A DNA stretch of 64,000 nt from Rhodanobacter thiooxydans (GCF_030291135.1 NZ_CP127409.1:2604001-2668000); one strand, 5' to 3'. Positions 1 to 64,000 are shown, numbered from the stretch's first letter. Numbers and translations are program-made. The notes: generated by a model from the sequence alone, not told the origin.

Positions 1-366
1 GCGGTCGCCGCTCAGCCTGGGCGCAACCGAGGCCAGGCCAACCTGGTCTTCCTGCATCAGCTCGCCGGTGGCGCGCAACGCGTTGCCATTGGCATCCTGC
101 ACCACGGCAATGCTGCGGCCGTAGACCGGCACGCCGCGATACATCTGCTGCTGGCGCACGACCTGGTGGCCGTTGGCGATGGCGGCCGAGTTGCGCGGTA
201 CCAGCGACATGTTCTGGCCAAGGTTGAGCTGGGCGGCCAGCAAGCTGACCGGCACCGCACCGAGATTCTGTGCATGCAAGGTCTTCGTGTTGGCAGCCGT
301 GGCCACCGAGGCGGTAGCCATGCCGATCGCGGCAACCAGCAGCTTCAGACGGTAATGATTGGGCAT
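1..366 (-). CDS. M4 (thermolysin-like) metalloprotease, N-terminal part
   Basis: Only the first 122 codons lie in the window; the gene runs off the left edge. It starts at ATG 366 with an AGGAG ribosome site 8 bases upstream. The product opens with a Sec signal peptide (MPNHYRLKLLVAAIGMATAS, cut near ATA-A), followed by a segment resembling the FTP (fungalysin/thermolysin propeptide) domain: HQVVRQQQMYRGVPVYGRS then VVQDANGNALRATGEL. FTP propeptides are chaperones and inhibitors of secreted M4 zinc proteases, usually exported by type II secretion. The HEXXH catalytic domain is outside the window, so the family call rests on the propeptide alone. Confidence 0.75.
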   Translation of the reverse strand, partial: MPNHYRLKLLVAAIGMATASVATAANTKTLHAQNLGAVPVSLLAAQLNLGQNMSLVPRNSAAIANGHQVVRQQQMYRGVPVYGRSIAVVQDANGNALRATGELMQEDQVGLASVAPRLSGDR

Positions 367-855
367 TGAAAACTCCTAGACAAATTTTTTTCGGGACAAA
401 CGGGCCCGATGCGGCCACGTAGACCCCATTCAGAATTGCCGTGCGAGGCACGGCCCCTTTTTTTGGTGTGCTGTCTAGCGATCCCAAACTACGCCCGGAT
501 CGGCTGCCTCCCCCTGGCATTCCCTTGCATGGGCAGCGCGTGGACGCGTAACTGCAAAACGGCGATCACGCCGCCAAAGGATCATCCGTCAACCTCCCCG
601 ATGACGAATCTGGTTACGTTATTCCTTGCGCATCATGACGACAATCCGACTTTTTCCTACGCCGGGTGACGACAGTCACAGGACGCAGCATCTGCGCCGT
701 TGCAGCGCGGATGCCGGGCAGGAAACAAGGTGGCGGCACCGCGTGCCGCGTTCCCGTATCGTCAGTTATTGCGCAAGGAAGCGATGCGTCATGGCGAATC
801 GTAAAATTGTGCGCCAGCGCCGTCCATCACGCCGGCGCAGGGCCGGCAGGCGGGT
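367..855. other. intergenic region, no convincing gene
   Basis: This 489-base stretch lies between the divergently placed M4 protease start and the 3' end of sufT. It holds the protease leader and a hairpin followed by seven T at 438-464. Open frames here lack family resemblance and a ribosome site, so I treat them as chance ORFs. Confidence 0.6.
438..464 (+). terminator. orphan intrinsic-terminator-like hairpin
   Basis: A perfect 7-bp stem GCCGTGC/GCACGGC with loop GAG is followed by CCC and seven T on the + strand. No + strand gene ends here; the only neighbour to the left is the minus-strand protease. Read on the minus strand the same hairpin sits in the protease leader. Confidence 0.5.
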
Positions 856-1413
856 TCAGAGCATGCCGGTTTCGAGCTTCGCCGCGTCGGACATCATCGA
901 ATGCGTCCACGGCGGGTCGAACACCAGGTCCACGTCGGCTTCGGCGATGGTGGGAATCATCTCCAGCTTGGTGCGCGCGTCGTCCACCAGGATGTCACCC
1001 ATGCCGCAGCCGGGAGCGGTCAGGGTGAGCTTCACGTAGACCTTGCGTGCGCCGGATTCGGTCTGCTCCAGGCTGAGGTCGTAGACCAGGCCCAGCTCGA
1101 CCACGTTCACCGGGATCTCCGGATCGAACACGGTGCGCAACTGGTCCCACGCCAGTTTCTCCACGTCCGCATTGGTGGCGTCGTCCGGCACCTCGATCGG
1201 CGCCGGCCGCTCCTTGCCCAGCGCGTCGGCATCGTCGCCGGCGATGCGGAACAGGTTGCCTTCCACGTAGACGGTGAAGCTGCCGCCCAGTGCCTGGGTG
1301 ATGTAGCCGATCTGGCCGGCCGGCAGGGTCACCACGTCGCCTTGTGGCACCATCACGGCGCTGCAATCGCGCACCAGGGTGAAGGGTTCGCTGCTCAGAC
1401 TGAAACCACTCAT
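856..1413 (-). CDS. sufT: SufT-like Fe-S cluster assembly protein (DUF59/MIP18)
   Basis: A 185-residue protein with a DUF59 domain in its C-terminal half: VFDPEIPVNVVELGLVYDL, then TAPGCGMG with the conserved cysteine, then FDPPWTHSMM. The N-terminal part (MSGFSLSSEPFTLVRDCSAV) matches the extension typical of proteobacterial SufT, an accessory factor in maturing Fe-S proteins. ATG 1413 is chosen because family similarity begins there; the frame stays open upstream to 1530, but that stretch looks non-coding. It stands alone, with no other suf gene in the window. Confidence 0.85.
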   Translation of the reverse strand: MSGFSLSSEPFTLVRDCSAVMVPQGDVVTLPAGQIGYITQALGGSFTVYVEGNLFRIAGDDADALGKERPAPIEVPDDATNADVEKLAWDQLRTVFDPEIPVNVVELGLVYDLSLEQTESGARKVYVKLTLTAPGCGMGDILVDDARTKLEMIPTIAEADVDLVFDPPWTHSMMSDAAKLETGML

Positions 1414-1616
1414 GCCAACGCCAATCCTGTATCTGCGGGCACGGCCAAGCGTCGAACCCTGATTGCCTATTATGCCGTCCGCTGCATGCGGCTGCTTGTC
1501 CCAGATCAGGCCGGGATCACCGGAACTCAAGGGATGCCCGCCGGCGACACGTTATGATGGCCGCTTTAACCGACGGCAAAACCCATGCTCCCTGCCCTCC
1601 TGACGTGTCGTCGCCG

Positions 1617-2045
1617 ATGAGCGTGCGCACCGTATCGCTGTCGGTGTTCGTGCTGTTCAGCGCCGCCATGCTGGGACTGGCCGCCGGTGCCGTGTGGATG
1701 GTGGCGGCACTGTACCTGCGCCATCCGCTGCCATGGCTGGCGCTGCCGCTCGGCGCGCTGCTGGCCTGGACCATCCGCGCCTGCGTGCGCCCGGCCGGCA
1801 CCAGCGCGGCGCTGCTGGCCGCAGGCGCCACCTTGCTGGCCGCGTTCTACGTCAACATGCTGGTCGCCGGCGTGCTGATCGCTGGCAACATGGGCATGGG
1901 CCTGATCGAGGCGATGCGCACCGCCGGCCTCGGCATGCTGTGGCAGCTGTCACGCATGGCGCTGTCGCCGGCGGACTTCGGCTACGCCGCGCTGGGCATG
2001 CTGCTGGCCGCGTGGCTGGCCTGGCGCCAGCCGCGCCGGCGTTGA
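1617..2045 (+). CDS. small integral membrane protein, unknown function
   Basis: About 142 residues with four strongly hydrophobic segments: VSLSVFVLFSAAMLGLAAGA, LPWLALPLGALLAWTI, AALLAAGATLLAAFYVNMLV and a C-terminal one ending in WLAWRQPRRR. The arginine-rich end suggests a cytoplasmic C-terminus. I prefer ATG 1617, directly before the first membrane segment; ATG 1554 in frame is possible, but TATGAT at 1553-1558 looks more like a -10 box. I do not recognise a family. It is divergent from sufT. Confidence 0.6.
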   Translation: MSVRTVSLSVFVLFSAAMLGLAAGAVWMVAALYLRHPLPWLALPLGALLAWTIRACVRPAGTSAALLAAGATLLAAFYVNMLVAGVLIAGNMGMGLIEAMRTAGLGMLWQLSRMALSPADFGYAALGMLLAAWLAWRQPRRR

Positions 2046-2061
2046 AACGGCCCATCGCCGG

Positions 2062-3519
2062 TCAGGCGTCGATTTCCTTCAGCGACGCTACCAGTTCGCC
2101 CACCGCCGCCTGGCCGTCGCCATACAGCATGCGGGTGTTGTCGGCGTAGAACAGCGCGTTCTCGATGCCTGCGAAGCCGGTGCCCTTGCCGCGCTTGATC
2201 ACGATCACGTGCTTCGCCGCGCTGACGTCGAGGATCGGCATGCCGTAGATCGGCGAGGCCGGATCGGTCTTGGCCAGCGGGTTGACCACGTCGTTGGCGC
2301 CGATCACCAGCGCCACGTCGGTGGCCGGGAACTCGGGGTTGATGTCGTCCATGTCGGCAATCAGGTCGTACGGCACGCCGGCCTCGGCCAGCAGCACGTT
2401 CATGTGGCCTGGCATGCGGCCGGCCACCGGGTGGATCGCGAACTTCACCTTCACCCCGCGCTTGATCAGCAGCTGCGCGAACTCCCACACCTTGTGCTGC
2501 GCCTGCGCCACCGCCAGGCCGTAGCCGGGCACGATCACCACGCGCTCGGCGTAGGCCATCATCACCGCCGCATCGGAAGCGTCGATCGGCTTCTGCGCGC
2601 CCTCGATCGCCTGCGCCTCGCCGCCGGCGGCGCCGAAGCTGCCGAACAGCACGTTGCCGATCGAGCGGTTCATCGCCTTGGCCATCAGCTGGGTCAGCAG
2701 CGTGCCGGCCGCACCGACCACCATGCCGGCGATGATCATCGCCTCGTTGCCCAGCACGAAACCCTCGAACGACACCGCCAGGCCGGTGAACGCGTTGTAC
2801 AGCGAGATCACCACCGGCATGTCGGCGCCGCCGATCGGCAAGGTCATCATCAGGCCGAACAGCAGCGCCAGCGCGAAGAACAGAGCGATCAGCGCCGGGC
2901 TGGCATGGCTGGTGGCCAGCAGCACGCCCGCGACCACTGCCGCCGCCAGCAGCAACAGGTTCACCGCACGCTGGCCGGGGAACACGAAGCGCTTGTCCAG
3001 CCAGCCCTGCAGCTTGGCGAAGGCAACCAGTGAACCGGAGAAGCTCACCGCGCCGATCAGCGCGCCGAGCACGCCCAGCGCCAGCTCGGTCGGCGACAGC
3101 GCCGGCGGCAGGCCGTTCACCGCCCAGGCTTCCGGCCGCAGCGGCGAGGTATCCGGCACCACGTGCAGCAGCCCCGACGAACGCGCGTAACCGATCAACT
3201 CGACCGCGCCGATCGCCGCCGCCGCGCCACCGCCCATGCCGTTGTACAGCGCCACCATCTGCGGCATCGCGGTCATCGCCACGCGCTTGCCGCTCCACCA
3301 GGCGGCACTGACGCCGACCAGCACCGCGGCCATGATCAGCCCGCGGTTGTGCATGTCCGGCAGGAAGAACGTGGCCAGCACCGCCAGCAGCATACCGTAG
3401 CCGGCCCACACGATGCCGCCGCGCGCGGTGCGCGGCGAGCTCATGCGTTTCAGGCCAAGGATGAACAGCAGCGCGGCGAGGAAATAACAGGCCTTGATCA
3501 GCGTCGGCAACCAGCTCAT
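2062..3519 (-). CDS. pntB: NAD(P) transhydrogenase subunit beta
   Basis: 485 residues with the full PntB layout: about eight membrane helices in the first half (proton channel, domain II), then the NADP-binding domain III with VIVPGYGLAVAQAQHKVWE, HPVAGRMPGHMNVLLAEA and DINPEFPATDVALVIGANDV. It couples proton entry to NADPH formation from NADH. It overlaps the upstream alpha-2 gene through TGATG, so ATG 3519 is preferred to GTG 3522. The NAD-binding subunit is not adjacent but about 1.8 kb upstream, beyond a sigma-factor operon on the other strand. Confidence 0.95.
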   Translation of the reverse strand: MSWLPTLIKACYFLAALLFILGLKRMSSPRTARGGIVWAGYGMLLAVLATFFLPDMHNRGLIMAAVLVGVSAAWWSGKRVAMTAMPQMVALYNGMGGGAAAAIGAVELIGYARSSGLLHVVPDTSPLRPEAWAVNGLPPALSPTELALGVLGALIGAVSFSGSLVAFAKLQGWLDKRFVFPGQRAVNLLLLAAAVVAGVLLATSHASPALIALFFALALLFGLMMTLPIGGADMPVVISLYNAFTGLAVSFEGFVLGNEAMIIAGMVVGAAGTLLTQLMAKAMNRSIGNVLFGSFGAAGGEAQAIEGAQKPIDASDAAVMMAYAERVVIVPGYGLAVAQAQHKVWEFAQLLIKRGVKVKFAIHPVAGRMPGHMNVLLAEAGVPYDLIADMDDINPEFPATDVALVIGANDVVNPLAKTDPASPIYGMPILDVSAAKHVIVIKRGKGTGFAGIENALFYADNTRMLYGDGQAAVGELVASLKEIDA

Positions 3520-3824
3520 CACTTGGCTCCCTTGCCGGCGTCCGGCTTGCTGGACTTGAACATATCCAGCATGCGCTCGGTCACCACGTAGCCGCCGGCG
3601 GCGTTGCCGGCGCCCAGCAGCACGCCGATGAAGCCGATCGTCATCTCGAATGGCGTCTGCGCATGGCCCAGTGCGATCATCGCCCCCACCAGCACGATGC
3701 CGTGGACGAAGTTGGAGCCGGACATCAACGGCGTGTGCAGGATCACCGGCACCCGCGCGATGATTTCATAGCCGGTAAACGCGGCCAGCATGAAGATATA
3801 CAGCGCCAGGAAACCGTCGATCAT
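3519..3824 (-). CDS. pntAB: NAD(P) transhydrogenase subunit alpha, membrane part
   Basis: A 101-residue protein with three hydrophobic helices, the C-terminal membrane part of the alpha subunit that many bacteria encode separately. Typical motifs are TGYEIIARVPVILHTPLMSG, then SNFVHGIVLVGAM and GAGNAAGGYVVTERML. ATG 3824 has a purine-rich GGGGGATGGG upstream. TGATG overlap with pntB shows translational coupling. Divergent from the sigma-factor operon that begins about 100-150 bases away. Confidence 0.92.
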   Translation of the reverse strand: MIDGFLALYIFMLAAFTGYEIIARVPVILHTPLMSGSNFVHGIVLVGAMIALGHAQTPFEMTIGFIGVLLGAGNAAGGYVVTERMLDMFKSSKPDAGKGAK

Positions 3825-3974
3825 GAGCCCATCCCCCGTGAGAGCCGCCCGCCAGGACGTCAAGTTCGCATCATACGGGTGCCGGTCAACCCGTGCGAGC
3901 CTGCCGCGTTGAACAACGGGAACCCACCGCTGGAGCCCGAGGATGCTTCACCCGATGCTGCGGCCGACGAGTCC

Positions 3975-4559
3975 ATGAACGGCGTGGCCGGCACGCTCGA
4001 CACGGACTTGCTGGGCGACGCCCGCGAAACGCCTGCCACGCTGGACGCGTTCCTGGCGCAGGTCGAGCGGCGCGCGTTCCGCATGGCGGAACTGCAGCTG
4101 CGCCATCGTGAGGACGCCATGGATGCGGTGCAGGACGCGATGCTGCGGCTGGTCAGGCATTACCGCGACAAGCCGGCCACGGAGTGGGCGCCGCTGTTCT
4201 GGGGCATCCTGCGCCGGCGCGTGGTCGACCTGCAGCGCCGGCGCAAGGTGCGCTCGATCGTGGTGGGCTGGCTCGGCGGCGGCCGCGACGACGACGGCGA
4301 CGAACTGCCGACGTGGGAACCGGCGGACCCCGGCCAGGATCCGCTGGGCCGGCTGCACGACGTGCAGTCGTATGCGGACATGGCCGCCGCGGTCAGGCAG
4401 CTGCCGCAACGCCAGCGCGAAGCGTTCATGCTGCGCATGCTGGAAGGACTGGACGTGGCGGAAACCGCCCGCGCCATGGGCTGCTCCGAAGGCAGCGTGA
4501 AAACCCATCTGTCGCGCGCGATGCACCATCTGCGCGACCAACTGGAGGACTGGCGATGA
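3975..4559 (+). CDS. ECF-type RNA polymerase sigma factor
   Basis: About 194 residues. Sigma region 2 is visible in AFRMAELQLRHREDAMDAVQ and LFWGILRRRVVDLQRRRK; region 4 is VRQLPQRQREAFMLRMLEG followed by the helix-turn-helix MGCSEGSVKTHLSRAMHHL. An acidic, glycine-rich linker (GGGRDDDGDE) separates them. The start is uncertain: ATG 3975 is used, TTG 3909 in frame is an alternative, and neither has a strong ribosome site. It overlaps the anti-sigma-like gene by ATGA, giving a sigma/anti-sigma/DUF3106 operon recurrent in Xanthomonadales. The inducing signal cannot be read from sequence. Confidence 0.9.
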   Translation: MNGVAGTLDTDLLGDARETPATLDAFLAQVERRAFRMAELQLRHREDAMDAVQDAMLRLVRHYRDKPATEWAPLFWGILRRRVVDLQRRRKVRSIVVGWLGGGRDDDGDELPTWEPADPGQDPLGRLHDVQSYADMAAAVRQLPQRQREAFMLRMLEGLDVAETARAMGCSEGSVKTHLSRAMHHLRDQLEDWR

Positions 4560-4951
4560 ACTCGCCCGATAACCGCAGGCCCGACGAACATTTCGAACAG
4601 CGCGCCCGCGAACTCTGGCGCGAAGCCGCCCAGCGCATCGACCCGGCCACCGCCGGACGCCTGCGTGCGGCCCGGCGGCAGGCGCTGGAGACAGCCAAAG
4701 CCCCCGCGCACCGCGCCGTGCGCTGGCTGATCCCCGCCGGTGCCTTTGCCGCGATCGCGCTGGCCACGATGATGGTGTGGCAGCCGTTGCCGCAGCGCCA
4801 GGCGACCACCGTGATGCACGCCACCAGCAGCACCGACGAGCTCGACAACGAGCTGCCGCCGGACGCCGACAAGACCGATCCGAACCTCTACCAGAACCTC
4901 GACTTCTACGGCTGGCTGGCTTCCACCGGTAGCCACACGGCGAGTCGCTGA
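4556..4951 (+). CDS. putative anti-sigma factor, single membrane span
   Basis: 131 residues, starting at an ATGA overlap with the sigma factor. The cytoplasmic part is about 60 residues, charged and helical (EHFEQRARELWREAAQRIDP), followed by one membrane helix (WLIPAGAFAAIALATMMVW) and a short periplasmic tail rich in D, E and N that ends NLDFYGWLASTGS. This topology and position fit a transmembrane regulator holding the upstream sigma factor. There is no zinc-type HxxxCxxC motif, so it is not a ZAS anti-sigma; function is inferred from context. Confidence 0.7.
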   Translation: MNSPDNRRPDEHFEQRARELWREAAQRIDPATAGRLRAARRQALETAKAPAHRAVRWLIPAGAFAAIALATMMVWQPLPQRQATTVMHATSSTDELDNELPPDADKTDPNLYQNLDFYGWLASTGSHTASR

Positions 4952-4954
4952 GCC

Positions 4955-5488
4955 ATGACCCGAATCCTCCGCACGCTCCTGCCGCTGCTGCTGGCCGCCC
5001 TGCTCGGCAGCATCACCGTGGCACCACTGCACGCGCAGGCTGCGCCACCGCCGCCCCGTGGCGACATGCCGCCGCCGCGTCCGTGGAGCAGCCTCGACCC
5101 GGCGCAGCGCGACGTGCTGGCACCACTGCAGAAGACCTGGGACAGCCTGTCGCCGCGCAAGCAGTCGCACATGCTGCAGCGTGCCGAACACTGGGTCACG
5201 CTGCCGCCGGAAAAGCGCGAGGAAGTGCGCCAGCACATCGCCCGCTGGCAGCAGATGACGCCGGACGAGCGCAGGCAGGCGCGCGAGAACATGCGCAAGT
5301 TCCACCAGCTGCCGCCACAGCAGCGCGAGCAACTGCACGCCACCTTCGAGCGCTTCCAGCAACTGCCGCCGGATCAACGCGAGAAACTGATCCGCGAATG
5401 GCACGCGCTGCCGCCCGCCGAACGCCTGCACTGGGACGAGCGACGCGGCCACGGCCATCCGCCGCCGGGTGGTCCCGGCCACCCCTGA
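4955..5488 (+). CDS. DUF3106 family secreted protein
   Basis: 177 residues with an N-terminal signal peptide (LLPLLLAALLGSITVAPLHA). The mature part is a ladder of short repeats of the kind LPPEKREEVRQHIARWQQMT, MTPDERRQARENMRKFHQLP, LPPQQREQLHATFERFQQLP and LPPDQREKLIREWHALP. This is the hallmark of DUF3106: proline-led amphipathic helices about 18-19 residues apart. The tail is G/P/H-rich. It lies 3 bases after the anti-sigma gene and ends before a terminator. Possible envelope-stress sensor; function unproven. Confidence 0.8.
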   Translation: MTRILRTLLPLLLAALLGSITVAPLHAQAAPPPPRGDMPPPRPWSSLDPAQRDVLAPLQKTWDSLSPRKQSHMLQRAEHWVTLPPEKREEVRQHIARWQQMTPDERRQARENMRKFHQLPPQQREQLHATFERFQQLPPDQREKLIREWHALPPAERLHWDERRGHGHPPPGGPGHP

Positions 5489-5493
5489 TCGAC

Positions 5494-5521
5494 AAAACGC
5501 CCGCCTTGCGCGGGGCGTTTT
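5494..5521 (+). terminator. rho-independent terminator after sigma operon
   Basis: AAAACGCCC pairs with GGGCGTTTT in a nine-base-pair stem, ending in a short T run. It lies 5 bases after the DUF3106 stop codon and closes the sigma/anti-sigma/DUF3106 operon. Confidence 0.7.
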
Positions 5522-5534
5522 CCCCAAGATTTGC

Positions 5535-5596
5535 AGGGCGGGCAGTGCCCGCTGCTCTTGCCGTCAAGAAAGCCGGCGGGCAGTGCCCGCCCTACG
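5535..5596. repeat. two REP-like palindromes (GGCGGGCAGTGCCCGCC type)
   Basis: Two copies of the palindrome GGGCGGGCAGTGCCCGC sit at 5536-5552 and 5574-5594, about 38 bases apart. They lie between the sigma operon terminator and the 3' end of pntAA, two converging units. Related copies are at 45034-45056 and 49630-49651. Confidence 0.75.
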
Positions 5597-5604
5597 CAGT
5601 CAAG

Positions 5605-6705
5605 TCAACCAGTGAAGCACGTCTCGCCGGCATTGCTCAGGCAGCTCTTCGCCACCAGCTCGTCGTCGAAATCCGGCTTCAATGCGCCGTCGTGCACCAG
5701 CAGTTCCAGGAAGTTGAACACGTTGCGCGCGTACATCTCCGACGCGTGCAGCGGCGCGCCGGCCGGCAGGTTCAGCGGCCCCAGAATCACCACGCCACCG
5801 TGCTCGACCCGCTCACCCGGTCGGGTCAGTTCGCAGTTGCCACCGCTCTCGGCGGCCAGGTCGACGACCAGCGCGCCCGGCTTCATCCCTTCAACCATCG
5901 CCGCGCTGAGGATCTTCGGTGCCGGCCGCCCCGGCACCGCGGCGGTACTGACCACCACATCGAACGACTTCAGGTGATCGGCGAGCGCCTGCTGCTGCGC
6001 AGCACGTTCCTCTGCCGACAGCTCGCGCGCATAGCCGCCGCTGCCGGCGGCGCTGACACCGAGGTCGAGGAACTTCGCACCCAGCGACTCTACCTGCTCG
6101 CGTGTCTCCGGGCGCACGTCGTAACCCTCGATCTGCGCGCCGAGTCGGCGCGCGGTGGCGATCGCCTGCAGGCCGGCCACGCCGGCGCCGATCACCAGTA
6201 CCTTCGATGGCCGGATCGTACCCGCGGCGGTGGTCAGCATCGGGAAGAATTTCGGCGAGGCCTCGGCTGCGATCAGCATGGCGCGGTAACCGGCCACCGC
6301 AGCCTGCGAGCTCAACACGTCCATCGCCTGCGCGCGGGTGGTGCGCGGCAGCAGTTCCAGCGAGAACGCGGTGAGCTTGCGCGCGGTCAGTGCGGCGATG
6401 CGCACGGCGGCGCCGTACGGACGCAACTGGCCGACCACCATGCTGCCTTCGCGCAGCCCGGCGAACACCGCGTCGTCCGGCGGCAGCACGCAGGCCAGCA
6501 CGTCGGCCTGCGCCAGCACACTGGCAACATCGGCAAACTCGGCATCGGCGTACAGGCCATCGGGGAAACCGGCCGCGCGCCCCGCATCGTGTTCCAGCAG
6601 CACACGCAGGCCCTTGCCGCGCAGCTTCTTCGCCATCTCGGGCGTGATCGCCACGCGCCGCTCCCCGGCGGCAGTCTCACGCAAGGCGGCTACGGTGATC
6701 GGCAT
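5605..6705 (-). CDS. pntAA: NAD(P) transhydrogenase subunit alpha, NAD-binding part
   Basis: 366 residues covering domain I of the proton-translocating transhydrogenase, which binds NAD(H) in the cytoplasm. The N-terminal half has the alanine dehydrogenase/PntA pattern (GERRVAITPEMAKKLRGKG). The dinucleotide fold is VLVIGAGVAGLQAIATARRL, followed by YDVRPETREQVESLGAKFLD, the mobile loop region and VVDLAAESGGNCE. The membrane part is absent, as expected because it is encoded separately at 3519-3824. Normally these genes are contiguous; here a sigma operon on the opposite strand separates them. Confidence 0.93.
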   Translation of the reverse strand: MPITVAALRETAAGERRVAITPEMAKKLRGKGLRVLLEHDAGRAAGFPDGLYADAEFADVASVLAQADVLACVLPPDDAVFAGLREGSMVVGQLRPYGAAVRIAALTARKLTAFSLELLPRTTRAQAMDVLSSQAAVAGYRAMLIAAEASPKFFPMLTTAAGTIRPSKVLVIGAGVAGLQAIATARRLGAQIEGYDVRPETREQVESLGAKFLDLGVSAAGSGGYARELSAEERAAQQQALADHLKSFDVVVSTAAVPGRPAPKILSAAMVEGMKPGALVVDLAAESGGNCELTRPGERVEHGGVVILGPLNLPAGAPLHASEMYARNVFNFLELLVHDGALKPDFDDELVAKSCLSNAGETCFTG

Positions 6706-6828
6706 GGTCCATCCCCTCTGAGTGGTTCACGCATCTTAGCGGCACTCGCCGGCTTTGATCCGGCTGCCCGCCAAAGAGTAAGCTGGCCCGCCGGCAGTGG
6801 CTGACCGGGGGTCACGCCGGAGATCCCG

Positions 6829-7245
6829 ATGCCCGCTACTTCCAACGCTTTCGACGACCTGCTGGCCCTGGCGCGCAGCGCACGCGAACAGGCCTATGCG
6901 CCATATTCGAACTTCCTGGTCGGCGCCGCGCTGCTGACCCGCGACGGCCGCCGCTTCAGCGGCTGCAACGTGGAAAACGCGTCCTACGGCCTGTGCAACT
7001 GCGCCGAACGCACCGCCCTGTTCAGCGCGATCGCCGCCGGCTGCCGGCCCGGCGACTTCGCCGCGCTGGCGGTGATCGCCGATACCGACCACCCGGTCAG
7101 CCCCTGCGGCGCCTGCCGCCAGGTGATGGCCGAACTGTGCGACGACGCCATGCCGGTGCTGCTGGCGAACCTGCACGGCGACACCCAGCAGACCAGCGTG
7201 GCCGCCCTGTTGCCCGGCTCGTTCAAGCTGCCGCTGTCGGCGTGA
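6829..7245 (+). CDS. cdd: cytidine deaminase
   Basis: 138 residues, the small homotetrameric form. It deaminates cytidine and deoxycytidine to uridine forms in pyrimidine salvage. The zinc site is complete: C58-A-E60 (the glutamate is the proton shuttle) and PC93GAC96. The substrate region GCNVENASYG is intact. GGAG lies upstream of ATG 6829. It is divergent from pntAA and followed by a nitroreductase gene. Confidence 0.95.
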   Translation: MPATSNAFDDLLALARSAREQAYAPYSNFLVGAALLTRDGRRFSGCNVENASYGLCNCAERTALFSAIAAGCRPGDFAALAVIADTDHPVSPCGACRQVMAELCDDAMPVLLANLHGDTQQTSVAALLPGSFKLPLSA

Positions 7246-7307
7246 CGGTTCGCGCGTCATCGGCCCGCCCGCTAGCATGGGCATTCCCCCATCGAAAGAA
7301 CCGCTCC

Positions 7308-7877
7308 ATGTCCGCTGCCCTGTCCCTGCTCCAGCAACGCCATTCCGTCCCCTCGCGCCAGCTGGGCGAGCCGGCGCCGGACGAGGCGAGCCTGCATGAA
7401 CTTTTGGAGGCGGCGATCCGCGTGCCCGACCACGGCAAGCTGGTGCCATTCCGGCTGATCCGCCTCGAAGGCGAAGCGAAGCTGACGTTCGGCGAGCGAC
7501 TGGCGGCGATCGCGATCCGCAACCACCCGGAGATGTCCGACGCCAAGCTCGAGAAGGAACGCCTGCGCTACACCTTCGCGCCGCTGATAATCGCGGTGGT
7601 CGCCCGTCTGCATGCCGACAGCAAGGTGCCGGAGATCGAACAGAAGTTGTGCACCGGCAACGTGGCCTACAACATCCTGCTCGGCGCCTACGCGCTGGGC
7701 TACGGCGCGCAATGGCTGACCGGCTGGGCCGCCTACGACCGCGAGGTGGCAGGCATCCTCAACCTGGCAGACAACGAACACGTGGTCGGTTTCATCCACC
7801 TCGGCACGCCGCAGATCGACGTGCCCGACCGCGAGCGCCCGGCGCTGGCCGACCTGCTGAGCACGTGGACACCGTGA
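7308..7877 (+). CDS. nitroreductase family flavoprotein (YdjA-like)
   Basis: 189 residues. The opening RHSVPSRQLGEPAPDEASL and APDHGKL-like segment (RVPDHGKLVPFRL) are typical of the short YdjA type of FMN-dependent nitroreductase. The middle has GNVAYNILLGAYALGYGAQW, the FMN-binding and dimer-interface helix, then GFIHLGTPQ. It probably reduces nitro or quinone compounds with NAD(P)H; the physiological substrate is unknown. It overlaps the following exonuclease gene by GTGA. Confidence 0.88.
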   Translation: MSAALSLLQQRHSVPSRQLGEPAPDEASLHELLEAAIRVPDHGKLVPFRLIRLEGEAKLTFGERLAAIAIRNHPEMSDAKLEKERLRYTFAPLIIAVVARLHADSKVPEIEQKLCTGNVAYNILLGAYALGYGAQWLTGWAAYDREVAGILNLADNEHVVGFIHLGTPQIDVPDRERPALADLLSTWTP

Positions 7878-8779
7878 ACGCGCCGGCGAACGGACGTCCA
7901 GCCGTCCATCTTGTTGACGGTAGCATGTACGTTTTCCGCGCCTGGCACTCGATGCCGGACGAGTTCTTCGACGCCGACGGCCACCCGGTCAATGCGGTGC
8001 ACGGCTACACCCGCTTCCTGTGCGAACTGCTGGAGCGCGTGCAGCCCGAGCACATCGCGGTGGCGTTCGACGCCTCGCTGAACAGCTCGTTCCGCAACGC
8101 GATCTACCCGCCGTACAAGGCCAACCGTGACCTGCCGCCGCCCGACCTGGAGCGGCAGTTCGTGCAATGCCGTGCGATTACCGATGCGCTCGGCGTGCAC
8201 CTGATGATCGACCATAGTTTCGAGGCCGACGACCTGATCGGCAGCACCGTGTGGAACCTGCGCGCGCAGGGCTGGCGCAGCGTGATCGTCTCGGCCGACA
8301 AGGATTTCGGCCAGCTGCTGGGCGAGCACGACGAGCAGTGGGACTATGCCCGCGGCCTGCGCTGGGGGCCGGCCGGGGTGCACGAGAAACTCGGCGTGCA
8401 CCCGCACCAGGTCGCCGACTACCTGGCCCTGTGCGGCGACAGCGTGGACAACATCCCGGGTGTGCCCGGCGTCGGCGCCAAGACCGCCGCCGCCTTGCTC
8501 AGCCACTTCGGCAGCCTCGACATCCTGCTCGACCGCATCGACGAAGTCGCCTTCCTGCGCTTGCGCGGCGCCGCGGCCTGTGCCGCCAAGCTGCACGAAC
8601 ACGCCGAGCAGGCCCGGCTATACCGCCGCCTCACCCGTATCGCGCTGGACGCTCCGGGCGCCGAATCCGCCGAAGCCCTGCAGCGCCGTCCAGCACCCGC
8701 CGACCAGCTCGAAACCCTGTGCGAACAACTGCGCCTCGGCGCCTTCACCCGCAGCCGCCTGCGCGCGCTGCTGCGCTGA
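7874..8779 (+). CDS. 5'-3' exonuclease, FEN/Xni family
   Basis: 301 residues from GTG 7874, which overlaps the previous TGA. A later ATG (7925) would delete the essential first metal-binding aspartate in HLVDGSMYVFRAWH. Further conserved parts are AFDASLNSSFRNAIYPPYKA, the acidic EADDLIG and SADKDFGQLL, and the helix-3-turn-helix GDSVDNIPGVPGVGAKTA. This matches the nuclease domain of DNA polymerase I found as a separate protein (ExoIX/Xni-like), acting on flaps and 5' ends. No polymerase domain is present. Confidence 0.9.
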   Translation: MNAPANGRPAVHLVDGSMYVFRAWHSMPDEFFDADGHPVNAVHGYTRFLCELLERVQPEHIAVAFDASLNSSFRNAIYPPYKANRDLPPPDLERQFVQCRAITDALGVHLMIDHSFEADDLIGSTVWNLRAQGWRSVIVSADKDFGQLLGEHDEQWDYARGLRWGPAGVHEKLGVHPHQVADYLALCGDSVDNIPGVPGVGAKTAAALLSHFGSLDILLDRIDEVAFLRLRGAAACAAKLHEHAEQARLYRRLTRIALDAPGAESAEALQRRPAPADQLETLCEQLRLGAFTRSRLRALLR

Positions 8780-8794
8780 CCACACGACCAAAAG

Positions 8795-8964
8795 AGCACC
8801 CCCACCCAGCCTCCCCCTGCGTTGCAAGGGGAGGCGCCAAGCCCCCGCAGCCTTGCTCCCTCCCCTGCTTTGCAGGGGAGGGCTGGGGTGGGGTGCTCTT
8901 GATCTTCTTCGCCAGCCCGGAACTCCCCCCTCCCGACCTCCCCCTGCCTTGCTGGGGGAGGAAC
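8795..8964. repeat. cluster of three C-rich/G-rich REP palindromes
   Basis: Three hairpins: 8810-8833 (CTCCCCCTGCGTTGCAAGGGGAG), 8855-8896 (CTCCCTCCCCTGC, GCAGGGGAGGG, then CTGGGGTGGGGTGCTCTT) and 8932-8964. The first two are inverted relative to each other, as in BIME arrangements: AAGAGCACCCCCACCCAG mirrors CTGGGGTGGGGTGCTCTT. They fill the 230-base gap between the converging exonuclease and S9 peptidase genes. Relatives lie at 15409, 24190, 27650, 28076 and 43287. Confidence 0.8.
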
Positions 8965-9009
8965 AAAAACGGCGACCCGAAGGCCGCCGCTTTCATGACT
9001 TCAACCGGC

Positions 9010-11142
9010 TCAGTGCGAAGCGGCTTTCGGAGCGCCCTTCGCCGTCCACTGCTTCAGCCACGCGTTCACCGCGTCATGCCACTGCACGCTGTTGTGCGGC
9101 TTCAGCACCCAGTGGTTCTCGTCGGGAAAATGCAGCAGCTGGCTGGGAATGCCGCGGCGCTGCAGCGCGGTGAACGCGCCCAGGCCCTGGGTGTCGGGGA
9201 TGCGGAAATCCTTCGCCGAGTGGATCACCATCATCGGCACGCGCCAGTCCTTGACGTGATTGACCGGGTTGAACTTCTCGTAGTTCTCCGGGTGCTCGTA
9301 CGGGGTACCGCCGTTCTCGCGCTCCTCGAACCAGAGTTCCTCGGTGTCGTAGTACATGGCGCGAGTGTCGAACACGCCATCGTGGTCGATCAGGCACTTC
9401 CACGGCTGGTTCCACACGCCGGCGATCCAGTAGGTCATGTAGCCGCCGTAGCTGGCGCCGAGCGCGCAGGCGCGGTCGCCGTCGAGGAAGCTGTACTTGT
9501 CCAGCGCGGCCTTCCAGCCCAGCTTCAGGTCCTCCAGCGGCTTGCCGCCCCAGTCGCCGGAGATCGAGTCGGTGAACGCCTGGCCGTAGCCGGTGGAGCC
9601 GTGGAAGTTCACCGTCACCACCGCGAAGCCCTGGCCGGCATAGGTCTGCGGGTTCCAGCGGTAGCTCCAGCCGTTGCTCATCGCGCCCTGCGGGCCGCCG
9701 TGGATGATGAAGGCAACCGGGTAGGTCTGCCCCGCCTTGTAGTCGGCCGGCTTCACCACGTAACCCTGCACGGTCTCGTTGTTCCAGCCCTTGAAGGTGA
9801 AGAACTCGGCGTCGCCCATCTCTGTGTTCTTCAGGTCTGCCGCGTTGAAGTGGGTGACCTGCTTCAGGCCGCTGCCGTCGGCGGCAGCAAGATAGACGTC
9901 GGCCGGTCGCTTCAGGTCGTCGCGGGTCAGCAGCAGCTTGCCGTTGGCCAGCGAGAAGCCGCCCACCGTGCCTTCACCGACCACCTGGCTGACCTTGCCG
10001 CTGGCCGCGTCGATCGCGAACAGCGGATGCTGGCCGTTGTCGTCGGCGGTGGCGTACAGGGTCTTGCCGTCGGCGGAAATCGTGAGGCCGCCCGGCGAAC
10101 GATCCCACTGCGGATCCACCTCGTGACGGGTACCGCTGGCCAGGTCCAGCGCCATGATCGCGAAGCGGTCGGCCTCAAAGCCCGGCGTCTTCATCGCCAG
10201 GTAATACAGCGTCTTGCCGTCCGGCGAGGCCACCGGGTAGGCGTCCCACGCCTTGTTGTCGGCGGTGAGGTTCTTCGGCGCGGCGGAACCGTCCACCGGC
10301 ACGCTGTACACGTCGAAGTTGGTCGACCACGGCTCGCTGTGGCCGGCGATGCGCACGTCGAAGTACACGGTCTTGCCATCCGGCGCGAAACTGAACTCGC
10401 CCTCGTCGCCGAACGGCTTGCTCGGCACATCGCCGTCGATGCCGCGGCTGAGCAGCTTCGGTTCAGCGGAAAGCTGCCCCTTGCCGTCGAAGCGGGCCAC
10501 GAACAACTGGTTGCGCCGGCCGTCGGCCCAGGTATCCCAGTGCCGCACGAACAACTTGTCGTACAGCGTGCCGCTGGCCTTGTCCTTCGCGCGCGCGTCA
10601 AGCCGCTGCTGGGTGCACGCCAGCGTGCCGCAATCGGTGAATACCTCATACGACAGCAGCACCTGCTTGCCGTCCGGTGACAGCTTGTAGCCGCCCAGGT
10701 CCAGCACGCCACGACTGACCTGCACCGGCGCGGCGTGCTTGCCCAGGTTCAACCCGTCCTTGCCACCCAGATCCACCCGCCACAACTGCGCCACACCCTT
10801 GGCCGGCGCCACGAAATACAGACTGCGCCCATCCGCCGACCAGCGCGCCGAGCCACCCTTGTCCACCACCCTCACCGGCTGGCCAGCCTTGGCCAGGTCC
10901 AGCACGTAGATCGCATTGACGCCCTTGTTCGCCGCGTAGTCGGTGCTGCGCACGCCGAACGCCGCGTAACGCCCGTCCGGCGACAGCTGCGGATCGCTGA
11001 CCCGATCCATCATCACCAGGTCGCGGACGTTGAAGGCGTGCGGGCCCTCGGCCTTGACGAAGCTGGTGTCCACGACATCGCCCGCCATCGCGGGCGCCGC
11101 CGTCACCAGTGCGAGCAGCAATGCAGCCATCAGGGGTTTCAT
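9010..11142 (-). CDS. S9 family prolyl oligopeptidase-like peptidase, secreted
   Basis: 710 residues from ATG 11142, which has AAGGGA upstream and a clean signal peptide (MKPLMAALLLALVTAAPAMA). The N-terminal two thirds form a TolB/WD40-like beta-propeller (repeats such as SPDGRYAAFGVRS, SADGRSLYF, SPDGKTLYYLA). The C-terminal alpha/beta hydrolase has the nucleophile GASYGGYMTYW, the aspartate in AKDFRIPDTQG and the histidine in FPDENHWVLKP. Likely a periplasmic dipeptidyl or acylaminoacyl peptidase. A second, less similar S9 gene lies at 32522-34483. Confidence 0.93.
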   Translation of the reverse strand: MKPLMAALLLALVTAAPAMAGDVVDTSFVKAEGPHAFNVRDLVMMDRVSDPQLSPDGRYAAFGVRSTDYAANKGVNAIYVLDLAKAGQPVRVVDKGGSARWSADGRSLYFVAPAKGVAQLWRVDLGGKDGLNLGKHAAPVQVSRGVLDLGGYKLSPDGKQVLLSYEVFTDCGTLACTQQRLDARAKDKASGTLYDKLFVRHWDTWADGRRNQLFVARFDGKGQLSAEPKLLSRGIDGDVPSKPFGDEGEFSFAPDGKTVYFDVRIAGHSEPWSTNFDVYSVPVDGSAAPKNLTADNKAWDAYPVASPDGKTLYYLAMKTPGFEADRFAIMALDLASGTRHEVDPQWDRSPGGLTISADGKTLYATADDNGQHPLFAIDAASGKVSQVVGEGTVGGFSLANGKLLLTRDDLKRPADVYLAAADGSGLKQVTHFNAADLKNTEMGDAEFFTFKGWNNETVQGYVVKPADYKAGQTYPVAFIIHGGPQGAMSNGWSYRWNPQTYAGQGFAVVTVNFHGSTGYGQAFTDSISGDWGGKPLEDLKLGWKAALDKYSFLDGDRACALGASYGGYMTYWIAGVWNQPWKCLIDHDGVFDTRAMYYDTEELWFEERENGGTPYEHPENYEKFNPVNHVKDWRVPMMVIHSAKDFRIPDTQGLGAFTALQRRGIPSQLLHFPDENHWVLKPHNSVQWHDAVNAWLKQWTAKGAPKAASH

Positions 11143-11276
11143 GGGTGGTCCCTTGGTAGTCAAAGTAGTGACGGTAAGCGCCAAATTCGCCACGGGCAAG
11201 CTTTGCCGTGATCGGTGAAGAGTGAGCATGCTACCAACCCAGCGGCGGCCTCCGTATCAGCTTGCTACGTACCGTG

Positions 11277-11291
11277 TATCGATATGCGATA
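11277..11291. promoter_or_regulatory. inverted repeat upstream of higBA
   Basis: TATCG-ATATG-CGATA is a perfect five-base inverted repeat, 7 bases before the ATG of the higB-like gene. HigA antitoxins bind such dyads over their own promoter, so this may be the operator. Inferred from position only. Confidence 0.4.
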
Positions 11292-11298
11292 TGAGCTC

Positions 11299-11576
11299 AT
11301 GATCAAAACCTTCGCCAACAGGATGTGGGGTCGCTGTTCGATAGCGTGCGAGTTCACCACTTCGTGAACATCGAAGCTCCCACCCGCCACAAGCTGGAAG
11401 ACCTCGACCCAGCCGGCACGCTGGAAGACCTTCGGTTGCCGCCGGGCAACCGCCTGGAAGCACTCAAGGGAGACCGACCGGGACAGCACAACATTCGCGT
11501 AAACGATCAGTTCCGCACCTGCTTCCGCTGGAAGATCGGTGACGCGTACGACGTCGAGATCACCAACTACCATTAA
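11299..11576 (+). pseudogene. higB: HigB-type toxin, apparently frameshifted
   Basis: The reading frame from ATG 11299 begins MIKTFANRM, a classic HigB N-terminus, but runs to a stop about 23 codons on. The frame shifted by one continues GSLFDSVRVHHF and then LRLPPGNRLEALKGDRPGQ, NIRVNDQFRTCFRW and YDVEITNYH, the RelE-fold core of this mRNA-cleaving toxin. A single missing base in the G run at 11327-11330 would reconcile the two. A short product from GTG 11325 would lack the first strand and helix. Either a decayed gene or a homopolymer sequencing error. Confidence 0.7.
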
Positions 11577-11589
11577 AGCGACAACGACG

Positions 11590-11972
11590 ATGACCTCCAC
11601 CCCGCTGTCCCCGTCCACCCCGGCGAAATCCTCCGTGAGGAATTCATGCTGCCGCTGGCGCTTTCCTGCAACACGCTCGCCCGTGCCATCGGTGTCACAC
11701 CGGCACGCGTCAGTGACATCGCCATTGAGAAGCGCGGCATCATCGCGGACACCACCACCCTGCGCCTCGGCCGCTACTTCGGCACGACGGCGGACGTATG
11801 GATCAAACTGCAGAAGTGGTTCGAACTGGAAGTGGCACGCCGCGAACTTGGCAACGCGCCAGCCCGCATCCGCCCGCGCGCAACAGGCCGTTTCTGCATG
11901 CTGGTGGATCACCACCTGGCTGCAGCACAAGCATGCCAACAGACAGGCCACCTTCGACACCGCAATATTTAG
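11590..11972 (+). pseudogene. higA: HigA-type antitoxin, apparently frameshifted near its start
   Basis: The family signature HPGEILREEFMLPLALS and the helix-turn-helix region ARAIGVTPARVSDI are in one frame that has no start codon between the higB stop and that motif. ATG 11590 with the expected MTS opening is one frame away; one extra C in the run near 11596-11603 would join them. Downstream, GRYFGTTADVWIKLQKWFEL is intact. An unusual tail (CMLVDHHLAAAQACQQTGH) follows the normal end. Translation from internal ATG 11646 would lose the first helix. Confidence 0.7.
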
Positions 11973-12328
11973 GTAACCCCGGGCGAAAGTAGTCATTCCC
12001 GCCATTGTCGTCGCACAAACTGACAATAAACGTCACTAAGTGTCCTGGATGAACAGTACAAACCCATGCATCCGGGATCACATTTCCCGAACTTCATGGG
12101 CCCTTCCACCAAGGCTTGCGGGCTTTCGTGACCGCGGGCACAATCCAAGGGCCTACGGTTGTGAGGGAATACGCCTGCGGCAAACGTGGCATACAAGCTG
12201 CTTGACTTTGCCGCGAGCTTCCTGGTCGTTCCGACCATGCGAATGGGGTCCGATCCCGCCTAGGGGGATTACGGGGCTGGGGCTCAGGGGGCATCACACG
12301 GTTAGCTAACCAAAACAGAGGAACCACC
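11973..12328 (+). other. pilA upstream region
   Basis: 356 bases between the higA remnant and pilA with no supported ORF. It contains the sigma54 promoter at 12187-12203, leaving a leader of about 115 bases before pilA. I saw no clear PilR-site match to consensus by eye. Confidence 0.6.
12187..12203 (+). promoter_or_regulatory. sigma54 (RpoN) promoter of pilA
   Basis: TGGCATACAAGCTGCTT carries GG at 12188-12189 and GC at 12200-12201 with exactly ten bases between them, the -24/-12 spacing required by RpoN (consensus TGGCAC-N5-TTGC). It lies 126 bases before the pilA start. pilA promoters in Pseudomonas and Xanthomonas are RpoN/PilR-controlled, which agrees. Confidence 0.85.
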
Positions 12329-12769
12329 ATGAAGAGCATGCAAAAGGGCTTTACCCTGATCGAACTGATGATCGTGGTTGCGATCATCGCGATCCTCGCC
12401 GCGATCGCCATCCCGGCCTATCAGGACTACCTGATCCGCACACAGGCGAGCGAAGGCGTCACGATGATGGACGGCGCCAAAGTTGGCGTCACCGAGTTCT
12501 TTGCCAACACCGGCAGGCTTCCGACCAACAACACCTCAGCAGGTCTTTCGTCCGCTACCTCCATCACCGGCAAGTATGTGGCCTCCGTTACCGTTGGTAA
12601 TACTGGCATCATCACTTCCAAGTTCAACACGACCCAGGCCAACAAGGCTATCCAGGGTACGGAGATCAACCTCTCGCCAGCGACGCTCAACGGTGTCGTG
12701 GTTTGGGCCTGTCATCCGGGTACTACGGCGCCGGCACTCAAGTACCTGCCAACGACCTGCCGCAACTGA
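12329..12769 (+). CDS. pilA: type IVa major pilin
   Basis: 146 residues. The prepilin leader MKSMQKG ends in glycine; PilD would cut before F8 and methylate it. The mature N-terminus [20 protein letters not shown] has the E5 needed for assembly. The C-terminal part has two cysteines (WACHPG and PTTCRN) for the D-loop disulfide. The segment [18 protein letters not shown] is rich in Ser and Thr, suitable for O-glycosylation. GAGGA lies upstream of the ATG. A sigma54 promoter precedes it and a strong terminator follows it. Confidence 0.97.
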
Positions 12770-12797
12770 TAAACATCAACCCCAGTTGATCCACCTC

Positions 12798-12827
12798 GAA
12801 AGGCCGCCCAGCGCGGCCTTTCCTTTT
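12798..12827 (+). terminator. rho-independent terminator after pilA
   Basis: A perfect ten-base-pair stem GAAAGGCCGC/GCGGCCTTTC with a five-base loop, followed by CTTTT. It separates highly expressed pilA from the glycosyltransferase genes, which probably depend on read-through or their own weak promoter. Confidence 0.88.
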
Positions 12828-12853
12828 GTGCCCCCCAGGCCGGGAAAGCTGCT

Positions 12854-14863
12854 GTGAGCTTGCGCAATCCCTTGTTTTTTCTACTGACGGCCTGCGCCCT
12901 GCTGCTGTTGTGGGCGTATGCCCCCGGCCTGCATGGCAGCTTCCTGTTCGACGATTTCGCGAACCTGCCCGCGCTGGGGACCACCGGCCCGGTCGACACT
13001 TGGCCGACATTCTGGCGCTACCTCACTTCCGGCACCGCCGACCCCACCGGTCGCCCGCTGACGTTGTTGACCTTTCTGCTGGATGCGCACGACTGGCCCG
13101 CTGATCCTTTCCCCTTCAAGCGCACCAACCTGATCCTGCACCTGCTCAACGGGGGCCTGCTTTACCTCTTGCTGGCCCAATTGAGCCGCTTGCTGGACCA
13201 TGGCAAACGGCAGAGCCAGACCGCCGCCCTGACGGGTTCTGCGCTCTGGGTGCTGCACCCCCTGCTGGTCTCCACGACGCTGTATATCGTGCAGCGCGAG
13301 GCCATGCTGCCCACCACTTGCACCCTGGCAGGGCTGCTGCTTTGGCTGCATGGTCGCAGCCTGCTGATCCGGGGCAACACCACGGCGGGCCTGACCTGGG
13401 GCGTGCTGGGACTGGGAAGCTTCACCGTGCTTGGGGTACTGGCCAAGGCCAACGGCGCCCTGCTGCCACTGTTTGCCTTGCTGATCGAAGCCATCGTGCT
13501 TGCGCCACGGCATCCCGTGCCTGCCGGTGGATCACGGCAGGCGCATCGTTTCACGCTGTTCGCATTCGGCATCATTCCCGCCGCGGCTATTCTCGGTTAC
13601 CTGTTCTGGATCGGCCTCAACGGAGTACTTGCCGGTGGCCCGGTGGGCATCCGTCCATGGAGCATCGGTCAGCGCCTGCTCACCGAGCCACGCGTGCTGC
13701 TGGATTACCTGCAGTTGCTGTGGCTGCCGCGCCCGTTTTCGAGCGGACTGTTCAACGACCAGTACGTCGCCTCGACCACGTGGTGGCAGCCGGCCACCAC
13801 CTTGCCTGCCATGCTGTCCGTGCTTGGACTGATCGGGCTGGCCTGGTGGCAACGCAGGCGATACCCCGCACTGGCGCTGGCCATACTGTTCTACTTTGCC
13901 GGCCAGTTGCTGGAATCCACCTCGATATCACTGGAGCTCTATTTCGAACATCGCAACTACCTGCCCGCCCTGCTCATGTTCTGGCCGCTTGGCCTGTGGC
14001 TGGCCGATACACGCAGCCTGCGCCTGTTCAAATACACCTTGATGCTGGTGCTGCCACTGGGCCTGGCATGGATGACCCACGCCCGCGCCGAGCTGTGGGG
14101 CAACGTACACAGCCAGGCACTGCTGTGGGCACGGATCAACCCTGATTCGGCACGTGCCCAGACCAATGCCGCACAGATCGAAATGCAGGCTGGGCGACCG
14201 GAAGCGGCCATCCAGCGTCTGGAAAAGCTGCTCGCGACCCAACCGGATCAGGTGCAGCTCGCCTTCAACCTGATCGGCGCACGTTGCATGACCGGCGGCG
14301 TCCAGGCTGCCGATCTCGCCGCCGCCCGAACCGCCATGCAAGGCACGCCGAATACTGGCGCCCTGTTCGCCCATTGGTTTGACCGAACCCTGCCCGTGGC
14401 ACTTTCGGGTAGATGCCCCGGACTGACGACGCAAGACCTGCAGGAGCTGATTGACACCGGGCTGAAGAATCCAAAACTGTCCGCGGCCGGACGGCAGCAG
14501 GATCTGACCTACATGCGCGGCAAAATTGCCCTCGCACACGGGCAACCCGATACGGCACTGGCCGATTTCATCCATGCCCTCGATCTGCAGGTTCGCCCCG
14601 GCATGGCGCTGCAGGCCGCGGCAACCCTGGGTGCCGCCGGTTACCCGGCACACGGCCTGCGCCTGCTCGACCATTACGAAATCGTCAGCGGGAACGCCAT
14701 GAAGCCGGGCTTCGGCATGCCCTGGCTGCATGCATGGGTGCTTGAGCACCAGCACTACTGGCAACATGAAATGGATCACCTGCGCAGCCAACTCACCCTC
14801 GACGCGAAGGCTGGCTCCGTGAATACTTCCAGCCAGTCATCCCGACCGGACACACCAGATTGA
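12854..14863 (+). CDS. GT-C-like polytopic membrane protein with TPR tail (candidate pilin glycosyltransferase)
   Basis: 669 residues from GTG 12854, 26 bases after the pilA terminator. The first 430 residues hold about eleven membrane helices. The first outside loop begins GSFLFDDFANLPALG; an acidic pair here (D33-D34) is the usual catalytic site of GT-C enzymes that use lipid-phosphate sugars. FEHRNYLPALL occurs near residue 370. The C-terminal 230 residues are TPR-like helical repeats (NAAQIEMQAGRPEAAIQRLE). Position after pilA recalls TfpW/TfpO pilin glycosyltransferases, but this is not established. It overlaps the next gene by TTGA. Confidence 0.7.
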   Translation: MSLRNPLFFLLTACALLLLWAYAPGLHGSFLFDDFANLPALGTTGPVDTWPTFWRYLTSGTADPTGRPLTLLTFLLDAHDWPADPFPFKRTNLILHLLNGGLLYLLLAQLSRLLDHGKRQSQTAALTGSALWVLHPLLVSTTLYIVQREAMLPTTCTLAGLLLWLHGRSLLIRGNTTAGLTWGVLGLGSFTVLGVLAKANGALLPLFALLIEAIVLAPRHPVPAGGSRQAHRFTLFAFGIIPAAAILGYLFWIGLNGVLAGGPVGIRPWSIGQRLLTEPRVLLDYLQLLWLPRPFSSGLFNDQYVASTTWWQPATTLPAMLSVLGLIGLAWWQRRRYPALALAILFYFAGQLLESTSISLELYFEHRNYLPALLMFWPLGLWLADTRSLRLFKYTLMLVLPLGLAWMTHARAELWGNVHSQALLWARINPDSARAQTNAAQIEMQAGRPEAAIQRLEKLLATQPDQVQLAFNLIGARCMTGGVQAADLAAARTAMQGTPNTGALFAHWFDRTLPVALSGRCPGLTTQDLQELIDTGLKNPKLSAAGRQQDLTYMRGKIALAHGQPDTALADFIHALDLQVRPGMALQAAATLGAAGYPAHGLRLLDHYEIVSGNAMKPGFGMPWLHAWVLEHQHYWQHEMDHLRSQLTLDAKAGSVNTSSQSSRPDTPD

Positions 14864-16872
14864 CGGACTCCCTTCGCCGTTCGCCATGGCAGCTGCTGAT
14901 GCTGCTTACTGCCTTCGCCATGACCCTGGCCGTCTATTGGCCGGGGCTTTCCGGCGGATTCCTGTTCGACGACTACCCCAACATCGTCGACAACAAGGGG
15001 GTGCAACCGACGGACGCCAGCCTCCCGTCGCTGGTCGGCGCTGCGCTTTCCTCGCCGGCGAGTGACTTCAAGCGTCCGCTGGCCTCACTGAGCTTTGCCG
15101 CGAACTACCTTGCCACCGGGCTTGATCCGTACTGGATGAAGCTGACCAATCTGCTGCTCCATCTGCTGAACGGCTGGCTGGTGTATCTACTGTCGCTGGC
15201 ACTGTTGCGATCCGATCCTTCCGATCGGCATCCGCACGCGCAGCTCGTTGCCGTGCTGATCGCTGCCAGCTGGATGCTGCTGCCGATCAACCTCACCGCC
15301 GTGCTGTATGTGGTGCAGCGCATGGAAAGCATGGCGAACCTGTTTGTGCTGCTGGGCCTGCTCGGCTACGTCGCCGGCCGCCGCCGCATGCTTGCCTTGA
15401 TTCCTGCTTCCTCCCCTGCAGGCAGGGGAGGACTGAGGTGGGGTAGCTTCATCCTGTGCGCGACAAGCATCACCTTGCCCACCCTGCTTGGGCTGCTGGC
15501 CAAGGAAACCGCGGTGATGCTGCCGCTGTATGCGTTGTTGATCGAGTGGGCGCTGTTCCACTTTCGCAATCGACAGGAGGTTTCTACCGCTTCTGAAGAA
15601 AACGAGCCAAAACGCTCGCCATATGATCCGCGCACCATCGGCCTGTTCATGCTGGTGCTTGCACTTCCAATGCTGGCTGGCCTGGCGTGGCTGCTGCCCG
15701 GTGTGTTGAACCCGGAAACCTGGGCTGCACGCGACTTCACCCTCGGCACCCGTCTGCTCAGCGAAGCACGCATCATCACCGACTACGTCGCGTGGACCCT
15801 GCTGCCTACACCGGGCGCACTGTCGTTCTACCACGATGATTTTCAGGTCTCAACAGGGTTGCTGACTCCATGGAGTACGCTGGCCAGCATCGTTTTTCTC
15901 GCCATACTGATCGCGCTGATGCTGTGGCTGCGTCCACGCAAACCGCTGGTGGCACTGGGCATCGCCCTGTTCCTCGGCTGCCAGTTGCTCACCGGCACCA
16001 TCCTGCCGCTGGAATTGATCTACGAACACCGCAACTACTTTGCCAGCTTCGGCTTGCTGCTGGCGATCATGCCTTTGCTCGCCGTACCGCGGACTTTCCC
16101 CTTGCCACTGCCTCGATACGTGCTGCTGGCCGGACTGATGCTCTGCTGGATTGGGCTCACGGCACTTACCGCCTACGTCTGGGGCAACCCATTGCGCCTG
16201 GCTGAGGACCTCGCCGCGCGTGCGCCTATGTCACCACGCGCTCAATACGAACTGGGCCGCACTTACATCATCTACTCGCATTACGACCCTGCCTCGCCGT
16301 TCACCCGTATGGCCTACACGCCATTGGAAAAAGCGGCCGCGCTGCCGAATGCTTCCATCCTTCCCGAGCAGGCATTGATCTTCATGAATTCACGCATGCA
16401 CCTGCCGATCAAGGATGCGTGGTGGGACAGCATGGTCACCAAGCTCGTGGCCCGCAAACCTGGCGTGCAGGATGAAAGTTCACTGGGGGCGCTGACCATG
16501 TGCGTTCGTGAACGCAAGTGCGATTTGCCTACGCAGCGCATGACTCAAGCCTTTCTAGGCGCGCTGTCACACCCCGATCCCAGCGCGCGATTGCTCGCCA
16601 TGTACGGCGACTACGCATGGAACGTGCTCGACGACCATGTCCTGGGTGAGCGCGTGACCGATGCTGCAGTGAAGGCCAACCCGGATGAATCCGCCTACCA
16701 GGTCACCTTGATTCGCATGCTGGCGGTGCAAGGCCGCCGGACCGAAGCCGAAAAAGCCCTGGAACGATTGGATCGGTTGAATATCGGCGGTCACCTGAAC
16801 AACACTCTGGACCAGTTGCGTACGCAATTGTCCGACCTGCCAACATCCGTCCCATCAACGAGCACTCATTGA
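14860..16872 (+). CDS. second GT-C-like membrane protein with TPR-like tail
   Basis: 670 residues from TTG 14860, overlapping the preceding TGA. It is a paralogue of the preceding protein with the same architecture: SGGFLFDDYPNIVDNKG in the first loop (D37-D38), HLLNGWLVYLLSLALL, LYVVQRMESMANLF, LIYEHRNYFASFGLLL, and a helical C-terminal domain. The segment encoded by 15409-15450 (PASSPAGRGGLRWGS) comes from a REP palindrome lying inside the gene, in a cytoplasmic or periplasmic loop. Probably adds a second sugar or acts with its neighbour on pilin; inferred. Confidence 0.68.
   Translation: MTDSLRRSPWQLLMLLTAFAMTLAVYWPGLSGGFLFDDYPNIVDNKGVQPTDASLPSLVGAALSSPASDFKRPLASLSFAANYLATGLDPYWMKLTNLLLHLLNGWLVYLLSLALLRSDPSDRHPHAQLVAVLIAASWMLLPINLTAVLYVVQRMESMANLFVLLGLLGYVAGRRRMLALIPASSPAGRGGLRWGSFILCATSITLPTLLGLLAKETAVMLPLYALLIEWALFHFRNRQEVSTASEENEPKRSPYDPRTIGLFMLVLALPMLAGLAWLLPGVLNPETWAARDFTLGTRLLSEARIITDYVAWTLLPTPGALSFYHDDFQVSTGLLTPWSTLASIVFLAILIALMLWLRPRKPLVALGIALFLGCQLLTGTILPLELIYEHRNYFASFGLLLAIMPLLAVPRTFPLPLPRYVLLAGLMLCWIGLTALTAYVWGNPLRLAEDLAARAPMSPRAQYELGRTYIIYSHYDPASPFTRMAYTPLEKAAALPNASILPEQALIFMNSRMHLPIKDAWWDSMVTKLVARKPGVQDESSLGALTMCVRERKCDLPTQRMTQAFLGALSHPDPSARLLAMYGDYAWNVLDDHVLGERVTDAAVKANPDESAYQVTLIRMLAVQGRRTEAEKALERLDRLNIGGHLNNTLDQLRTQLSDLPTSVPSTSTH
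15409..15450 (+). repeat. REP palindrome inside a coding sequence
   Basis: CCTCCCCTGCAGGCAGGGG followed by AGGACTGAGGTGGGGTAGCTTC matches the intergenic REP family at 8855 and 43287 but lies in frame within the second GT-C-like gene. The stem is CCTCCCCTGC/GCAGGGGAGG. It keeps the reading frame open and adds roughly 14 loop residues. Confidence 0.8.
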
Positions 16873-18119
16873 AAGGTCCACTCGCGCGCAGCAGCCTGCA
16901 GACCAGCGTCATGCTCGGGTTGCGGGTAATGACCCAGGCGATGGTCCTCGTCCTGCTTACACGACTACTCGGACCGCGCGCCTACGGAAGCTTCGCCGCC
17001 GCCGCTTCGCTGGCCGTGGTGCTGGGCCTGCTGCCCAATTTCGGCGCCGGCTTCGTGATGCTGGCCCGAAATGCGCACGACGCCAACGGCACGGCAGCCG
17101 TATGGCGTTATGCGTGGCCGATGACGGCATCGTTCGGACTGCTGTTGCTGGGCGTCTATATCGTCGTTGCCGGCTTTGTTACCCGGCCGGCGCTTCCACT
17201 GCACGTCCTGCTCGCGATAGGTGCGGCCGAGTTGCTGTTGACGCCGTTCACCATGCTGCTGAGTTTCGCGCTACAGGCGCGCGAACGGGTACCGCTGAGT
17301 CAATGCGTGCAATGGCTGCCGCTGGGTCTCAGGGTGCTTGCAGTATTGCCTTGCTTCCTCTTGCCGGATGTACAGCGGCTTTCGGCTTATGTCTTCTTCC
17401 AGCTGCTCGCGTCACTGCTCGGCTTGCTGCTGGGCTTGTGGATCACCAGCCGTCTCGTGACACTGGATTGGCGCCCGCGCCATGCCACGCGACAGGAGCT
17501 GCGCGACGGCGCCTCATACGCGGCAATGAACCTGGTAGCGGCGAACCCTTCCGAACTGGACAAGATCATTGCCGTTCGCCTGGTTGGTGCGCACGACGCG
17601 GGCATCTACGCGGCCACGGCACGCGTCATGGCGGCCACGGTAATGCCGGTGACCGCCATGCTGCTGGCCTCGCTGCCCCGATTGTTTCGACACGCGCACG
17701 CACCCACCCGGGAAGGGCAACGGCTGATCGGCCTGATCGCCTTGTTAGCAATGGTTTGGGGCCTCGCCAGTGGACTGCTGTTGGCGCTATGCAGTCCGTT
17801 ACTGCCGTGGCTGTTCGGAGCTTCGTTCGCAGTCATGGCCCAGCTGATGCCGTGGCTGGCCACGGCCGCGCCACTGCTTTCGCTGCGACTGGCTGCTGGC
17901 GCCGTGCTGGTGGCATTGGGCAAGCCACTGGAGCGCATGGCGTTCGAACTCTGCGGCATCCTGCTTCTGGTTGGCAGCATGCTGGCGCTGGCGCCGCATT
18001 ACGGTATCCGCGGAGTCGCCGTGGCTCTCGTCATCGCCGAAACAAGCATGGCGCTGATTGGCTGGTGGCTGGTGCGCCGCCGCCTCGCAAGCCGCGTGGC
18101 AATGGACGGGACTCTCTAG
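16869..18119 (+). CDS. Wzx-like polysaccharide flippase (MOP superfamily)
   Basis: 416 residues with twelve or so hydrophobic helices. The opening ARSSLQTSVMLGLRVMTQAM and TRLLGPRAYGSFAAAASLA are typical of Wzx/RfbX-type exporters; GASYAAMNLVAANPSELDKI marks the start of the second half, as in PST transporters. It starts at TTG 16869 in a TTGA overlap with the preceding gene and ends four bases into a converging gene. It would flip undecaprenyl-linked glycans to the periplasm, where GT-C enzymes act. Confidence 0.87.
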   Translation: MKGPLARSSLQTSVMLGLRVMTQAMVLVLLTRLLGPRAYGSFAAAASLAVVLGLLPNFGAGFVMLARNAHDANGTAAVWRYAWPMTASFGLLLLGVYIVVAGFVTRPALPLHVLLAIGAAELLLTPFTMLLSFALQARERVPLSQCVQWLPLGLRVLAVLPCFLLPDVQRLSAYVFFQLLASLLGLLLGLWITSRLVTLDWRPRHATRQELRDGASYAAMNLVAANPSELDKIIAVRLVGAHDAGIYAATARVMAATVMPVTAMLLASLPRLFRHAHAPTREGQRLIGLIALLAMVWGLASGLLLALCSPLLPWLFGASFAVMAQLMPWLATAAPLLSLRLAAGAVLVALGKPLERMAFELCGILLLVGSMLALAPHYGIRGVAVALVIAETSMALIGWWLVRRRLASRVAMDGTL

Positions 18120-18958
18120 CGTCGTCCTGATGCTATCCGTACGCCATGCCACAAGGCCTTGCACGGCACCAGCGAACGGAAGCGAATCGAGCGGATCGCC
18201 CCACGCGCCACCAGCATGCACATGCGAGATGCCAGCAGGACGCCTGTCTCCACCCAACTTCGTGCAAGCTTGCGCGCCAGGATCAGGTGCGCGGCGACCA
18301 TGTGCGACTCGTAGAACGCGGACCCCAGTCCGCTGCTCGCCGAGCCATCATGCTCGACCAGTGTCTCGTGCACATACGCCATCGCACCCGGCAACTGAGC
18401 GAGCCGCCAACCCAGCTCCCAGTCCTCGCCGTACATGAAGAAGTCCTCGTCGAACAGCTGCAAGGCGAAACGCCCGGTGGCGACCAGCAGGCAACAACCA
18501 CTTGCATAGGGAAAGTAGCCGCGACGCGGCCGCCACGACAGCAGGCCGGTCAACCGATGGCAGTATGCCGGGCCCAGAACACGCCCGGCATGGTCAATAT
18601 CGGGATAGGCGATCCTCGCGTTGCTATTCGCAACAAGCGCATCGACAAGTTTGGTCAGCCCACCCGGCAGCAAGCGTGCATCGTTGTTGATCAACAGCAC
18701 CCAGGCGCCCGGATACCGTTGGTGACAATGCTCCAGTCCGCGGTTGACCCCTGCCGCGAACCCGAGGTTAGCCACGCTCACATGCAGATCGACACGCGCA
18801 TCGTGAACAAATACGGCAGCGATCGCCGCTGCAGAGGTTCCTCCATCGGCCGAGTTGTCCCATACGACAACATGCTGGATGCCCTGCCCAAGCAGCGAAT
18901 GGACGCAGCTGATGCTACGCACGGCATCGCGGTAGTTGAGCAAAAGCCCCGTAACCAT
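18116..18958 (-). CDS. family 2 glycosyltransferase (rhamnosyltransferase-like)
   Basis: 280 residues from ATG 18958. GT-A fold features: VTGLLLNYRDAVRSISCV, then VVVWDNSADGG (nucleotide binding), NLGFAAGVNRGLEHC, the metal site VLLINNDARLLPGG and the acceptor helix DEDFFMYGEDWELGWRL with the ED catalytic pair. This pattern matches WbbL/RfbF-type sugar transferases. A GTG three codons upstream could also start it. It is 13 bases after the TylF-like methyltransferase gene, in the same operon. Confidence 0.85.
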   Translation of the reverse strand: MVTGLLLNYRDAVRSISCVHSLLGQGIQHVVVWDNSADGGTSAAAIAAVFVHDARVDLHVSVANLGFAAGVNRGLEHCHQRYPGAWVLLINNDARLLPGGLTKLVDALVANSNARIAYPDIDHAGRVLGPAYCHRLTGLLSWRPRRGYFPYASGCCLLVATGRFALQLFDEDFFMYGEDWELGWRLAQLPGAMAYVHETLVEHDGSASSGLGSAFYESHMVAAHLILARKLARSWVETGVLLASRMCMLVARGAIRSIRFRSLVPCKALWHGVRIASGRR

Positions 18959-18971
18959 TACTCGCACAGTG

Positions 18972-19778
18972 TCATCCAACCTTGCGCCAATAAACACCGC
19001 CCCAATCAATCGGAATGATTTCTTCGCGCAGCTCGAATTTAGCACGATAATCGTCGACAGCTTTGCGGCATCCATCGACAGCGCCATAATCATCGATAAT
19101 AAGAAACCCTCCAATGCTAATCTTTGGATAGAGTGCATTCAAAGAATCCATGGTTGATTCATACATGTCGCCATCCAGCCTACAGACGGCCAGCTTGCTG
19201 ATAGGCGCACTCGGTAATGTGTCTTTAAACCATCCCTTGAGGAATTTAACTTGTTCGTCAAGCAGCGAATAAAGCTCGAAATTCTGCCTGACCTCTTCGA
19301 GCCCAACTGCGAGGCCTTTGTAGGTGTGGTGTTTGTCGCCTTTGTCGGCTGGCGCTTTTTTTTCATTCGGTCGCGGGAGTCCTTCAAACGAATCAGCAAC
19401 CCAAACAACGCGATCAGAAATGCCGTATGATTTAAGAATGCCCCTCATGAAAATACATGCACCACCCCGCCATACACCCGTCTCAATGAAATCACCCTCA
19501 ACACCTTCGTTTATGGCCGTTTCCATGCAGAGCTGAAGGTTGTTCAATCTCGGCAAACCTATCATCGTGTGCGCGTATTGCGGCCACACTCGGCCTTCAA
19601 TTTTCTCCTGAAAATTTCCGCGTGGATGCCCAAAAATGCTAGGCGCAATTGATTTTAAATTTCTCATAACCAAAGAGTCAACTGGCTCCTTGTTGTACCA
19701 CAATGAGTGCATCAAAGATTTTTTCAAGATTTCAAGATAGAGCCGGCGAACATCCATAACTGATATATTTTCCGACAT
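18972..19778 (-). CDS. TylF/MycF-family sugar O-methyltransferase
   Basis: 268 residues. Family motifs are EGDFIETGVWRGGACIFMRG (SAM site), VWVADSFEGLPRPNEKKAPA, and the metal/acceptor motif CRLDGDMYESTMDSLNALY followed by GGFLIIDDYGAVDGCRKAV. TylF and MycF methylate hydroxyls of deoxysugars; in surface-glycan clusters relatives methylate the glycan. GGAGG lies 7 bases before ATG 19778. The gene is clearly AT-richer than its neighbours and uses more AT-ending codons, a sign of recent acquisition; the adjacent intergenic 19779-19907 is AT-rich too. Confidence 0.88.
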   Translation of the reverse strand: MSENISVMDVRRLYLEILKKSLMHSLWYNKEPVDSLVMRNLKSIAPSIFGHPRGNFQEKIEGRVWPQYAHTMIGLPRLNNLQLCMETAINEGVEGDFIETGVWRGGACIFMRGILKSYGISDRVVWVADSFEGLPRPNEKKAPADKGDKHHTYKGLAVGLEEVRQNFELYSLLDEQVKFLKGWFKDTLPSAPISKLAVCRLDGDMYESTMDSLNALYPKISIGGFLIIDDYGAVDGCRKAVDDYRAKFELREEIIPIDWGGVYWRKVG

Positions 19779-19907
19779 ATTAAATTCCTCCGAAATTGGT
19801 TACAGGTGAGATTTTTATTTACACCTTAGAAACGACCGGTTGCCACGATAGACACATAACGCCATTCATGTGCGCGTCGGCACTATCTCGATACAGTCAG
19901 TTACAAA

Positions 19908-20948
19908 TCAAGTACTACCAAGCACGGATCGATAAACATTTACATACGCCGCAATCGCCTTGGTCTCGCCGAAACATTCGACAGCACGCCGACGCCCTGT
20001 CGTCCCCAGCTGTGCGCATAGCGACGAGTTCTGCGCCAGCTGTTTCACGTAACGAACCAATTGATGAAGATCGTCTACTGGCGCCAGCAATGCCGTCTTC
20101 TCGTGCTGGCAGACTTCGGCCGTACCGGAGCTGGCAAACCCGACCACCGGCAACCCGCAGGCCATCGCCTCCAGCGCGACATAGCCGAACGCCTCGTAGC
20201 GAGTCGGCACCAGTGCCGCGTCGACAGACCGATATGCCGCCGGCATCTGCTCGGGCGCCAGGCGAGGCAACGGCTTCACATTCGCCGGCAGTCCAGAGGC
20301 ATCGAAACCGGCGCGCAATCCACCAATACAGCGTATCTCGAAGCCCGGCCCCAACCGATCGGCAATGGCCGGAAGCAGGTCAGCACCTTTCCAACGCGAT
20401 GGGTTGCCCACGAAAAGAAGTTTGAACGGTTCCGCATTCTTCCGCGGATCGGTTTCATGGGTTGCATCCACGTACGCCGGCGCGAAGCAGTCCGTGTCGA
20501 CCCAGTTGTGGATGACGGCCACCGGCTTGTCCACGTCCGCGCGCATGGCCGTGGCGCAGTATTCGCTGACGGCGACGACGGCATCGGCAGCCGCGTAGGA
20601 GCGTTTGATCCATCGACTGCAAAACAGGTCGTGATACAAGGCCTGCGACCGACTACGCCAGGGCGCGAAATCCGGATGGGCGATGTACTGGTGCTCCGTG
20701 ATCACCAGCGGAATCCCCGGACGCTTGAAGGCGAATCCCTGCCAGCTGTTCGCATGCACCACATCGATGCCTTCCGGCACAGCCATCGACGCGAGCCGCC
20801 AGGGCATCAACTCGTATCGGTGCTTGAACCATTGCACCACCGGCTCATGGCCGGCGAGACGCAATCCCTGCGCCAGGCGCTGTACGAAAACATCCGCCCC
20901 GCTACCGGCACGGATGGCCGGAAGCCAGATCCTTAGCGGCCGGTTCAT
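19908..20948 (-). CDS. family 4 glycosyltransferase (GT-B fold)
   Basis: 346 residues. The N-terminal domain has IWLPAIRAGSGADVFVQRLA and VITEHQYIAHPDF; the linker VIHNWVDTDCFAP; the C-terminal donor domain has LLFVGNPSRWKGADLLP and the retaining EX7E motif in PTRYEAFGYVALEAMACGLP. It acts in the cytoplasm on a lipid-linked acceptor using a nucleotide sugar. It starts in an ATGA overlap with the next GT4 gene upstream, so the two are coupled. Donor and acceptor cannot be read from sequence. Confidence 0.88.
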   Translation of the reverse strand: MNRPLRIWLPAIRAGSGADVFVQRLAQGLRLAGHEPVVQWFKHRYELMPWRLASMAVPEGIDVVHANSWQGFAFKRPGIPLVITEHQYIAHPDFAPWRSRSQALYHDLFCSRWIKRSYAAADAVVAVSEYCATAMRADVDKPVAVIHNWVDTDCFAPAYVDATHETDPRKNAEPFKLLFVGNPSRWKGADLLPAIADRLGPGFEIRCIGGLRAGFDASGLPANVKPLPRLAPEQMPAAYRSVDAALVPTRYEAFGYVALEAMACGLPVVGFASSGTAEVCQHEKTALLAPVDDLHQLVRYVKQLAQNSSLCAQLGTTGRRRAVECFGETKAIAAYVNVYRSVLGST

Positions 20949-22141
20949 GGCAATGATCCGTCATTGGAGACCAACTGCCGGAGTCGGTCGCTCAATCTTG
21001 CGCCGAACTTCCTCCATTCGAACCCGGCAGCAAATCGTCGACATGCAGCACTCACTTCGACCGTCCGACCAATCTGCAGGGTCTGCACGACCTGCTCGAC
21101 GAACATGTCGTAATCGCCTGCTGGCACCAGCCGACCCGAGCAACCGTCGGCAACGGCGTCGCCAACGCCACCAACATCAAACGCCACCGTGGGAAGACCG
21201 TGCGCAGCGGCTTCAACCGCCACCATACCGAAGCCTTCCACGTCGCCGGGTAATGCACGGACCGGGAAAATACACAGATCCGCCACGTCGTAGGCGATAG
21301 CCAGCTCAGCATCCTCGCATGCGCCGAGCATCCGGATGTGCCGTTCGAGTCCCAACTCGCGCGCGCACTCCATGAGTCGTTCGCCGGCACCAAGCCCGCT
21401 GCCCTGAAGCGCATTCGGCGCCTCGTCGCCGATGATCACCAAGACCACATCCGGACATGCCGACACGATGCGCGGCAAGGCTTGGCGGACAAACTCCGGA
21501 ATACCCTTGCGCGGCGTCAATCGCCCCACGGAGAGCATGACCTTGCATGCCTGGAGACCATGCCGCTGCCGAAAGTCAGGGGCGGCGCAACCATCGTTGC
21601 CGGTCTCGACCGGTAGTTCTACACCCGGGTGAATCACGGTGATGCGTTCCTGACGGATTCCCACCTGCCGGGCAAGCCGGGCGGTGTTACGGCTGTTGAC
21701 GATACATACGTCACACCGTCGCAGGAATGGCAACCACAAAGCCCGGTACAGCAGGTTCGGCGTCACCAGATCGAGGCCATGTGCGTAGACTGCACTTCGC
21801 GCATGCATGATCCCGGCTGTGATCACAGCGATCGGTGCCGTCAAGCCGCTGCCTGCGAGAACGATGCGAGGCCGCGCCTTTTTTCCCCGCGACAACGACA
21901 GCAGGAGCGCCCTCGCGAGGAACCGCCAGAGCGGGCGGACCGGTGCCTCATGCACATCGACCGTTGCCGGCAAATGTGCGCGACACCCGTTCGGCCCCAC
22001 CACCAGAACGCGGAACCCGCTGGCCAGTTCAATGGCAATGTGCCGGTTCAAGCGCTCCATGCCGCCGCGCAAGGGCGGCAGGTTGCGGGTAACGAGCAAT
22101 ATTGCTGCACGCGCGTTGCCCAACTCCTGCCCTTCAATCAT
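20945..22141 (-). CDS. family 4 glycosyltransferase (GT-B fold)
   Basis: 398 residues. LVTRNLPPLRGGMERLNRHI gives the glycine-rich acceptor loop; VIHPGVELP opens the donor domain, followed by LSVGRLTPRKGIPEFVRQAL and the EX7E pair in EGFGMVAVEAAAHGLPTVAF. This resembles mannosyl- or galactosyltransferases of polysaccharide loci. Its start overlaps the 3' end of the methyltransferase gene by 8 bases, and its stop overlaps the next GT4 start. Confidence 0.9.
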   Translation of the reverse strand: MIEGQELGNARAAILLVTRNLPPLRGGMERLNRHIAIELASGFRVLVVGPNGCRAHLPATVDVHEAPVRPLWRFLARALLLSLSRGKKARPRIVLAGSGLTAPIAVITAGIMHARSAVYAHGLDLVTPNLLYRALWLPFLRRCDVCIVNSRNTARLARQVGIRQERITVIHPGVELPVETGNDGCAAPDFRQRHGLQACKVMLSVGRLTPRKGIPEFVRQALPRIVSACPDVVLVIIGDEAPNALQGSGLGAGERLMECARELGLERHIRMLGACEDAELAIAYDVADLCIFPVRALPGDVEGFGMVAVEAAAHGLPTVAFDVGGVGDAVADGCSGRLVPAGDYDMFVEQVVQTLQIGRTVEVSAACRRFAAGFEWRKFGARLSDRLRQLVSNDGSLP

Positions 22142-22847
22142 GTGAGGTTCGGCAGTAGTGATAGACCTGGTATTGCCAGGCCGTCGGCCACGTCGTCAAG
22201 GCCAGGGCCTGCATCGCCCGCAATGGCCAGGACAAGATGTTGCCTCGGCAGATCCACGACCGCGAGAGTGGGTGCAGGTCGCGCCATTTCGCCACCACCT
22301 GCAAGCCCGCATCTTCAAAGAGCCGCTCCCATGCGGCAAGCTCGAGCACGTCCTCTCTGGCCTTGACTTGTTGCGTCCCCCCGTAAAGCCCCATACGGCG
22401 CGTCAGAAATCCCGCGTTGGGCACCAGCAGAAGAAATTTCGCGTCGGGCTTGGCCACGCGTTTCATTTCGTTCAATGCGCGTGGTTTATCCAGGAAATGT
22501 TCCAGCGACCCCATACAGGTAACAAGATCGAAACGGCCAGTATCGAACGGCAGCGATTCGGCCGGGCCACAGTAGAACTCGCCCTCAGGGAAACGCCGCA
22601 CACACTCGTCGACCGCCTTGTGTGACAGGTCGATGCCAGCAATGGAGGCGCCACGGGACCGGAAAAAATCCAGCCACTCGCCGGTGCCGCAGGCTACATC
22701 CAGCACGGCCCGTCCGCTCAAGCCGCCTAACTGCTTGCCGATCTTTCGACAATGCCAAGGCAACGATTTACCTCCCGGGCCTTGGGCGTAATACTCATTG
22801 TCGTAAAAGTCGCGGATCGGGGCGAACTTGTCGGAAGTATCGGTCAT
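22134..22847 (-). CDS. class I SAM-dependent methyltransferase
   Basis: 237 residues from ATG 22847. The Rossmann signature is VLDVACGTGEWLDFFRSRGA (motif I), GIDLS (motif II), FDLVTCMGSLEHFLDKP (post I) and FLLLVPNAGFLTRRMGLYGG. The arrangement is Methyltransf_11 type, common in glycan and lipid clusters. It lies between a membrane GT2 and a GT4 gene with tight spacing (11 bases and an 8-base overlap). Substrate unknown; the cluster suggests a sugar or lipid-linked sugar. Confidence 0.85.
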   Translation of the reverse strand: MTDTSDKFAPIRDFYDNEYYAQGPGGKSLPWHCRKIGKQLGGLSGRAVLDVACGTGEWLDFFRSRGASIAGIDLSHKAVDECVRRFPEGEFYCGPAESLPFDTGRFDLVTCMGSLEHFLDKPRALNEMKRVAKPDAKFLLLVPNAGFLTRRMGLYGGTQQVKAREDVLELAAWERLFEDAGLQVVAKWRDLHPLSRSWICRGNILSWPLRAMQALALTTWPTAWQYQVYHYCRTSHD

Positions 22848-22858
22848 GGTTATTTGGC

Positions 22859-23719
22859 CTACGTGTTGCCGTCGCGCCGATACGTCAGCGCAGTGACCTG
22901 TTCGGACACCAGCCCGATCAGGAACACGATCACCGCCGCGCTCCACATCAGAGTGCTGCCGTTGGTGAGGCGGCCTTCGTGCAGGAAGGTCCAGGCGTAG
23001 TTGGCACAGCCAAGCAGAAAAAACAGCGCACTCGCCGGCACGAACAACTTCAGCGGCGAGTACAGTGTGGCGATCTTGAAGATGATCAGCAGGAAGCGCA
23101 CACCATCGCGCAGGGGCTTGATGTGGCTTTTGCCGACGCGTCGAGCGGCCTTGATCGGCAGGTAGGCCACCGGATAGGCGCTGCGGAAGAAGGCCATGGT
23201 GCTGGTAGTGGGGTAGCTGAAGCCGTTCGGCAGCAGGTGCAGGAATTCGCGGAACTTGTCCGCGCGCACAGCGCGGAAGCCGGAGGTGAGGTCCAGCACG
23301 CGATGGCCGGTCATCCGGGTGGCCAGCCAGTTGTACAGCGTGTTGGCGAGGCCGCGGCCGACACCGGCCTGGCTGCCCCAGTCGCGTGCGCCCACCACCA
23401 TGTCGTAGCCGCGCTCCAGTTCGGCCAGCAGCCGCGCGACGTCAGCCGGATCGTGCTGGCCGTCGCCGTCCATGAACACCAGGATGTCGCCGCTGGCGGC
23501 ACGGGCGCCGCGTTTGATCGCCGCACCGTTGCCCATCGAGTACGGCGAGGACAGGCACTGGACGCCACCACTCTTGCAGACACTGCGGGTGTCGTCGGTG
23601 GAACCGTCGTCGACCACGATGATTTCGGCCTCGGGATGGGCCGCGCGCAAACGCGGCAGCAACGCGGCGAGCGCGGGCGCTTCGTTCTTGGCAGGCAGGA
23701 TAATGCTCAGGCGGTTCAA
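22859..23719 (-). CDS. family 2 glycosyltransferase, GtrB/dolichol-phosphate-mannose synthase type
   Basis: 286 residues. SIILPAKNEAPALAALLPRL and IIVVDDGSTDDT form the nucleotide site; ILVFMDGDGQHDPADV is the metal-binding DXD; LTSGFRAVRADKF follows. Two C-terminal hydrophobic helices (LFVPASALFFLLGCANYAW and WSAAVIVFLIGLVSEQVTAL) anchor it. Such enzymes load a sugar onto undecaprenyl phosphate, the donor GT-C transferases use. It is the first gene of the minus-strand glycan operon, just downstream (in map order) of a toxin-antitoxin remnant. Confidence 0.9.
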   Translation of the reverse strand: MNRLSIILPAKNEAPALAALLPRLRAAHPEAEIIVVDDGSTDDTRSVCKSGGVQCLSSPYSMGNGAAIKRGARAASGDILVFMDGDGQHDPADVARLLAELERGYDMVVGARDWGSQAGVGRGLANTLYNWLATRMTGHRVLDLTSGFRAVRADKFREFLHLLPNGFSYPTTSTMAFFRSAYPVAYLPIKAARRVGKSHIKPLRDGVRFLLIIFKIATLYSPLKLFVPASALFFLLGCANYAWTFLHEGRLTNGSTLMWSAAVIVFLIGLVSEQVTALTYRRDGNT

Positions 23720-23747
23720 CAGGCGACTCCCCCGAATGGAGAGGGGA

Positions 23748-23903
23748 TCATAGCGTGAAGGCCGTCTGTAGGTTGCGGACGGGGTTGGTCTTTTGGGGTG
23801 CGACTTGGGCCAGCACGTCTAGCAAGGTCGAGGCCTTGACCAACTGCGCTGCATCGTCCTGCATGATGTGACGCACCAGCACATGGGTATCCAGGCCGAT
23901 CAT
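23748..23903 (-). pseudogene. truncated PIN-domain toxin
   Basis: A 51-codon ORF opening MIGLDTHVLVRHIMQDDAAQ, the start of a VapC-like PIN ribonuclease with its first catalytic aspartate (D5). Similarity ends after about 30 residues, where the sequence becomes unrelated and stops; the later catalytic acids are gone. Its ATG overlaps the stop of the antitoxin remnant (ATGA), the normal coupling of such pairs. Full-length relatives are about 130 residues. Confidence 0.7.
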
Positions 23904-24143
23904 TTCGCCGCTGCACCCGCTGCAGCGATCACGGCGTTTATCCGCTCGATCGATATCGTCTTGGGCGCCTTGCCGAACATGCCCTTGAGTGCGGTTATGG
24001 GGCGCGTGGCGGCGACGAACTCACAGGATTTCCACAAGCTCCACTCGATCCCCTGCACGCAGGTGCATGGCCTCGCGCACGGCAACCGGGATCGTGATCT
24101 GGCCCTTGCTGGTAACGCTGGCGGTGATGATGGCCTTCTCTAG
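23900..24143 (-). pseudogene. AbrB/MazE-type antitoxin remnant
   Basis: From 24143 the frame reads LEKAIITASVTSKGQITIPV then AVREAMHLRAGDRVELVEIL and a stop, a clear SpoVT-AbrB DNA-binding domain. A shift of frame continues EFVAATRPITALKGMFGKAP and ends AAAGAAAK, the usual C-terminus that contacts the PIN toxin. So one frameshift splits it. The expected start codon is also missing: the position before EK reads CTA, and no other start follows the upstream stop. Confidence 0.72.
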
Positions 24144-24189
24144 TGCCGAAGGGGAGATTTACAGGGTCTTGCGGGGGGAGATCAAGAGC

Positions 24190-24338
24190 TTTACCCCCTC
24201 CTGACCTCCCCCTGCACGCAGGGGGAGGAACTGAACGTGGGACCTCTACACGCAGGGGTAGGAACCGAACGTGGAGCCTCTGTGCGCGAGAAACTGAACA
24301 TGGAGCCTCTGTGCGCAAGGGGAGGAGCCGAGCCTCAC
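24190..24338. repeat. REP palindrome decaying into tandem repeats
   Basis: A REP hairpin (CCTCCCCCTGCACGCAGGGG at about 24205-24224) is followed by four imperfect units of 29-34 bases at 24211-24242, 24243-24276, 24277-24305 and 24306-24338, sharing CCTCTGTGCGC...CTGAACGTGGAG. The remaining 24339-24489 before pilB shows nothing I can assign beyond its promoter region. Confidence 0.65.
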
Positions 24339-24489
24339 GGCCCCGCACCGACCAAGAAGCAGAACCAGGCTTGCGGAAGCTGGCTTGTGCGCTGCATCAC
24401 CGCGCTGGATCGGGCTTGCAGGGAATGGGTGACCTGCGCGCTGGACTGCGGTAGATTCAACAACATACAGGGGCAAGGTCGAGCAGATT

Positions 24490-26214
24490 ATGTCATCTCA
24501 ATTACAACCATCGCTCGCGGGTCTGTCCGGCATGGCGCGCCGACTGGTGTCCGAGGGGGTAATGCCCGAAGACGTCGTGCGCAAGGCGATGGCCGACAGC
24601 AACCAGAGCAAATCCACGCTGACCACCTGGCTGCTGGATCGCAACCTGGTCGACAGCGCCGAACTGACCCGGATCGCCTCGGCCGAATTCGGCATGCCGA
24701 CGATGGACGTGGCCGCGCTGAACCCGACGACGATGCCGCTGGACCTGATCAGCGAGGCGCTGATCACCAAGCACCAGACGCTGCCGCTGTTCCGCCGCGG
24801 CAAGCGCCTGTTCGTGGGCATCGCCGACCCGATGCAGTCGCATGCGCTGGACGAGATCCAGTTCCACTCCAACTGCATGGTGGAACCGATCCTGGTGGAG
24901 CGTGGCTCGCTGCAGCGGGTGATCGAAAGCCTGCTCAACAACCTGCGCAACACCATGCCCGACATGGGTGGCGGCGACCTGGACGAGCTGGACGTCGAGG
25001 GCGGCGACGACGAGGGCGAATCGAGCAGCGGCGTCGACGCGAACGCGAACGACGACGCGCCAGTGGTGAAGTTCGTCAACAAGATCCTGGTCGACGCGAT
25101 CCGCCGCGGCGCCTCGGACATCCATTTCGAGCCGTTCGAGACTCAGTACCGGGTGCGCCTGCGCATGGACGGCATCCTGAAGGCGGTGGCCAGCCCGCCG
25201 ATGAAGATGGCCAACCGCATCTCCTCGCGCATCAAGGTGATGGCGCAGCTGGACATCGCCGAGAAGCGCGTGCCGCAGGACGGTCGCATCAAACTCAACC
25301 TGTCCAAGACCCGCGCCATCGACTTCCGCGTGAGCACGCTGCCCACGCTGTTTGGCGAGAAGATCGTGATGCGTATCCTGGACGGCTCCTCGGCCAGGAT
25401 TGGCATCGAGAAGCTTGGCTACGAGCCGGAGCAGCAGAAGCTCTACGTCGACGCCATCCACAAGCCGTACGGCATGGTGCTGGTCACCGGCCCCACCGGC
25501 TCGGGCAAGACGGTGTCGCTGTACACCGGCCTGAACATGCTCAACACCGCCGAGCGCAACATCTCGACGGTGGAAGACCCGGTGGAAATCCGCGTCGAGG
25601 GTATCAACCAGGTACAGCAGAACGTGAAGCGCGGCATGACCTTCGCCAGCGCGCTGCGTTCGTTCCTGCGCCAGGACCCGGACGTGATCATGGTCGGCGA
25701 GATCCGCGACCTGGAGACCGCCGAGATCGCGATCAAAGCGGCGCAGACCGGCCACATGGTGCTGTCCACCCTGCACACCAACGACGCCGCGCAGACCATC
25801 TCGCGCCTGATGAACATGGGCATCGCGCCCTACAACATCACCTCGTCGGTGACCCTGATCATCGCCCAGCGCCTGGCGCGGCGCCTGCACGACTGCAAGA
25901 AGCCGATCGAACTACCGCCCAAGGTGCTGCTGGACGCCGGCTTCAGCCAGGCCGATATCGACGCCGGGCTGACCATTTACGAGGCCGTCGGCTGCGACGG
26001 CTGCAACGAGGGTTACAAGGGCCGCGTGGGCATCTACCAGGTGATGCCGATGCTGGAGGATATCCAGAAGATCGTCCTGCAGGGCGGCAACGCGCTGCAG
26101 ATCGCCGAGGTGGCCAGGGCCGCCGGCATCAACGACTTGCGCGCGTCGGCCCTGCTCAAGGTGAAGCAGGGGCTGACCAGCCTGACCGAGATCGACCGCG
26201 TCACCAAGGAATAA
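24490..26214 (+). CDS. pilB: type IV pilus assembly ATPase
   Basis: 574 residues. The N-terminal GSPII_E-N domain (VRKAMADSNQSKSTLTTWLL) precedes the ATPase core: Walker A GPTGSGKTVSLYTGL, aspartate box TVEDPVEIRVEGINQVQ, Walker B FLRQDPDVIMVGEIRDLET and histidine box GHMVLSTLHTNDAAQT. Near the end, CDGCNEGYKGR is one half of the zinc site; the other half (LHDCKKP) shows a single cysteine. It drives pilus extension from the inner-membrane face. It follows REP repeats and precedes pilC by 145 bases. Confidence 0.96.
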   Translation: MSSQLQPSLAGLSGMARRLVSEGVMPEDVVRKAMADSNQSKSTLTTWLLDRNLVDSAELTRIASAEFGMPTMDVAALNPTTMPLDLISEALITKHQTLPLFRRGKRLFVGIADPMQSHALDEIQFHSNCMVEPILVERGSLQRVIESLLNNLRNTMPDMGGGDLDELDVEGGDDEGESSSGVDANANDDAPVVKFVNKILVDAIRRGASDIHFEPFETQYRVRLRMDGILKAVASPPMKMANRISSRIKVMAQLDIAEKRVPQDGRIKLNLSKTRAIDFRVSTLPTLFGEKIVMRILDGSSARIGIEKLGYEPEQQKLYVDAIHKPYGMVLVTGPTGSGKTVSLYTGLNMLNTAERNISTVEDPVEIRVEGINQVQQNVKRGMTFASALRSFLRQDPDVIMVGEIRDLETAEIAIKAAQTGHMVLSTLHTNDAAQTISRLMNMGIAPYNITSSVTLIIAQRLARRLHDCKKPIELPPKVLLDAGFSQADIDAGLTIYEAVGCDGCNEGYKGRVGIYQVMPMLEDIQKIVLQGGNALQIAEVARAAGINDLRASALLKVKQGLTSLTEIDRVTKE

Positions 26215-26359
26215 ACGGGGAATTCTGGGATCTCCGTTGCACCGAACTTGCGTCCGGCACCACGGTTTGGCGCCGCAAAAATGACATAAGCTGTACCGGA
26301 TACCTTGTCAGCCGCCGCAAAGGACGGCTTCGGGACTGGACCACTGGGGGAAGATGCGC

Positions 26360-27631
26360 ATGGCTACGGCTACCGCAACGAACATCAACAAGGCGCGTGA
26401 GCTCGGTGCCCAGCGCGCCGAGGTCAGCAAGCTGACCACTTACGAGTGGGTGGCGCTGGACAAGCGTGGCAAGCGCATGAAGGGCGACATGCCGGCGAAG
26501 AACGCCTTGCTGGTCAAGGCCGAACTGCGCCGCCAGGGCATGAACCCGCAGACCGTGCGCGAGCGCGCCAAGCCGCTGTTCGGCGCCACCGGCAGCACCA
26601 TCAAGCCGGGCGACGTGGCCATCTTCAGTCGCCAGATTGCCACCATGATGGCGTCCGGCGTGCCGATGATCCAGGCCTTCGACATCATTGCCGACGGCCA
26701 GAAGAACATCCGCTTCAAGAACGTCCTGCTCGACGTGAAGCAGAACATCGAGGGCGGTGCGTCGCTGCACGAGGCGCTGGGGCGTTACCCGGTGCAGTTC
26801 GACGAGCTGTACTGCAACCTGGTGAAGGCCGGCGAGGCCTCCGGTGTGCTGGACACCGTGCTGGACACCGTGGCGACCTACAAGGAGCGCACGGAAGCGA
26901 TCAAGAAGAAGATCAAGAAAGCGCTGTTCTACCCGATGATGGTGCTGGCGGTGGTATTCATCGTCGTGCTGATCATGTTGCTGTTCGTGGTGCCGGTGTT
27001 CGCCAAGACCTTCCAGGACGCCGGCGCGCAGCTGCCCGCACCCACCCAGCTGCTGGTGACCGCCTCACGGTTCATGCAGAGTTACTGGTTCGTGGTTGTC
27101 GGCGTGATCGGCGGTAGCATCATCGCGATCGTGCTCGCCAAGAAGCGCTCGGTGAAATTTGCCCACTTCCTCGACCGCATGGCGCTGAAGATGCCGGTGA
27201 TGGGCAATATCGTGCGCAACTCGGCGATCGCCCGCTTCGCCCGCACGCTGGGCGTCACCTTCCGTGCCGGCGTACCGCTGGTCGAAGCGATGGACGCGGT
27301 GGCCGGTGCCACCGGCAGCGTGGTCTACGGCGATGCGGTCAGGCAGATGCGCGACGACATCTCGGTCGGCCACCAGCTGCAGCTGGCGATGAAACAGACC
27401 GGCCTGTTCCCGAACATGGTGGTGCAGATGACCGCGATCGGCGAAGAATCCGGCGCGCTGGACAACATGCTGTTCAAGGTGGCGGAATTCTACGAGGAAG
27501 AAGTCAGCAACGCCGTCGACACTCTCTCCACCTTGCTCGAACCGATCATTATGGTAGTGCTCGGCACCCTGGTCGGCGGCATGGTGGTGGCCCTGTACCT
27601 GCCTATCTTCAAGCTCGCCGGCACGTTCTGA
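26360..27631 (+). CDS. pilC: type IV pilus inner-membrane platform protein
   Basis: 423 residues from ATG 26360, with GGGGGAAG at good distance; ATG 26354 is two codons earlier but too close to it. Two GspF domains are present: VAIFSRQIATMMASGVPMIQ with YCNLVKAGEASGVLD, and ARFARTLGVTFRAGVPLVEA with QMTAIGEESGALDNML. Three hydrophobic segments lie at about 170-200, 220-240 and near the C-terminus (IIMVVLGTLVGGMVVALYLP). It links PilB to the pilus base. Confidence 0.95.
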   Translation: MATATATNINKARELGAQRAEVSKLTTYEWVALDKRGKRMKGDMPAKNALLVKAELRRQGMNPQTVRERAKPLFGATGSTIKPGDVAIFSRQIATMMASGVPMIQAFDIIADGQKNIRFKNVLLDVKQNIEGGASLHEALGRYPVQFDELYCNLVKAGEASGVLDTVLDTVATYKERTEAIKKKIKKALFYPMMVLAVVFIVVLIMLLFVVPVFAKTFQDAGAQLPAPTQLLVTASRFMQSYWFVVVGVIGGSIIAIVLAKKRSVKFAHFLDRMALKMPVMGNIVRNSAIARFARTLGVTFRAGVPLVEAMDAVAGATGSVVYGDAVRQMRDDISVGHQLQLAMKQTGLFPNMVVQMTAIGEESGALDNMLFKVAEFYEEEVSNAVDTLSTLLEPIIMVVLGTLVGGMVVALYLPIFKLAGTF

Positions 27632-27649
27632 CGACAATGCCGCAAGAAA

Positions 27650-27713
27650 GCCCCTCTCCCGTCGGCGACCGCAAGGAGTCCCCTTGTGGGTGAGAGGGGT
27701 GGGGAGAGGGGCC
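27650..27713. repeat. REP-like imperfect palindrome after pilC
   Basis: GCCCCTCTCCC pairs with GGGAGAGGGGC across 27650-27713, with GGGTGAGAGGGGTGGGGAG in the right part. This variant of the window's C-rich/G-rich repeat family separates pilC from the DUF559 gene and may also stop transcription weakly. Confidence 0.65.
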
Positions 27714-27723
27714 GCTCGAAGCG

Positions 27724-28116
27724 ATGCATCACAAACCACCCCTGCCCACCCAAACGCTAGCCACAGCCAAGTCGCTGCGAGCCACCAGCACCGATGCCGA
27801 ACGCAAGCTCTGGTATTACTTGCGCGCGCACCGCCTTGGTGGATTCAAATTTCGCCGCCAACATCCCATACCGCCATATGTCGCGGACTTTTACTGCGAC
27901 GGACTCAAACTGGTCATCGAACTCGATGGTTCGCAGCACAGCGAAGAAATCGACAGCACGCGTATGCAGGCCCTCGAACGCCAGGGTTTGCTTGTATTGA
28001 GGTTCTGGAACAATCAGGTGTTGCAGGAAATCGAGGCAGTGCTTGAGGCGATCTTGAACTTCGCTCGGCACCGCACCCTCTCCCCCACCCCTCCCCCGGA
28101 GTGGGAGGGGCTTTAA
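27724..28116 (+). CDS. DUF559 endonuclease-like protein
   Basis: 130 residues. DAERKLWYYLRAHRLGGFKF, then RRQHPIPPYVADFYCDGLKL and VIELDGSQHSEEIDSTRMQA form the DUF559 fold, related to Vsr and other PD-(D/E)XK nucleases; the D...ELDG pattern would supply the metal site. The last twelve residues (LSPTPPPEWEGL) are encoded by the following REP repeat, so the gene has captured the repeat as its end. It sits between pilC and pilD, where it has no obvious pilus role, and is probably a small mobile passenger. Confidence 0.82.
   Translation: MHHKPPLPTQTLATAKSLRATSTDAERKLWYYLRAHRLGGFKFRRQHPIPPYVADFYCDGLKLVIELDGSQHSEEIDSTRMQALERQGLLVLRFWNNQVLQEIEAVLEAILNFARHRTLSPTPPPEWEGL
28076..28113. repeat. REP-like palindrome at the 3' end of the DUF559 gene
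   Basis: ACCCTCTCCCCCACCCCTCC with CCGGAGTGGGAGGGGCTTT overlaps the last codons of the DUF559 gene and lies just before pilD. It mirrors the repeat at 27650-27713, so the DUF559 gene is bracketed by inverted copies. Confidence 0.65.
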
Positions 28117-28134
28117 AAAACACAAGGCCGACGC

Positions 28135-28992
28135 ATGCCCGAACTTCCCCTTGTCCTGTGGATCGCCCTGGCCGGCGTGCTCGGCCTGCTGGTGGGCAGC
28201 TTTCTCAACGTGGTGATCCTGCGGCTGCCCGAGCGGATGGCCGCGGCATGGCGGCAGGAGGCACGGGAGGTGCTGGAGCTGCAGGCTGATGCCACGCCGC
28301 TGCCGCCGGGCATCGTGCGCGAGCCGTCGCACTGTCCGCACTGCAAGCATCCGCTGTCGGCGCGGGACAACATCCCGCTGTTCGGCTGGCTGCTGCTGCG
28401 CGGGCACTGCCGTTACTGCCAGGCGAAGATCTCGATCCAGTACCCGCTGGTGGAACTGCTCAGCGGCGTGCTGAGCGCGGTGGTCGTGTGGAAGTTCGGC
28501 CCGTCGTGGGCTGCGCTGGCCGGGCTGGCGCTGACCTGGACCTTGATCGCGCTGTCCGGCGTCGACTTCCGCACCCAGCTGCTGCCCGACCAGCTCACCC
28601 TGCCGCTGCTGTGGCTGGGCCTGCTGCTGTCGCTGCTGCCGATGTTCGTCACCGCGCCAGCGTCGATCCTGGCCGCGGCGATCGGCTACCTGAGCCTGTG
28701 GAGCGTGTACTGGGCATTCAAGCTGCTCACCGGCAAGGAGGGCATGGGCCACGGCGATTTCAAGCTGCTCGCCGCACTGGGCGCATGGATGGGGCCGGTA
28801 TCGCTGTTGCCGATCATCCTGCTGTCGTCACTGATCGGCGCGCTGGTCGGTGGCATCCTGATCGCGCTGCGCCGGCACGAGCGCGAGATCCCGATGCCGT
28901 TCGGCCCGTTCCTCGCCGCCGCCGGCTGGGTCTGGTTCGTAGCCGGCGCGGATCTGCTGCAGGGTTACATGCAGCTGACTGGCCTGCGGTGA
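28135..28992 (+). CDS. pilD: prepilin peptidase / N-methyltransferase
   Basis: 285 residues, about eight membrane helices. The N-terminal domain carries the zinc site CPHCKHPLSARDNIPLFGWL and HCRYCQAKISIQYPLVELLS (two CxxC pairs). The catalytic aspartates are in SGVDFRTQLLPDQLTLPLLW and GKEGMGHGDFKLLAALGAWM (GxGD). It cleaves prepilin leaders after glycine and methylates the new N-terminus of PilA and pseudopilins. The stop overlaps the GTG of coaE. Confidence 0.96.
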   Translation: MPELPLVLWIALAGVLGLLVGSFLNVVILRLPERMAAAWRQEAREVLELQADATPLPPGIVREPSHCPHCKHPLSARDNIPLFGWLLLRGHCRYCQAKISIQYPLVELLSGVLSAVVVWKFGPSWAALAGLALTWTLIALSGVDFRTQLLPDQLTLPLLWLGLLLSLLPMFVTAPASILAAAIGYLSLWSVYWAFKLLTGKEGMGHGDFKLLAALGAWMGPVSLLPIILLSSLIGALVGGILIALRRHEREIPMPFGPFLAAAGWVWFVAGADLLQGYMQLTGLR

Positions 28993-29609
28993 GCCAGCGC
29001 CCGCACGCCATGGCGATCGCCCTGACCGGCGGCGTCGCCGCCGGCAAGACGGCGGTGACGCGGCGCTTCGAGGCGCTGGGCGTGCACGTACATGACGCCG
29101 ACGTGGCCGCCCGCGAGGTGATCGAGCCTGGCACGCCCGGGCTGGCCGCGGTGGTCGAGGCCTTCGGTGCCGGCGTACTGGATGACTCAGGGCGGCTGGA
29201 CCGCGCAGCCATGCGCCAGCACGTGTTCACCGACCCTGCAGCACGAAAAACACTGGAGGCGATCATCCACCCGCGCGTGCGCCAGTGGCTGCACGAACGC
29301 GCCATGGCCGAGCGCGGCCCGTATTGCCTGCTGGCGATTCCATTGCTGGCCGAGAATATCGAACACTACCGCTGGGTCGACCGCGTGCTGCTGGTCGACG
29401 CCCCCGAACCGGTCCAGCTCGCGCGCCTGATCGACCGCGACGGCATCGACGAAACCCTTGCCCGCCGCATGCTGGCCCACCAGGCCAGCCGCAGCGAACG
29501 CCTGGCCCTGGCCGATGACGTGATCGAGAACAGCGGCGACGAAGCCGCGCTGGATCAGGCTGTCACCGACCTGCATCGACGCTATCTGGCCCTGGCGTCT
29601 GACCGGTAG
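28989..29609 (+). CDS. coaE: dephospho-CoA kinase
   Basis: 206 residues from GTG 28989, overlapping the pilD stop; ATG 29010 is the alternative. The P-loop is ALTGGVAAGKTAVTRRFEAL, followed by DADVAAREVIEPGTPGL, IIHPRVRQWL and LLAIPLLAEN, all characteristic of CoaE, which makes the last step of coenzyme A synthesis. The pilD-coaE pair is conserved in many gammaproteobacteria. Its 3' end overlaps the converging mutT gene by 47 bases. Confidence 0.94.
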   Translation: MSQRPHAMAIALTGGVAAGKTAVTRRFEALGVHVHDADVAAREVIEPGTPGLAAVVEAFGAGVLDDSGRLDRAAMRQHVFTDPAARKTLEAIIHPRVRQWLHERAMAERGPYCLLAIPLLAENIEHYRWVDRVLLVDAPEPVQLARLIDRDGIDETLARRMLAHQASRSERLALADDVIENSGDEAALDQAVTDLHRRYLALASDR

Positions 29610-30033
29610 GGTCCGCGCGGGCGCCGCGCGCCTCGATCAGGGTTTGCAGGATCGGGCAGTCTGCCGGGGTGAGGATCGCCATGTCGATCAGGGCGGGGAA
29701 CTGCCATTGCAGCGCCTGCCCTTCCAGCGGACGTGGTTCGCCGATCCACGCTTGGACCCGCCAGGCGTCGAGCAGCAGCTCGCGCTCGCCGTAGCGCCAC
29801 GGCAGCGCGACCAGCGGCTCGGCGTGTTGCAGCGTGACGCCCAGTTCCTCGCGCAGTTCGCGGGCCAGCGCCGCCACGGGTGCCTCGCCGGGTTCGCGCT
29901 TGCCGCCGGGGAACTCCCACAGTCCGGCCAGATGCTTGCCGGGCGGTCGCTGCGCCAGCAGCACGCGGCCGTCGGCGTCCAGCAGCAGTCCGGCCATCAC
30001 GTGCATGACCGCGGGCGACACGGACGCGGGCAT
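29563..30033 (-). CDS. mutT: MutT-type Nudix hydrolase (8-oxo-dGTP diphosphatase)
   Basis: 156 residues. The Nudix box GGKREPGEAPVAALARELRE-ELGV is complete. The start HVMAGLLLDADGRVLLAQRP and KHLAGLWEFPGG, with the C-terminal WQFPALIDMAILTPAD, are typical of MutT, which removes 8-oxo-dGTP from the nucleotide pool. It starts in a TGATG overlap with folA. The last 15 codons overlap coaE on the other strand. Confidence 0.87.
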   Translation of the reverse strand: MPASVSPAVMHVMAGLLLDADGRVLLAQRPPGKHLAGLWEFPGGKREPGEAPVAALARELREELGVTLQHAEPLVALPWRYGERELLLDAWRVQAWIGEPRPLEGQALQWQFPALIDMAILTPADCPILQTLIEARGARADPTGQTPGPDSVDAGR

Positions 30034-30521
30034 CAGCTGCTGCGCAGGTATTCGACCATGTCGAAGTCGTAGGCGTGCTCGGCATCGGCCTTGTGGTGCA
30101 CGCGGGAGACCTCGGTCCAGTCGCTGAAGTGCACGCCGGGAAAGAACGCGTCGGCGCCGTCGATCGCGGCACCGACCCAGGTGAGGTACAGGCGACGGGC
30201 GCGCGGCAGCGCTTCGGCGAACACCATGCCGCCGCCGATCACGATCAGGCCGGTGTTGTCGCAGCGCGCCTGCGCTTCCTCGATCGAGCGCACGGTGATC
30301 TGGCCCGGATACGGCGCCTCGTGGCGGCGCGTCAGCACCAGGTTGACCCGGTCCGGCAGCGCGCGGCCGATCGACAGCGCGGTGTTGTAGCCCATCAGCA
30401 CGTTCTTGCCGGTGGTCAGCTGCTTGAACCAGCGCAGGTCGTCGGGCAGGTGCCAGGGCAACTGCCCCTTGCGGCCGATCGCGAAGTTTTCGTCGAGTGC
30501 GGCAATCAGCGAAATGGCCAT
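30033..30521 (-). CDS. folA: dihydrofolate reductase
   Basis: 162 residues. MAISLIAALDENFAIGRKGQ and LPWHLPDDLRWFKQLTTGKN hold the substrate site with D27-equivalent aspartate; VLMGYNTALSIGRALPDR and IVIGGGMVFAEAL bind NADPH. It regenerates tetrahydrofolate used up by ThyA, encoded 126 bases upstream in the same direction. The usual MGRKT motif is altered to MGYNT. Confidence 0.95.
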   Translation of the reverse strand: MAISLIAALDENFAIGRKGQLPWHLPDDLRWFKQLTTGKNVLMGYNTALSIGRALPDRVNLVLTRRHEAPYPGQITVRSIEEAQARCDNTGLIVIGGGMVFAEALPRARRLYLTWVGAAIDGADAFFPGVHFSDWTEVSRVHHKADAEHAYDFDMVEYLRSS

Positions 30522-30647
30522 GGCGAATCCTTGGAAGGCTGGACGATCAGTGTGACGGCCTGCGCCCGCGAAGGACGCCGCCGATGACGCCCGATCTTAA
30601 CAGGCGGCGGCAACGGCGCGCGGGTTCCGCACGTTCCTGCGCAGCGA

Positions 30648-31442
30648 CTACACGGCAACGGCGGCCTTGATCGCCGGATGCGGCTGGTAGCCCTCGATCG
30701 CGACGTCCTCGTAGCGGAAATCGAAGATCGAGCGCACCGCCGGATCGAGCTTCAGCCGCGGCAACGGCCGTGGTTCGCGACTCAGCTGCAGCTGCGCCTG
30801 CTCGAGGTGATTGTTGTACAGGTGCGCGTCGCCCAACGTGTGCACGAAGTCACCCACGCCCAGGCCGCAGACCTGCGCCACCATGTGCGTGAGCAGCGCG
30901 TAGCTGGCGATGTTGAACGGCACGCCGAGGAAGATGTCGCCCGAGCGCTGGTACAGCTGGCAGCTGAGTTTTCCACCCGCCACGTAAAACTGGAACATCG
31001 TGTGGCACGGCATCAGCGCCATCTTCGGCAGCTCGCCTACGTTCCACGCGCTGACGATCAGCCGTCGTGAATCCGGGTTGCGCCGGATCTCGTCGACCAC
31101 CCAGGCGATCTGGTCGACCGCGCCGCCGTCGGCGGCGGGCCAGGCGCGCCACTGCCGGCCGTAGACCGGGCCGAGATCGCCGTTCGGATCGGCCCATTCG
31201 TCCCAGATGCGCACGCCGTGTTCTTTCAGGTAGGCGATGTTGGTGTCGCCGCGCAGGAACCAGATCAGCTCATGCACGATCGACTTGATGTGCAGCTTCT
31301 TGGTGGTGACCAGCGGGAAACCATCGTTGAGGTCGAAGCGCATCTGCCAGCCGAACACGCTGCGCGTGCCGGTGCCGGTGCGGTCGGTCTTTTCGGTGCC
31401 ATGGTCGAGGACATGGCGGAGCAGGTCGAGATAGGCGCGCAT
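30648..31442 (-). CDS. thyA: thymidylate synthase
   Basis: 264 residues, the same length as the E. coli enzyme, with the nucleophile C146 in [12 protein letters not shown]. Other blocks: [18 protein letters not shown] (phosphate-binding Arg), [45 protein letters not shown] and [13 protein letters not shown]. It methylates dUMP to dTMP. Followed by folA and mutT, preceded by lgt; the lgt-thyA-folA order is common in proteobacteria. Confidence 0.97.
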
Positions 31443-31464
31443 CCGGCAAGTATAGGCAGGCGCG

Positions 31465-32280
31465 TCAGGCAGTGGCGAGCGGCAGGGTCGGCGCGCGCCG
31501 CGACATGGCGAGCAGCAGCAACCCGACCGCGATCAGCGGCAACGACTGCATCTGCCCCATCGTCACCCACGACGTGCCGAACAGGTAGCCGAGCTGCGCG
31601 TCGGGCACGCGCACGAACTCCACCGCGAAGCGGAAGCAGCCGTACAGCAGCGCGAACAGGCCGGACACCAGGTAGCGCGGCCGTGGTTTCAGCGACACCA
31701 GCCACAGCACCACGAACATCACCACGCCTTCGAGCAGCATTTCGTACAACTGCGAGGGATGCCGCGGCAAGCGATCCGGCGCCTGCGGGAAGATCATCGC
31801 CCACGACACGTCGCTGGGCTTGCCCCACAACTCGCCGTTGATGAAGTTACCCAGCCGACCCAGCCCCAGCCCGATCGGCACCAGCGGCGCCACGAAGTCG
31901 ATGGTGTCGAAGAAGTGCAGCTTCTGCTTGCGCGACCACCACCAGCCCGCCACCAGCACGCCGAGCAGGCCGCCGTGGAAGCTCATGCCGCCGTCCCACA
32001 CCTTGAACAGGGTTTGCGGTGCAGTCCAGATCCAGTCGATGTCGGCGTAGAACAGCATGTACCACACGCGCCCGCCCACGATCACGCCCAGCATGCCGTA
32101 GAACAGCAGGTCGCCCAGCGCATCGCGGCTGACCGGCAAGCGGCCGCGCCGACGCCGGTATTCACCCAGCACGGCGACGAAGAAAAAGCCGAGCAGGTAC
32201 ATCAGGCCGTACCAGTGCACCTGGATCGGGCCGATCTGGAAAGCGACGGGATTGAAATCGACGACGTAGGGCTGGGACAT
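31465..32280 (-). CDS. lgt: prolipoprotein diacylglyceryl transferase
   Basis: 271 residues from ATG 32280, about seven membrane helices. The signature [15 protein letters not shown] is intact, as are [26 protein letters not shown] and [10 protein letters not shown]. It attaches diacylglycerol from phosphatidylglycerol to the lipobox cysteine of prolipoproteins such as the LemA product encoded at 35969-36586. Gap to thyA is 22 bases, so they are probably co-transcribed. Confidence 0.96.
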
Positions 32281-32521
32281 GGCGACCGCGCTGACGGATA
32301 AAGGCCAAGTGTAGCGGGACGCCGGAGCGGGCGGCGCCGGCACCTCTTCCGCCCGGGCTTTCGCAGGAACTAGAATCCTCCCCTGATACCGTCACATCGT
32401 CCGCACTGGGGAGTCCGGACGAGGGTAGCGCCGCTACTTTGCCAGGGATGTCCGCATCCAGCCGCACCGTCTTGCTCCAGACGGCCGGACTTGTCGCATG
32501 GAGCTTCAGGGGAGAAAACCG

Positions 32522-34483
32522 ATGTCGTACCGTCTTGCGCGGACCATGCTGTCCGCGGCCTGCCTGCTGTTGCCCGCCGCCGCCGTGGCTGCCGATCTGG
32601 TGCCGGTGGAGGATTTCGCGCGCCACGCGCAACTCTCCATGCCGCGGCTTTCACCGGACGGCAGGCACCTCGCCGTCAACATGAACGATACCGACGGCAA
32701 CTCGCATGCGCTGGTCGTCTACGACGTGACCGACATGAGCAGGCCGGTCAGCCTGCTGCGCCTGCCCAAGTACGAGCTGGCCGTCGGCATCACCTGGGTC
32801 AGCAACACCCGGCTGGTGGTGGAAAAAGGCAAGCAGATGGGCTCGATCGACAAGCCCGCCGCCACCGGCGAAGTGATCGCCACCGATTTCGACGGCAAGA
32901 ACCAGGACTATCTTTACGGCTTCGAAAGCAAGTTCGGCTCGCGTGCCGGCACACGCGGCACCGACCGCGGCTGGGGCTTCCTGGCCGGGCTGCCGACGCC
33001 GACCAACGGCCGCTTCTACATGACCACGTACGGCTGGGAAAGCCAGGACTACAGCACCCTGTACGACGTCGACGCGGGCAAGAACACGCGCCGCCTGATC
33101 GGCCAGATCAAGATGAGCGGACTGGACTTCATGGTTGGCGCGGACGGCAAGGCCCACTACGCCTATGGCCGTAACGACAACTGGGACTACGTGGTCTACC
33201 ACCAGCAGGCTGGCGGCTGGACGCCGATGGCTGCCGCCCGGATCGGCAGCAGCTTCACCCCGATCGACTCCACGCCCGACGGGCAGCGCGTCTACGCCCG
33301 CTACAACGCCGGCGGCGGCCCGACCTCGCTGGTCGAACAGGACGAGGACGGCGGCAACCGCAAGGTGCTCGCCAGCGACGGTTTCAGCAGCATCGGCAGC
33401 ATCGAGTGGACGGCGCTGCCGCGCCAGCCGTTCGCCACCGTACCGGCCACCGGCATGCCGCAGACTAGCTACATCGACGCCAACACGCCCACGGCCAAAC
33501 TGCACCGCGCGCTGAGCCAGAAATTCGCCGGCCATGTCCAGTTCGTCGACTTCAGCGAGGATGGCAGCAAGCTGCTGTTCTGGGTCGGCAGCGACCGCGA
33601 CCCGGGCACCTACTACCTGATCGACACACACAACTACAAGGTGAGCAAGCTGTTCGCCGAGGAGCCGTGGATCGACCCGGCGAAGATGGCCGAGCGACGC
33701 CCCCTGCACTTCAAGGCCAGCGACGGCATGGAACTGGAGGCGATCCTCACGATCCCCCGGGGCGTTGCCGGCAACAACCTGCCCATGGTGCTGCTGCCGC
33801 ACGGCGGCCCGATCGACGTGCAGGACACCTGGTACTACGACGACGACGCGCAGTTCCTGGCCAGCCGCGGCTATCTGGTGCTGCAGGTGAACTACCGCGG
33901 CTCCAGCGGTCGCGGCGTCGGTTTCCAGGAAGCCGGCTACCTGAAGTGGGGCACCCGCATCCAGCAGGACCTGATCGACGGCGTGAAGTGGGCCATCGCG
34001 GAAAACTACGCCGACCCGAAGCGCGTCTGCGTCTACGGCGGCAGCTTCGGCGGCTACTCGGCCATGATGACCACGATCCGCGCACCGGGCATGTTCAAGT
34101 GCGCGGTGGGCTACGCCGGCATCTACGACCTGAAGATGATGTACAGCAAAGGCGACATCCGCGAAAGCAAGTCCGGCCGCAACTACCTGAACATGGTCAT
34201 CGGCAAGGACGACGCCGATCTCGATGCGAACTCGCCCGACAAGCTGGTCGACAAGATCGACGTGCCGGTGCTGCTGATCCACGGTGAAGACGACAAACGT
34301 GCACCGTTCGCGCAGGCCAAGGCGATGCGTGCTGCACTCGACGCCGCGCACAAGCCGTACGAATGGCTGAGCAAGCCGGGCGAAGGCCACGGCTTCTACA
34401 GCGAAGAGAACAACATCGAGTTCTACAACCGGCTGCAGGCCTTCCTCGCCAAGCACATCGGGCCGGGCGCCAGCGCACGCTGA
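32522..34483 (+). CDS. S9 family prolyl oligopeptidase-like peptidase, secreted
   Basis: 653 residues from ATG 32522 with GGGGAGA upstream and a signal peptide (ARTMLSAACLLLPAAAVAA). The N-terminal beta-propeller is followed by an alpha/beta hydrolase: oxyanion region LPHGGPIDVQD, nucleophile VYGGSFGGYSAMMTT, aspartate GEDDKRAPFAQAKA and histidine KPGEGHGFYSEENN. This sub-type lacks the tryptophan-rich DPP4 features and resembles acylaminoacyl peptidases. It stands alone between a divergent lgt unit and its own terminator. Confidence 0.93.
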   Translation: MSYRLARTMLSAACLLLPAAAVAADLVPVEDFARHAQLSMPRLSPDGRHLAVNMNDTDGNSHALVVYDVTDMSRPVSLLRLPKYELAVGITWVSNTRLVVEKGKQMGSIDKPAATGEVIATDFDGKNQDYLYGFESKFGSRAGTRGTDRGWGFLAGLPTPTNGRFYMTTYGWESQDYSTLYDVDAGKNTRRLIGQIKMSGLDFMVGADGKAHYAYGRNDNWDYVVYHQQAGGWTPMAAARIGSSFTPIDSTPDGQRVYARYNAGGGPTSLVEQDEDGGNRKVLASDGFSSIGSIEWTALPRQPFATVPATGMPQTSYIDANTPTAKLHRALSQKFAGHVQFVDFSEDGSKLLFWVGSDRDPGTYYLIDTHNYKVSKLFAEEPWIDPAKMAERRPLHFKASDGMELEAILTIPRGVAGNNLPMVLLPHGGPIDVQDTWYYDDDAQFLASRGYLVLQVNYRGSSGRGVGFQEAGYLKWGTRIQQDLIDGVKWAIAENYADPKRVCVYGGSFGGYSAMMTTIRAPGMFKCAVGYAGIYDLKMMYSKGDIRESKSGRNYLNMVIGKDDADLDANSPDKLVDKIDVPVLLIHGEDDKRAPFAQAKAMRAALDAAHKPYEWLSKPGEGHGFYSEENNIEFYNRLQAFLAKHIGPGASAR

Positions 34484-34507
34484 GTCCACCAACAGTAGGC
34501 CACTCCC

Positions 34508-34535
34508 GGAAGGCGCTTCGGCGCCTTCCTTTTTT
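34508..34535 (+). terminator. rho-independent terminator after S9 peptidase
   Basis: A perfect stem GGAAGGCGC/GCGCCTTCC closed by a stable TTCG tetraloop is followed by six T. It lies 24 bases after the peptidase stop, facing the converging TPM-domain operon. Confidence 0.93.
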
Positions 34536-34593
34536 GCGAGTGCATGGGGCGTGCTTGTGATGGACCGTCAGCCCACCCGTGAAGCACCGCAGC

Positions 34594-35097
34594 TCAGAGC
34601 AGCACCGGTCGGTCCGGCAGCTCGTCGGGATTGGCCTTGCCGTCGCCGGGGAAATGCCGTTCCAGCAAGGCGTTGGCGGCGGCGATGCCGTCCAGGCTGC
34701 CGGTGCGCCATTGTCCGGCGGCATAGCTTTCGCGCATGCGGGCGCAGAGGTTCGCCCATTCGTGCGTCGACACCTTCGCCGCGATGCCGCGGTCGGCGAC
34801 GATCTCGATGCGGTGCTCGGCCATCAGCACGTAAAGCAGCACGCCACTGTTGAGTTCGGTGTCCCACACGCGCAACTGGGCAAACACCTGGCGCGCTCGA
34901 GCCGCGGCGTCGAGGCCCTCCAGCACGGCCAGCGGCGCCAGCCGCGATTCCACTGCGAAGCGGATCTCGCCCAGGTGGGTGCGCTCGCCGGTGGCGATCG
35001 CCGCGGCCATCTCGTCCAGCAATGCGCGCGGAAAACGCCGCGACAGCTGGAACCAGCCGCCACAAAGATTCGCCCACAGTCGCCGCATGCGCGCCAT
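34594..35097 (-). CDS. TPM-domain protein (short, without signal peptide)
   Basis: 167 residues from ATG 35097, overlapping the upstream stop by TGATG. FPRALLDEMAAAIATGERTH, GEIRFAVESRLAPLAVLEGL and GVLLYVLMAEHRIEIVADRG match the TPM (TLP18.3/Psb32/MOLO-1) domain. A membrane helix is not evident. It is the third gene of a lemA-TPM-TPM operon widespread in bacteria; its role is unclear, possibly in envelope protein quality control. Confidence 0.82.
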   Translation of the reverse strand: MARMRRLWANLCGGWFQLSRRFPRALLDEMAAAIATGERTHLGEIRFAVESRLAPLAVLEGLDAAARARQVFAQLRVWDTELNSGVLLYVLMAEHRIEIVADRGIAAKVSTHEWANLCARMRESYAAGQWRTGSLDGIAAANALLERHFPGDGKANPDELPDRPVLL

Positions 35098-35969
35098 CAC
35101 CAGCTCCCCGAAGAACCGCCACCGCCGAAGCTGCCGCCACCGCCGCTGAAGCCGCCACCGCCGAAACTTCCGCCGCCACCCCAACCACCACCACCACCGA
35201 AACCGCCCCAGCCGCCGCCACCGACCGAACGGCCGGCGCCGCCGGGAAGCAGCATCAGCACGCCGCCAACCAGCGCGCCGAGGATGCCGGCGCCCATCGA
35301 GATCAGCAGCCACAGCAGGCCGCCGACCAGCACGGCGCCCAGCGGCGTGCGCAGCCAGCGGCTGGTGCGGCCGAAAATGCCGCGCAGGAACAGCGCCACG
35401 AACACGGCGATCATCAGGCCGCCCTGCAGATCGAGGCCGGGACGGTCGCGCTCGGGAGCACCTTGCACCGGCGGCGGCAGCGGCTCGCCGTTGATCAGCT
35501 GAGTCAGCGCGCCGACCGCGTCGCTGATGCCGCCGAAGTAGTCGTTGGCGCGGAACTTCGGCGCGATGTATTCCCGGATGATGCGTGCGGTAGCGGCGTC
35601 GGGAATCGCACCCTCCAGACCGTAGCCAACCTCGATGCGCACCTGGCGGTCGTCCTTCGCCACCAGCAGCAGCACGCCGTCGTCGGTACCCTTGCGGCCC
35701 ACCTTGTTCGCCTCGGCCACCGCCAGCGAGTAGCCCTCGATGTCCTGCTCGCCGGTGCTGCCGACCATCAGCACCACCAGTTGCGCGCCCTTGGCTTTTT
35801 CCAGCGCCACCAGCTGCGCATCGAGCTGGTCGATCTGTGGCGCGCTCAGCGTGCCGGTGAGGTCGGTGACGTGCCGCGCCAGTTTCGGCACGGCGTCGGC
35901 CGCCAGCAGCAAGGCCGGCAGCAGCAGCGCCAGCAGCAGCCAGCGGCGCGGGAGGCGCCCGGGCATCAT
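35097..35969 (-). CDS. TPM-domain membrane protein with glycine-rich tail (YgcG-like)
   Basis: 290 residues. Signal peptide (WLLLALLLPALLLAADA), then the TPM domain: VTDLTGTLSAPQIDQLDAQL, GAQLVVLMVGSTGEQDIEGY, RKGTDDGVLLLVAKDDRQVR, IEVGYGLEGAIPDA. Two membrane helices follow (GLMIAVFVALFLRGIF and VLVGGLLWLLISMGAGILG). The last 40 residues are almost pure G, S, F and W (FGGGGGWGGGG type), common in YgcG relatives. It overlaps lemA by TGATG. Confidence 0.9.
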   Translation of the reverse strand: MMPGRLPRRWLLLALLLPALLLAADAVPKLARHVTDLTGTLSAPQIDQLDAQLVALEKAKGAQLVVLMVGSTGEQDIEGYSLAVAEANKVGRKGTDDGVLLLVAKDDRQVRIEVGYGLEGAIPDAATARIIREYIAPKFRANDYFGGISDAVGALTQLINGEPLPPPVQGAPERDRPGLDLQGGLMIAVFVALFLRGIFGRTSRWLRTPLGAVLVGGLLWLLISMGAGILGALVGGVLMLLPGGAGRSVGGGGWGGFGGGGGWGGGGSFGGGGFSGGGGSFGGGGSSGSW

Positions 35970-36586
35970 CAACGCGTCGCGGCAGGCGCCGGCGTGCTGG
36001 TGCCGAAATCCACCTTCGGCGCGGTGGAGATCGCCTGCTCGTTCTCGACCGAGAAATTCGGCTTGACCTGGTAGCCGAAGATCTTCGCGGTCAGGTTGTT
36101 CGGGAAGGTACGGATCATCCCGTTGTACGCCTGCACCGCCTGCACGTAGCGGTTGCGCGCCACGGTGACGCGGTTCTCGGTGCCTTCCAGCTGCGCCTGC
36201 AGGTTCTGGAACAGGCCGTCGGCCTTCAGCTGCGGGTAGTTCTCGCTGACCACCATCAAGCGCGACAGCGCGTTGCCCAGCTCGCCCTGCGCGGCCTGGA
36301 ACTGCTGCAGCTTCGCCGGATCGTTGAGCGAATCGGCGTTGACCTGCAGGCTGCCGACCTTGGCGCGGGCTTCGGTCACCTCGACGAAGACCTTCTCCTC
36401 GTGCTGGGCGTAGCCCTTGACCGTGTTGACCAGGTTCGGCACCAGGTCGGCGCGGCGCTGGTACTGGTTCAGCACTTCGGACCAGGCTGCCTTGACCGCC
36501 TCGTCCTGCTTCTGGATGGCGTTGTAACCGCAACCGCTCAGGCCGAAGGCAAGCAGCAACAGCACGAGATTGCGCAGAAGTTTCAT
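35969..36586 (-). CDS. lemA: LemA family lipoprotein
   Basis: 205 residues. The lipobox LSGC (cysteine 19) predicts lipid anchoring by Lgt. The body is a long helical coiled coil: NAIQKQDEAVKAAWSEVLNQ, YQRRADLVPNLVNTVKGYAQ, NRYVQAVQAYNGMIRTFPNN and IFGYQVKPNFSVENEQ, the conserved LemA end. First gene of the operon with the two TPM genes. In other bacteria LemA is linked to surface and membrane processes without a defined reaction. Confidence 0.94.
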   Translation of the reverse strand: MKLLRNLVLLLLAFGLSGCGYNAIQKQDEAVKAAWSEVLNQYQRRADLVPNLVNTVKGYAQHEEKVFVEVTEARAKVGSLQVNADSLNDPAKLQQFQAAQGELGNALSRLMVVSENYPQLKADGLFQNLQAQLEGTENRVTVARNRYVQAVQAYNGMIRTFPNNLTAKIFGYQVKPNFSVENEQAISTAPKVDFGTSTPAPAATR

Positions 36587-36670
36587 GGGGTCGCTCCGAT
36601 CCGGTGGAAAGCCATTCCATCATCCCACGCCACTTGCCGCAATCGTGTCAGCACGGGGTGAACGCGCGCG

Positions 36671-37045
36671 CTAACCGAACAGGCGCGGCCCGAGGATCAA
36701 GGCCCAGCTCAACACCACCAGCACCAGCAGCATGAATACCGCGGCCGAGCCCATGTCCTTGGCGCGCCCGGCCAGTTCGTTGAATTCCGGGCTGACCTTG
36801 TCGACCACCGCCTCGATCGCCGAATTCAGCAGCTCGGCCGACAGCACCAGCATCGGTGCCAGGACCAGCACGAATTTCTCCACCCCGCCGTGCCCCAGCC
36901 ACAAACCGAGCGGGATCAGCACCACCGCCAGGCAGGCTTCCAGCCGGAACGAAGCCTCGTGCCGCCAGCCCGCGCGCAGCCCCTTCATCGACCACAGGAA
37001 CGCGTTCCAGACCTGCTTCGGACCGCGGAAACCTTCGGCGGCCAT
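36671..37045 (-). CDS. dgkA: diacylglycerol kinase
   Basis: 124 residues, three membrane helices, typical DgkA size. ASFRLEACLAVVLIPLGLW and the signature ELLNSAIEAVVDKVSPEFNE followed by AGRAKDMGSAAVFMLLVLVV include the catalytic glutamate and ATP-site residues. It phosphorylates diacylglycerol released by osmoregulated-glucan synthesis. The 277 bases upstream, up to the POT transporter gene, hold only the divergent promoters. Confidence 0.94.
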   Translation of the reverse strand: MAAEGFRGPKQVWNAFLWSMKGLRAGWRHEASFRLEACLAVVLIPLGLWLGHGGVEKFVLVLAPMLVLSAELLNSAIEAVVDKVSPEFNELAGRAKDMGSAAVFMLLVLVVLSWALILGPRLFG

Positions 37046-37322
37046 CAGCGGCGGCGCCCGGTCGGCTGCGAACGCCTCGGCGATGTCGATGCAATGGTGG
37101 ACATGGACGGCAAGACTCCCTGGAACGGGTCGGTTCGGACGGCCGATGATGCCACAAGCGCCGGCAGCGGACGCCCGTCACGGGCCCGCTGTCATGCCGC
37201 AGTGCAGCTACACCGTGATGGCGAATGGGTTACGCTTCGTCGGTTGTGGCCCATTCAGGGGCCGCATGGCAATGGCGCGTGCCCGCACGTCGCCACGGTT
37301 TTGAATCTCGCACGGAAAACCT

Positions 37323-38873
37323 ATGGCAACCCAGAACCCGCCCGTCTCGCAGACGCGGTCCTTCAGCACCGTCTTCCTGATCGAAATGTGGGAGCGCTTC
37401 GGCTTCTACGGCATGCAGGTGCTGATGGTCACCTACATGGTGAAGAAGCTCGGCTTCGTCGACAGCAAGGCCAACCTGATCTGGGGCGCTGCCGCGGCGC
37501 TGATCTATGCCACGCCGGCCATCGGCGGCTGGGTCGGCGACAAGCTGATCGGCACCCGCCGCACCATGCTGCTCGGCGCGGTGGTGCTGACGCTGGGCTA
37601 CGCGATGCTGTGGATTCCCACCAACAACGCCTACTTCCTGTACGTCGCGCTCGGCGTGATCATCGTCGGCAACGGCTTCTTCAAGCCGAACGCCGGCAAC
37701 CTGGTGCGCAAGATCTACGAGGGCGACGACACCAAGATCGACAGCGCCTTCACCATCTACTACATGGCGGTGAACATCGGCTCGACCATCTCGATGCTGC
37801 TGACCCCGTGGATCCGTGACTACGTGGGCGCGAAATACGGCGACGCCTGGGGCTGGCATACCGCGTTCGGCGTCTGCGCGATCGGCCTGGTGCTCGGCCT
37901 GATCAACTACACGCTGATGCAGCGGACGCTGGCGCACATCGGCTCGCCGGCCGATGACAAGCCGGTGGACGTCAAGCGCCTCGGCATGGTGTTGCTGGCC
38001 GCGATCGGCATGGTGTTCGTCTCCGCCTTCATCCTGCAGGACCAGACCGTCGCCAAATGGTGCGTGTACGCCGCCGGCGTGGTGATCCTGGGTATCTTCG
38101 TGCACCTGATCCGCAGCAGCGAGCCGCACGAGCGCGCCGGCCTGGTCGCCGCGCTGGTGCTGACCGCGCAGACGATCTTCTTCTTCATCTTCTACCAGCA
38201 GATGTCGACCTCGCTGAACCTGTTCGCGCAGCGCAACGTCGACCTCTCGTTCGACCTGTTCGGCCTGCACCTGTTCAACTGGATCCCCGAGCAGTTCCAG
38301 TCGCTCAACGCGATCTGGATCGTGCTGCTGAGCCCGGTGCTGGTGTTCCTCTACAACACCATGGGCAAGGTCGGCAAAAACCCCTCGGTGGCGGCCAAGT
38401 TCGCCTGGGGCTTCGCCGCGGTGGCGATCGGCTTCTTCATCTACGGCGTCGGCGCCCGCTTCGCGGTGAACGGCCAGGTCTCGTCGTGGATCATGGTGTG
38501 GGGCTACGGCCTGTACTCGCTGGGCGAGCTGCTGGTCTCGGGCCTGGGCCTGGCGATGATCGCGCGCTACGTGCCGGCCCGCATGGGTGGCTTCATGATG
38601 GGCGCCTACTACGTGGCCTCGGGCATCTCGCAGTACCTGGGCAGCGTGGTGGCGAACTTCGCCAGCATCCCGACCGACATCAAGGATCCGCTGGTGTCGC
38701 TGCCGGTCTATACCGCGCTGTTCAACAAGCTCGGCTTCGCCGGCGTCGCCTGCACGGTGATCGCGCTGGCGATGCTGCCGCTGATGAAGAAGCTGTCGAG
38801 CAGCCACTCCGACTCCGTCGCCAACAACCCGCTGCCGGCCGTGCGCAGCGAGGAATTCAACACGCCGTCGTGA
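37323..38873 (+). CDS. POT/PTR family proton-coupled oligopeptide transporter
   Basis: 516 residues, about fourteen membrane helices. The substrate/proton motif EMWERFGFYGMQVLMVTYMV (ExxERF form) is in helix 1, and PTR2 signature elements are GGWVGDKLIGTRRTMLLGA and FFKPNAGNLVRKIYEGDDTK followed by FTIYYMAVNIGS. QMSTSLNLFAQRNVD and GLAMIARYVPARMGGFMMGA fit the C-terminal half. It imports di- and tripeptides, which would suit the secreted peptidases encoded in this window. 46 bases before regB. Confidence 0.94.
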   Translation: MATQNPPVSQTRSFSTVFLIEMWERFGFYGMQVLMVTYMVKKLGFVDSKANLIWGAAAALIYATPAIGGWVGDKLIGTRRTMLLGAVVLTLGYAMLWIPTNNAYFLYVALGVIIVGNGFFKPNAGNLVRKIYEGDDTKIDSAFTIYYMAVNIGSTISMLLTPWIRDYVGAKYGDAWGWHTAFGVCAIGLVLGLINYTLMQRTLAHIGSPADDKPVDVKRLGMVLLAAIGMVFVSAFILQDQTVAKWCVYAAGVVILGIFVHLIRSSEPHERAGLVAALVLTAQTIFFFIFYQQMSTSLNLFAQRNVDLSFDLFGLHLFNWIPEQFQSLNAIWIVLLSPVLVFLYNTMGKVGKNPSVAAKFAWGFAAVAIGFFIYGVGARFAVNGQVSSWIMVWGYGLYSLGELLVSGLGLAMIARYVPARMGGFMMGAYYVASGISQYLGSVVANFASIPTDIKDPLVSLPVYTALFNKLGFAGVACTVIALAMLPLMKKLSSSHSDSVANNPLPAVRSEEFNTPS

Positions 38874-38919
38874 CCCGACTGGGCCGCCGCACGGCGGCCC
38901 GGCAAGTCTGGATACCACC

Positions 38920-40194
38920 ATGCCGCACCGGCACTCCCAACGCATCGGTCCGTTCGCGCTGACGCGCTCGCTCGCCTGGCTGCGGATCTGCGCCATCGCG
39001 GGCCAGAGCACCGCCGTGCTGGTGTGCGCCTGGGGAATGCACCTGGGCATTCCGCTGCTGCCGCTGCTGCTCGGCATCGGGCTGCTCGGGGTGTTCTCGG
39101 TGTTCGCCGCATGGCGGCTGACCCAGCCGTGGCCGCTGCGCGAGTGGGAGGCGGTCGGCCACATCGCCTTCGACACGCTGGTGCTCGGCTACCTGCTGTA
39201 CTTCACCGGCGGCGCCAGCAACCCGTTCATCACCCTGCTGCTGGTGCCGATCGCGCTCAGCGCGGCGGCGCTGTCGGGTCGGGCGGTGCTGGCGGTGGCC
39301 GCGCTGGCCGGTGTCGCCTATGTGATCCTGCTGTACTCGTACGTGCCGCTGCCGCTGCCGATGCCCGCCGGTTCGCCCAGCCGCTTTACCCTGCACGTGG
39401 TCGGCATGGGCGTGAACTTCGTGATCATGGCGCTGCTGCTGAGTTTCTTCATCAGCCGGCTGGCCCGTGTACTGCGGCTGCAACAGCTCGAGGTGCAGCG
39501 GGTGCGCGAGCGAGCGCTGCGCGACGAGGGCATCCTGGCGATCGCCACCCAGGCCGCCGGCGCCGCGCACGAACTCAACACGCCGCTGTCGACCATGCGC
39601 ACCCTGCTGCCCGAACTGCGCCGCGAGCACGCCGGCGATGCGACGCTGGCCGAAGACCTGGCGCTGCTGGAAGGCCAGGTCGACCGCTGCCGCACGATCC
39701 TGCGCGAGATGGTCGCCTTCGGCAAGGCGCAACTGTCGCAGGAGCCGGAACGGCTCACAGTGGCTGCCTTCATCCACGGCTGCCTGGAGCGCTTCCAGCT
39801 GCTGCGGCCCGAGGCGGAACTGGCCACGACGCTGGACGAGGACATCGTGCATACCGTGTTGCGCACTCCGCCGGGCCTGCGCCATGCGCTGCTCAACCTG
39901 CTCAACAACGCCGCCGACGCCTCGGCCGCCAATCACTCGCACGCGGTGGCACTGCAGGTCTCGCGCGACGGCGAATGGCTGCAGCTGAACGTGCGCGACC
40001 ATGGCCCGGGTTTCGCCACCGACAGCGAACTCACCCTGCTCGGCTACTCGCAGAAGCAGACCGGGCTGGGCATCGGCCTGGCCCTGGCCGAAGCCACCGC
40101 CGAACGGCTCAACGGCGAACTGATCGCGCGCAATGCCGAACACGGCGCCGAAGTGTGCCTGCGCCTGCCGTTGGCGGTGATCGCCGAAAAATAG
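38920..40194 (+). CDS. regB: redox-sensing histidine kinase, RegB/PrrB type
   Basis: 424 residues: six N-terminal membrane helices and a cytoplasmic kinase. The loop motif GGASNPF (97-103) is the ubiquinone-binding signature of RegB. The phosphoacceptor is H217 in AAGAAHELNTPLSTM. C257 in VDRCRTIL lies exactly 40 residues after it, as redox-active C265 does after H225 in Rhodobacter RegB. N box LLNLLNNAADAS and G boxes DHGPGF and QTGLGIGLALA are intact. It probably signals respiratory-chain redox state to RegA. Confidence 0.93.
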   Translation: MPHRHSQRIGPFALTRSLAWLRICAIAGQSTAVLVCAWGMHLGIPLLPLLLGIGLLGVFSVFAAWRLTQPWPLREWEAVGHIAFDTLVLGYLLYFTGGASNPFITLLLVPIALSAAALSGRAVLAVAALAGVAYVILLYSYVPLPLPMPAGSPSRFTLHVVGMGVNFVIMALLLSFFISRLARVLRLQQLEVQRVRERALRDEGILAIATQAAGAAHELNTPLSTMRTLLPELRREHAGDATLAEDLALLEGQVDRCRTILREMVAFGKAQLSQEPERLTVAAFIHGCLERFQLLRPEAELATTLDEDIVHTVLRTPPGLRHALLNLLNNAADASAANHSHAVALQVSRDGEWLQLNVRDHGPGFATDSELTLLGYSQKQTGLGIGLALAEATAERLNGELIARNAEHGAEVCLRLPLAVIAEK

Positions 40195-40266
40195 CCCGCC
40201 GGACGTGCAAGTGTCGCCGCTTCCGGCAAGAATGGGCACCTGATCCACTTTCAGGGAACATAGCCG

Positions 40267-40851
40267 ATGACCGAGTTGCCCCATGCCGTCACGGCGCGCC
40301 CGCTGCTGCTGGTCGACGACGACACCACCTTCCTGCGCGTGCTGGCACGTGCGCTCGGCTCGCGCGGTTTCGAGGTGATCACCGCCAGCACCTTCGACGA
40401 GGCGCGTGCGCTGACGCGCCGGCACAACCCGCGCTACTGCGTGCTCGACTTGAAACTGGGCGAGGAGAACGGCCTGCGCCTGATCCCCGAGCTGCACACC
40501 CTGGTGCCGGACCTGCGCGTACTGCTGCTGACCGGCTACGCCTCGATTGCCACCGCGGTGGAGGCGATCAAGCGCGGCGCCCACGATTACCTGGCCAAGC
40601 CGGTCGACGCCGACGCCGTGGTGCGCGCCCTGCTCGACGGCGACAACGAGATCGACGACAACGACCTGCCGGACGCTCCCGAACAACCACTGGCGCTGCG
40701 TCGGCTGGAGTGGGAGCACATCCAGCGCGTGCTCACCGAATGCGACGGCAACATTTCCGAGACCGCCCGCCGCCTCGGCATGCACCGCCGCACGCTGCAG
40801 CGCAAATTGAGCAAGCACCCGGTACGCGAACGCCCTGACCGCGAAGAGTGA
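40267..40851 (+). CDS. regA: response regulator, RegA/PrrA type
   Basis: 194 residues. Receiver domain with LLLVDDDTTFLRVLARAL, phosphorylated D61 in CVLDLKLGEENGL, LLTGYASIATAVEAI and the lysine in DYLAKPVDADA. A short linker leads to a Fis-type helix-turn-helix, ECDGNISETARRLGMHRRTL, near-identical to RegA/ActR recognition helices. With RegB it should control respiration, carbon and nitrogen genes in response to oxygen. 72 bases after regB, same direction. Confidence 0.93.
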   Translation: MTELPHAVTARPLLLVDDDTTFLRVLARALGSRGFEVITASTFDEARALTRRHNPRYCVLDLKLGEENGLRLIPELHTLVPDLRVLLLTGYASIATAVEAIKRGAHDYLAKPVDADAVVRALLDGDNEIDDNDLPDAPEQPLALRRLEWEHIQRVLTECDGNISETARRLGMHRRTLQRKLSKHPVRERPDREE

Positions 40852-41005
40852 GCTGGCGCCACGTATAGAAGCGCATCCCGGATCGGGCACCTTTTGGCAT
40901 GTCCGCGCATCCCATCGGCGAACCCCGCTGCGACAACGCGCCATCTGTCGCGCGCATGGCAGCGGACTATCCTTGCAACCCTAGATCCCCATCCAGAGTG
41001 TCGTC

Positions 41006-43264
41006 TTGAACACCCTACCGCTCGGCCTTTGTGCAGTCGCACTCGCCGTGTCCGCCAGCCCGCTGCTGGCCGCCGATGAACCCGCTCCCGCCACCACCAC
41101 GCTCGCCCCGGTCTCGGTGCACGCCAGCGACACTATGGTGATGGAAACGCCCAGCGTGCAGGTACGCATCCGGCGGCAGAAACTGCAGCAGCAGAACCTC
41201 ACCGAAAGCGCCGATGCACTGAAGTACGCGCCGAACATGCAAGTGCGCAAGCGCTACATCGGCGATCCCAACGCGGTGGTCAGCGGCCGCAACGCCGGCA
41301 CCCTGCAGAGCGCGCGCAGCCTGGTCTACGCCGACGGCCTGCTGCTCTCCAACCTGATGACCAACGGCTGGGACGGCGCGCCGCGCTGGGGCATGGTGGC
41401 GCCCGAGGAAATCGGTGCGGTCGACATCCTGTACGGCCCCTATTCCGCGCTTTATCCGGGCAACTCGCTGGGCAGCACCGTGCTGATCCACACCGTGCTG
41501 CCGCAGCAGTTCACCGCCAGCGCGAGCACCCAGTTCTTCAGCCAGGACTACCATGACGCGTATGGCGCCGGCGGCCACTACAGCGGCCATCAGGCCGCCG
41601 CCACGCTGGGCGACAAGCAGGGGCGCTTCAGCTGGCTGCTGGAACTCAGCCGGCTCGACAACCATGGCCAGCCGATGCAATACGCCACCGCCAAGGCCGG
41701 CGGTAATGCGGCCGCGGCGGTGCCGGTCAGCGGCGCCGTGCTGGACCACAACCCGAACGGCTCGCCGCGACTGGTGTACGGCGCCAACAGCATCGAACAC
41801 ACGGTGCAGGACCAGGCCAAGCTGAAGGTCGGCGTGGATATCACCGATCACGTCGCCGCGCTGTTCACCGTGGGCTGGTGGCACAACCGCGCCGAGGACC
41901 GCACCCGCAGCCTGATCCGCGATGCCGCCGGCCACCCGGTCGCCGCCGGCACGATCAGCGCCGCCGGGCAGACCTGGACGCTGCCCGCCAGCGGTCTGGC
42001 ACCCTCCTCGGCCAGCGACACCCACCTGCTGTACGGCGTCGAGCTGAACGGCCACCTCGACAACGGCTGGCGCTGGACCGCGGTGGCCAGCCACTACGAC
42101 TTCCTGCGCTCGCAGGCTGCCACGGCCAACCTGGCCGAACCCGGCAGGCCCAGCGGCGGACCCGGCACGATCGCCGACAAGGCCGGCTCCGGCTGGAACA
42201 CGCTCGACCTGCGCAGTTCCGGACCGCTCGGCGAGCGCCACATGCTCTACGCCGGCATGCACGGCGACCGCTACGTGCTGGACAGCCGCGTGCGCAACGC
42301 CAGCAGCTGGCTCGGCGATGCCGACGGTGCACAGGTCAGCGCGTTTGCTGGCCGCACGCAGACCCGCGCACTGTACCTGCAGGACGTGTGGAGCTTCGCC
42401 GACGCCTGGGCGCTGACCCTCGGCGGCCGGCTGGAGCAATGGCGCGCCTACGGCGGCCTGCGCGCGAATGCGGTCGACACCCTGCGTTATGCCGATCGCC
42501 GACGCACCGACTTCTCGCCCAAGGCGGCGCTGAGCTGGGATTTCGCCGACGACTGGGAGCTGCGCCTGGCCTACGGCAAGGCCGTGCGTTACCCGACAGT
42601 GACCGAGCTGTTCCAGGGCAGCCTGTCGGCCAACGCGATCGTCAACAACAACCCCGCGCTGAAACCCGAGACCGACGAGTCCACCGACCTCACCCTGACC
42701 CGCCACCTGGAGCACGGCCACTGGCGAGTCTCGCTGTACCAGGACCGCATCGCCGACTCGCTGTACTCGCAGACCGACATCACCGTCAGCCCCACCGTCA
42801 CCAGCGTGCAGAACATCGACAGGATGCGCAGCCGCGGCATCGAGGGCGAGCTTGCCCTCACCGACCTCTGGCTGGACGGCCTCGACCTGCAGACCAGCCT
42901 CGCCCTCAATGACGCGAAGACGCTGCAGGATCACCAGTACCCGCTGGCCAACGGCAAGACCTTCCCGCGCATGCCGAAAGTCCGCGCCAGCGTGTTCGCC
43001 GATTACCGTTTCGCACCGCAGTGGGACGCCTCGCTCGGCATCCGCCACTCCGGCCGCCAGTACGGCACGCTGGACAACAGCGACTACATGGATACTTACG
43101 GCGCGGTCAGCCGCTTCACCGTGGCCGACGCGAAACTGCGCTGGAAGTTCGCACCGGGCTGGACCGCCGCGCTCGGCGTCGACAACCTCACCAACGAGCA
43201 GTACTGGGTCTACCATCCCTACGCCGGCCGCACCTGGTTCGGCGAGCTGCGCTGGGAGCTGTGA
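41006..43264 (+). CDS. TonB-dependent outer-membrane receptor
   Basis: 752 residues from TTG 41006, with a signal peptide ending ASPLLAADE. The plug domain runs LTESADALKYAPNMQVRKRY, VSGRNAGTLQSARSLVYADG and GAVDILYGPYSALYPGNSLG. The barrel ends with FGELRWEL, an aromatic-rich terminal strand. FSPKAALSWDFADDWELRLA and GKAVRYPTVTELFQGSL are typical of siderophore/metal receptors. No TonB box or ligand can be assigned with certainty. The two genes downstream suggest a metal or metallophore cargo. Confidence 0.92.
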   Translation: MNTLPLGLCAVALAVSASPLLAADEPAPATTTLAPVSVHASDTMVMETPSVQVRIRRQKLQQQNLTESADALKYAPNMQVRKRYIGDPNAVVSGRNAGTLQSARSLVYADGLLLSNLMTNGWDGAPRWGMVAPEEIGAVDILYGPYSALYPGNSLGSTVLIHTVLPQQFTASASTQFFSQDYHDAYGAGGHYSGHQAAATLGDKQGRFSWLLELSRLDNHGQPMQYATAKAGGNAAAAVPVSGAVLDHNPNGSPRLVYGANSIEHTVQDQAKLKVGVDITDHVAALFTVGWWHNRAEDRTRSLIRDAAGHPVAAGTISAAGQTWTLPASGLAPSSASDTHLLYGVELNGHLDNGWRWTAVASHYDFLRSQAATANLAEPGRPSGGPGTIADKAGSGWNTLDLRSSGPLGERHMLYAGMHGDRYVLDSRVRNASSWLGDADGAQVSAFAGRTQTRALYLQDVWSFADAWALTLGGRLEQWRAYGGLRANAVDTLRYADRRRTDFSPKAALSWDFADDWELRLAYGKAVRYPTVTELFQGSLSANAIVNNNPALKPETDESTDLTLTRHLEHGHWRVSLYQDRIADSLYSQTDITVSPTVTSVQNIDRMRSRGIEGELALTDLWLDGLDLQTSLALNDAKTLQDHQYPLANGKTFPRMPKVRASVFADYRFAPQWDASLGIRHSGRQYGTLDNSDYMDTYGAVSRFTVADAKLRWKFAPGWTAALGVDNLTNEQYWVYHPYAGRTWFGELRWEL

Positions 43265-43286
43265 AAAGCTGCCAAGCCCTGCGCGC

Positions 43287-43395
43287 ACTACTCCCTCCCC
43301 TGCTCGCAGGGGAGGGTTGGGGTGGGGTCGCTCTTGATCGCAAAGTCAAAAGCTTCACCCCCTCCCAACCTCCCCCTGCCTGCAGGGGGAGGAGC
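43287..43395. repeat. inverted pair of REP palindromes
   Basis: Hairpin one, CTCCCTCCCCTGC/GCAGGGGAGGG at about 43290-43315, is followed by TTGGGGTGGGGTCGCTCTTG. Hairpin two, CCTCCCCCTGC/GCAGGGGGAGG at about 43369-43391, is preceded by AAAAGCTTCACCCCCTCCCA. The pair fills the gap between the receptor gene and the propeller gene. Confidence 0.8.
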
Positions 43396-43413
43396 GAAGC
43401 CCGAGGAACACTC

Positions 43414-44580
43414 ATGCGCCACCTGCTGTTTACCCTGTTCTGCCTGCTGTCACCCGCGCTGCTGGCGCACGACGGCATGCGCATGGAGATGCCGAAAGGC
43501 CCCGAGCTGGGCGCCAGCGCGGCGTTCGACAGCCACGGCCGGCTGTGGCTGGTGGATGCAGCCGATGACCACGTGCGGCTGCGCCATTCCGACGACGACG
43601 GCCGCACGCTGAGCGCACCGGTCGAGGTGAACGCCACGGCCGAACGAATCTACGCCGAGGGCGAGAACCGCCCGAAGATCGCGTTCGGGCCACACGACGA
43701 AATCTACGTGAGCTGGTCGCAACCGCGCGCCGCACCGTGGACCGGCTTCGTACGTTTCGCCCGTTCGACCGATCGCGGCGAACACTTCAGCGCCCCATTG
43801 ACCGTGCACCACGACCGCGCCGAGATCACCCACCGCTTTGATGCACTGGCGGTGGATGGCAAGGGCCGCATCGTGATCGCCTGGATCGACAAGCGCGACC
43901 TGATCGCCGCCACCGCCGCCGGCAAGCCGTACCTGGGCGCCGCGATCTACTACAGCTGGTCGGACGACGGCGGCAAGAGCTTCGTGCCCGAACGCAAGCT
44001 GGTCGACCAGAGCTGCGAATGCTGCCGCATCGCGCTGGCGCGCATGCCCGATGGCGAAGTCGCCGCGTTCTTCCGCGGCATCTACGGCGACAACATCCGC
44101 GACCACGCGTATGCCGTGTTGCGTACGGACGGCCAGGCCAGCCGGGTCGCGCGCGCCACCTTCAGCGACTGGCAGATCGCCGGCTGCCCGCACCACGGGC
44201 CCGGCCTGGCGATCGGCACCGACGGCATCCGCCACGCCGTGTGGTACGAGGCGAAGGGCCAGCCCACGATCCGGTACGGCCAGCTCGATCCCGGCCATGC
44301 ACCGAAACATGCGCTGGCGATCGCCGGTAGCGGCGCCAGCCACGCCGACGTGGCCGTGCACGGGCGCACCGTGTGGGTGGTGTGGAACCAGGTCGGTGCC
44401 GACGGCTACACGCTGATGCTGCGCCGCTCGACCGACGATGGCGCACACTTCGACGCGCCCCGCGACATCTCCCATAGCAGCGGTGCGGTGGGTTCGCCGC
44501 AGCTGCTGCTGAAACAGGGCCGTGCGTTCGTGGCCTGGAACACCGCCGCCGGCTTCCGCCTGGTCGAGGTACCACGATGA
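43414..44580 (+). CDS. secreted Asp-box beta-propeller protein with CxCC and CPHH motifs
   Basis: 388 residues with signal peptide (MRHLLFTLFCLLSPALLA, mature start HDGMRMEM). Sialidase-type Asp boxes recur: RHSDDDGRTLS, RSTDRGEHFS, SWSDDGGKSFV and RSTDDGAHFD, predicting a propeller. The catalytic arginine triad of sialidases is not evident. Instead QSCECCRIA (C201, C203, C204) and GCPHHGPG (C258, H260, H261) look like soft-metal ligands. GAGGA precedes ATG 43414. It overlaps the TlpA-like gene by ATGA and follows a TonB receptor. Annotation as a sialidase would be misleading; metal binding is my inference. Confidence 0.8.
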   Translation: MRHLLFTLFCLLSPALLAHDGMRMEMPKGPELGASAAFDSHGRLWLVDAADDHVRLRHSDDDGRTLSAPVEVNATAERIYAEGENRPKIAFGPHDEIYVSWSQPRAAPWTGFVRFARSTDRGEHFSAPLTVHHDRAEITHRFDALAVDGKGRIVIAWIDKRDLIAATAAGKPYLGAAIYYSWSDDGGKSFVPERKLVDQSCECCRIALARMPDGEVAAFFRGIYGDNIRDHAYAVLRTDGQASRVARATFSDWQIAGCPHHGPGLAIGTDGIRHAVWYEAKGQPTIRYGQLDPGHAPKHALAIAGSGASHADVAVHGRTVWVVWNQVGADGYTLMLRRSTDDGAHFDAPRDISHSSGAVGSPQLLLKQGRAFVAWNTAAGFRLVEVPR

Positions 44581-45035
44581 AGCGCCTGCTGCTCGCTTTC
44601 GCCCTGTGGCTGCCGGCGCTGGCCTGTGCCGGCACGCTGCAGCCGCTGGCCGCCACCGATGTTGCCGCCCTGCTGCAGCCGCCGGCGCACGGCACGCGCA
44701 TCCTCGCGCTGTGGTCGCTCGACTGCGCCTACTGCGAGCCGAACCTCGAAGCGCTCGCGACATTGCAGCGTGCCCATCCGCACGAGCTTGAACTGGTCAC
44801 CGTGACGACCGACAGCATTGCGTTGCGCACGGCGATCGAGGCGCGCCTGCACAGCATGAAGATGGACGTCTATCCCGCGCGCGCCTACGCCGAGGCCTCA
44901 CCCGAACGCACCAACTTCCTGCTCGACCCGAACTGGGGCGGCGAGACACCGCGGGTGCTGGTGATCCGCGCCGACGGCAGCCGCCTGGGCATCAGCGGCG
45001 CGCTGACGCCGGCGCAGCTGCACAAAATTTTGTAG
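44577..45035 (+). CDS. TlpA-like periplasmic thiol-disulfide protein
   Basis: 152 residues with signal peptide (LLLAFALWLPALACA). A thioredoxin-fold active site C50-A-Y-C53 lies in LALWSLDCAYCEPNLEAL, and the cis-proline loop in GGETPRVLVIRADGS. Shorter than ResA/CcmG relatives. Coupled by ATGA to the CxCC propeller gene, so the likely partner is that cysteine-rich protein, whose thiols it could keep reduced for metal loading. Transcription probably ends at the repeat near 45034-45056, before converging genes. Confidence 0.82.
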   Translation: MKRLLLAFALWLPALACAGTLQPLAATDVAALLQPPAHGTRILALWSLDCAYCEPNLEALATLQRAHPHELELVTVTTDSIALRTAIEARLHSMKMDVYPARAYAEASPERTNFLLDPNWGGETPRVLVIRADGSRLGISGALTPAQLHKIL

Positions 45036-45056
45036 GCGGACAGCGCCCGCCGCCTT
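45034..45056. repeat. REP-like palindrome (GGCGGACAGCGCCCGCC)
   Basis: TAGGCGGACAGCGCCCGCCG lies in the 41-base gap between the converging TlpA-like and isoaspartyl peptidase genes. It is a diverged copy of the palindrome at 5535-5596 and 49630-49651. Confidence 0.6.
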
Positions 45057-45076
45057 GCCCCGCCACCGTGCAGACC

Positions 45077-46123
45077 TCAGGGCTGCGCGACGCTGTCGGC
45101 CGGCGCCGGCAGCTCGGCGGTGCCGTCGTCCTCGTCGCCGTAGAGCGCCACGTGCGGCACGCCGTCGGCGCCGATCCAGCCGCGGTACATGCCGTCGGTG
45201 TTGAACGGGATCGAGATGTGGCCTTGCGCGTCCAGCGCGATCGCACCGCCGTTGCCCCCCATCGAGGGGATTTCCTGGTTGATCACCTCGGCGGCGGCAC
45301 GCTTCAGCGGCACGCGCATCTGGGTCACTTTCATGCAAATTTCATGCGCGGCCACGGTGCGGATGTAGAACTCGCCCCAGCCGGTGCCGGAGACCGCGCA
45401 GCCGCTATTGGCATAGGTGCCGGCACCGATGATCGGCGAATCGCCGATGCGGCCCCAGCGCTTGTCGGTTATCCCGCCGGTGGAGGTGCCGGCGGCCAGG
45501 CGGCCCTGTGCGTCCAGCGCCACCGCGCCGACCGTGCCGAAGTGTTTGGCCGTCTCGACGTCCGCATGCGGCTGCTTCGCGGCATCCTCCTTCAGCGCCT
45601 TCTGCAGCTGCTGCCAGCGTGCTTCGGTGCGGAAGTATGAGGGATCGACCAGGGTGATGCCCTGCTCCTTCGCGAAGGCCTCGGCACCGGCGCCGGACAG
45701 CATTACGTGTGGCGAATGTTCCATCACCGCGCGCGCCAACAGGATCGGGTTCTTTACCCGCTGCACCCCGGCCACCGCGCCAGCACGCAGCGTGTTGCCG
45801 TCCATGATCGCCGCATCCAGCTCGTTGGTACCGTCATGGGTGAACACCGCACCCTTGCCGGCATTGAAATTCGGATCGTCCTCGAGCACGGTGATCGCCG
45901 CAGCCACCGCATCCAGCGCTGGCTTGCCCGCCTTGAGCTCGACGTAGCCTTTCTGCAACGCCTGCGTCATCGCCGCGCGTACCGCCTGCTCCTTCGCCGG
46001 CGTCATGTCGCGCTTGATCACGCCGGCGCCGCCGTGGATCACCAGCACGGGCGAGACGGCGGCGTGGCTCATGGCGGTGATCCCGAAGGCAGCAAGGGCA
46101 AGCAACAGGTGGTGCGGTCTCAC
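45077..46123 (-). CDS. isoaspartyl peptidase / plant-type L-asparaginase, exported
   Basis: 348 residues from GTG 46123, which has CGGAGA upstream; a signal peptide (LLLALAAFGITAMSHA) follows. This is an Ntn-hydrolase precursor that cuts itself: the new N-terminal threonine is in KHFGTVGAVALDAQG. VIHGGAGVIKRDM, NAGKGAVFTHDGTNELDAAI, STGGITDKRWGRIGDSPIIG and GTGWGEFYIRT complete the site. It removes N-terminal isoaspartyl residues or splits asparagine. It is 47 bases after the M56 gene and probably belongs to that BlaI-controlled operon. Confidence 0.93.
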   Translation of the reverse strand: MRPHHLLLALAAFGITAMSHAAVSPVLVIHGGAGVIKRDMTPAKEQAVRAAMTQALQKGYVELKAGKPALDAVAAAITVLEDDPNFNAGKGAVFTHDGTNELDAAIMDGNTLRAGAVAGVQRVKNPILLARAVMEHSPHVMLSGAGAEAFAKEQGITLVDPSYFRTEARWQQLQKALKEDAAKQPHADVETAKHFGTVGAVALDAQGRLAAGTSTGGITDKRWGRIGDSPIIGAGTYANSGCAVSGTGWGEFYIRTVAAHEICMKVTQMRVPLKRAAAEVINQEIPSMGGNGGAIALDAQGHISIPFNTDGMYRGWIGADGVPHVALYGDEDDGTAELPAPADSVAQP

Positions 46124-46170
46124 GTGGGCGTTCTCCGGACAACGGCACGAGTATACCGGTGTCCGGTTGC

Positions 46171-47736
46171 TCACTTGGGCGCGAAGCGTACCCGCTTGCC
46201 GTCCAGCACCAGCTTCATGCCGGCAAGGTCGGCCACCCGCTGCAATGCCGTGCCCGCAGGCATCTCGTTGAACGACAGCGTGACCGGGGCAGCACCCAGC
46301 GCGTCCGGGTTGACGAGCGTCCAGCCCGCCTTTGCCGCTATCGATTCCGCCACGGCACGCGCCGTGCCGTTGGTGACGTGCTCGGTGACCTTGACCGGGG
46401 AAGCTTCGGCAATCGCTCGCGCCGGACAGCCAGCCTGCGGCGTGACGTCGATGACGTATGCATGTATTCCGTCGACTCCGGTACCTTCGGCGTGCAACTT
46501 CTGGCCGAGCGTGCCAAGCAGTTGACTGCGCGCAAGCGGTGAGGCGCCTGTGTTGCCCACGGCAAGGTCGATACGCACCTGTCGGTCGCCAACAGCAACG
46601 GGGGTCGCCTGCACCATCAAGCTGCCCACGTTCGCCACTGCTGTCTTGCCCGGTACCACGCACAACGCAAGCGCCACGCTCTGGGCCTCACCCTTGTGAC
46701 CATCATCAGTCGACAGCTCGACCTGCATGTCCAGCTGGTACTCCGGACCCCGGACCTTCCAGGTCGCATGATCTGCCTGGACCTTCCAGGCCATGCGCTC
46801 TGCTTGCGGCGCACTGGCGGCATAAACCGAACCGGCCACGGCAATGGCGAGTGCAAAGCCGGCGATCGTTCCGACGTTCCGGCGCAGGCGATTTGGCGAA
46901 GGCAGTTTCAACATGGCAATACGCTCCGTGAGTGGATGACGGGGGGACCAGGTACACCCCACCGGCAGCGCGAACGCGGCCGACTGGGTCTTCAGCATCG
47001 CGTTCGCATAACTGCGCCGCTGCTCGCCGTGTTCGCGCAGCACGGCGGCGTCGCAGGCCAGTTCCTGGTCGTGGCGAAGTGCGGCAAGCGCCCACCAGGC
47101 CAGCGGATGAAACCAGAACAGCGCGACCGCCACCTGCGCGAACAGGCACCACCAGCCATCATGGCGGCGCGCATGCGCGGTCTCGTGAGCGAGGATCAGC
47201 GCGCGTTCGTTGGCGTCGTAGCGCTGCTCGAAGTCTGCCGGCAACACGATGTGCGTGCGCCAGGCGCCGACCAGCGCCGGGCCGACATCCGTACCGACGG
47301 CACGCAACACGGGCCAGCGCGACGAGGAGACATTCACGGCGGTGGCTCCGCGCAGACAGCGGCGGTAGCGCTGCTGCACAAGCGCGGCCAGCAACAGACT
47401 GCACACGCTGCCGGTGACCCAGGCGAGCACGGCAAGGACGCGCCAGTCGATGGCACCGGATTGGACCGCGTACCCGGGCAATGCGGCCGCCGCCGAGGTG
47501 ATCGCAATCACCACCGGCGACAACACCACGACCGGTGCTTCAGCCACATGCGGCAACTGGCTGGCCAGCATCGCCAGCGGCGGCAGCAGCCACAGCTGGA
47601 ACGCCCGCTCGGTGCCGAACAGTCGGCGGCATGGCCTGCGCAGCGCGGCGACCAGCAGCACCGCCGCGGTGAACGCGAGCAGCAGCAGCCAGCCGCGGCC
47701 TAGCCAGTCGATTGCGGCCAGCTCACTGCTCATCAT
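46171..47736 (-). CDS. M56 (BlaR1-like) membrane metallopeptidase with STN-like C-terminus
   Basis: 521 residues. About four membrane helices surround the zinc protease motif H-E-T-A-H in ALILAHETAHARRHDGWW, with HDQELACDAAVL as the third-ligand region. After the last helix (VGTIAGFALAIAVAGSVYAA) comes a periplasmic part of about 220 residues, ending in an STN-like domain (VAESIAAKAGWTLVNPDALG, NEMPAGTALQRVADLAGMKL). BlaR1 has a penicillin-binding domain there; this one does not. It overlaps blaI by 14 bases and should cleave that repressor upon an unknown signal. Confidence 0.9.
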   Translation of the reverse strand: MMSSELAAIDWLGRGWLLLLAFTAAVLLVAALRRPCRRLFGTERAFQLWLLPPLAMLASQLPHVAEAPVVVLSPVVIAITSAAAALPGYAVQSGAIDWRVLAVLAWVTGSVCSLLLAALVQQRYRRCLRGATAVNVSSSRWPVLRAVGTDVGPALVGAWRTHIVLPADFEQRYDANERALILAHETAHARRHDGWWCLFAQVAVALFWFHPLAWWALAALRHDQELACDAAVLREHGEQRRSYANAMLKTQSAAFALPVGCTWSPRHPLTERIAMLKLPSPNRLRRNVGTIAGFALAIAVAGSVYAASAPQAERMAWKVQADHATWKVRGPEYQLDMQVELSTDDGHKGEAQSVALALCVVPGKTAVANVGSLMVQATPVAVGDRQVRIDLAVGNTGASPLARSQLLGTLGQKLHAEGTGVDGIHAYVIDVTPQAGCPARAIAEASPVKVTEHVTNGTARAVAESIAAKAGWTLVNPDALGAAPVTLSFNEMPAGTALQRVADLAGMKLVLDGKRVRFAPK

Positions 47737-48091
47737 CTAGCTCCTTCAGCAGCTTGCGCAGTTCGGCGATGTCCTTCTTCGTGAGCTTGCGCTGTTCGGA
47801 GAAGTGCGCCACCAGCGGCGCCACGCGGCCGCCGAACAGGCGGTCGAGCAGGCCCTTGCTTTCCTGCTGCACGTATTGCTCGCGCGCCAGCAGCGGTGTG
47901 TAGAGGTAACGGCGGCCGTCGCGTTCGGCATGCACCGCCTTCTTGCGCAGCAGGCGGTTGAGCAGCGACTTCACCGTGCCTTCCTGCCAGCCCTGCGCCG
48001 GGCCGACTTCGGCCAGGATCTCCTCGGCCGTGCGCGGCGCCTCGCGCCAGAGCACGTCCATCACTACCGCTTCGGCTTCGCTGATCGCCAT
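47723..48091 (-). CDS. BlaI/MecI/CopY-family repressor
   Basis: 122 residues. The winged helix AEAVVMDVLWREAPRTAEEI and EGTVKSLLNRLLRKKAVHAE with DGRRYLYTPLL is the BlaI DNA-binding domain; KGLLDRLFGGRVAPLVAHFS is the dimerisation helix. It pairs with the M56 protease gene it overlaps. Two TTACA-N2-TGTAA-like dyads upstream are its likely operators, so it is probably autoregulated. Confidence 0.93.
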   Translation of the reverse strand: MAISEAEAVVMDVLWREAPRTAEEILAEVGPAQGWQEGTVKSLLNRLLRKKAVHAERDGRRYLYTPLLAREQYVQQESKGLLDRLFGGRVAPLVAHFSEQRKLTKKDIAELRKLLKELDDEQ

Positions 48092-48101
48092 GAGTCACCG
48101 T

Positions 48102-48137
48102 TTACATGTGTAAGTGAATTAATGTTTACACGCGTAA
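48102..48137. promoter_or_regulatory. two BlaI-type operator dyads
   Basis: TTACATGTGTAA (48102-48113) is a perfect TTACA-N2-TGTAA dyad. TTACACGCGTAA (48126-48137) differs by one arm base. Their centres are 24 bases apart, and the first begins 11 bases before the repressor ATG. BlaI relatives bind TACA/TGTA dyads. The sites lie between blaI and the CoA transferase gene, so both promoters could respond. Confidence 0.7.
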
Positions 48138-48246
48138 TTGATTGCGTCAAGCCATGTGTCTGCGCATCTGCGACCTTGGTACAAGGCCGGCCGGCGTCAA
48201 TCCGTCGTATCCTTGGCAGCTGACTCTCCATGAGAAAGGCACGGCA

Positions 48247-49602
48247 ATGGACAAGGTTTATCCGAGCGCGGCGAAAGCCCTTGACGGCCTGTTGTTCGAC
48301 GGCATGACCATCGCCGCCGGCGGTTTCGGCCTGTGCGGCATCCCCGAGAACCTGATCGGCGCACTGCTGGAGGCCGGTACCAAGAGCCTGACCATCGTCG
48401 GCAACAACGCCGGCGTGGATGATTTCGGCATGGGCCCGCTGCTGAAGACACACCAGGTCAAGCGCGTGTACGCGTCCTACGTGGGCGAGAACAAGGAATT
48501 CGAGCGCCAGGTGCTGGCCGGTGAACTCGAACTGCACCTGACCCCGCAGGGCACGCTGGCGGAGAAGCTGCGCGCCGGTGGCGCCGGTATCCCCGGTTTC
48601 TACACGCGCACCGCGTTCGGCACCAAGCTGGCCGAGGGCAAGGAAACCAAGGTGTTCGGTGGCAAGGAATACGTGCTGGAGGAGTCGATCACGGCGGACC
48701 TGTCGATCGTGAAGGCGTGGAAGGGCGACGCCCACGGCAACCTGGTGTTCCGCGAGACCGCACGCAACTTCAACCCGATGATCGCCACCTGCGGCAAGAT
48801 CTGCGTGGCCGAGGTGGAACACCTGGTGCCGGTGGGCGAGCTGGACCCGAACAACATCCACGTGCCGGGCATCTACGTCGACCGCATCGTGCAGGGCGCG
48901 AAGTACGAGAAGCGCATCGAGTTCCGCACGCTCGCCGGCGTGGTCGGTGCGAAGGAAAGCCCGATCCGCGTGGCCATGGCCAAACGCGCCGCGCAGGAGC
49001 TGCAGGACGGCTTCTACGTGAACCTGGGCATTGGCATTCCCACCATGGTGGCGAACTACATCCCCGACGGCGTCAGCGTCACCCTGCAGTCGGAGAACGG
49101 CCTGCTCGGCATCGGCCCATTCCCGACCGAGGACCAGCTCGATCCCGACCTGATCAACGCCGGCAAGCAGACCATCACCACCCTGCCCGGCTCCAGCTTC
49201 TTCTCCAGCGCCGAGTCGTTCGCGATGATCCGCGGCGGCCACATCGACCTGTCGATCCTGGGCGGGCTGGAAGTCTCCGCGCACGGCGATCTGGCCAACT
49301 GGATGGTCCCGGGCAAGATGGTCAAGGGCCCGGGCGGCGCGATGGACCTGGTCAGCGGCGTCAAGCGAGTGGTGGTGCTGATGGAGCACAACGCGAAGGA
49401 TGGCTCACCGAAGATCAAGGACGCCTGCGACCTGCCACTGACCGGCAAGCAGGTGGTGGACCTGATCATCACCGACCTGTGCGTGTTCGCGGTGGAGAAA
49501 GGCAAGGGCCTGACCCTGATCGAACTCAACGACGGCGTGACGCTGGACGAAGTGAAGGCGAAGACCGGCTGCGCATTCACGGTGGCGCTGCAAGCCGGTT
49601 GA
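48247..49602 (+). CDS. scoAB: succinyl-CoA:3-ketoacid CoA transferase, A and B subunits fused
   Basis: 451 residues from ATG 48247 (GAGAAAGG upstream). Residues 1-240 are the A subunit: [49 protein letters not shown]. Residues 250-451 are the B subunit: [20 protein letters not shown], the catalytic glutamate in [14 protein letters not shown], and [20 protein letters not shown]. In most bacteria these are two genes; here one frame runs through a linker of about 12 residues without stop, like mitochondrial SCOT. It activates acetoacetate with succinyl-CoA. Confidence 0.93.
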
Positions 49603-49629
49603 TGCCTGGCGCTGCGGAATCGAAAGAAC

Positions 49630-49651
49630 CGGCGGGCCGTGCCCGCCCTAC
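49630..49651. repeat. REP-like palindrome (GGCGGGCCGTGCCCGCC)
   Basis: CGGCGGGCCGTGCCCGCCCT lies between the converging CoA transferase and histidine kinase genes and touches the kinase stop codon. Same family as 5535-5596. Confidence 0.7.
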
Positions 49652-50667
49652 ACGGCGGATTCCGCCGCTGCCTCGACCGGCAGCGGATGCGGGAAGCGGA
49701 TGCGGGCGATGTTTTCCTGGCCCTGGCCCGTCTGCAGTTCCAGCGGCCAGGCAAACCGGTCGCTGATCCGCTGGGCGATGGCCAGCTCGAAACCGTGCCG
49801 GTCCGCGCTCCGCACGCGTACCGGGCGGCCATCGCCGCCGGGCAGCTGCGGCGCGGCCCGATTGCGCACGCTGACTACGCCGGGCAGCACGCAGACCACC
49901 ACGCTGCCCTGCTCGGTCTGCTGACAGGCATTGCGGATCAGCTGCCAGCACAGCACCGAGAATGCCTGCGGCGAACCCTGCAGCGCGAAGTGGGCAGGCT
50001 CCTCCAGCAGCAGCTCGATCGGGCGGCCGGCGAGCAGCTCGCGGGCGAAGTCCAATTCCTTGCGCAACGCATCGTTGACGATGAAATATTGGTCGTCGGC
50101 CGCGCTGTCGGTCTCGCGCGCAAGGATCAGCAGCGCGTCCACCAGCACCTCCATCTCGCGGGCGGCGCGCTTGATCCGGCGCACCGAGCGCACGCCGAAG
50201 TCACTGAGGCCATCCTCCTCGGCCAGCATGTCCACCGACATCTTGATCACGGTGAGCGGGCTGCGCAGCTCGTGGCTGGCGTCGCGGGTGAAATTGCGCT
50301 CGCGCTGGTTGTAGCTGGCCAGGCGCGTGGCGAAGCCGTGCAGCCCCTGCGCCAGCGAAGCCACGTCGGCATCGGTACTGGCGGACCACTGGTCCAGGTT
50401 CAATGATTCCGGGTCCAGCTGCTGGCCGTCCCAGCGGTTCACCATGCGGGCCAGCGTGCGCACCGGCCGCCACTCGCGTCGCAGTGCGAGCCAGGCGAAT
50501 GCGGTGGTGAGCACGATCACCGCAATCACCACCGCGGTGTGCGCGACGTTGTAGATGCCCAGGATGCAGACGATCACCACGATCAGGAACTGCAGGGCGA
50601 ACACCCACGCGACGCGCCGGCGGAAGGCACCCACCCGGAACGTGACCGCGTTGACCCTGCTATCCAT
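49648..50667 (-). CDS. sensor histidine kinase with degenerate ATP lid
   Basis: 339 residues. Two membrane helices (VFALQFLIVVIVCILGIY and AVVIAVIVLTTAFAWLAL) almost touch, so there is practically no periplasmic sensor. HAMP-like linker, then H132 in FTRDASHELRSPLTVIK. The N box is VLCWQLIRNACQQTEQG, but the DxGxG G1 box is absent: VVSVRNRAAPQLPGGDG takes its place. It may still bind ATP, as other such divergent kinases do. It follows its response regulator by 39 bases. Confidence 0.88.
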   Translation of the reverse strand: MDSRVNAVTFRVGAFRRRVAWVFALQFLIVVIVCILGIYNVAHTAVVIAVIVLTTAFAWLALRREWRPVRTLARMVNRWDGQQLDPESLNLDQWSASTDADVASLAQGLHGFATRLASYNQRERNFTRDASHELRSPLTVIKMSVDMLAEEDGLSDFGVRSVRRIKRAAREMEVLVDALLILARETDSAADDQYFIVNDALRKELDFARELLAGRPIELLLEEPAHFALQGSPQAFSVLCWQLIRNACQQTEQGSVVVCVLPGVVSVRNRAAPQLPGGDGRPVRVRSADRHGFELAIAQRISDRFAWPLELQTGQGQENIARIRFPHPLPVEAAAESAV

Positions 50668-50706
50668 TAACTGCGTGCGCCTACCTGTATGCGCGGTGAT
50701 CGTTGC

Positions 50707-51438
50707 TCAGGCCATCTGGGGCGAAGAGGCCACTTCCGATTCGAGATCCGCGAGACGATAACCTGCCGAATGGATGGTGTGTAACAGGGGTCGCGCGAAA
50801 GGTTTGTCGATGACCCGGCGCAGGTTGTACAGGTGCGAGCGCAGGGTGTCCGAATCGGGCAGCGTATCACCCCAGATCTCGCGCTCGATATCGCGCCGGC
50901 TGACCACTCGCGGCGACTCGCGCATCAGGATCGCCAGCAGCTTCAGGCCGATCGGCGACACGGTCAGTTCCTGGCCGTCGCGGGTCAGCCGCAAGGTGGC
51001 CGTATCCAGCGTCATGTCGCCCACGGTGAGCACCTCGGTGGATACCTGGCGGCGGTCGCGGCGGATCAGTGCGCGCAGCCGCGCTTCCAGCTCACGCACC
51101 TCGAACGGCTTGACCAGGTAATCGTCGGCACCGGCCTCGAGCCCGGCCAGCTTGTCCTCCAGCGTGTCGCGGGCGGTCAGCATCAGCACCGGGGTGGCTT
51201 TCTTGGCTTCCCGGCGCAGCTTGCGGCAGACCTCCAGCCCGTCCAGGCCCGGCAGCATCAGGTCCAGCACCAGCACGTCGTAGCTGTTGGACACCGCCAG
51301 GTGCAGCCCGCTCACGCCGTCGGCGGCGTAATCCACCGAATAGCCACGCCGCTCCAGGAATTCGCCGATCATCTCGGCAATCTGGCGGTTGTCCTCGACC
51401 AGCAGGATCAATCCCGCCTGTTCATCATGTACGGTCAT
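50707..51438 (-). CDS. OmpR/PhoB-family response regulator
   Basis: 243 residues. Receiver: LILLVEDNRQIAEMIGEFLE, phosphorylated aspartate in DVLVLDLMLPGLDGLEV, MLTARDTLEDKLAGLEAGAD and KPFEVREL. Effector: winged helix with VSPIGLKLLAILMRESPRVV, RRDIEREIWGDTLPDSDTLR and SHLYNLRRVIDKPF. First gene of a two-gene operon with the kinase. The perfect palindrome at 51456-51471 just upstream may be its own or another regulator's site. Confidence 0.94.
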   Translation of the reverse strand: MTVHDEQAGLILLVEDNRQIAEMIGEFLERRGYSVDYAADGVSGLHLAVSNSYDVLVLDLMLPGLDGLEVCRKLRREAKKATPVLMLTARDTLEDKLAGLEAGADDYLVKPFEVRELEARLRALIRRDRRQVSTEVLTVGDMTLDTATLRLTRDGQELTVSPIGLKLLAILMRESPRVVSRRDIEREIWGDTLPDSDTLRSHLYNLRRVIDKPFARPLLHTIHSAGYRLADLESEVASSPQMA

Positions 51439-51455
51439 CGTCCTTACCTCCGTGG

Positions 51456-51471
51456 CTTCACATATGTGAAG
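51456..51471. promoter_or_regulatory. perfect 16-bp palindrome before the response regulator gene
   Basis: CTTCACATATGTGAAG is a perfect dyad, 17 bases upstream of the ATG at 51438 and overlapping the expected promoter. OmpR-type proteins usually prefer direct repeats, so the binder may be a different dimeric regulator. Confidence 0.6.
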
Positions 51472-51537
51472 AGATAACCGGCGCGCAAGTGACGGCCGCG
51501 TGAAAGCCGGCGATGACGGTTCAGAACCGGTTCGGTT

Positions 51538-52149
51538 TCAATGCAGCAACGGTCGCAACGGCTTCCATACGGTAGCCAGCACCCGCGGCTGGGCGGCAGC
51601 CACCGGATGCAGGCCGTCGTCCTGCATCAACGCGGGGTCGAGCGCGACGCCTTCGAGCAGGAACGGCACCAGGGCGACGTGGCGGCTCTGCGCCAGTTCC
51701 GCGTAGATCGCGCGCAAGCCGTCGCGGTAGCGCGGGCCGTAGTTCACCGGCAGCTCGATGCCGACCAGCAGCACGCGTACCTTCGCTTGCTGCGCGATGC
51801 GGATCATCGCGTCGAGGTTGTTGCGCAGCGCCGGCAGCGGCAGGCCGCGCAGGCCGTCGTTGGCGCCCAGCTCCAGCACCAGCACCTCGGGCCGGTACTT
51901 CGCCAGCAGCGCGGGCAGGCGGTTGCGCCCGCTCAGCGAGGTCTCGCCGCTGATGCTGGCATTGATCGCGGTCCACTTCGGCACCATCTGGTTGAGGCGC
52001 GCATCCAGCAGATGCACCCAGCCGGCCTCGACCGGGATGTTGTGCGCGGCGGACAACGAATCACCCAGCACCAGCACGGTTTTCGGCGCCGCCGCCTGGG
52101 CGCTGCCGATGCCGCACAGAAAAACCAGCCACCACAGGCATCGACGCAT
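51538..52149 (-). CDS. tesA: TesA-like acyl-CoA thioesterase / lysophospholipase L1
   Basis: 203 residues from ATG 52149 with a signal peptide (WLVFLCGIGSAQAAA). SGNH hydrolase blocks: block I VLVLGDSLSAAHN (nucleophile serine), block II SISGETSLSGR, block III LELGANDGLRGL, block V MQDDGLHPVAAAQP (aspartate and histidine). Periplasmic, with thioesterase, esterase and lysophospholipase activity in E. coli. Its ATG overlaps that of the ABC ATPase gene on the other strand through CATG, so each gene's ribosome site is inside the other's coding sequence. Confidence 0.93.
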   Translation of the reverse strand: MRRCLWWLVFLCGIGSAQAAAPKTVLVLGDSLSAAHNIPVEAGWVHLLDARLNQMVPKWTAINASISGETSLSGRNRLPALLAKYRPEVLVLELGANDGLRGLPLPALRNNLDAMIRIAQQAKVRVLLVGIELPVNYGPRYRDGLRAIYAELAQSRHVALVPFLLEGVALDPALMQDDGLHPVAAAQPRVLATVWKPLRPLLH

Positions 52150-52849
52150 GAGCGATTCTTCCCGGCCTCTTCTTGAAGCCTGCGATGTTAGCAAGTCGGT
52201 CAACGGCCCCGAAGGGAGACTGGAGATCCTCAGCCGGGTCAGCCTGCAGGTGCGGCCGGGCGAGAGCTTCGCCATCGTCGGCGCCTCCGGTTCCGGCAAG
52301 ACCACCCTGCTCGGCCTGCTGGCCGGACTGGACACGCCGGACGACGGCAGCATCGCGCTGGACGGCCATGCGCTGCAGCTGCTGGACGAGGAGGCCCGTG
52401 CCGACCTGCGCAGAAAACTGGTCGGCTTCGTCTTCCAGTCGTTCCACCTGCTGCCCGCGCTCACCGCCGAGGAGAACGTGATGCTGCCGCTGGAGCTGGA
52501 GGGCAGCAGCGCGGCGCGTTCGCGCGCACGCGACGCGCTCGACGCCGTTGGCCTGGGCGCGCGGCGGCGGCACTATCCGGCCCAGTTGTCCGGCGGCGAG
52601 CAGCAGCGCGTGGCGATCGCCCGTGCGTTCGTGCACGGCCCGCGCGTGCTGTTCGCCGACGAACCCACCGGCAACCTCGACCAGCGCACCGGCCACCACA
52701 TCTGCGACCTGCTGTTCGCGCTGAACCGCGACCACCACACCACCCTGGTGCTGGTCACCCACGATGCGACCCTGGCCGCGCGGTGCGACCGCCGGATCGA
52801 GCTGGAAGAGGGTCGCGTCGTAGCGTCCGGCGCGGACGCGCAGGCATGA
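52148..52849 (+). CDS. ybbA: ABC transporter ATPase, LolD/YbbA type
   Basis: 233 residues. Walker A VGASGSGKTTLLGLLAGLD, Q-loop VGFVFQSFHLLPALTAEENV, signature LSGGEQQRVAIARAF, Walker B VLFADEPTGNLDQ, H-loop VLVTHDATLA. The FQSFHLLP and EPTGNLD pattern is that of the LolD/MacB group. Paired with the large permease by an ATGA overlap and divergent from tesA, the same arrangement as E. coli ybbA-ybbP-tesA. Confidence 0.94.
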   Translation: MSDSSRPLLEACDVSKSVNGPEGRLEILSRVSLQVRPGESFAIVGASGSGKTTLLGLLAGLDTPDDGSIALDGHALQLLDEEARADLRRKLVGFVFQSFHLLPALTAEENVMLPLELEGSSAARSRARDALDAVGLGARRRHYPAQLSGGEQQRVAIARAFVHGPRVLFADEPTGNLDQRTGHHICDLLFALNRDHHTTLVLVTHDATLAARCDRRIELEEGRVVASGADAQA

Positions 52850-55329
52850 AGATGCTGCTGCTCGCCCTGCGCAGCCTGCGCCGCGAATGGCACCTGCCGG
52901 AACTGCGCACGCTGGCCGCCTCGCTGGTGCTGGCGGTGGTGGCGCTGGGCGTGGTCGCCACGCTGGCGACGCGGATCGAACGCGGCATGCTGGCCAGCGC
53001 CGCCGAACTGATCGGCGGCGACGTCGGCGTGTCGTCGCCGCAGGCGCTGCCGGAAGCGTTCGTCGACAAGGCGCGCCAGGATGGCCTGCAACTCGCCCGT
53101 ACCGCCGGCTTCCCCAGCGTGGCGTTCGCGCATGAGCAGACCCAGTTGCTCGACGTGCAGGCGGTCGATGCGGCCTATCCGCTGCGCGGCAAGCTGGAAC
53201 TGCGCGATGCCGCCGGCCGCACGCGCAACGGCCACGCCCCGGCCGCGGGCGAGGTCTATCTCGACCATCGTGCGCTGGTCGCGCTGGGCCTCAAGGTCGG
53301 GCAGCCGCTGCAACTGGGCGGACGCGAGCTGACCATCGCCGCCGAACTGCTGCGCCAGCCCGATGGCGGCGAGCTGCTGGCGCTGGCGCCACGCGCGCTG
53401 ATGAGCCTGGCCGATGCCGAACAGGCCGGACTGCTCGGCACCGGCAGCCGCGCCCGCCATCGCCTGCTGCTGGCCGGTACACCGGCCGCGGTGCAGGCCT
53501 GGCGCGACTGGGCGCAGACGACCGCGCTGCCGCAAGGCGCCCAGCTGATCACCCCGGAACAGACCCAGGAACGCATGCGCACCTCGTTCGACCGCGCCGG
53601 TGCGTTCCTGCGCCTGACCGCCCTGCTCTCGGCGCTGCTGGCCGGCATCGCGATCGCGTTGTCCGCGCAGCGCTACGCGCGGCGCAAGACCACCGAAGTG
53701 GCGTTGCTGCGCGCGCTGGGCATGTCACGTCGACGCGTGCTGGGGCTGCTGCTGGGCACGCTGGGTGCGCTCGCCGTGCCGGCGACGGCACTTGGCGTAC
53801 TGCTCGCGTTGGGACTGGCGCAGCTGGCTTGGCTGCTGGCCAGCCAGCTGTTCGGCAACGTGCCGACCGTGCTGCCGCTGGCGCCCTCGTTCGCCGCCGC
53901 CGCGATGGGCACCGCCGTGCTGGTCGGCTTCGCGCTGCCGCCGCTGGCGCGGCTGGCCGAGGTCGCTCCGGTTGCCGTATTTCGCCAGAGCATGCAGCGA
54001 CGCGTGCGGCGTTTCGATGCGCTGTACCTGATCCCCGCGCTGGTAGCGCTGGGCCTGATCTGGAGCCAGAGCAGTTCGCTCACCCTGGCCGGCATCCTCG
54101 CCGCCAGCCTGCTCGGTGTGGCGCTGATCGCGGCGCTGCTGGCCGGCGCGCTGCTGTGGCTGGCCCGGCGCATCGCGCCCGGTGCGCACCCGGCGTTGCG
54201 CCTCGGTCTCGCCGCGCTGGCGCGACGGCCTGCGCTGAGCGTGATCCAGGCCACCGCGCTCAGCCTGGGCCTGTGCGCGCTGTTGTTGCTGGCGGTGGTG
54301 GCGCCGGCGCTGCTGCAGGGCTGGCGCCAGGAGCTGCCGGCGGACACGCCGAACTGGTTCGCGTTGAACCTGCAGGACGACCAGCGTGCCGGCTTCGAGC
54401 AGGCGCTGGCCAGGGCCGGCGGCGACCAGCTGAACATGCTGCCGCTGGCGGTCGGCAAGCTCACCGCGATCAACGGCCGCCCGATCGACCAGCTCGCCTT
54501 CGCCGACGAGCGCGCGAAGGACTGGGCCGACCGCCAGCTGCGGCTGTCCTGGTCCGCCGAGCTGCCGCCCGCGAACGAAGTGGTCGCCGGCCGCTGGCAG
54601 GGTCCGCAGCCGGCCCAGGCCGAGGTATCGATCGACACCATGTGGCGCGACATGTTCGCGCTGAAGCTGGGCGACACGCTGAGTTTCGACGTGGGCGAAG
54701 GCCGCATCGACGCCAAGGTCAGCAGTATCCGCAAGGTCGACTGGAGCTCGTTCCGGGTCAACTTCTTCCTGCTGCTCGACCCGGCCCACGCCGGCAAACT
54801 GCCGCATACCTGGCTGGCCAGCTTCCACCTGCCGCGCGGACATGCCGCCGAACTGGCGCAGCTGTCGCGCGACTACAGCAACCTCAGCCTGGTCGATGTC
54901 GACTCGCTGCTCGACCGCGTGCGCGAGATCGTCGACCGGGTCGGCAACGCGGTGCGCTGGATCCTCGGCTTCAGCCTGCTCGCCGGTGCGCTGGTGCTGG
55001 CCGCGGCGCTCGCCGCCAGCGCGGCCGAGCGCCGCCACGAAGCCGCGCTGCTGCGCACGCTTGGGGCGCGCCGCGCACAACTGCGCGTGGCCGCCGCCTG
55101 CGAATTCGCCCTGCTCGGCCTGGTCGCCGGCCTCACCGCCGCACTCGGTGCCGCCGGCGCGGGCTGGTGGCTGGGCCAGGCGGTGTTCCACATCGAGCAC
55201 TTCGTGCCGCCGCTGTGGCCGCTGCTCGGCGGTGCCATCGGCGCGGCGCTGGTGGTGATGCTGCTGGGCCTGGCCGGTACGCGCAAGGTCAGCCGCACGC
55301 CGCCGATGCGGCTGCTGCGCGAGGGTTGA
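52846..55329 (+). CDS. ybbP: ABC transporter permease, YbbP type
   Basis: 827 residues from ATG 52846. Duplicated FtsX architecture: an N-terminal helix (TLAASLVLAVVALGVVATLA), a periplasmic domain, four helices from AFLRLTALLSALLAGIAIAL, a second periplasmic domain, then the C-terminal FtsX domain with LGFSLLAGALVLAAALAASA and EAALLRTLGARRAQLRVAAA. Ends PPMRLLREG. It works with YbbA as a Type VII (mechanotransmission) ABC system. Its substrate is not established. Confidence 0.93.
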   Translation: MKMLLLALRSLRREWHLPELRTLAASLVLAVVALGVVATLATRIERGMLASAAELIGGDVGVSSPQALPEAFVDKARQDGLQLARTAGFPSVAFAHEQTQLLDVQAVDAAYPLRGKLELRDAAGRTRNGHAPAAGEVYLDHRALVALGLKVGQPLQLGGRELTIAAELLRQPDGGELLALAPRALMSLADAEQAGLLGTGSRARHRLLLAGTPAAVQAWRDWAQTTALPQGAQLITPEQTQERMRTSFDRAGAFLRLTALLSALLAGIAIALSAQRYARRKTTEVALLRALGMSRRRVLGLLLGTLGALAVPATALGVLLALGLAQLAWLLASQLFGNVPTVLPLAPSFAAAAMGTAVLVGFALPPLARLAEVAPVAVFRQSMQRRVRRFDALYLIPALVALGLIWSQSSSLTLAGILAASLLGVALIAALLAGALLWLARRIAPGAHPALRLGLAALARRPALSVIQATALSLGLCALLLLAVVAPALLQGWRQELPADTPNWFALNLQDDQRAGFEQALARAGGDQLNMLPLAVGKLTAINGRPIDQLAFADERAKDWADRQLRLSWSAELPPANEVVAGRWQGPQPAQAEVSIDTMWRDMFALKLGDTLSFDVGEGRIDAKVSSIRKVDWSSFRVNFFLLLDPAHAGKLPHTWLASFHLPRGHAAELAQLSRDYSNLSLVDVDSLLDRVREIVDRVGNAVRWILGFSLLAGALVLAAALAASAAERRHEAALLRTLGARRAQLRVAAACEFALLGLVAGLTAALGAAGAGWWLGQAVFHIEHFVPPLWPLLGGAIGAALVVMLLGLAGTRKVSRTPPMRLLREG

Positions 55330-55384
55330 GCCGGCATCGAAGGGCGGGCTGATAAAGTACGCCGACGCCCCACCGGACTTCCCG

Positions 55385-56503
55385 ATGATCGCAAGCCGCA
55401 CACGACAGCGTCTCAGGGAGGAGTGGCTGCTGTGGCTGTTCGCAGCGCTGGCGATCGCGCTGGCGGTGCTCGATCCGCAACCGCTGGCGAGCTATCGGCA
55501 CTGGCTGCAGTTGCCGACCCTGGCCGGCCTGACCGGCCTGCTGATCGCGATCCAGGGCATCCGCGACAGCGGCCTGGTGCAGCATGCGGCGGTGGCCGTG
55601 GTGGCGCGCGCGCATTCGCTGCGCAGTCTGGGCCTGTTGCTGGTGTCCGCGACAGCTCTGTTGTCGATGGTGCTGACCAACGACGTGAGCCTGTTCCTGA
55701 TCGTGCCGTTGACCTTGGCGATCGGCGCCATCTCGAACCTGCCGGTGCTGCGCATGGTGGTGCTGGAGGCGCTGGCGGTGAACGCGGGTTCCACCCTGAG
55801 CCCGATCGGCAACCCGCAGAACCTGCTGCTATGGCAGCACTCGCAACTGCCGTTCCTGCATTTCGCGGCGGCGATGCTGCCGGCCGCGGCGGTGATGTTC
55901 GTGCTGGTGGCGGCATTCGCCTGGCTGTGGCTGCCGCGCGACCGCGTGGCGTTGAGCCCGGAACGGATCGACGGCATGGTGGCTTCGACCCGTCTCGGCG
56001 CGTGTTCGATGGTCGCGCTGCTCGGCATGGTGCTGATGATGGAATACGGCCACGCGCCGCTGGGCGCGCTGCTGTTGCTGGTGCTGTTCGCGTTGCTGGC
56101 GCGATCGAGCCTGGCGCAGATCGACTGGTTGCTGCTGCTCACGTTCGCCGCGATCTTCCTGGGTCTGGGCCACTTCGCAAACCTGCCCCTGGTGCACCAG
56201 GCGCTGGACCGGCTCGACTTCGGCCAACCGCTGACGCTGTATGCCGGCGGCATCATCGCCTCGCAGCTGATCAGCAACGTGCCGGCGACGGTGCTGCTGC
56301 TCGAACGCACGCCCGACGCGATCGCGCTGGCGGTGGCGGTGAATGTGGGCGGCTTCGGCGTGGCGATCGGTTCGCTGGCGAACCTGATCGCGCTGCGCCT
56401 GGCGAAGCAGCCGCATGGACTGCGGCTGCTGCACCTGGTATCGATTCCGTTCCTGCTGGTGTGTGCGCCATTGGTGTACCTCGCCTGGCGCTGGCTGGGC
56501 TGA
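55385..56503 (+). CDS. SLC13/ArsB-type anion transporter
   Basis: 372 residues, about ten to eleven membrane helices. Two repeat signatures of the ion-transporter superfamily: LTNDVSLFLIVPLTLAIG with NAGSTLSPIGNPQNLLLW, and ASQLISNVPATVLLL with NVGGFGVAIGSLANLIALRL. Shorter than arsenite pump ArsB or citrate carriers (about 430). No ars or citrate genes lie nearby, so the substrate (dicarboxylate, arsenite or sodium/proton exchange) is open. Ends two bases before the converging DUF4097 gene. Confidence 0.87.
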   Translation: MIASRTRQRLREEWLLWLFAALAIALAVLDPQPLASYRHWLQLPTLAGLTGLLIAIQGIRDSGLVQHAAVAVVARAHSLRSLGLLLVSATALLSMVLTNDVSLFLIVPLTLAIGAISNLPVLRMVVLEALAVNAGSTLSPIGNPQNLLLWQHSQLPFLHFAAAMLPAAAVMFVLVAAFAWLWLPRDRVALSPERIDGMVASTRLGACSMVALLGMVLMMEYGHAPLGALLLLVLFALLARSSLAQIDWLLLLTFAAIFLGLGHFANLPLVHQALDRLDFGQPLTLYAGGIIASQLISNVPATVLLLERTPDAIALAVAVNVGGFGVAIGSLANLIALRLAKQPHGLRLLHLVSIPFLLVCAPLVYLAWRWLG

Positions 56504-56505
56504 CG

Positions 56506-57282
56506 TCAATCGTCGTCGTGCGGCACGCTGACCTTGCCCTTCACGCCGGAGTGGCTGACGTCGCCGCTGCCCTTGGCGCCGAGGCTGAGATCGCCGCCGA
56601 CGTCGCTCACCCTGAGGTCACCGGAACCCAGCGTGTCGGCATGCACGCTGCCACCGACGTTGCGCAGCGTGACGTCGCCGGATCCGATGCTGCCGATGCG
56701 GGCGTCGCCCTTGATGCCTTCCGCCTTGAAGTCGCCGGAGCCCACCGAGCCCAGTTCCAGGCTGCCGACGTCGGCGGCATCGACGTCGCCCGAACCGACA
56801 CTGGTGCCGAACTTGCCGGACACCTGGCGCACGTGCAGGTCGCCCGAGCCCACGCTGGTCTGCAGCTGCTGCACGCCGCCGACGTCGGCGTCGCCGGAGC
56901 CCACGCGCACGGTGACCGGCAGGTTTGCCGGCAGTTGCACGGTGACGTCGAGGCTGGTGTAGGAATTGCCGCCGAACAGATTGACACTGAAGCCGCCGCC
57001 ATCGCCGAGGTCGAGCAGCAGCTGGTCGCCTTCGCGTCGCTGGGTGACCTGCAGCTTGTCCAGCGCCGCCTGCTCGGAAGCGCAGGCGCGACCGTGGAGG
57101 GTGAGCTCCTTCGCATGGTCGCTGCCGGTCAGGTGCAGGTCGTAGCTGTGCACGTCGATCTGTACGCTGCGCACGCCGGCAAGGTCGAGCTGCAGATTGC
57201 GCGGTGCCTCGTACTTGCACGGGCTGGCGGCGAAGGCGGCGATCGGGGCGAGCAGCAGGGCTGCAGTGAAAAGACGGCGCAT
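56506..57282 (-). CDS. DUF4097 secreted beta-repeat protein
   Basis: 258 residues. Signal peptide (LFTAALLLAPIAAFAAS). From residue 126 a ladder of seven GSGD units at 128, 145, 163, 181, 200, 219 and 238 (spacing 17-19), each GSGD plus a hydrophobic strand such as VTLRNVGGSVHA or LRVSDVGGDLSL. This predicts a right-handed beta-helix with an acidic edge, perhaps binding calcium or a surface polymer. DUF4097 adhesin-like proteins share this pattern; no function is known. Ends PHDDD. Confidence 0.88.
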   Translation of the reverse strand: MRRLFTAALLLAPIAAFAASPCKYEAPRNLQLDLAGVRSVQIDVHSYDLHLTGSDHAKELTLHGRACASEQAALDKLQVTQRREGDQLLLDLGDGGGFSVNLFGGNSYTSLDVTVQLPANLPVTVRVGSGDADVGGVQQLQTSVGSGDLHVRQVSGKFGTSVGSGDVDAADVGSLELGSVGSGDFKAEGIKGDARIGSIGSGDVTLRNVGGSVHADTLGSGDLRVSDVGGDLSLGAKGSGDVSHSGVKGKVSVPHDDD

Positions 57283-57421
57283 GGAACTCTCCTTGGGTGG
57301 TCGACCTGCCTGAGATGCGGCCGGTGGCTAAAGGGTTGCAAGCATGATGGAAGCATGAACGCGCCCGTCAACGTACCGCCGCCGGCCGCGTTCTCCAGTC
57401 TACCTACCGAGGAGACACACC

Positions 57422-57916
57422 ATGCACCGCAAAACCCTGCTTGCTTCCGCGTTGGCCGTGCTGATCGCCGGATCGACCTCGTTCGCGATGGCCCAGAATA
57501 CGCCGGCCCCGCCGTCGCCGGCCCCGTCCGCGATGGCCGGCAAGGACATGCGCGCGCATCACGGCGACCGCGACCACGGCATGCGCATGCACCGCTTCGA
57601 CCACCGGCGCAGCGGTGTGATCGGCGACCTGCACGGCCTGGAGCGGCTGTACCTGCAGTCCGGCCGCAGCAAGGAGATGGCGTCGGTCTACAACGACGTG
57701 CTGGCGAAGTCGCAGGATCCGCGTGTGCGCGACTACGTCTACCAGCGGCTGGCCCGCCTGCAGGCGCAGCCGGCCAACGTCGACCAGGCCATCGCCACGC
57801 TGCGCAAGGGGCTGGACGAAAACCTGACCAACGAGGCGAAGATGCGTGCCGAGCGCGAGAAGATGCGCGCCGCCTGGCAGCAGCATGCCGACAAGGCAGT
57901 GCCGGCGGCCAAGTAA
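57422..57916 (+). CDS. small secreted His/Met-rich protein, unknown
   Basis: 164 residues with a signal peptide (LLASALAVLIAGSTSFAMA) and GAGGAG before the ATG. After a proline-rich spacer comes RAHHGDRDHGMRMHRFDHRR, rich in His and Met, followed by a helical part of about 90 residues (RLYLQSGRSKEMASVYNDVL, RLQAQPANVDQAIATLRKGL) with a TPR-like look. No family recognised. The His/Met cluster could bind metal. It is divergent from the DUF4097 gene. Confidence 0.75.
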   Translation: MHRKTLLASALAVLIAGSTSFAMAQNTPAPPSPAPSAMAGKDMRAHHGDRDHGMRMHRFDHRRSGVIGDLHGLERLYLQSGRSKEMASVYNDVLAKSQDPRVRDYVYQRLARLQAQPANVDQAIATLRKGLDENLTNEAKMRAEREKMRAAWQQHADKAVPAAK

Positions 57917-57969
57917 CTTCACGAAAGTCCGCCACGACCTGCGCGATGGCCTGGCGCCATCGTGCAGGT

Positions 57970-58782
57970 TCAGGGTTTGCGTTCCGCCTGCTTGGCGCGC
58001 TGCCACAGCTGTTCCTGCTCATCTAGCGTGCGCTCGCCGAATGCCGTGCCGTCAGCTGTGGCCAGCTGCTCCATCTGCCGGAAGCGTCGTTCGAATTTCG
58101 CATTGGCATGCCGCAATGCCTGCGAGAAATCGACGCCGGCATGGCGCGCCAGGTTCACCATCACGAACAGCACGTCGCCGATCTCGTCCTGCAGGCGCGC
58201 CGGGTCAGCACCGTTGGCGAACTCCGCGCGCACCTCGTCCACTTCCTCGGCCAGCTTGGCCAGCACCGGCTCGGGGCCGGGCCAGGCGAAACCGGTGGCC
58301 GCCGCGCGCTGCTGCAGCTTCTGCGCGCGCTTCCATTCCGGCAGGCCACTCGAGATGCCCGCCAGTGCGCTGGCGTCGGGCGGCTCGCCCTTGTCCGCGC
58401 GTTCGGCCGTCTTGATCGCTTCCCACGCCTGCATCTGCGCGGCCAGGTCGGCGTAGCGCGTGTCGCCGAACACGTGCGGATGGCGCCGCAGCATCTTGGC
58501 GCTGATCGCGTGGGCAACGTCGACAAAACCGAACAGGCCCTGCTCGGCCGCCATCTGCGAGTGGAACACCACCTGCAGCAGCAGGTCGCCCAGCTCGTCG
58601 CGCAGGTCGGGCCAGTCGCGGCGGTCGATCGCGTCGGCGACCTCGTAGGCCTCCTCGATGGTGTACGCGGCGATCGAGGCGAAATCCTGCTGCACGTCCC
58701 ACGGACAGCCGCGCTCGGGATCGCGCAGGCGCGCCATGATCGCGAGCAGGTCGTCGAGGCTGTGCCGGGTCGGGTCGCTCAT
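57970..58782 (-). CDS. mazG: nucleoside triphosphate pyrophosphohydrolase
   Basis: 270 residues from ATG 58782. Two MazG domains: LRDPERGCPWDVQQDFASIA with YEVADAIDRRDWPDLRDELG-D, and KLAEEVDEVRAEFANGADPA with LQDEIGDVLFVMVNLARHAG. The EExxE...ExxD pattern binds magnesium in each. It hydrolyses NTPs and (d)NTPs to monophosphates, and lowers ppGpp in E. coli. Coupled to cysQ by ATGA. A hairpin CGATGGC/GCCATCG at 57944-57962 lies between it and the converging secreted-protein gene. Confidence 0.95.
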   Translation of the reverse strand: MSDPTRHSLDDLLAIMARLRDPERGCPWDVQQDFASIAAYTIEEAYEVADAIDRRDWPDLRDELGDLLLQVVFHSQMAAEQGLFGFVDVAHAISAKMLRRHPHVFGDTRYADLAAQMQAWEAIKTAERADKGEPPDASALAGISSGLPEWKRAQKLQQRAAATGFAWPGPEPVLAKLAEEVDEVRAEFANGADPARLQDEIGDVLFVMVNLARHAGVDFSQALRHANAKFERRFRQMEQLATADGTAFGERTLDEQEQLWQRAKQAERKP

Positions 58783-59600
58783 GGCGCCGGCAACCGCGTG
58801 GCCCAGTCGATCGTGAGGTCGCCGACGGCGACGAATTCGGGGTTCAGCAGCGACTCGCCGCGGTTGTAGCGGAACGGCTGGCCGGCCAGGTCGAGCACCG
58901 CGCCACCGGCCTCCTCCAGCACGCATTGCGCCGCGGCGGTGTCCCATTCGCTGGTGAGGCCGAGGCGCAGATAGACGTCCGCTTCACCACGCGCAATCAG
59001 GCAGAACTTCAATGATGAGCCCAGCGGCACCAGTTGGTAGTCGCTACCGATCAGCTGCTGCAGCACATCGCCCTGCACGCCGCCGTGCGAGCGGCTGCCG
59101 GCCACCCGCGGCGGTTGCCCCAGCGGGCGCGTGCGAAGGCGTTGCCAGGGTCCATCGGCCTGCGTCTGCAGCCAGGCGCCCTGCCCCAGCGCGGCGACAT
59201 ACAGCTCGCCGCTGACCGGCGCCAGCACCACGCCGAGCACGCTGCGGTGGTCGTCGACCAGCGCGATGTTGACGGTGAATTCGCCATTGCGCTTGACGAA
59301 CTCGCGGGTGCCGTCCAGCGGATCGACCAGCCAGTAGCGCGACCAGTGCCGGCGCTCGGACCACGGCAAGGCCTTGGCTTCTTCCGACAGCACCGGCAGT
59401 ACCGGCTCGAGCGCAGCCAGGCCGGCCATGATCACCTGCTGGGCGGCCAGGTCGGCAGCGGTCAGCGGCGACGCATCCGCCTTGGTCTGCACCGCGAAGT
59501 CACTGTGGTAGACGTCGAGGATGGCCGCACCGGCGGCGCGGGCAATCGCGCCAACCTGCCGGGCCAGCTCGGGCGGCATATTTCCGGGCGGCGTGCTCAT
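58779..59600 (-). CDS. cysQ: 3'(2'),5'-bisphosphate nucleotidase
   Basis: 273 residues from ATG 59600. Metal-site motifs of the inositol-phosphatase superfamily: PVLSEEAKALPW (E), YWLVDPLDGTREFVKRNGEF (DPLDGT) and TSEWDTAAAQCVLEEAGGAV (WD). It removes the 3' phosphate of PAP, made in sulfate assimilation. ATGA overlaps on both sides join nudE-cysQ-mazG in one unit; nudE next to cysQ is a common pairing. Confidence 0.93.
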   Translation of the reverse strand: MSTPPGNMPPELARQVGAIARAAGAAILDVYHSDFAVQTKADASPLTAADLAAQQVIMAGLAALEPVLPVLSEEAKALPWSERRHWSRYWLVDPLDGTREFVKRNGEFTVNIALVDDHRSVLGVVLAPVSGELYVAALGQGAWLQTQADGPWQRLRTRPLGQPPRVAGSRSHGGVQGDVLQQLIGSDYQLVPLGSSLKFCLIARGEADVYLRLGLTSEWDTAAAQCVLEEAGGAVLDLAGQPFRYNRGESLLNPEFVAVGDLTIDWATRLPAP

Positions 59601-60154
59601 GTGCGCTGGAAGCGCCCGGCGAGATACTCGCGGGCCATGAACAGCGCGGCGATCGAACGCCCCTCGGTCACGTCGTCGCGACCGAGCAGGGTGTGCAGTT
59701 CGGACATCTTCCACGGCACCACTTCAAGTTCTTCCGGCTCATCGCCGACCAGCTTCTCGGGATACAGGTCCTGCGCCAGCACCACGTGCGCCATGTGCGT
59801 CATGTACGACGGCGACAGTGACAGGTTGTGCAGGATCTTCAGCTTGTGCGCGCCGTAGCCGACCTCCTCCTTCAACTCGCGCTCGGCACCCTGCTCGGCG
59901 GTTTCATCCTGATCCAGCCGGCCCTTCGGCAGGCCGAGCTCGTAGCGGCCGAGCCCGCCAGCGTATTCGCGCACCAGCAGCACGGTGTCGTCATCCAGCA
60001 TCGGCACGATGATCACCGCGCCCAGGCCACTGCCTTTCAATCGTTCGTAAGTGCGCCGCACGCCATTGGAGAACTCCAGGTCGAGCTGCTCGACGTGCAG
60101 GAAGTGGCTGTCGCTGACATCGCGCGTGGCGTGGACGATCGGTAGTTTGCGCAT
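59597..60154 (-). CDS. nudE: ADP compounds hydrolase (Nudix)
   Basis: 185 residues. Nudix box GLPKGRLDQDETAEQGAERE-LKEEVGY is complete; EYAGGLGRYELGLPKG and SPSYMTHMAHVVLAQDLYPE match NudE, which cleaves ADP-ribose, NADH and diadenosine compounds. First gene of nudE-cysQ-mazG. Confidence 0.93.
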   Translation of the reverse strand: MRKLPIVHATRDVSDSHFLHVEQLDLEFSNGVRRTYERLKGSGLGAVIIVPMLDDDTVLLVREYAGGLGRYELGLPKGRLDQDETAEQGAERELKEEVGYGAHKLKILHNLSLSPSYMTHMAHVVLAQDLYPEKLVGDEPEELEVVPWKMSELHTLLGRDDVTEGRSIAALFMAREYLAGRFQRT

Positions 60155-60177
60155 CCGGCGATTCTAACCCGCGCCGC

Positions 60178-60954
60178 TCAACGCCGCAGGCGCTGCAGGG
60201 CCTGCGCGTGGATCGCCGACGTGCCGGCCAGCACGCTGCGCGTGTCCAGCGTCAGCGGCGCACCATCCAGGTCGGTGAACACGCCGCCCGCCTCGCGCAC
60301 GATCACCGCCAGCGCGGCGACGTCGAGGATGTTCACGTCCGACTCGATCACCAGGTCCAGGCTGCCGCGCGCCAGCAGGTGGTAGTGGCAGAAATCGCCG
60401 TAGCCGCGGATCCGGTTGCTGTCGCGGATCAGCGCGCCCAGCGCATCCCAGCGAGCGTCGCCGGTGAGCGTCCTGACGTTGCCGGTGGAGAGCGAGGCCT
60501 GCGCCATCTGCGTCGTGTCTGCCACGCGCACGCGCTCGCCGTCGAGCCACGCACCGTTGCCCGCACTGGCCCACATCGTCTCGCCGTAGACCGGTGCGCT
60601 GGACACGCCGAGCACCAGCTCGTCGCCATCCATCAGCGCGATCTGGGTGGAGAAGAACGGCGTGCGGCGCACGAAGCTCTTGGTGCCGTCGAGCGGATCG
60701 ACCAGCCACAGCAGGCCGCCGCGCTCGCCGTCCAGGCCGAACTCCTCGCCATAGATCGAGGCCTGCGGCAACGCGGCCTGCAGGATCCGCCGGATCGCCT
60801 GCTCGGCCTCGCGATCAGCGATCGTCACCGGCGTGGCGTCGGACTTCAGCTCCACCTCGACGCCGCGTCGCCAGTAGTGCCTGATCACCTCGGCCGCGGC
60901 CGCGGCGGCTTCGCGTGCGGCCGCCAGGGCCGTGGTGGCGATATCCGGAGTCAT
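60178..60954 (-). CDS. hisN: inositol-phosphatase-superfamily enzyme, histidinol-phosphatase-like
   Basis: 258 residues. VTIADREAEQAIRRIL, YGEEFGLDGERGG, LWLVDPLDGTKSFVRRTPFF and the C-terminal VNILDVAALAVIVREAGGVF form the two-metal site. GTKSFVRRTPFFSTQIAL is the HisN version of the loop, pointing to histidinol-phosphate as substrate. It is a distant paralogue of cysQ, about 600 bases away. Identity with HisN is likely but not certain; other IMPase roles are possible. Confidence 0.82.
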   Translation of the reverse strand: MTPDIATTALAAAREAAAAAAEVIRHYWRRGVEVELKSDATPVTIADREAEQAIRRILQAALPQASIYGEEFGLDGERGGLLWLVDPLDGTKSFVRRTPFFSTQIALMDGDELVLGVSSAPVYGETMWASAGNGAWLDGERVRVADTTQMAQASLSTGNVRTLTGDARWDALGALIRDSNRIRGYGDFCHYHLLARGSLDLVIESDVNILDVAALAVIVREAGGVFTDLDGAPLTLDTRSVLAGTSAIHAQALQRLRR

Positions 60955-60970
60955 GTTCGTCTCGCGTCCT

Positions 60971-61756
60971 TCAGTTCGTGGAGGGTGCCGGCGCGCTGCC
61001 GGCCAGCCCGCCGCGGCGCTCGACGTGCACGCTGCCGTCAGCCGCCGGCGGGCCCAGCGTAGCCAGCCAGCGGCGCAGGGCCGGGTCAGTCTGTCGGGCG
61101 CGCAGCGTCGCGTCCAGTCGCCAGCCGAGCGGGCTCAGCTGGAGCTTGCCGTCGGCATGCAACGGGCCGTGTCCGTCATCGTGCAGTTGCGCCTGGACCA
61201 CCCCGCCCGTCGCGCTCGCCTGCGCCAGCAGGGTACCCAGCGCCACGTCGCCGGCGCGCGTGCGCATGAGCGCCTGCGGCCATCGCGCCTGCGCCTGCAA
61301 TTGCAGCGGCCAGCCGCCCTGCAGCAGGGCGTGATCGATCGTCAGCTGCAGTTCGCCGCGCGGCTGGCCCAGCGGCGACGACGCGTAGCGATCCAGTGCG
61401 GCCAGCTGCGCGTGCGCGCTCATTCCATCCACCTCGATGCGACCATCCGGCAACCGCCGAACGGCGCCGGAAAACGCGAGCTGCGGCCCCTCGAACTGCA
61501 GCTGCAGCCGCGGCTGCCCGAGCAGGGCGCGCCGCGACAGCTGCCACTGCAGTCGCCCCAGCACCTGTCCGTCGGCAGCGACCACCGCACCGGCGCGACC
61601 GTCCCACACGCTGCCCTGCAGCTGTTGCAGTTGCAACCCGTGCAGTCGCGGCGCGAGCCACGGCAGCGCCCAGCGCGCCGGCAGGAACCACAGCAGCACG
61701 GTGGCGGCCAGCACCAGCACGCCAAGGCCGAGCAGGCTTTTTCGCAGTGACTTCAA
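60971..61756 (-). CDS. gspN: type II secretion protein N, orphan
   Basis: About 261 residues from TTG 61756; the frame is open to 61807, so the start is uncertain. One N-terminal membrane helix (SLLGLGVLVLAATVLLWFLP), then a periplasmic domain with PRLHGLQLQQLQGSVWDGRA, GRLQWQLSRRALLGQPRLQL and LGWRLDATLRARQTDPALRR, the GspN pattern. GspN is an accessory of type II secretion, usually beside gspC or gspM. No other gsp gene is in the window. It is divergent from bioA. Confidence 0.78.
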   Translation of the reverse strand: MKSLRKSLLGLGVLVLAATVLLWFLPARWALPWLAPRLHGLQLQQLQGSVWDGRAGAVVAADGQVLGRLQWQLSRRALLGQPRLQLQFEGPQLAFSGAVRRLPDGRIEVDGMSAHAQLAALDRYASSPLGQPRGELQLTIDHALLQGGWPLQLQAQARWPQALMRTRAGDVALGTLLAQASATGGVVQAQLHDDGHGPLHADGKLQLSPLGWRLDATLRARQTDPALRRWLATLGPPAADGSVHVERRGGLAGSAPAPSTN

Positions 61757-61823
61757 GCGTCGATGTCCCGGATGAATGCTGCGTCGACTTGAGTGTCCGC
61801 CGCGCAACGCCGATCATAGCCGG

Positions 61824-63188
61824 ATGAACAACCCCGCAAGCGGCAACGCCGCACTCGCCGCGCGCGACCTGCGCCACGTCTGGCATCCCTGCACGCAGAT
61901 GCACGACCACGAAAGCATACCGATGGTGCCGATCGTGCGCGGCGAGGGCGCCTGGCTGATCGATGCCGACGGCAGGCGTTACCTGGACGGCATCAGTTCG
62001 TGGTGGACCAACCTGTTCGGCCACGCCAACCCGCGCCTCGCCGCCGCGCTGGCCGAGCAGGCGCACACGCTGGAGCACGTGATCTTCGCCGGCTTCACCC
62101 ATGAACCGGCCATCAAGCTGGCCGAAGAGCTGGTGCGCATCACCCCGCCCGGACTCGACCGCGTGTTCTACGCCGACAACGGCTCGGCGGCGATCGAGGT
62201 GGCGCTGAAGATGAGCTTCCACTACTGGCTCAACCAGGGTCACGGCGAGAAGACCCGCTTCATCGCGCTGACCGGCAGCTACCACGGCGAGACGCTGGGC
62301 GCGCTGTCGGTGAGCGACGTGGCGCTGTATCGCAAGACCTATGCGCCGCTGCTGCTGACCCCGTTCCTGGCGCCGTCACCGGACGCGTACGAAGGCGAGC
62401 CCGGCGAGTCGGCCGAACAGACGGCCAAACGCCGCCTCGGCGAACTGCGCACGCTGCTGGAACGCCACGCGCACGAGACCTGCGCGGTGATCGTCGAACC
62501 GTTGGTGCAGTGTGCCGGCGGCATGCGCATGTACCACCCAAGCTACCTCGCCGGCCTGCGCGCGCTGTGCGACGAGTTCGCGGTGCACTTCATCGCCGAC
62601 GAGATCGCGGTGGGCTTCGGCCGCACCGGCACGCTGTTCGCCTGCGAGCAAGCCGGCGTGACGCCGGATTTCATGTGCCTGTCGAAGGGGCTCACCGGCG
62701 GCACCCTGCCGCTGTCGGCGGTACTCACCCGCGAGCAGATCTACCAGGCGTTCTACGCCGAGTACAACGCCGGCAAGGCGTTCCTGCACTCGCACAGCTA
62801 CACCGGCAATCCGCTGGCCTGCCGGGTGGCGCTGGAGACGCTGGCGATCTTCCGCGACGAGCCGGTACTGGAACGCAACCGCCAGTTGGCCGCCCACCTG
62901 GCCCGCCGGCTGGAACCGCTGCGCGCGCACCCACACGTCGCCGACGTGCGCCAGACCGGCATGATCGCGGCGGTCGAACTGGTCGCCGACAAGCCGAGCC
63001 GGCGGCCATATCCAGCGGCGGAACGGCGCGGCCTGCGCGTCTACCTGCATGGCCTGCAGCACGGCGTGCTGCTGCGTCCGCTGGGCAACGTGGTGTATTT
63101 CATGCCGCCCTACGTGGTCGACGCGTCGGACCTCGACCTGCTGGTCGACACCGCCATCGCCGGGATCGAGCGCGCCGTCGCGGACTGA
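61824..63188 (+). CDS. bioA: adenosylmethionine-8-amino-7-oxononanoate aminotransferase
   Basis: 454 residues from ATG 61824. RHVWHPCTQMHDHESIPMVP and LDGISSWWTNLFGHANPRLA are the BioA start; ADNGSAAIEVALKMSFHYW and FIALTGSYHGETLGALSVSD bind the cofactor phosphate; PLVQCAGGMRMYHPSYL and FIADEIAVGFGRTGTLF lead to the PLP lysine in CLSKGLTGGTLPLSAVL. It converts KAPA to DAPA in biotin synthesis with SAM as amino donor. No other bio gene is adjacent here. Confidence 0.95.
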   Translation: MNNPASGNAALAARDLRHVWHPCTQMHDHESIPMVPIVRGEGAWLIDADGRRYLDGISSWWTNLFGHANPRLAAALAEQAHTLEHVIFAGFTHEPAIKLAEELVRITPPGLDRVFYADNGSAAIEVALKMSFHYWLNQGHGEKTRFIALTGSYHGETLGALSVSDVALYRKTYAPLLLTPFLAPSPDAYEGEPGESAEQTAKRRLGELRTLLERHAHETCAVIVEPLVQCAGGMRMYHPSYLAGLRALCDEFAVHFIADEIAVGFGRTGTLFACEQAGVTPDFMCLSKGLTGGTLPLSAVLTREQIYQAFYAEYNAGKAFLHSHSYTGNPLACRVALETLAIFRDEPVLERNRQLAAHLARRLEPLRAHPHVADVRQTGMIAAVELVADKPSRRPYPAAERRGLRVYLHGLQHGVLLRPLGNVVYFMPPYVVDASDLDLLVDTAIAGIERAVAD

Positions 63189-63201
63189 ACCCGCGAATTG
63201 T

Positions 63202-63507
63202 TCAGTGCCCGTGGACGGTGATGCGGGGGTCGAGTTTCTGCAGCGCCCGGCCCAGTTCGGGCTCGCCCGTGCGCTGCAGGTCCTGCTGGCTGTAGCTGCG
63301 CCCGTTCACCGGCAGGCAGTGCCCTTTCCTGGCCGGGATATGGCTGCCGGTTTCGCGGATGCAGTTGTGATCGTCCAGCCGGGCGGCCTGTTGCTGGCTC
63401 GATGATGCGGCGGAGGGCGGCGAACTCGGCGAATCCTGTGCCAGCAGCGTGGTGCCTGCGCCGCAGCCTGCCAGCAGCATGGCGGAAACGAAAACGAACC
63501 TGGACAT
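63202..63507 (-). CDS. small lipoprotein, unknown
   Basis: 101 residues from ATG 63507 with CCGGAGG upstream. Signal MSRFVFVSAMLLAGCGAG has lipobox LAGC (cysteine 15). A Ser/Gln-rich spacer is followed by a compact part: DDHNCIRETGSHIPARKGHC, then LPVNGRSYSQQDLQRTGEPE and RALQKLDPRITVHGH. Two cysteines (HNC and GHC) could form a disulfide. No family name is assigned. It lies between converging bioA and divergent rsmE. Confidence 0.8.
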   Translation of the reverse strand: MSRFVFVSAMLLAGCGAGTTLLAQDSPSSPPSAASSSQQQAARLDDHNCIRETGSHIPARKGHCLPVNGRSYSQQDLQRTGEPELGRALQKLDPRITVHGH

Positions 63508-63688
63508 GGAACCTCCGGCTCGCGGGTGCAGATGCGGCGAGCGCGCATGGGGAGTGCGATCCATGCTGATACGACGCGGCAACAGGAGCAAGCGGCGGCG
63601 CCCAGCCGTCTCGCATCCGTTCATCCGCAGGGCACCGCAGATGTGAGCCGCGCTATGCTGGGCGGCCGCCCAGACCCAGTCCGCTCCG

Positions 63689-64000
63689 ATGCGCACGATC
63701 CGTATCCACGTCGACCAGCCGCTCGCCGTCTCCGCCGCGCTGAACCTGCCGGCGCAGGCCGCCGAACACGTGGCGCGCGTGCTGCGCATGAATCCCGGCG
63801 ACCCGCTCACCCTGTTCAACGGCGACGGCCACGACTACGCCGCGGTCATCGTCGCGGTGGGCAAGCGTGAGGTGGCCGTGCGGGTCGAGTCGGAGCAGGC
63901 TTTGCGGAACGAGTCGCCACTGTCGCTGACCCTGGCCCAGGGCGTGGCGCGCGGCGAGAAGATGGACCTGATCGTGCAGAAGGCGACCGAGCTGGGCGTG
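63689..64000 (+). CDS. rsmE: 16S rRNA m3U1498 methyltransferase, N-terminal part
   Basis: The first 104 codons; the gene leaves the right edge. IHVDQPLAVSAALNLPAQAA and EHVARVLRMNPGDPLTLFNG match the PUA-like N-domain of RsmE, and LTLAQGVARGEKMDLIVQKA followed by TELGV opens the SPOUT domain. It methylates U1498 of 16S rRNA in the 30S decoding region. Confidence 0.92.
   Translation, partial: MRTIRIHVDQPLAVSAALNLPAQAAEHVARVLRMNPGDPLTLFNGDGHDYAAVIVAVGKREVAVRVESEQALRNESPLSLTLAQGVARGEKMDLIVQKATELGV

Follow-up and report, generated by a model that had tools for sequence, protein, structure and literature searches.

What is the function of a periplasmic propeller that software is likely to annotate as a sialidase, when its gene is located between the genes for a TonB-dependent receptor and a thioredoxin-like protein? 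We examined this question for a locus in a window of 64,000 nucleotides (the whole stretch of DNA that was analysed) from Rhodanobacter thiooxydans, the genome of which is a single contig of 3.5 Mb. The following features of the window are relevant to the question.

38920-40194, plus strand: RegB/PrrB-like sensor histidine kinase, candidate regulator (HisKA, HATPase_c and PilS-like TM domain)
40267-40851, plus strand: RegA/PrrA-like response regulator, candidate regulator (Response_reg and HTH_8, a Fis-type HTH)
40930-40951, plus strand: inverted repeat GCGACA-N10-TGTCGC in the receptor leader, conserved in related loci
41006-43264, plus strand: TonB-dependent receptor with plug and beta-barrel (Pfam), first gene of the cassette, TTG start
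43265-43413, plus strand: strong RNA hairpin, a REP-like palindrome, between receptor and propeller (-84 kcal/mol, z -6)
43414-44580, plus strand: periplasmic propeller with sialidase-like fold and signal peptide (BNR_2, AlphaFold2, Foldseek)
44014-44025, plus strand: CECC motif, propeller residues 201-204 (sequence, alignments)
44185-44196, plus strand: CPHH motif, propeller residues 258-261 (sequence, alignments)
44577-45035, plus strand: TlpA/ResA-like periplasmic thioredoxin-fold protein (profile, model, invariant residues)
44724-44735, plus strand: CAYC active-site motif, residues 50-53 of the TlpA-like protein (sequence)

The three genes of the cassette are arranged head to tail on the plus strand in the order receptor, propeller and CAYC thioredoxin-like gene, and the stop codon of the propeller gene overlaps the start codon of the TlpA-like gene in an ATGA sequence at positions 44577-44580. 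The open reading frames, their order and strand, the coupling of the last two genes through ATGA, and the positions of the CECC, CPHH and CAYC motifs were all given correctly in the preliminary description of this DNA. The TTG start of the receptor gene at position 41006 has a start context that is common to related loci. The receptor gene is preceded by the RegB/RegA-like pair, which is a conserved neighbor of the cassette in the Rhodanobacteraceae, and it is a guess that this pair controls the cassette. The inverted repeat in the leader is matched at a single site across the genome, and a scan for promoter and terminator consensus sequences gave no match. A second copy of the REP-like palindrome was observed at positions 24206-24227.

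Homologous loci were collected from 250 genomes of the order, from 399 genomes that sampled the phylum more widely, and from a scan of genome contigs that yielded 347 relatives, of which 80 were kept. In the order-level sample, close homologs of the propeller (36-92% identity) were identified in 27 other genomes, and distant homologs with close to 28% identity in a much larger number of genomes. The relatives in the contig scan were from the Rhodanobacteraceae, Ralstonia, Cupriavidus, Paraburkholderia, Pollutimonas and others. Neighborhoods were counted in 93 homologous loci with sufficient flanking sequence, with genes called by codon log-odds, except that the low-GC loci L168 and L170 were read from a list of open reading frames and by homology search only, respectively.

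The genes that surround the homologous loci point to copper. Outside the Rhodanobacteraceae, an open reading frame for a DUF2946/CruR protein was found directly upstream of the receptor gene in about 35 of 42 loci. Most of these upstream proteins contain a CXXC motif and a C-terminal RAPP motif, and those tested were recognized by Pfam, with the one exception of the candidate in locus L124. These motifs define CruR, the upstream open reading frame of the copper-transporter operon in Bordetella, and are what renders it responsive to copper (PMC9426467). Within the Rhodanobacteraceae, diverged homologs of the receptor (36-43% identity) have a DUF2946 gene at most about 260 bases upstream in all 14 genomes examined, each of which contains only one to three DUF2946 genes. 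PCuAC was found downstream in nine loci and YcnI plus CopC-CopD in three (Pfam E-values from 1e-21 to 1e-46 for those tested), all of them proteins with an established link to copper (Pfam descriptions; PMC8424229; PMC9426467). The order cruR-receptor-propeller-tlpA-PCuAC was observed both in alphaproteobacterial-type loci, some of which continue with YcnI-CopCD, and in low-GC betaproteobacterial-type loci, these labels being assigned from kinship and flanking genes. A search of the window genome identified no DUF2946 gene, and the case for copper control thus rests on the loci of other strains rather than on this strain. Because the trio recurs in many bacteria next to known copper-sensing and copper-carrying genes, it most probably represents a bacterial system for copper uptake in a version not yet described, and we conclude that the cassette is, with high probability, a copper-uptake operon. 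The earlier proposal of a metal-acquisition cassette, with copper as the metal, is well supported by the CruR/DUF2946, PCuAC, YcnI and CopC-CopD neighbors.

The mature propeller contains exactly four cysteines, all of which are located in the CECC and CPHH motifs; the precursor has one further cysteine, at position 10 within the signal peptide. Cys201, Cys203, Cys204 and the Cys258-Pro259 pair are invariant in 28 of 28 near homologs and in 21 of 21 distant homologs (about 28% identity), and the same four cysteines and Pro259 are retained in an alignment of 13 sequences that reaches down to 26% identity. Beyond residue 60, exactly four cysteines were counted in 78 of 79 homologs, a regularity that exceeds chance. 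The residues that follow the CP pair are variable: among the 79 homologs, the motif is CPHH (58), CPEH (9), CPHQ (6), CPEQ (4) or CPNH (1), a distant clade has CPVN, and the propeller of locus L029 (28% identity) has CPCC, with the order receptor, propeller and thioredoxin still in place. The fixed part is thus the thiols and not the two histidines, and of the CxCC and CPHH motifs, the invariance of which had been posed as a question, the three cysteines of the first and the Cys-Pro of the second are invariant, but the HH is not. It had also been considered that the proposal would fail if the cysteines were not conserved in homologs beside TonB receptors; all four are invariant. The mature N-terminus of the window propeller contains His and Met (AHDGMRMEM), and those of the homologs are mostly rich in these residues (e.g., HDMHGM, HEGHDHGAM).

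The TlpA-like protein has an invariant Cys50, Cys53 and Pro125. It falls under the Pfam cut-off in the window, and profile searches matched it to PDB 3raz (5e-8) and to TlpA (1jfu, 3e-6). Its structure model (pLDDT 91) has a thioredoxin fold that is nearest to StoA, ResA and TlpA, reductases with which it shares the fold, the invariant CxxC and proline, and a signal peptide, and from which it differs in being short and in having the propeller as a dedicated neighbor. A TlpA-like gene accompanies the propeller gene in all 93 loci with adequate flanks. Co-occurrence of the full trio, which had likewise been posed as a question, holds for this pair, but not throughout for the receptor, which is absent from the operon in Luteibacter, where the propeller-TlpA pair directly follows the kinase-regulator pair and a receptor homolog with 42% identity is encoded elsewhere in the genome. 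On balance, these patterns in the sequences favor a propeller that would handle copper through its thiols, and a TlpA-like protein that plausibly recycles it.

The four cysteines could instead form structural or redox-sensing disulfides in a propeller that acts as a scaffold or receptor-side partner within a copper operon, with the TlpA-like protein serving Sco, CoxB or other clients. Four cysteines in an oxidizing periplasm could form structural disulfides, the PCuAC gene directly follows the TlpA-like gene in several loci, and TlpA reduces ScoI and CoxB ahead of metallation in a published system, according to the passage of PMC13038864 that cites it. However, the TlpA-like gene stays with the propeller gene in loci that lack PCuAC and also after displacement of the receptor gene, as in Luteibacter, and it is unlikely that a purely structural pattern would keep CxCC and CP invariant while the overall identity drops to 26%. 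We therefore consider this explanation rather improbable, and prefer a propeller with copper-handling thiols.

We compared the cassette to the cruR-crtA(bfrG)-crpH copper operon of Bordetella pertussis (PMC9426467, PMC12914433, PMC13038864). Many of the homologous loci have in common with this operon that they are headed by DUF2946/CruR, with CXXC and RAPP, and a TonB-dependent transporter, and both Bordetella-type and propeller-type operons include PCuAC and ExbBD/TonB in some cases. They differ in that the propeller and the TlpA-like protein are found in place of a PepSY_TM protein, and the window copy further differs in having no cruR and a receptor that is distant from CrtA. The receptor matched the Pfam domains Plug (1.2e-12) and TonB_dep_Rec_b-barrel (4.6e-51), and it was under the cut-off of every NCBIfam model among those listed, with general siderophore and heme models ranked on top. 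Its nearest solved structure is PhuR; in the profile search, PhuR, YncD and CirA outscored CrtA (9RVQ), to which the match was weak (E-value 9e-7) and limited to the C-terminal part. The receptor was not assigned to the CrtA subfamily, given that there is no close similarity to 9RVQ; across the barrel, which would include the ligand-site residues conserved in that subfamily (E337, Q356, H358, R395, W265, Y130), no reliable alignment was obtained. OprC was likewise rejected as its identity (TIGR01778, 29.5 bits against a cut-off of 472).

In the known crtA operons, a PepSY_TM protein is usually encoded after the transporter (PMC12914433). In the 93 propeller loci, no same-strand PepSY_TM gene was found at distances up to 6 kb, and in two Rhodanobacter genomes in which no propeller was matched (L137, L138), a receptor of the same family is followed by PepSY_TM. 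These two loci suggest that the function of PepSY_TM in other operons is here performed by the propeller-TlpA pair.

The loci L165-L167 also resemble the pcuABCDE operon in being copper operons with genes for a TonB receptor, PCuAC, YcnI and CopC-CopD. The gene content of pcuABCDE comprises a TonB receptor, PCuAC, and YcnI-like and CopC-CopD-like genes, and it is not known to have a propeller or TlpA-like gene between its receptor and PCuAC genes. This operon of Bradyrhizobium japonicum is named in PMC8424229. Our literature search, with supplementary tables and subscription journals outside its range, retrieved no mention of the propeller and no relevant paper that ties a sialidase, BNR protein or propeller to DUF2946, copper and TonB.

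The top-ranked siderophore and heme models for the receptor, and the ability of Cys/His sites to bind zinc, raise the question of whether the metal concerned is not copper but a different soft or transition metal (zinc, nickel or cobalt), or whether the operon serves a metal siderophore, for example a ferric complex. Some DUF2946/CutF-like proteins are indeed located next to genes for nickel, cobalt or zinc (PMC9973294, PMC4176598). Yet the DUF2946 proteins in our loci are mostly of the CruR kind, with RAPP and linked to a TonB transporter, and several lineages encode the copper proteins PCuAC, YcnI and CopC-CopD as part of this operon, which makes a metal other than copper quite unlikely.

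The propeller matched the broad BNR_2 family at 35.1 bits (cut-off 31.4), and no other sialidase model gave a score above its cut-off. A search of solved structures with the single sequence identified no relatives, and a profile search gave short Asp-box matches only. The AlphaFold2 model (mean pLDDT 88, pTM 0.87), which is six-bladed as we read it, was matched by Foldseek to PLL lectins and sialidases with TM scores of about 0.5-0.6. The propeller has in common with these lectins and with the GH33 sialidases the bladed fold with Asp-box repeats, and differs from them in its cluster of cysteines at the blade entries, its copper-gene context and the lack of an invariant tyrosine among 41 propeller sequences. 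In the model, CECC and CPHH are each located directly before the first strand of adjacent blades, and the equivalent position in other blades is taken by NRPK (85-88), THRF (139-142) and ASHAD (308-312), with His140 and His310 conserved. Because the two motifs occupy equivalent positions in neighboring blades, they probably face one site, and the blade-entry loops that carry them would probably meet at a single face of the propeller. Arg86, Arg141 and Arg205, which might belong to a catalytic Arg triad of the sialidase type, are conserved in the near clade and lost in the distant clade that retains the four cysteines, as judged from sequence alignments. If the propeller were a genuine sialidase or bound glycans next to a sugar receptor, this would account for the fold matches, BNR_2 and the near-clade arginines, but such a reading is very improbable, given that only BNR_2 scored above its cut-off, that no tyrosine is invariant, that the arginines are lost in the distant clade, in which the cysteines are kept, and that the recurrent neighbors are copper genes and not sugar genes.

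Taken as a copper-handling protein, the propeller can be placed in the following scheme. We infer that the substrate of the receptor is a chelate, and the receptor would carry this copper chelate through the outer membrane. A cluster of Cys3 plus Cys, possibly with His, at the blade-entry loops of the propeller may then strip copper from the chelate or reduce Cu(II) to Cu(I), after which the propeller would hold the copper. The TlpA-like partner would re-reduce oxidized thiols in the propeller, so that the site would be free to bind again and to hand Cu(I) on to chaperones such as PCuAC/Sco for the assembly of oxidases. The propeller-TlpA pair would stand in for the PepSY_TM protein of the crtA copper operons. 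The invariance of the cysteines and the pairing of the two genes in 93 of 93 loci are the basis on which we infer that copper is bound or reduced by the propeller and that electrons are delivered by the TlpA-like protein. The explanation that we favor, with reasonable though limited confidence, is that the cassette is a copper-acquisition unit of the CruR/TonB-transporter/PCuAC type, in which the propeller handles copper, the TlpA-like protein recycles its thiols, and the pair replaces PepSY_TM. A more specific version is put forward tentatively: the propeller may be a copper reductase or copper-release factor of the periplasm that belongs to a new class, in which the mouth of a sialidase fold was rebuilt as a Cys4/His cluster that receives electrons through a dedicated TlpA-like protein, in replacement of PepSY_TM.

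The import of copper into bacteria, its release from chelates and its reduction in the periplasm are poorly known processes. The unit described here recurs in hundreds of genomes, as indicated by the number of relatives in one contig scan. For soil and plant-associated bacteria, it provides a compact candidate for the stage of copper uptake that takes place in the periplasm. Its recognition would, in addition, put right what is probably a misannotation, one that encourages wrong inferences about sialic-acid metabolism.

The cassette of TonB-dependent receptor, propeller and TlpA-like protein is present in two copies in Rhodanobacter fulvus Jip2 (loci L073 and L084). Genes for ExbB and ExbD adjoin the cassette at the following homologous loci, which suggests a dedicated energising complex:

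L119:2965-4799, ExbB, ExbD and TonB-like genes
L130, ExbB and ExbD genes
L164:2977-4807, ExbB and ExbD genes

Two Rhodanobacter genomes that gave no propeller match contain operons suggesting that PepSY_TM may have been exchanged for propeller-TlpA:

L137:2574-6972, cruR-receptor-PepSY_TM operon
L138:2776-7211, cruR-receptor-PepSY_TM operon

The propeller ORFs at loci L029-L050 belong to a large sialidase-like family (~28% identity) with CDCC and CPVNGP motifs, the neighbours of which include no fixed receptor or thioredoxin. A multicopper oxidase gene (L033) and an RND efflux gene (L031) were located close to such propellers.

The gap between receptor and propeller (window 43265-43413) contains a REP-like palindrome, predicted to form a very strong hairpin (-84 kcal/mol, z -6), which could tune downstream expression; its core recurs in the window at 24206-24227. 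Upstream of the receptor gene were identified:

38920-40851, RegB/RegA-like pair, adjoining the receptor leader
40930-40951, unique inverted repeat in this leader

The repeat looks like a regulator site, which may have replaced CruR control in Rhodanobacter.
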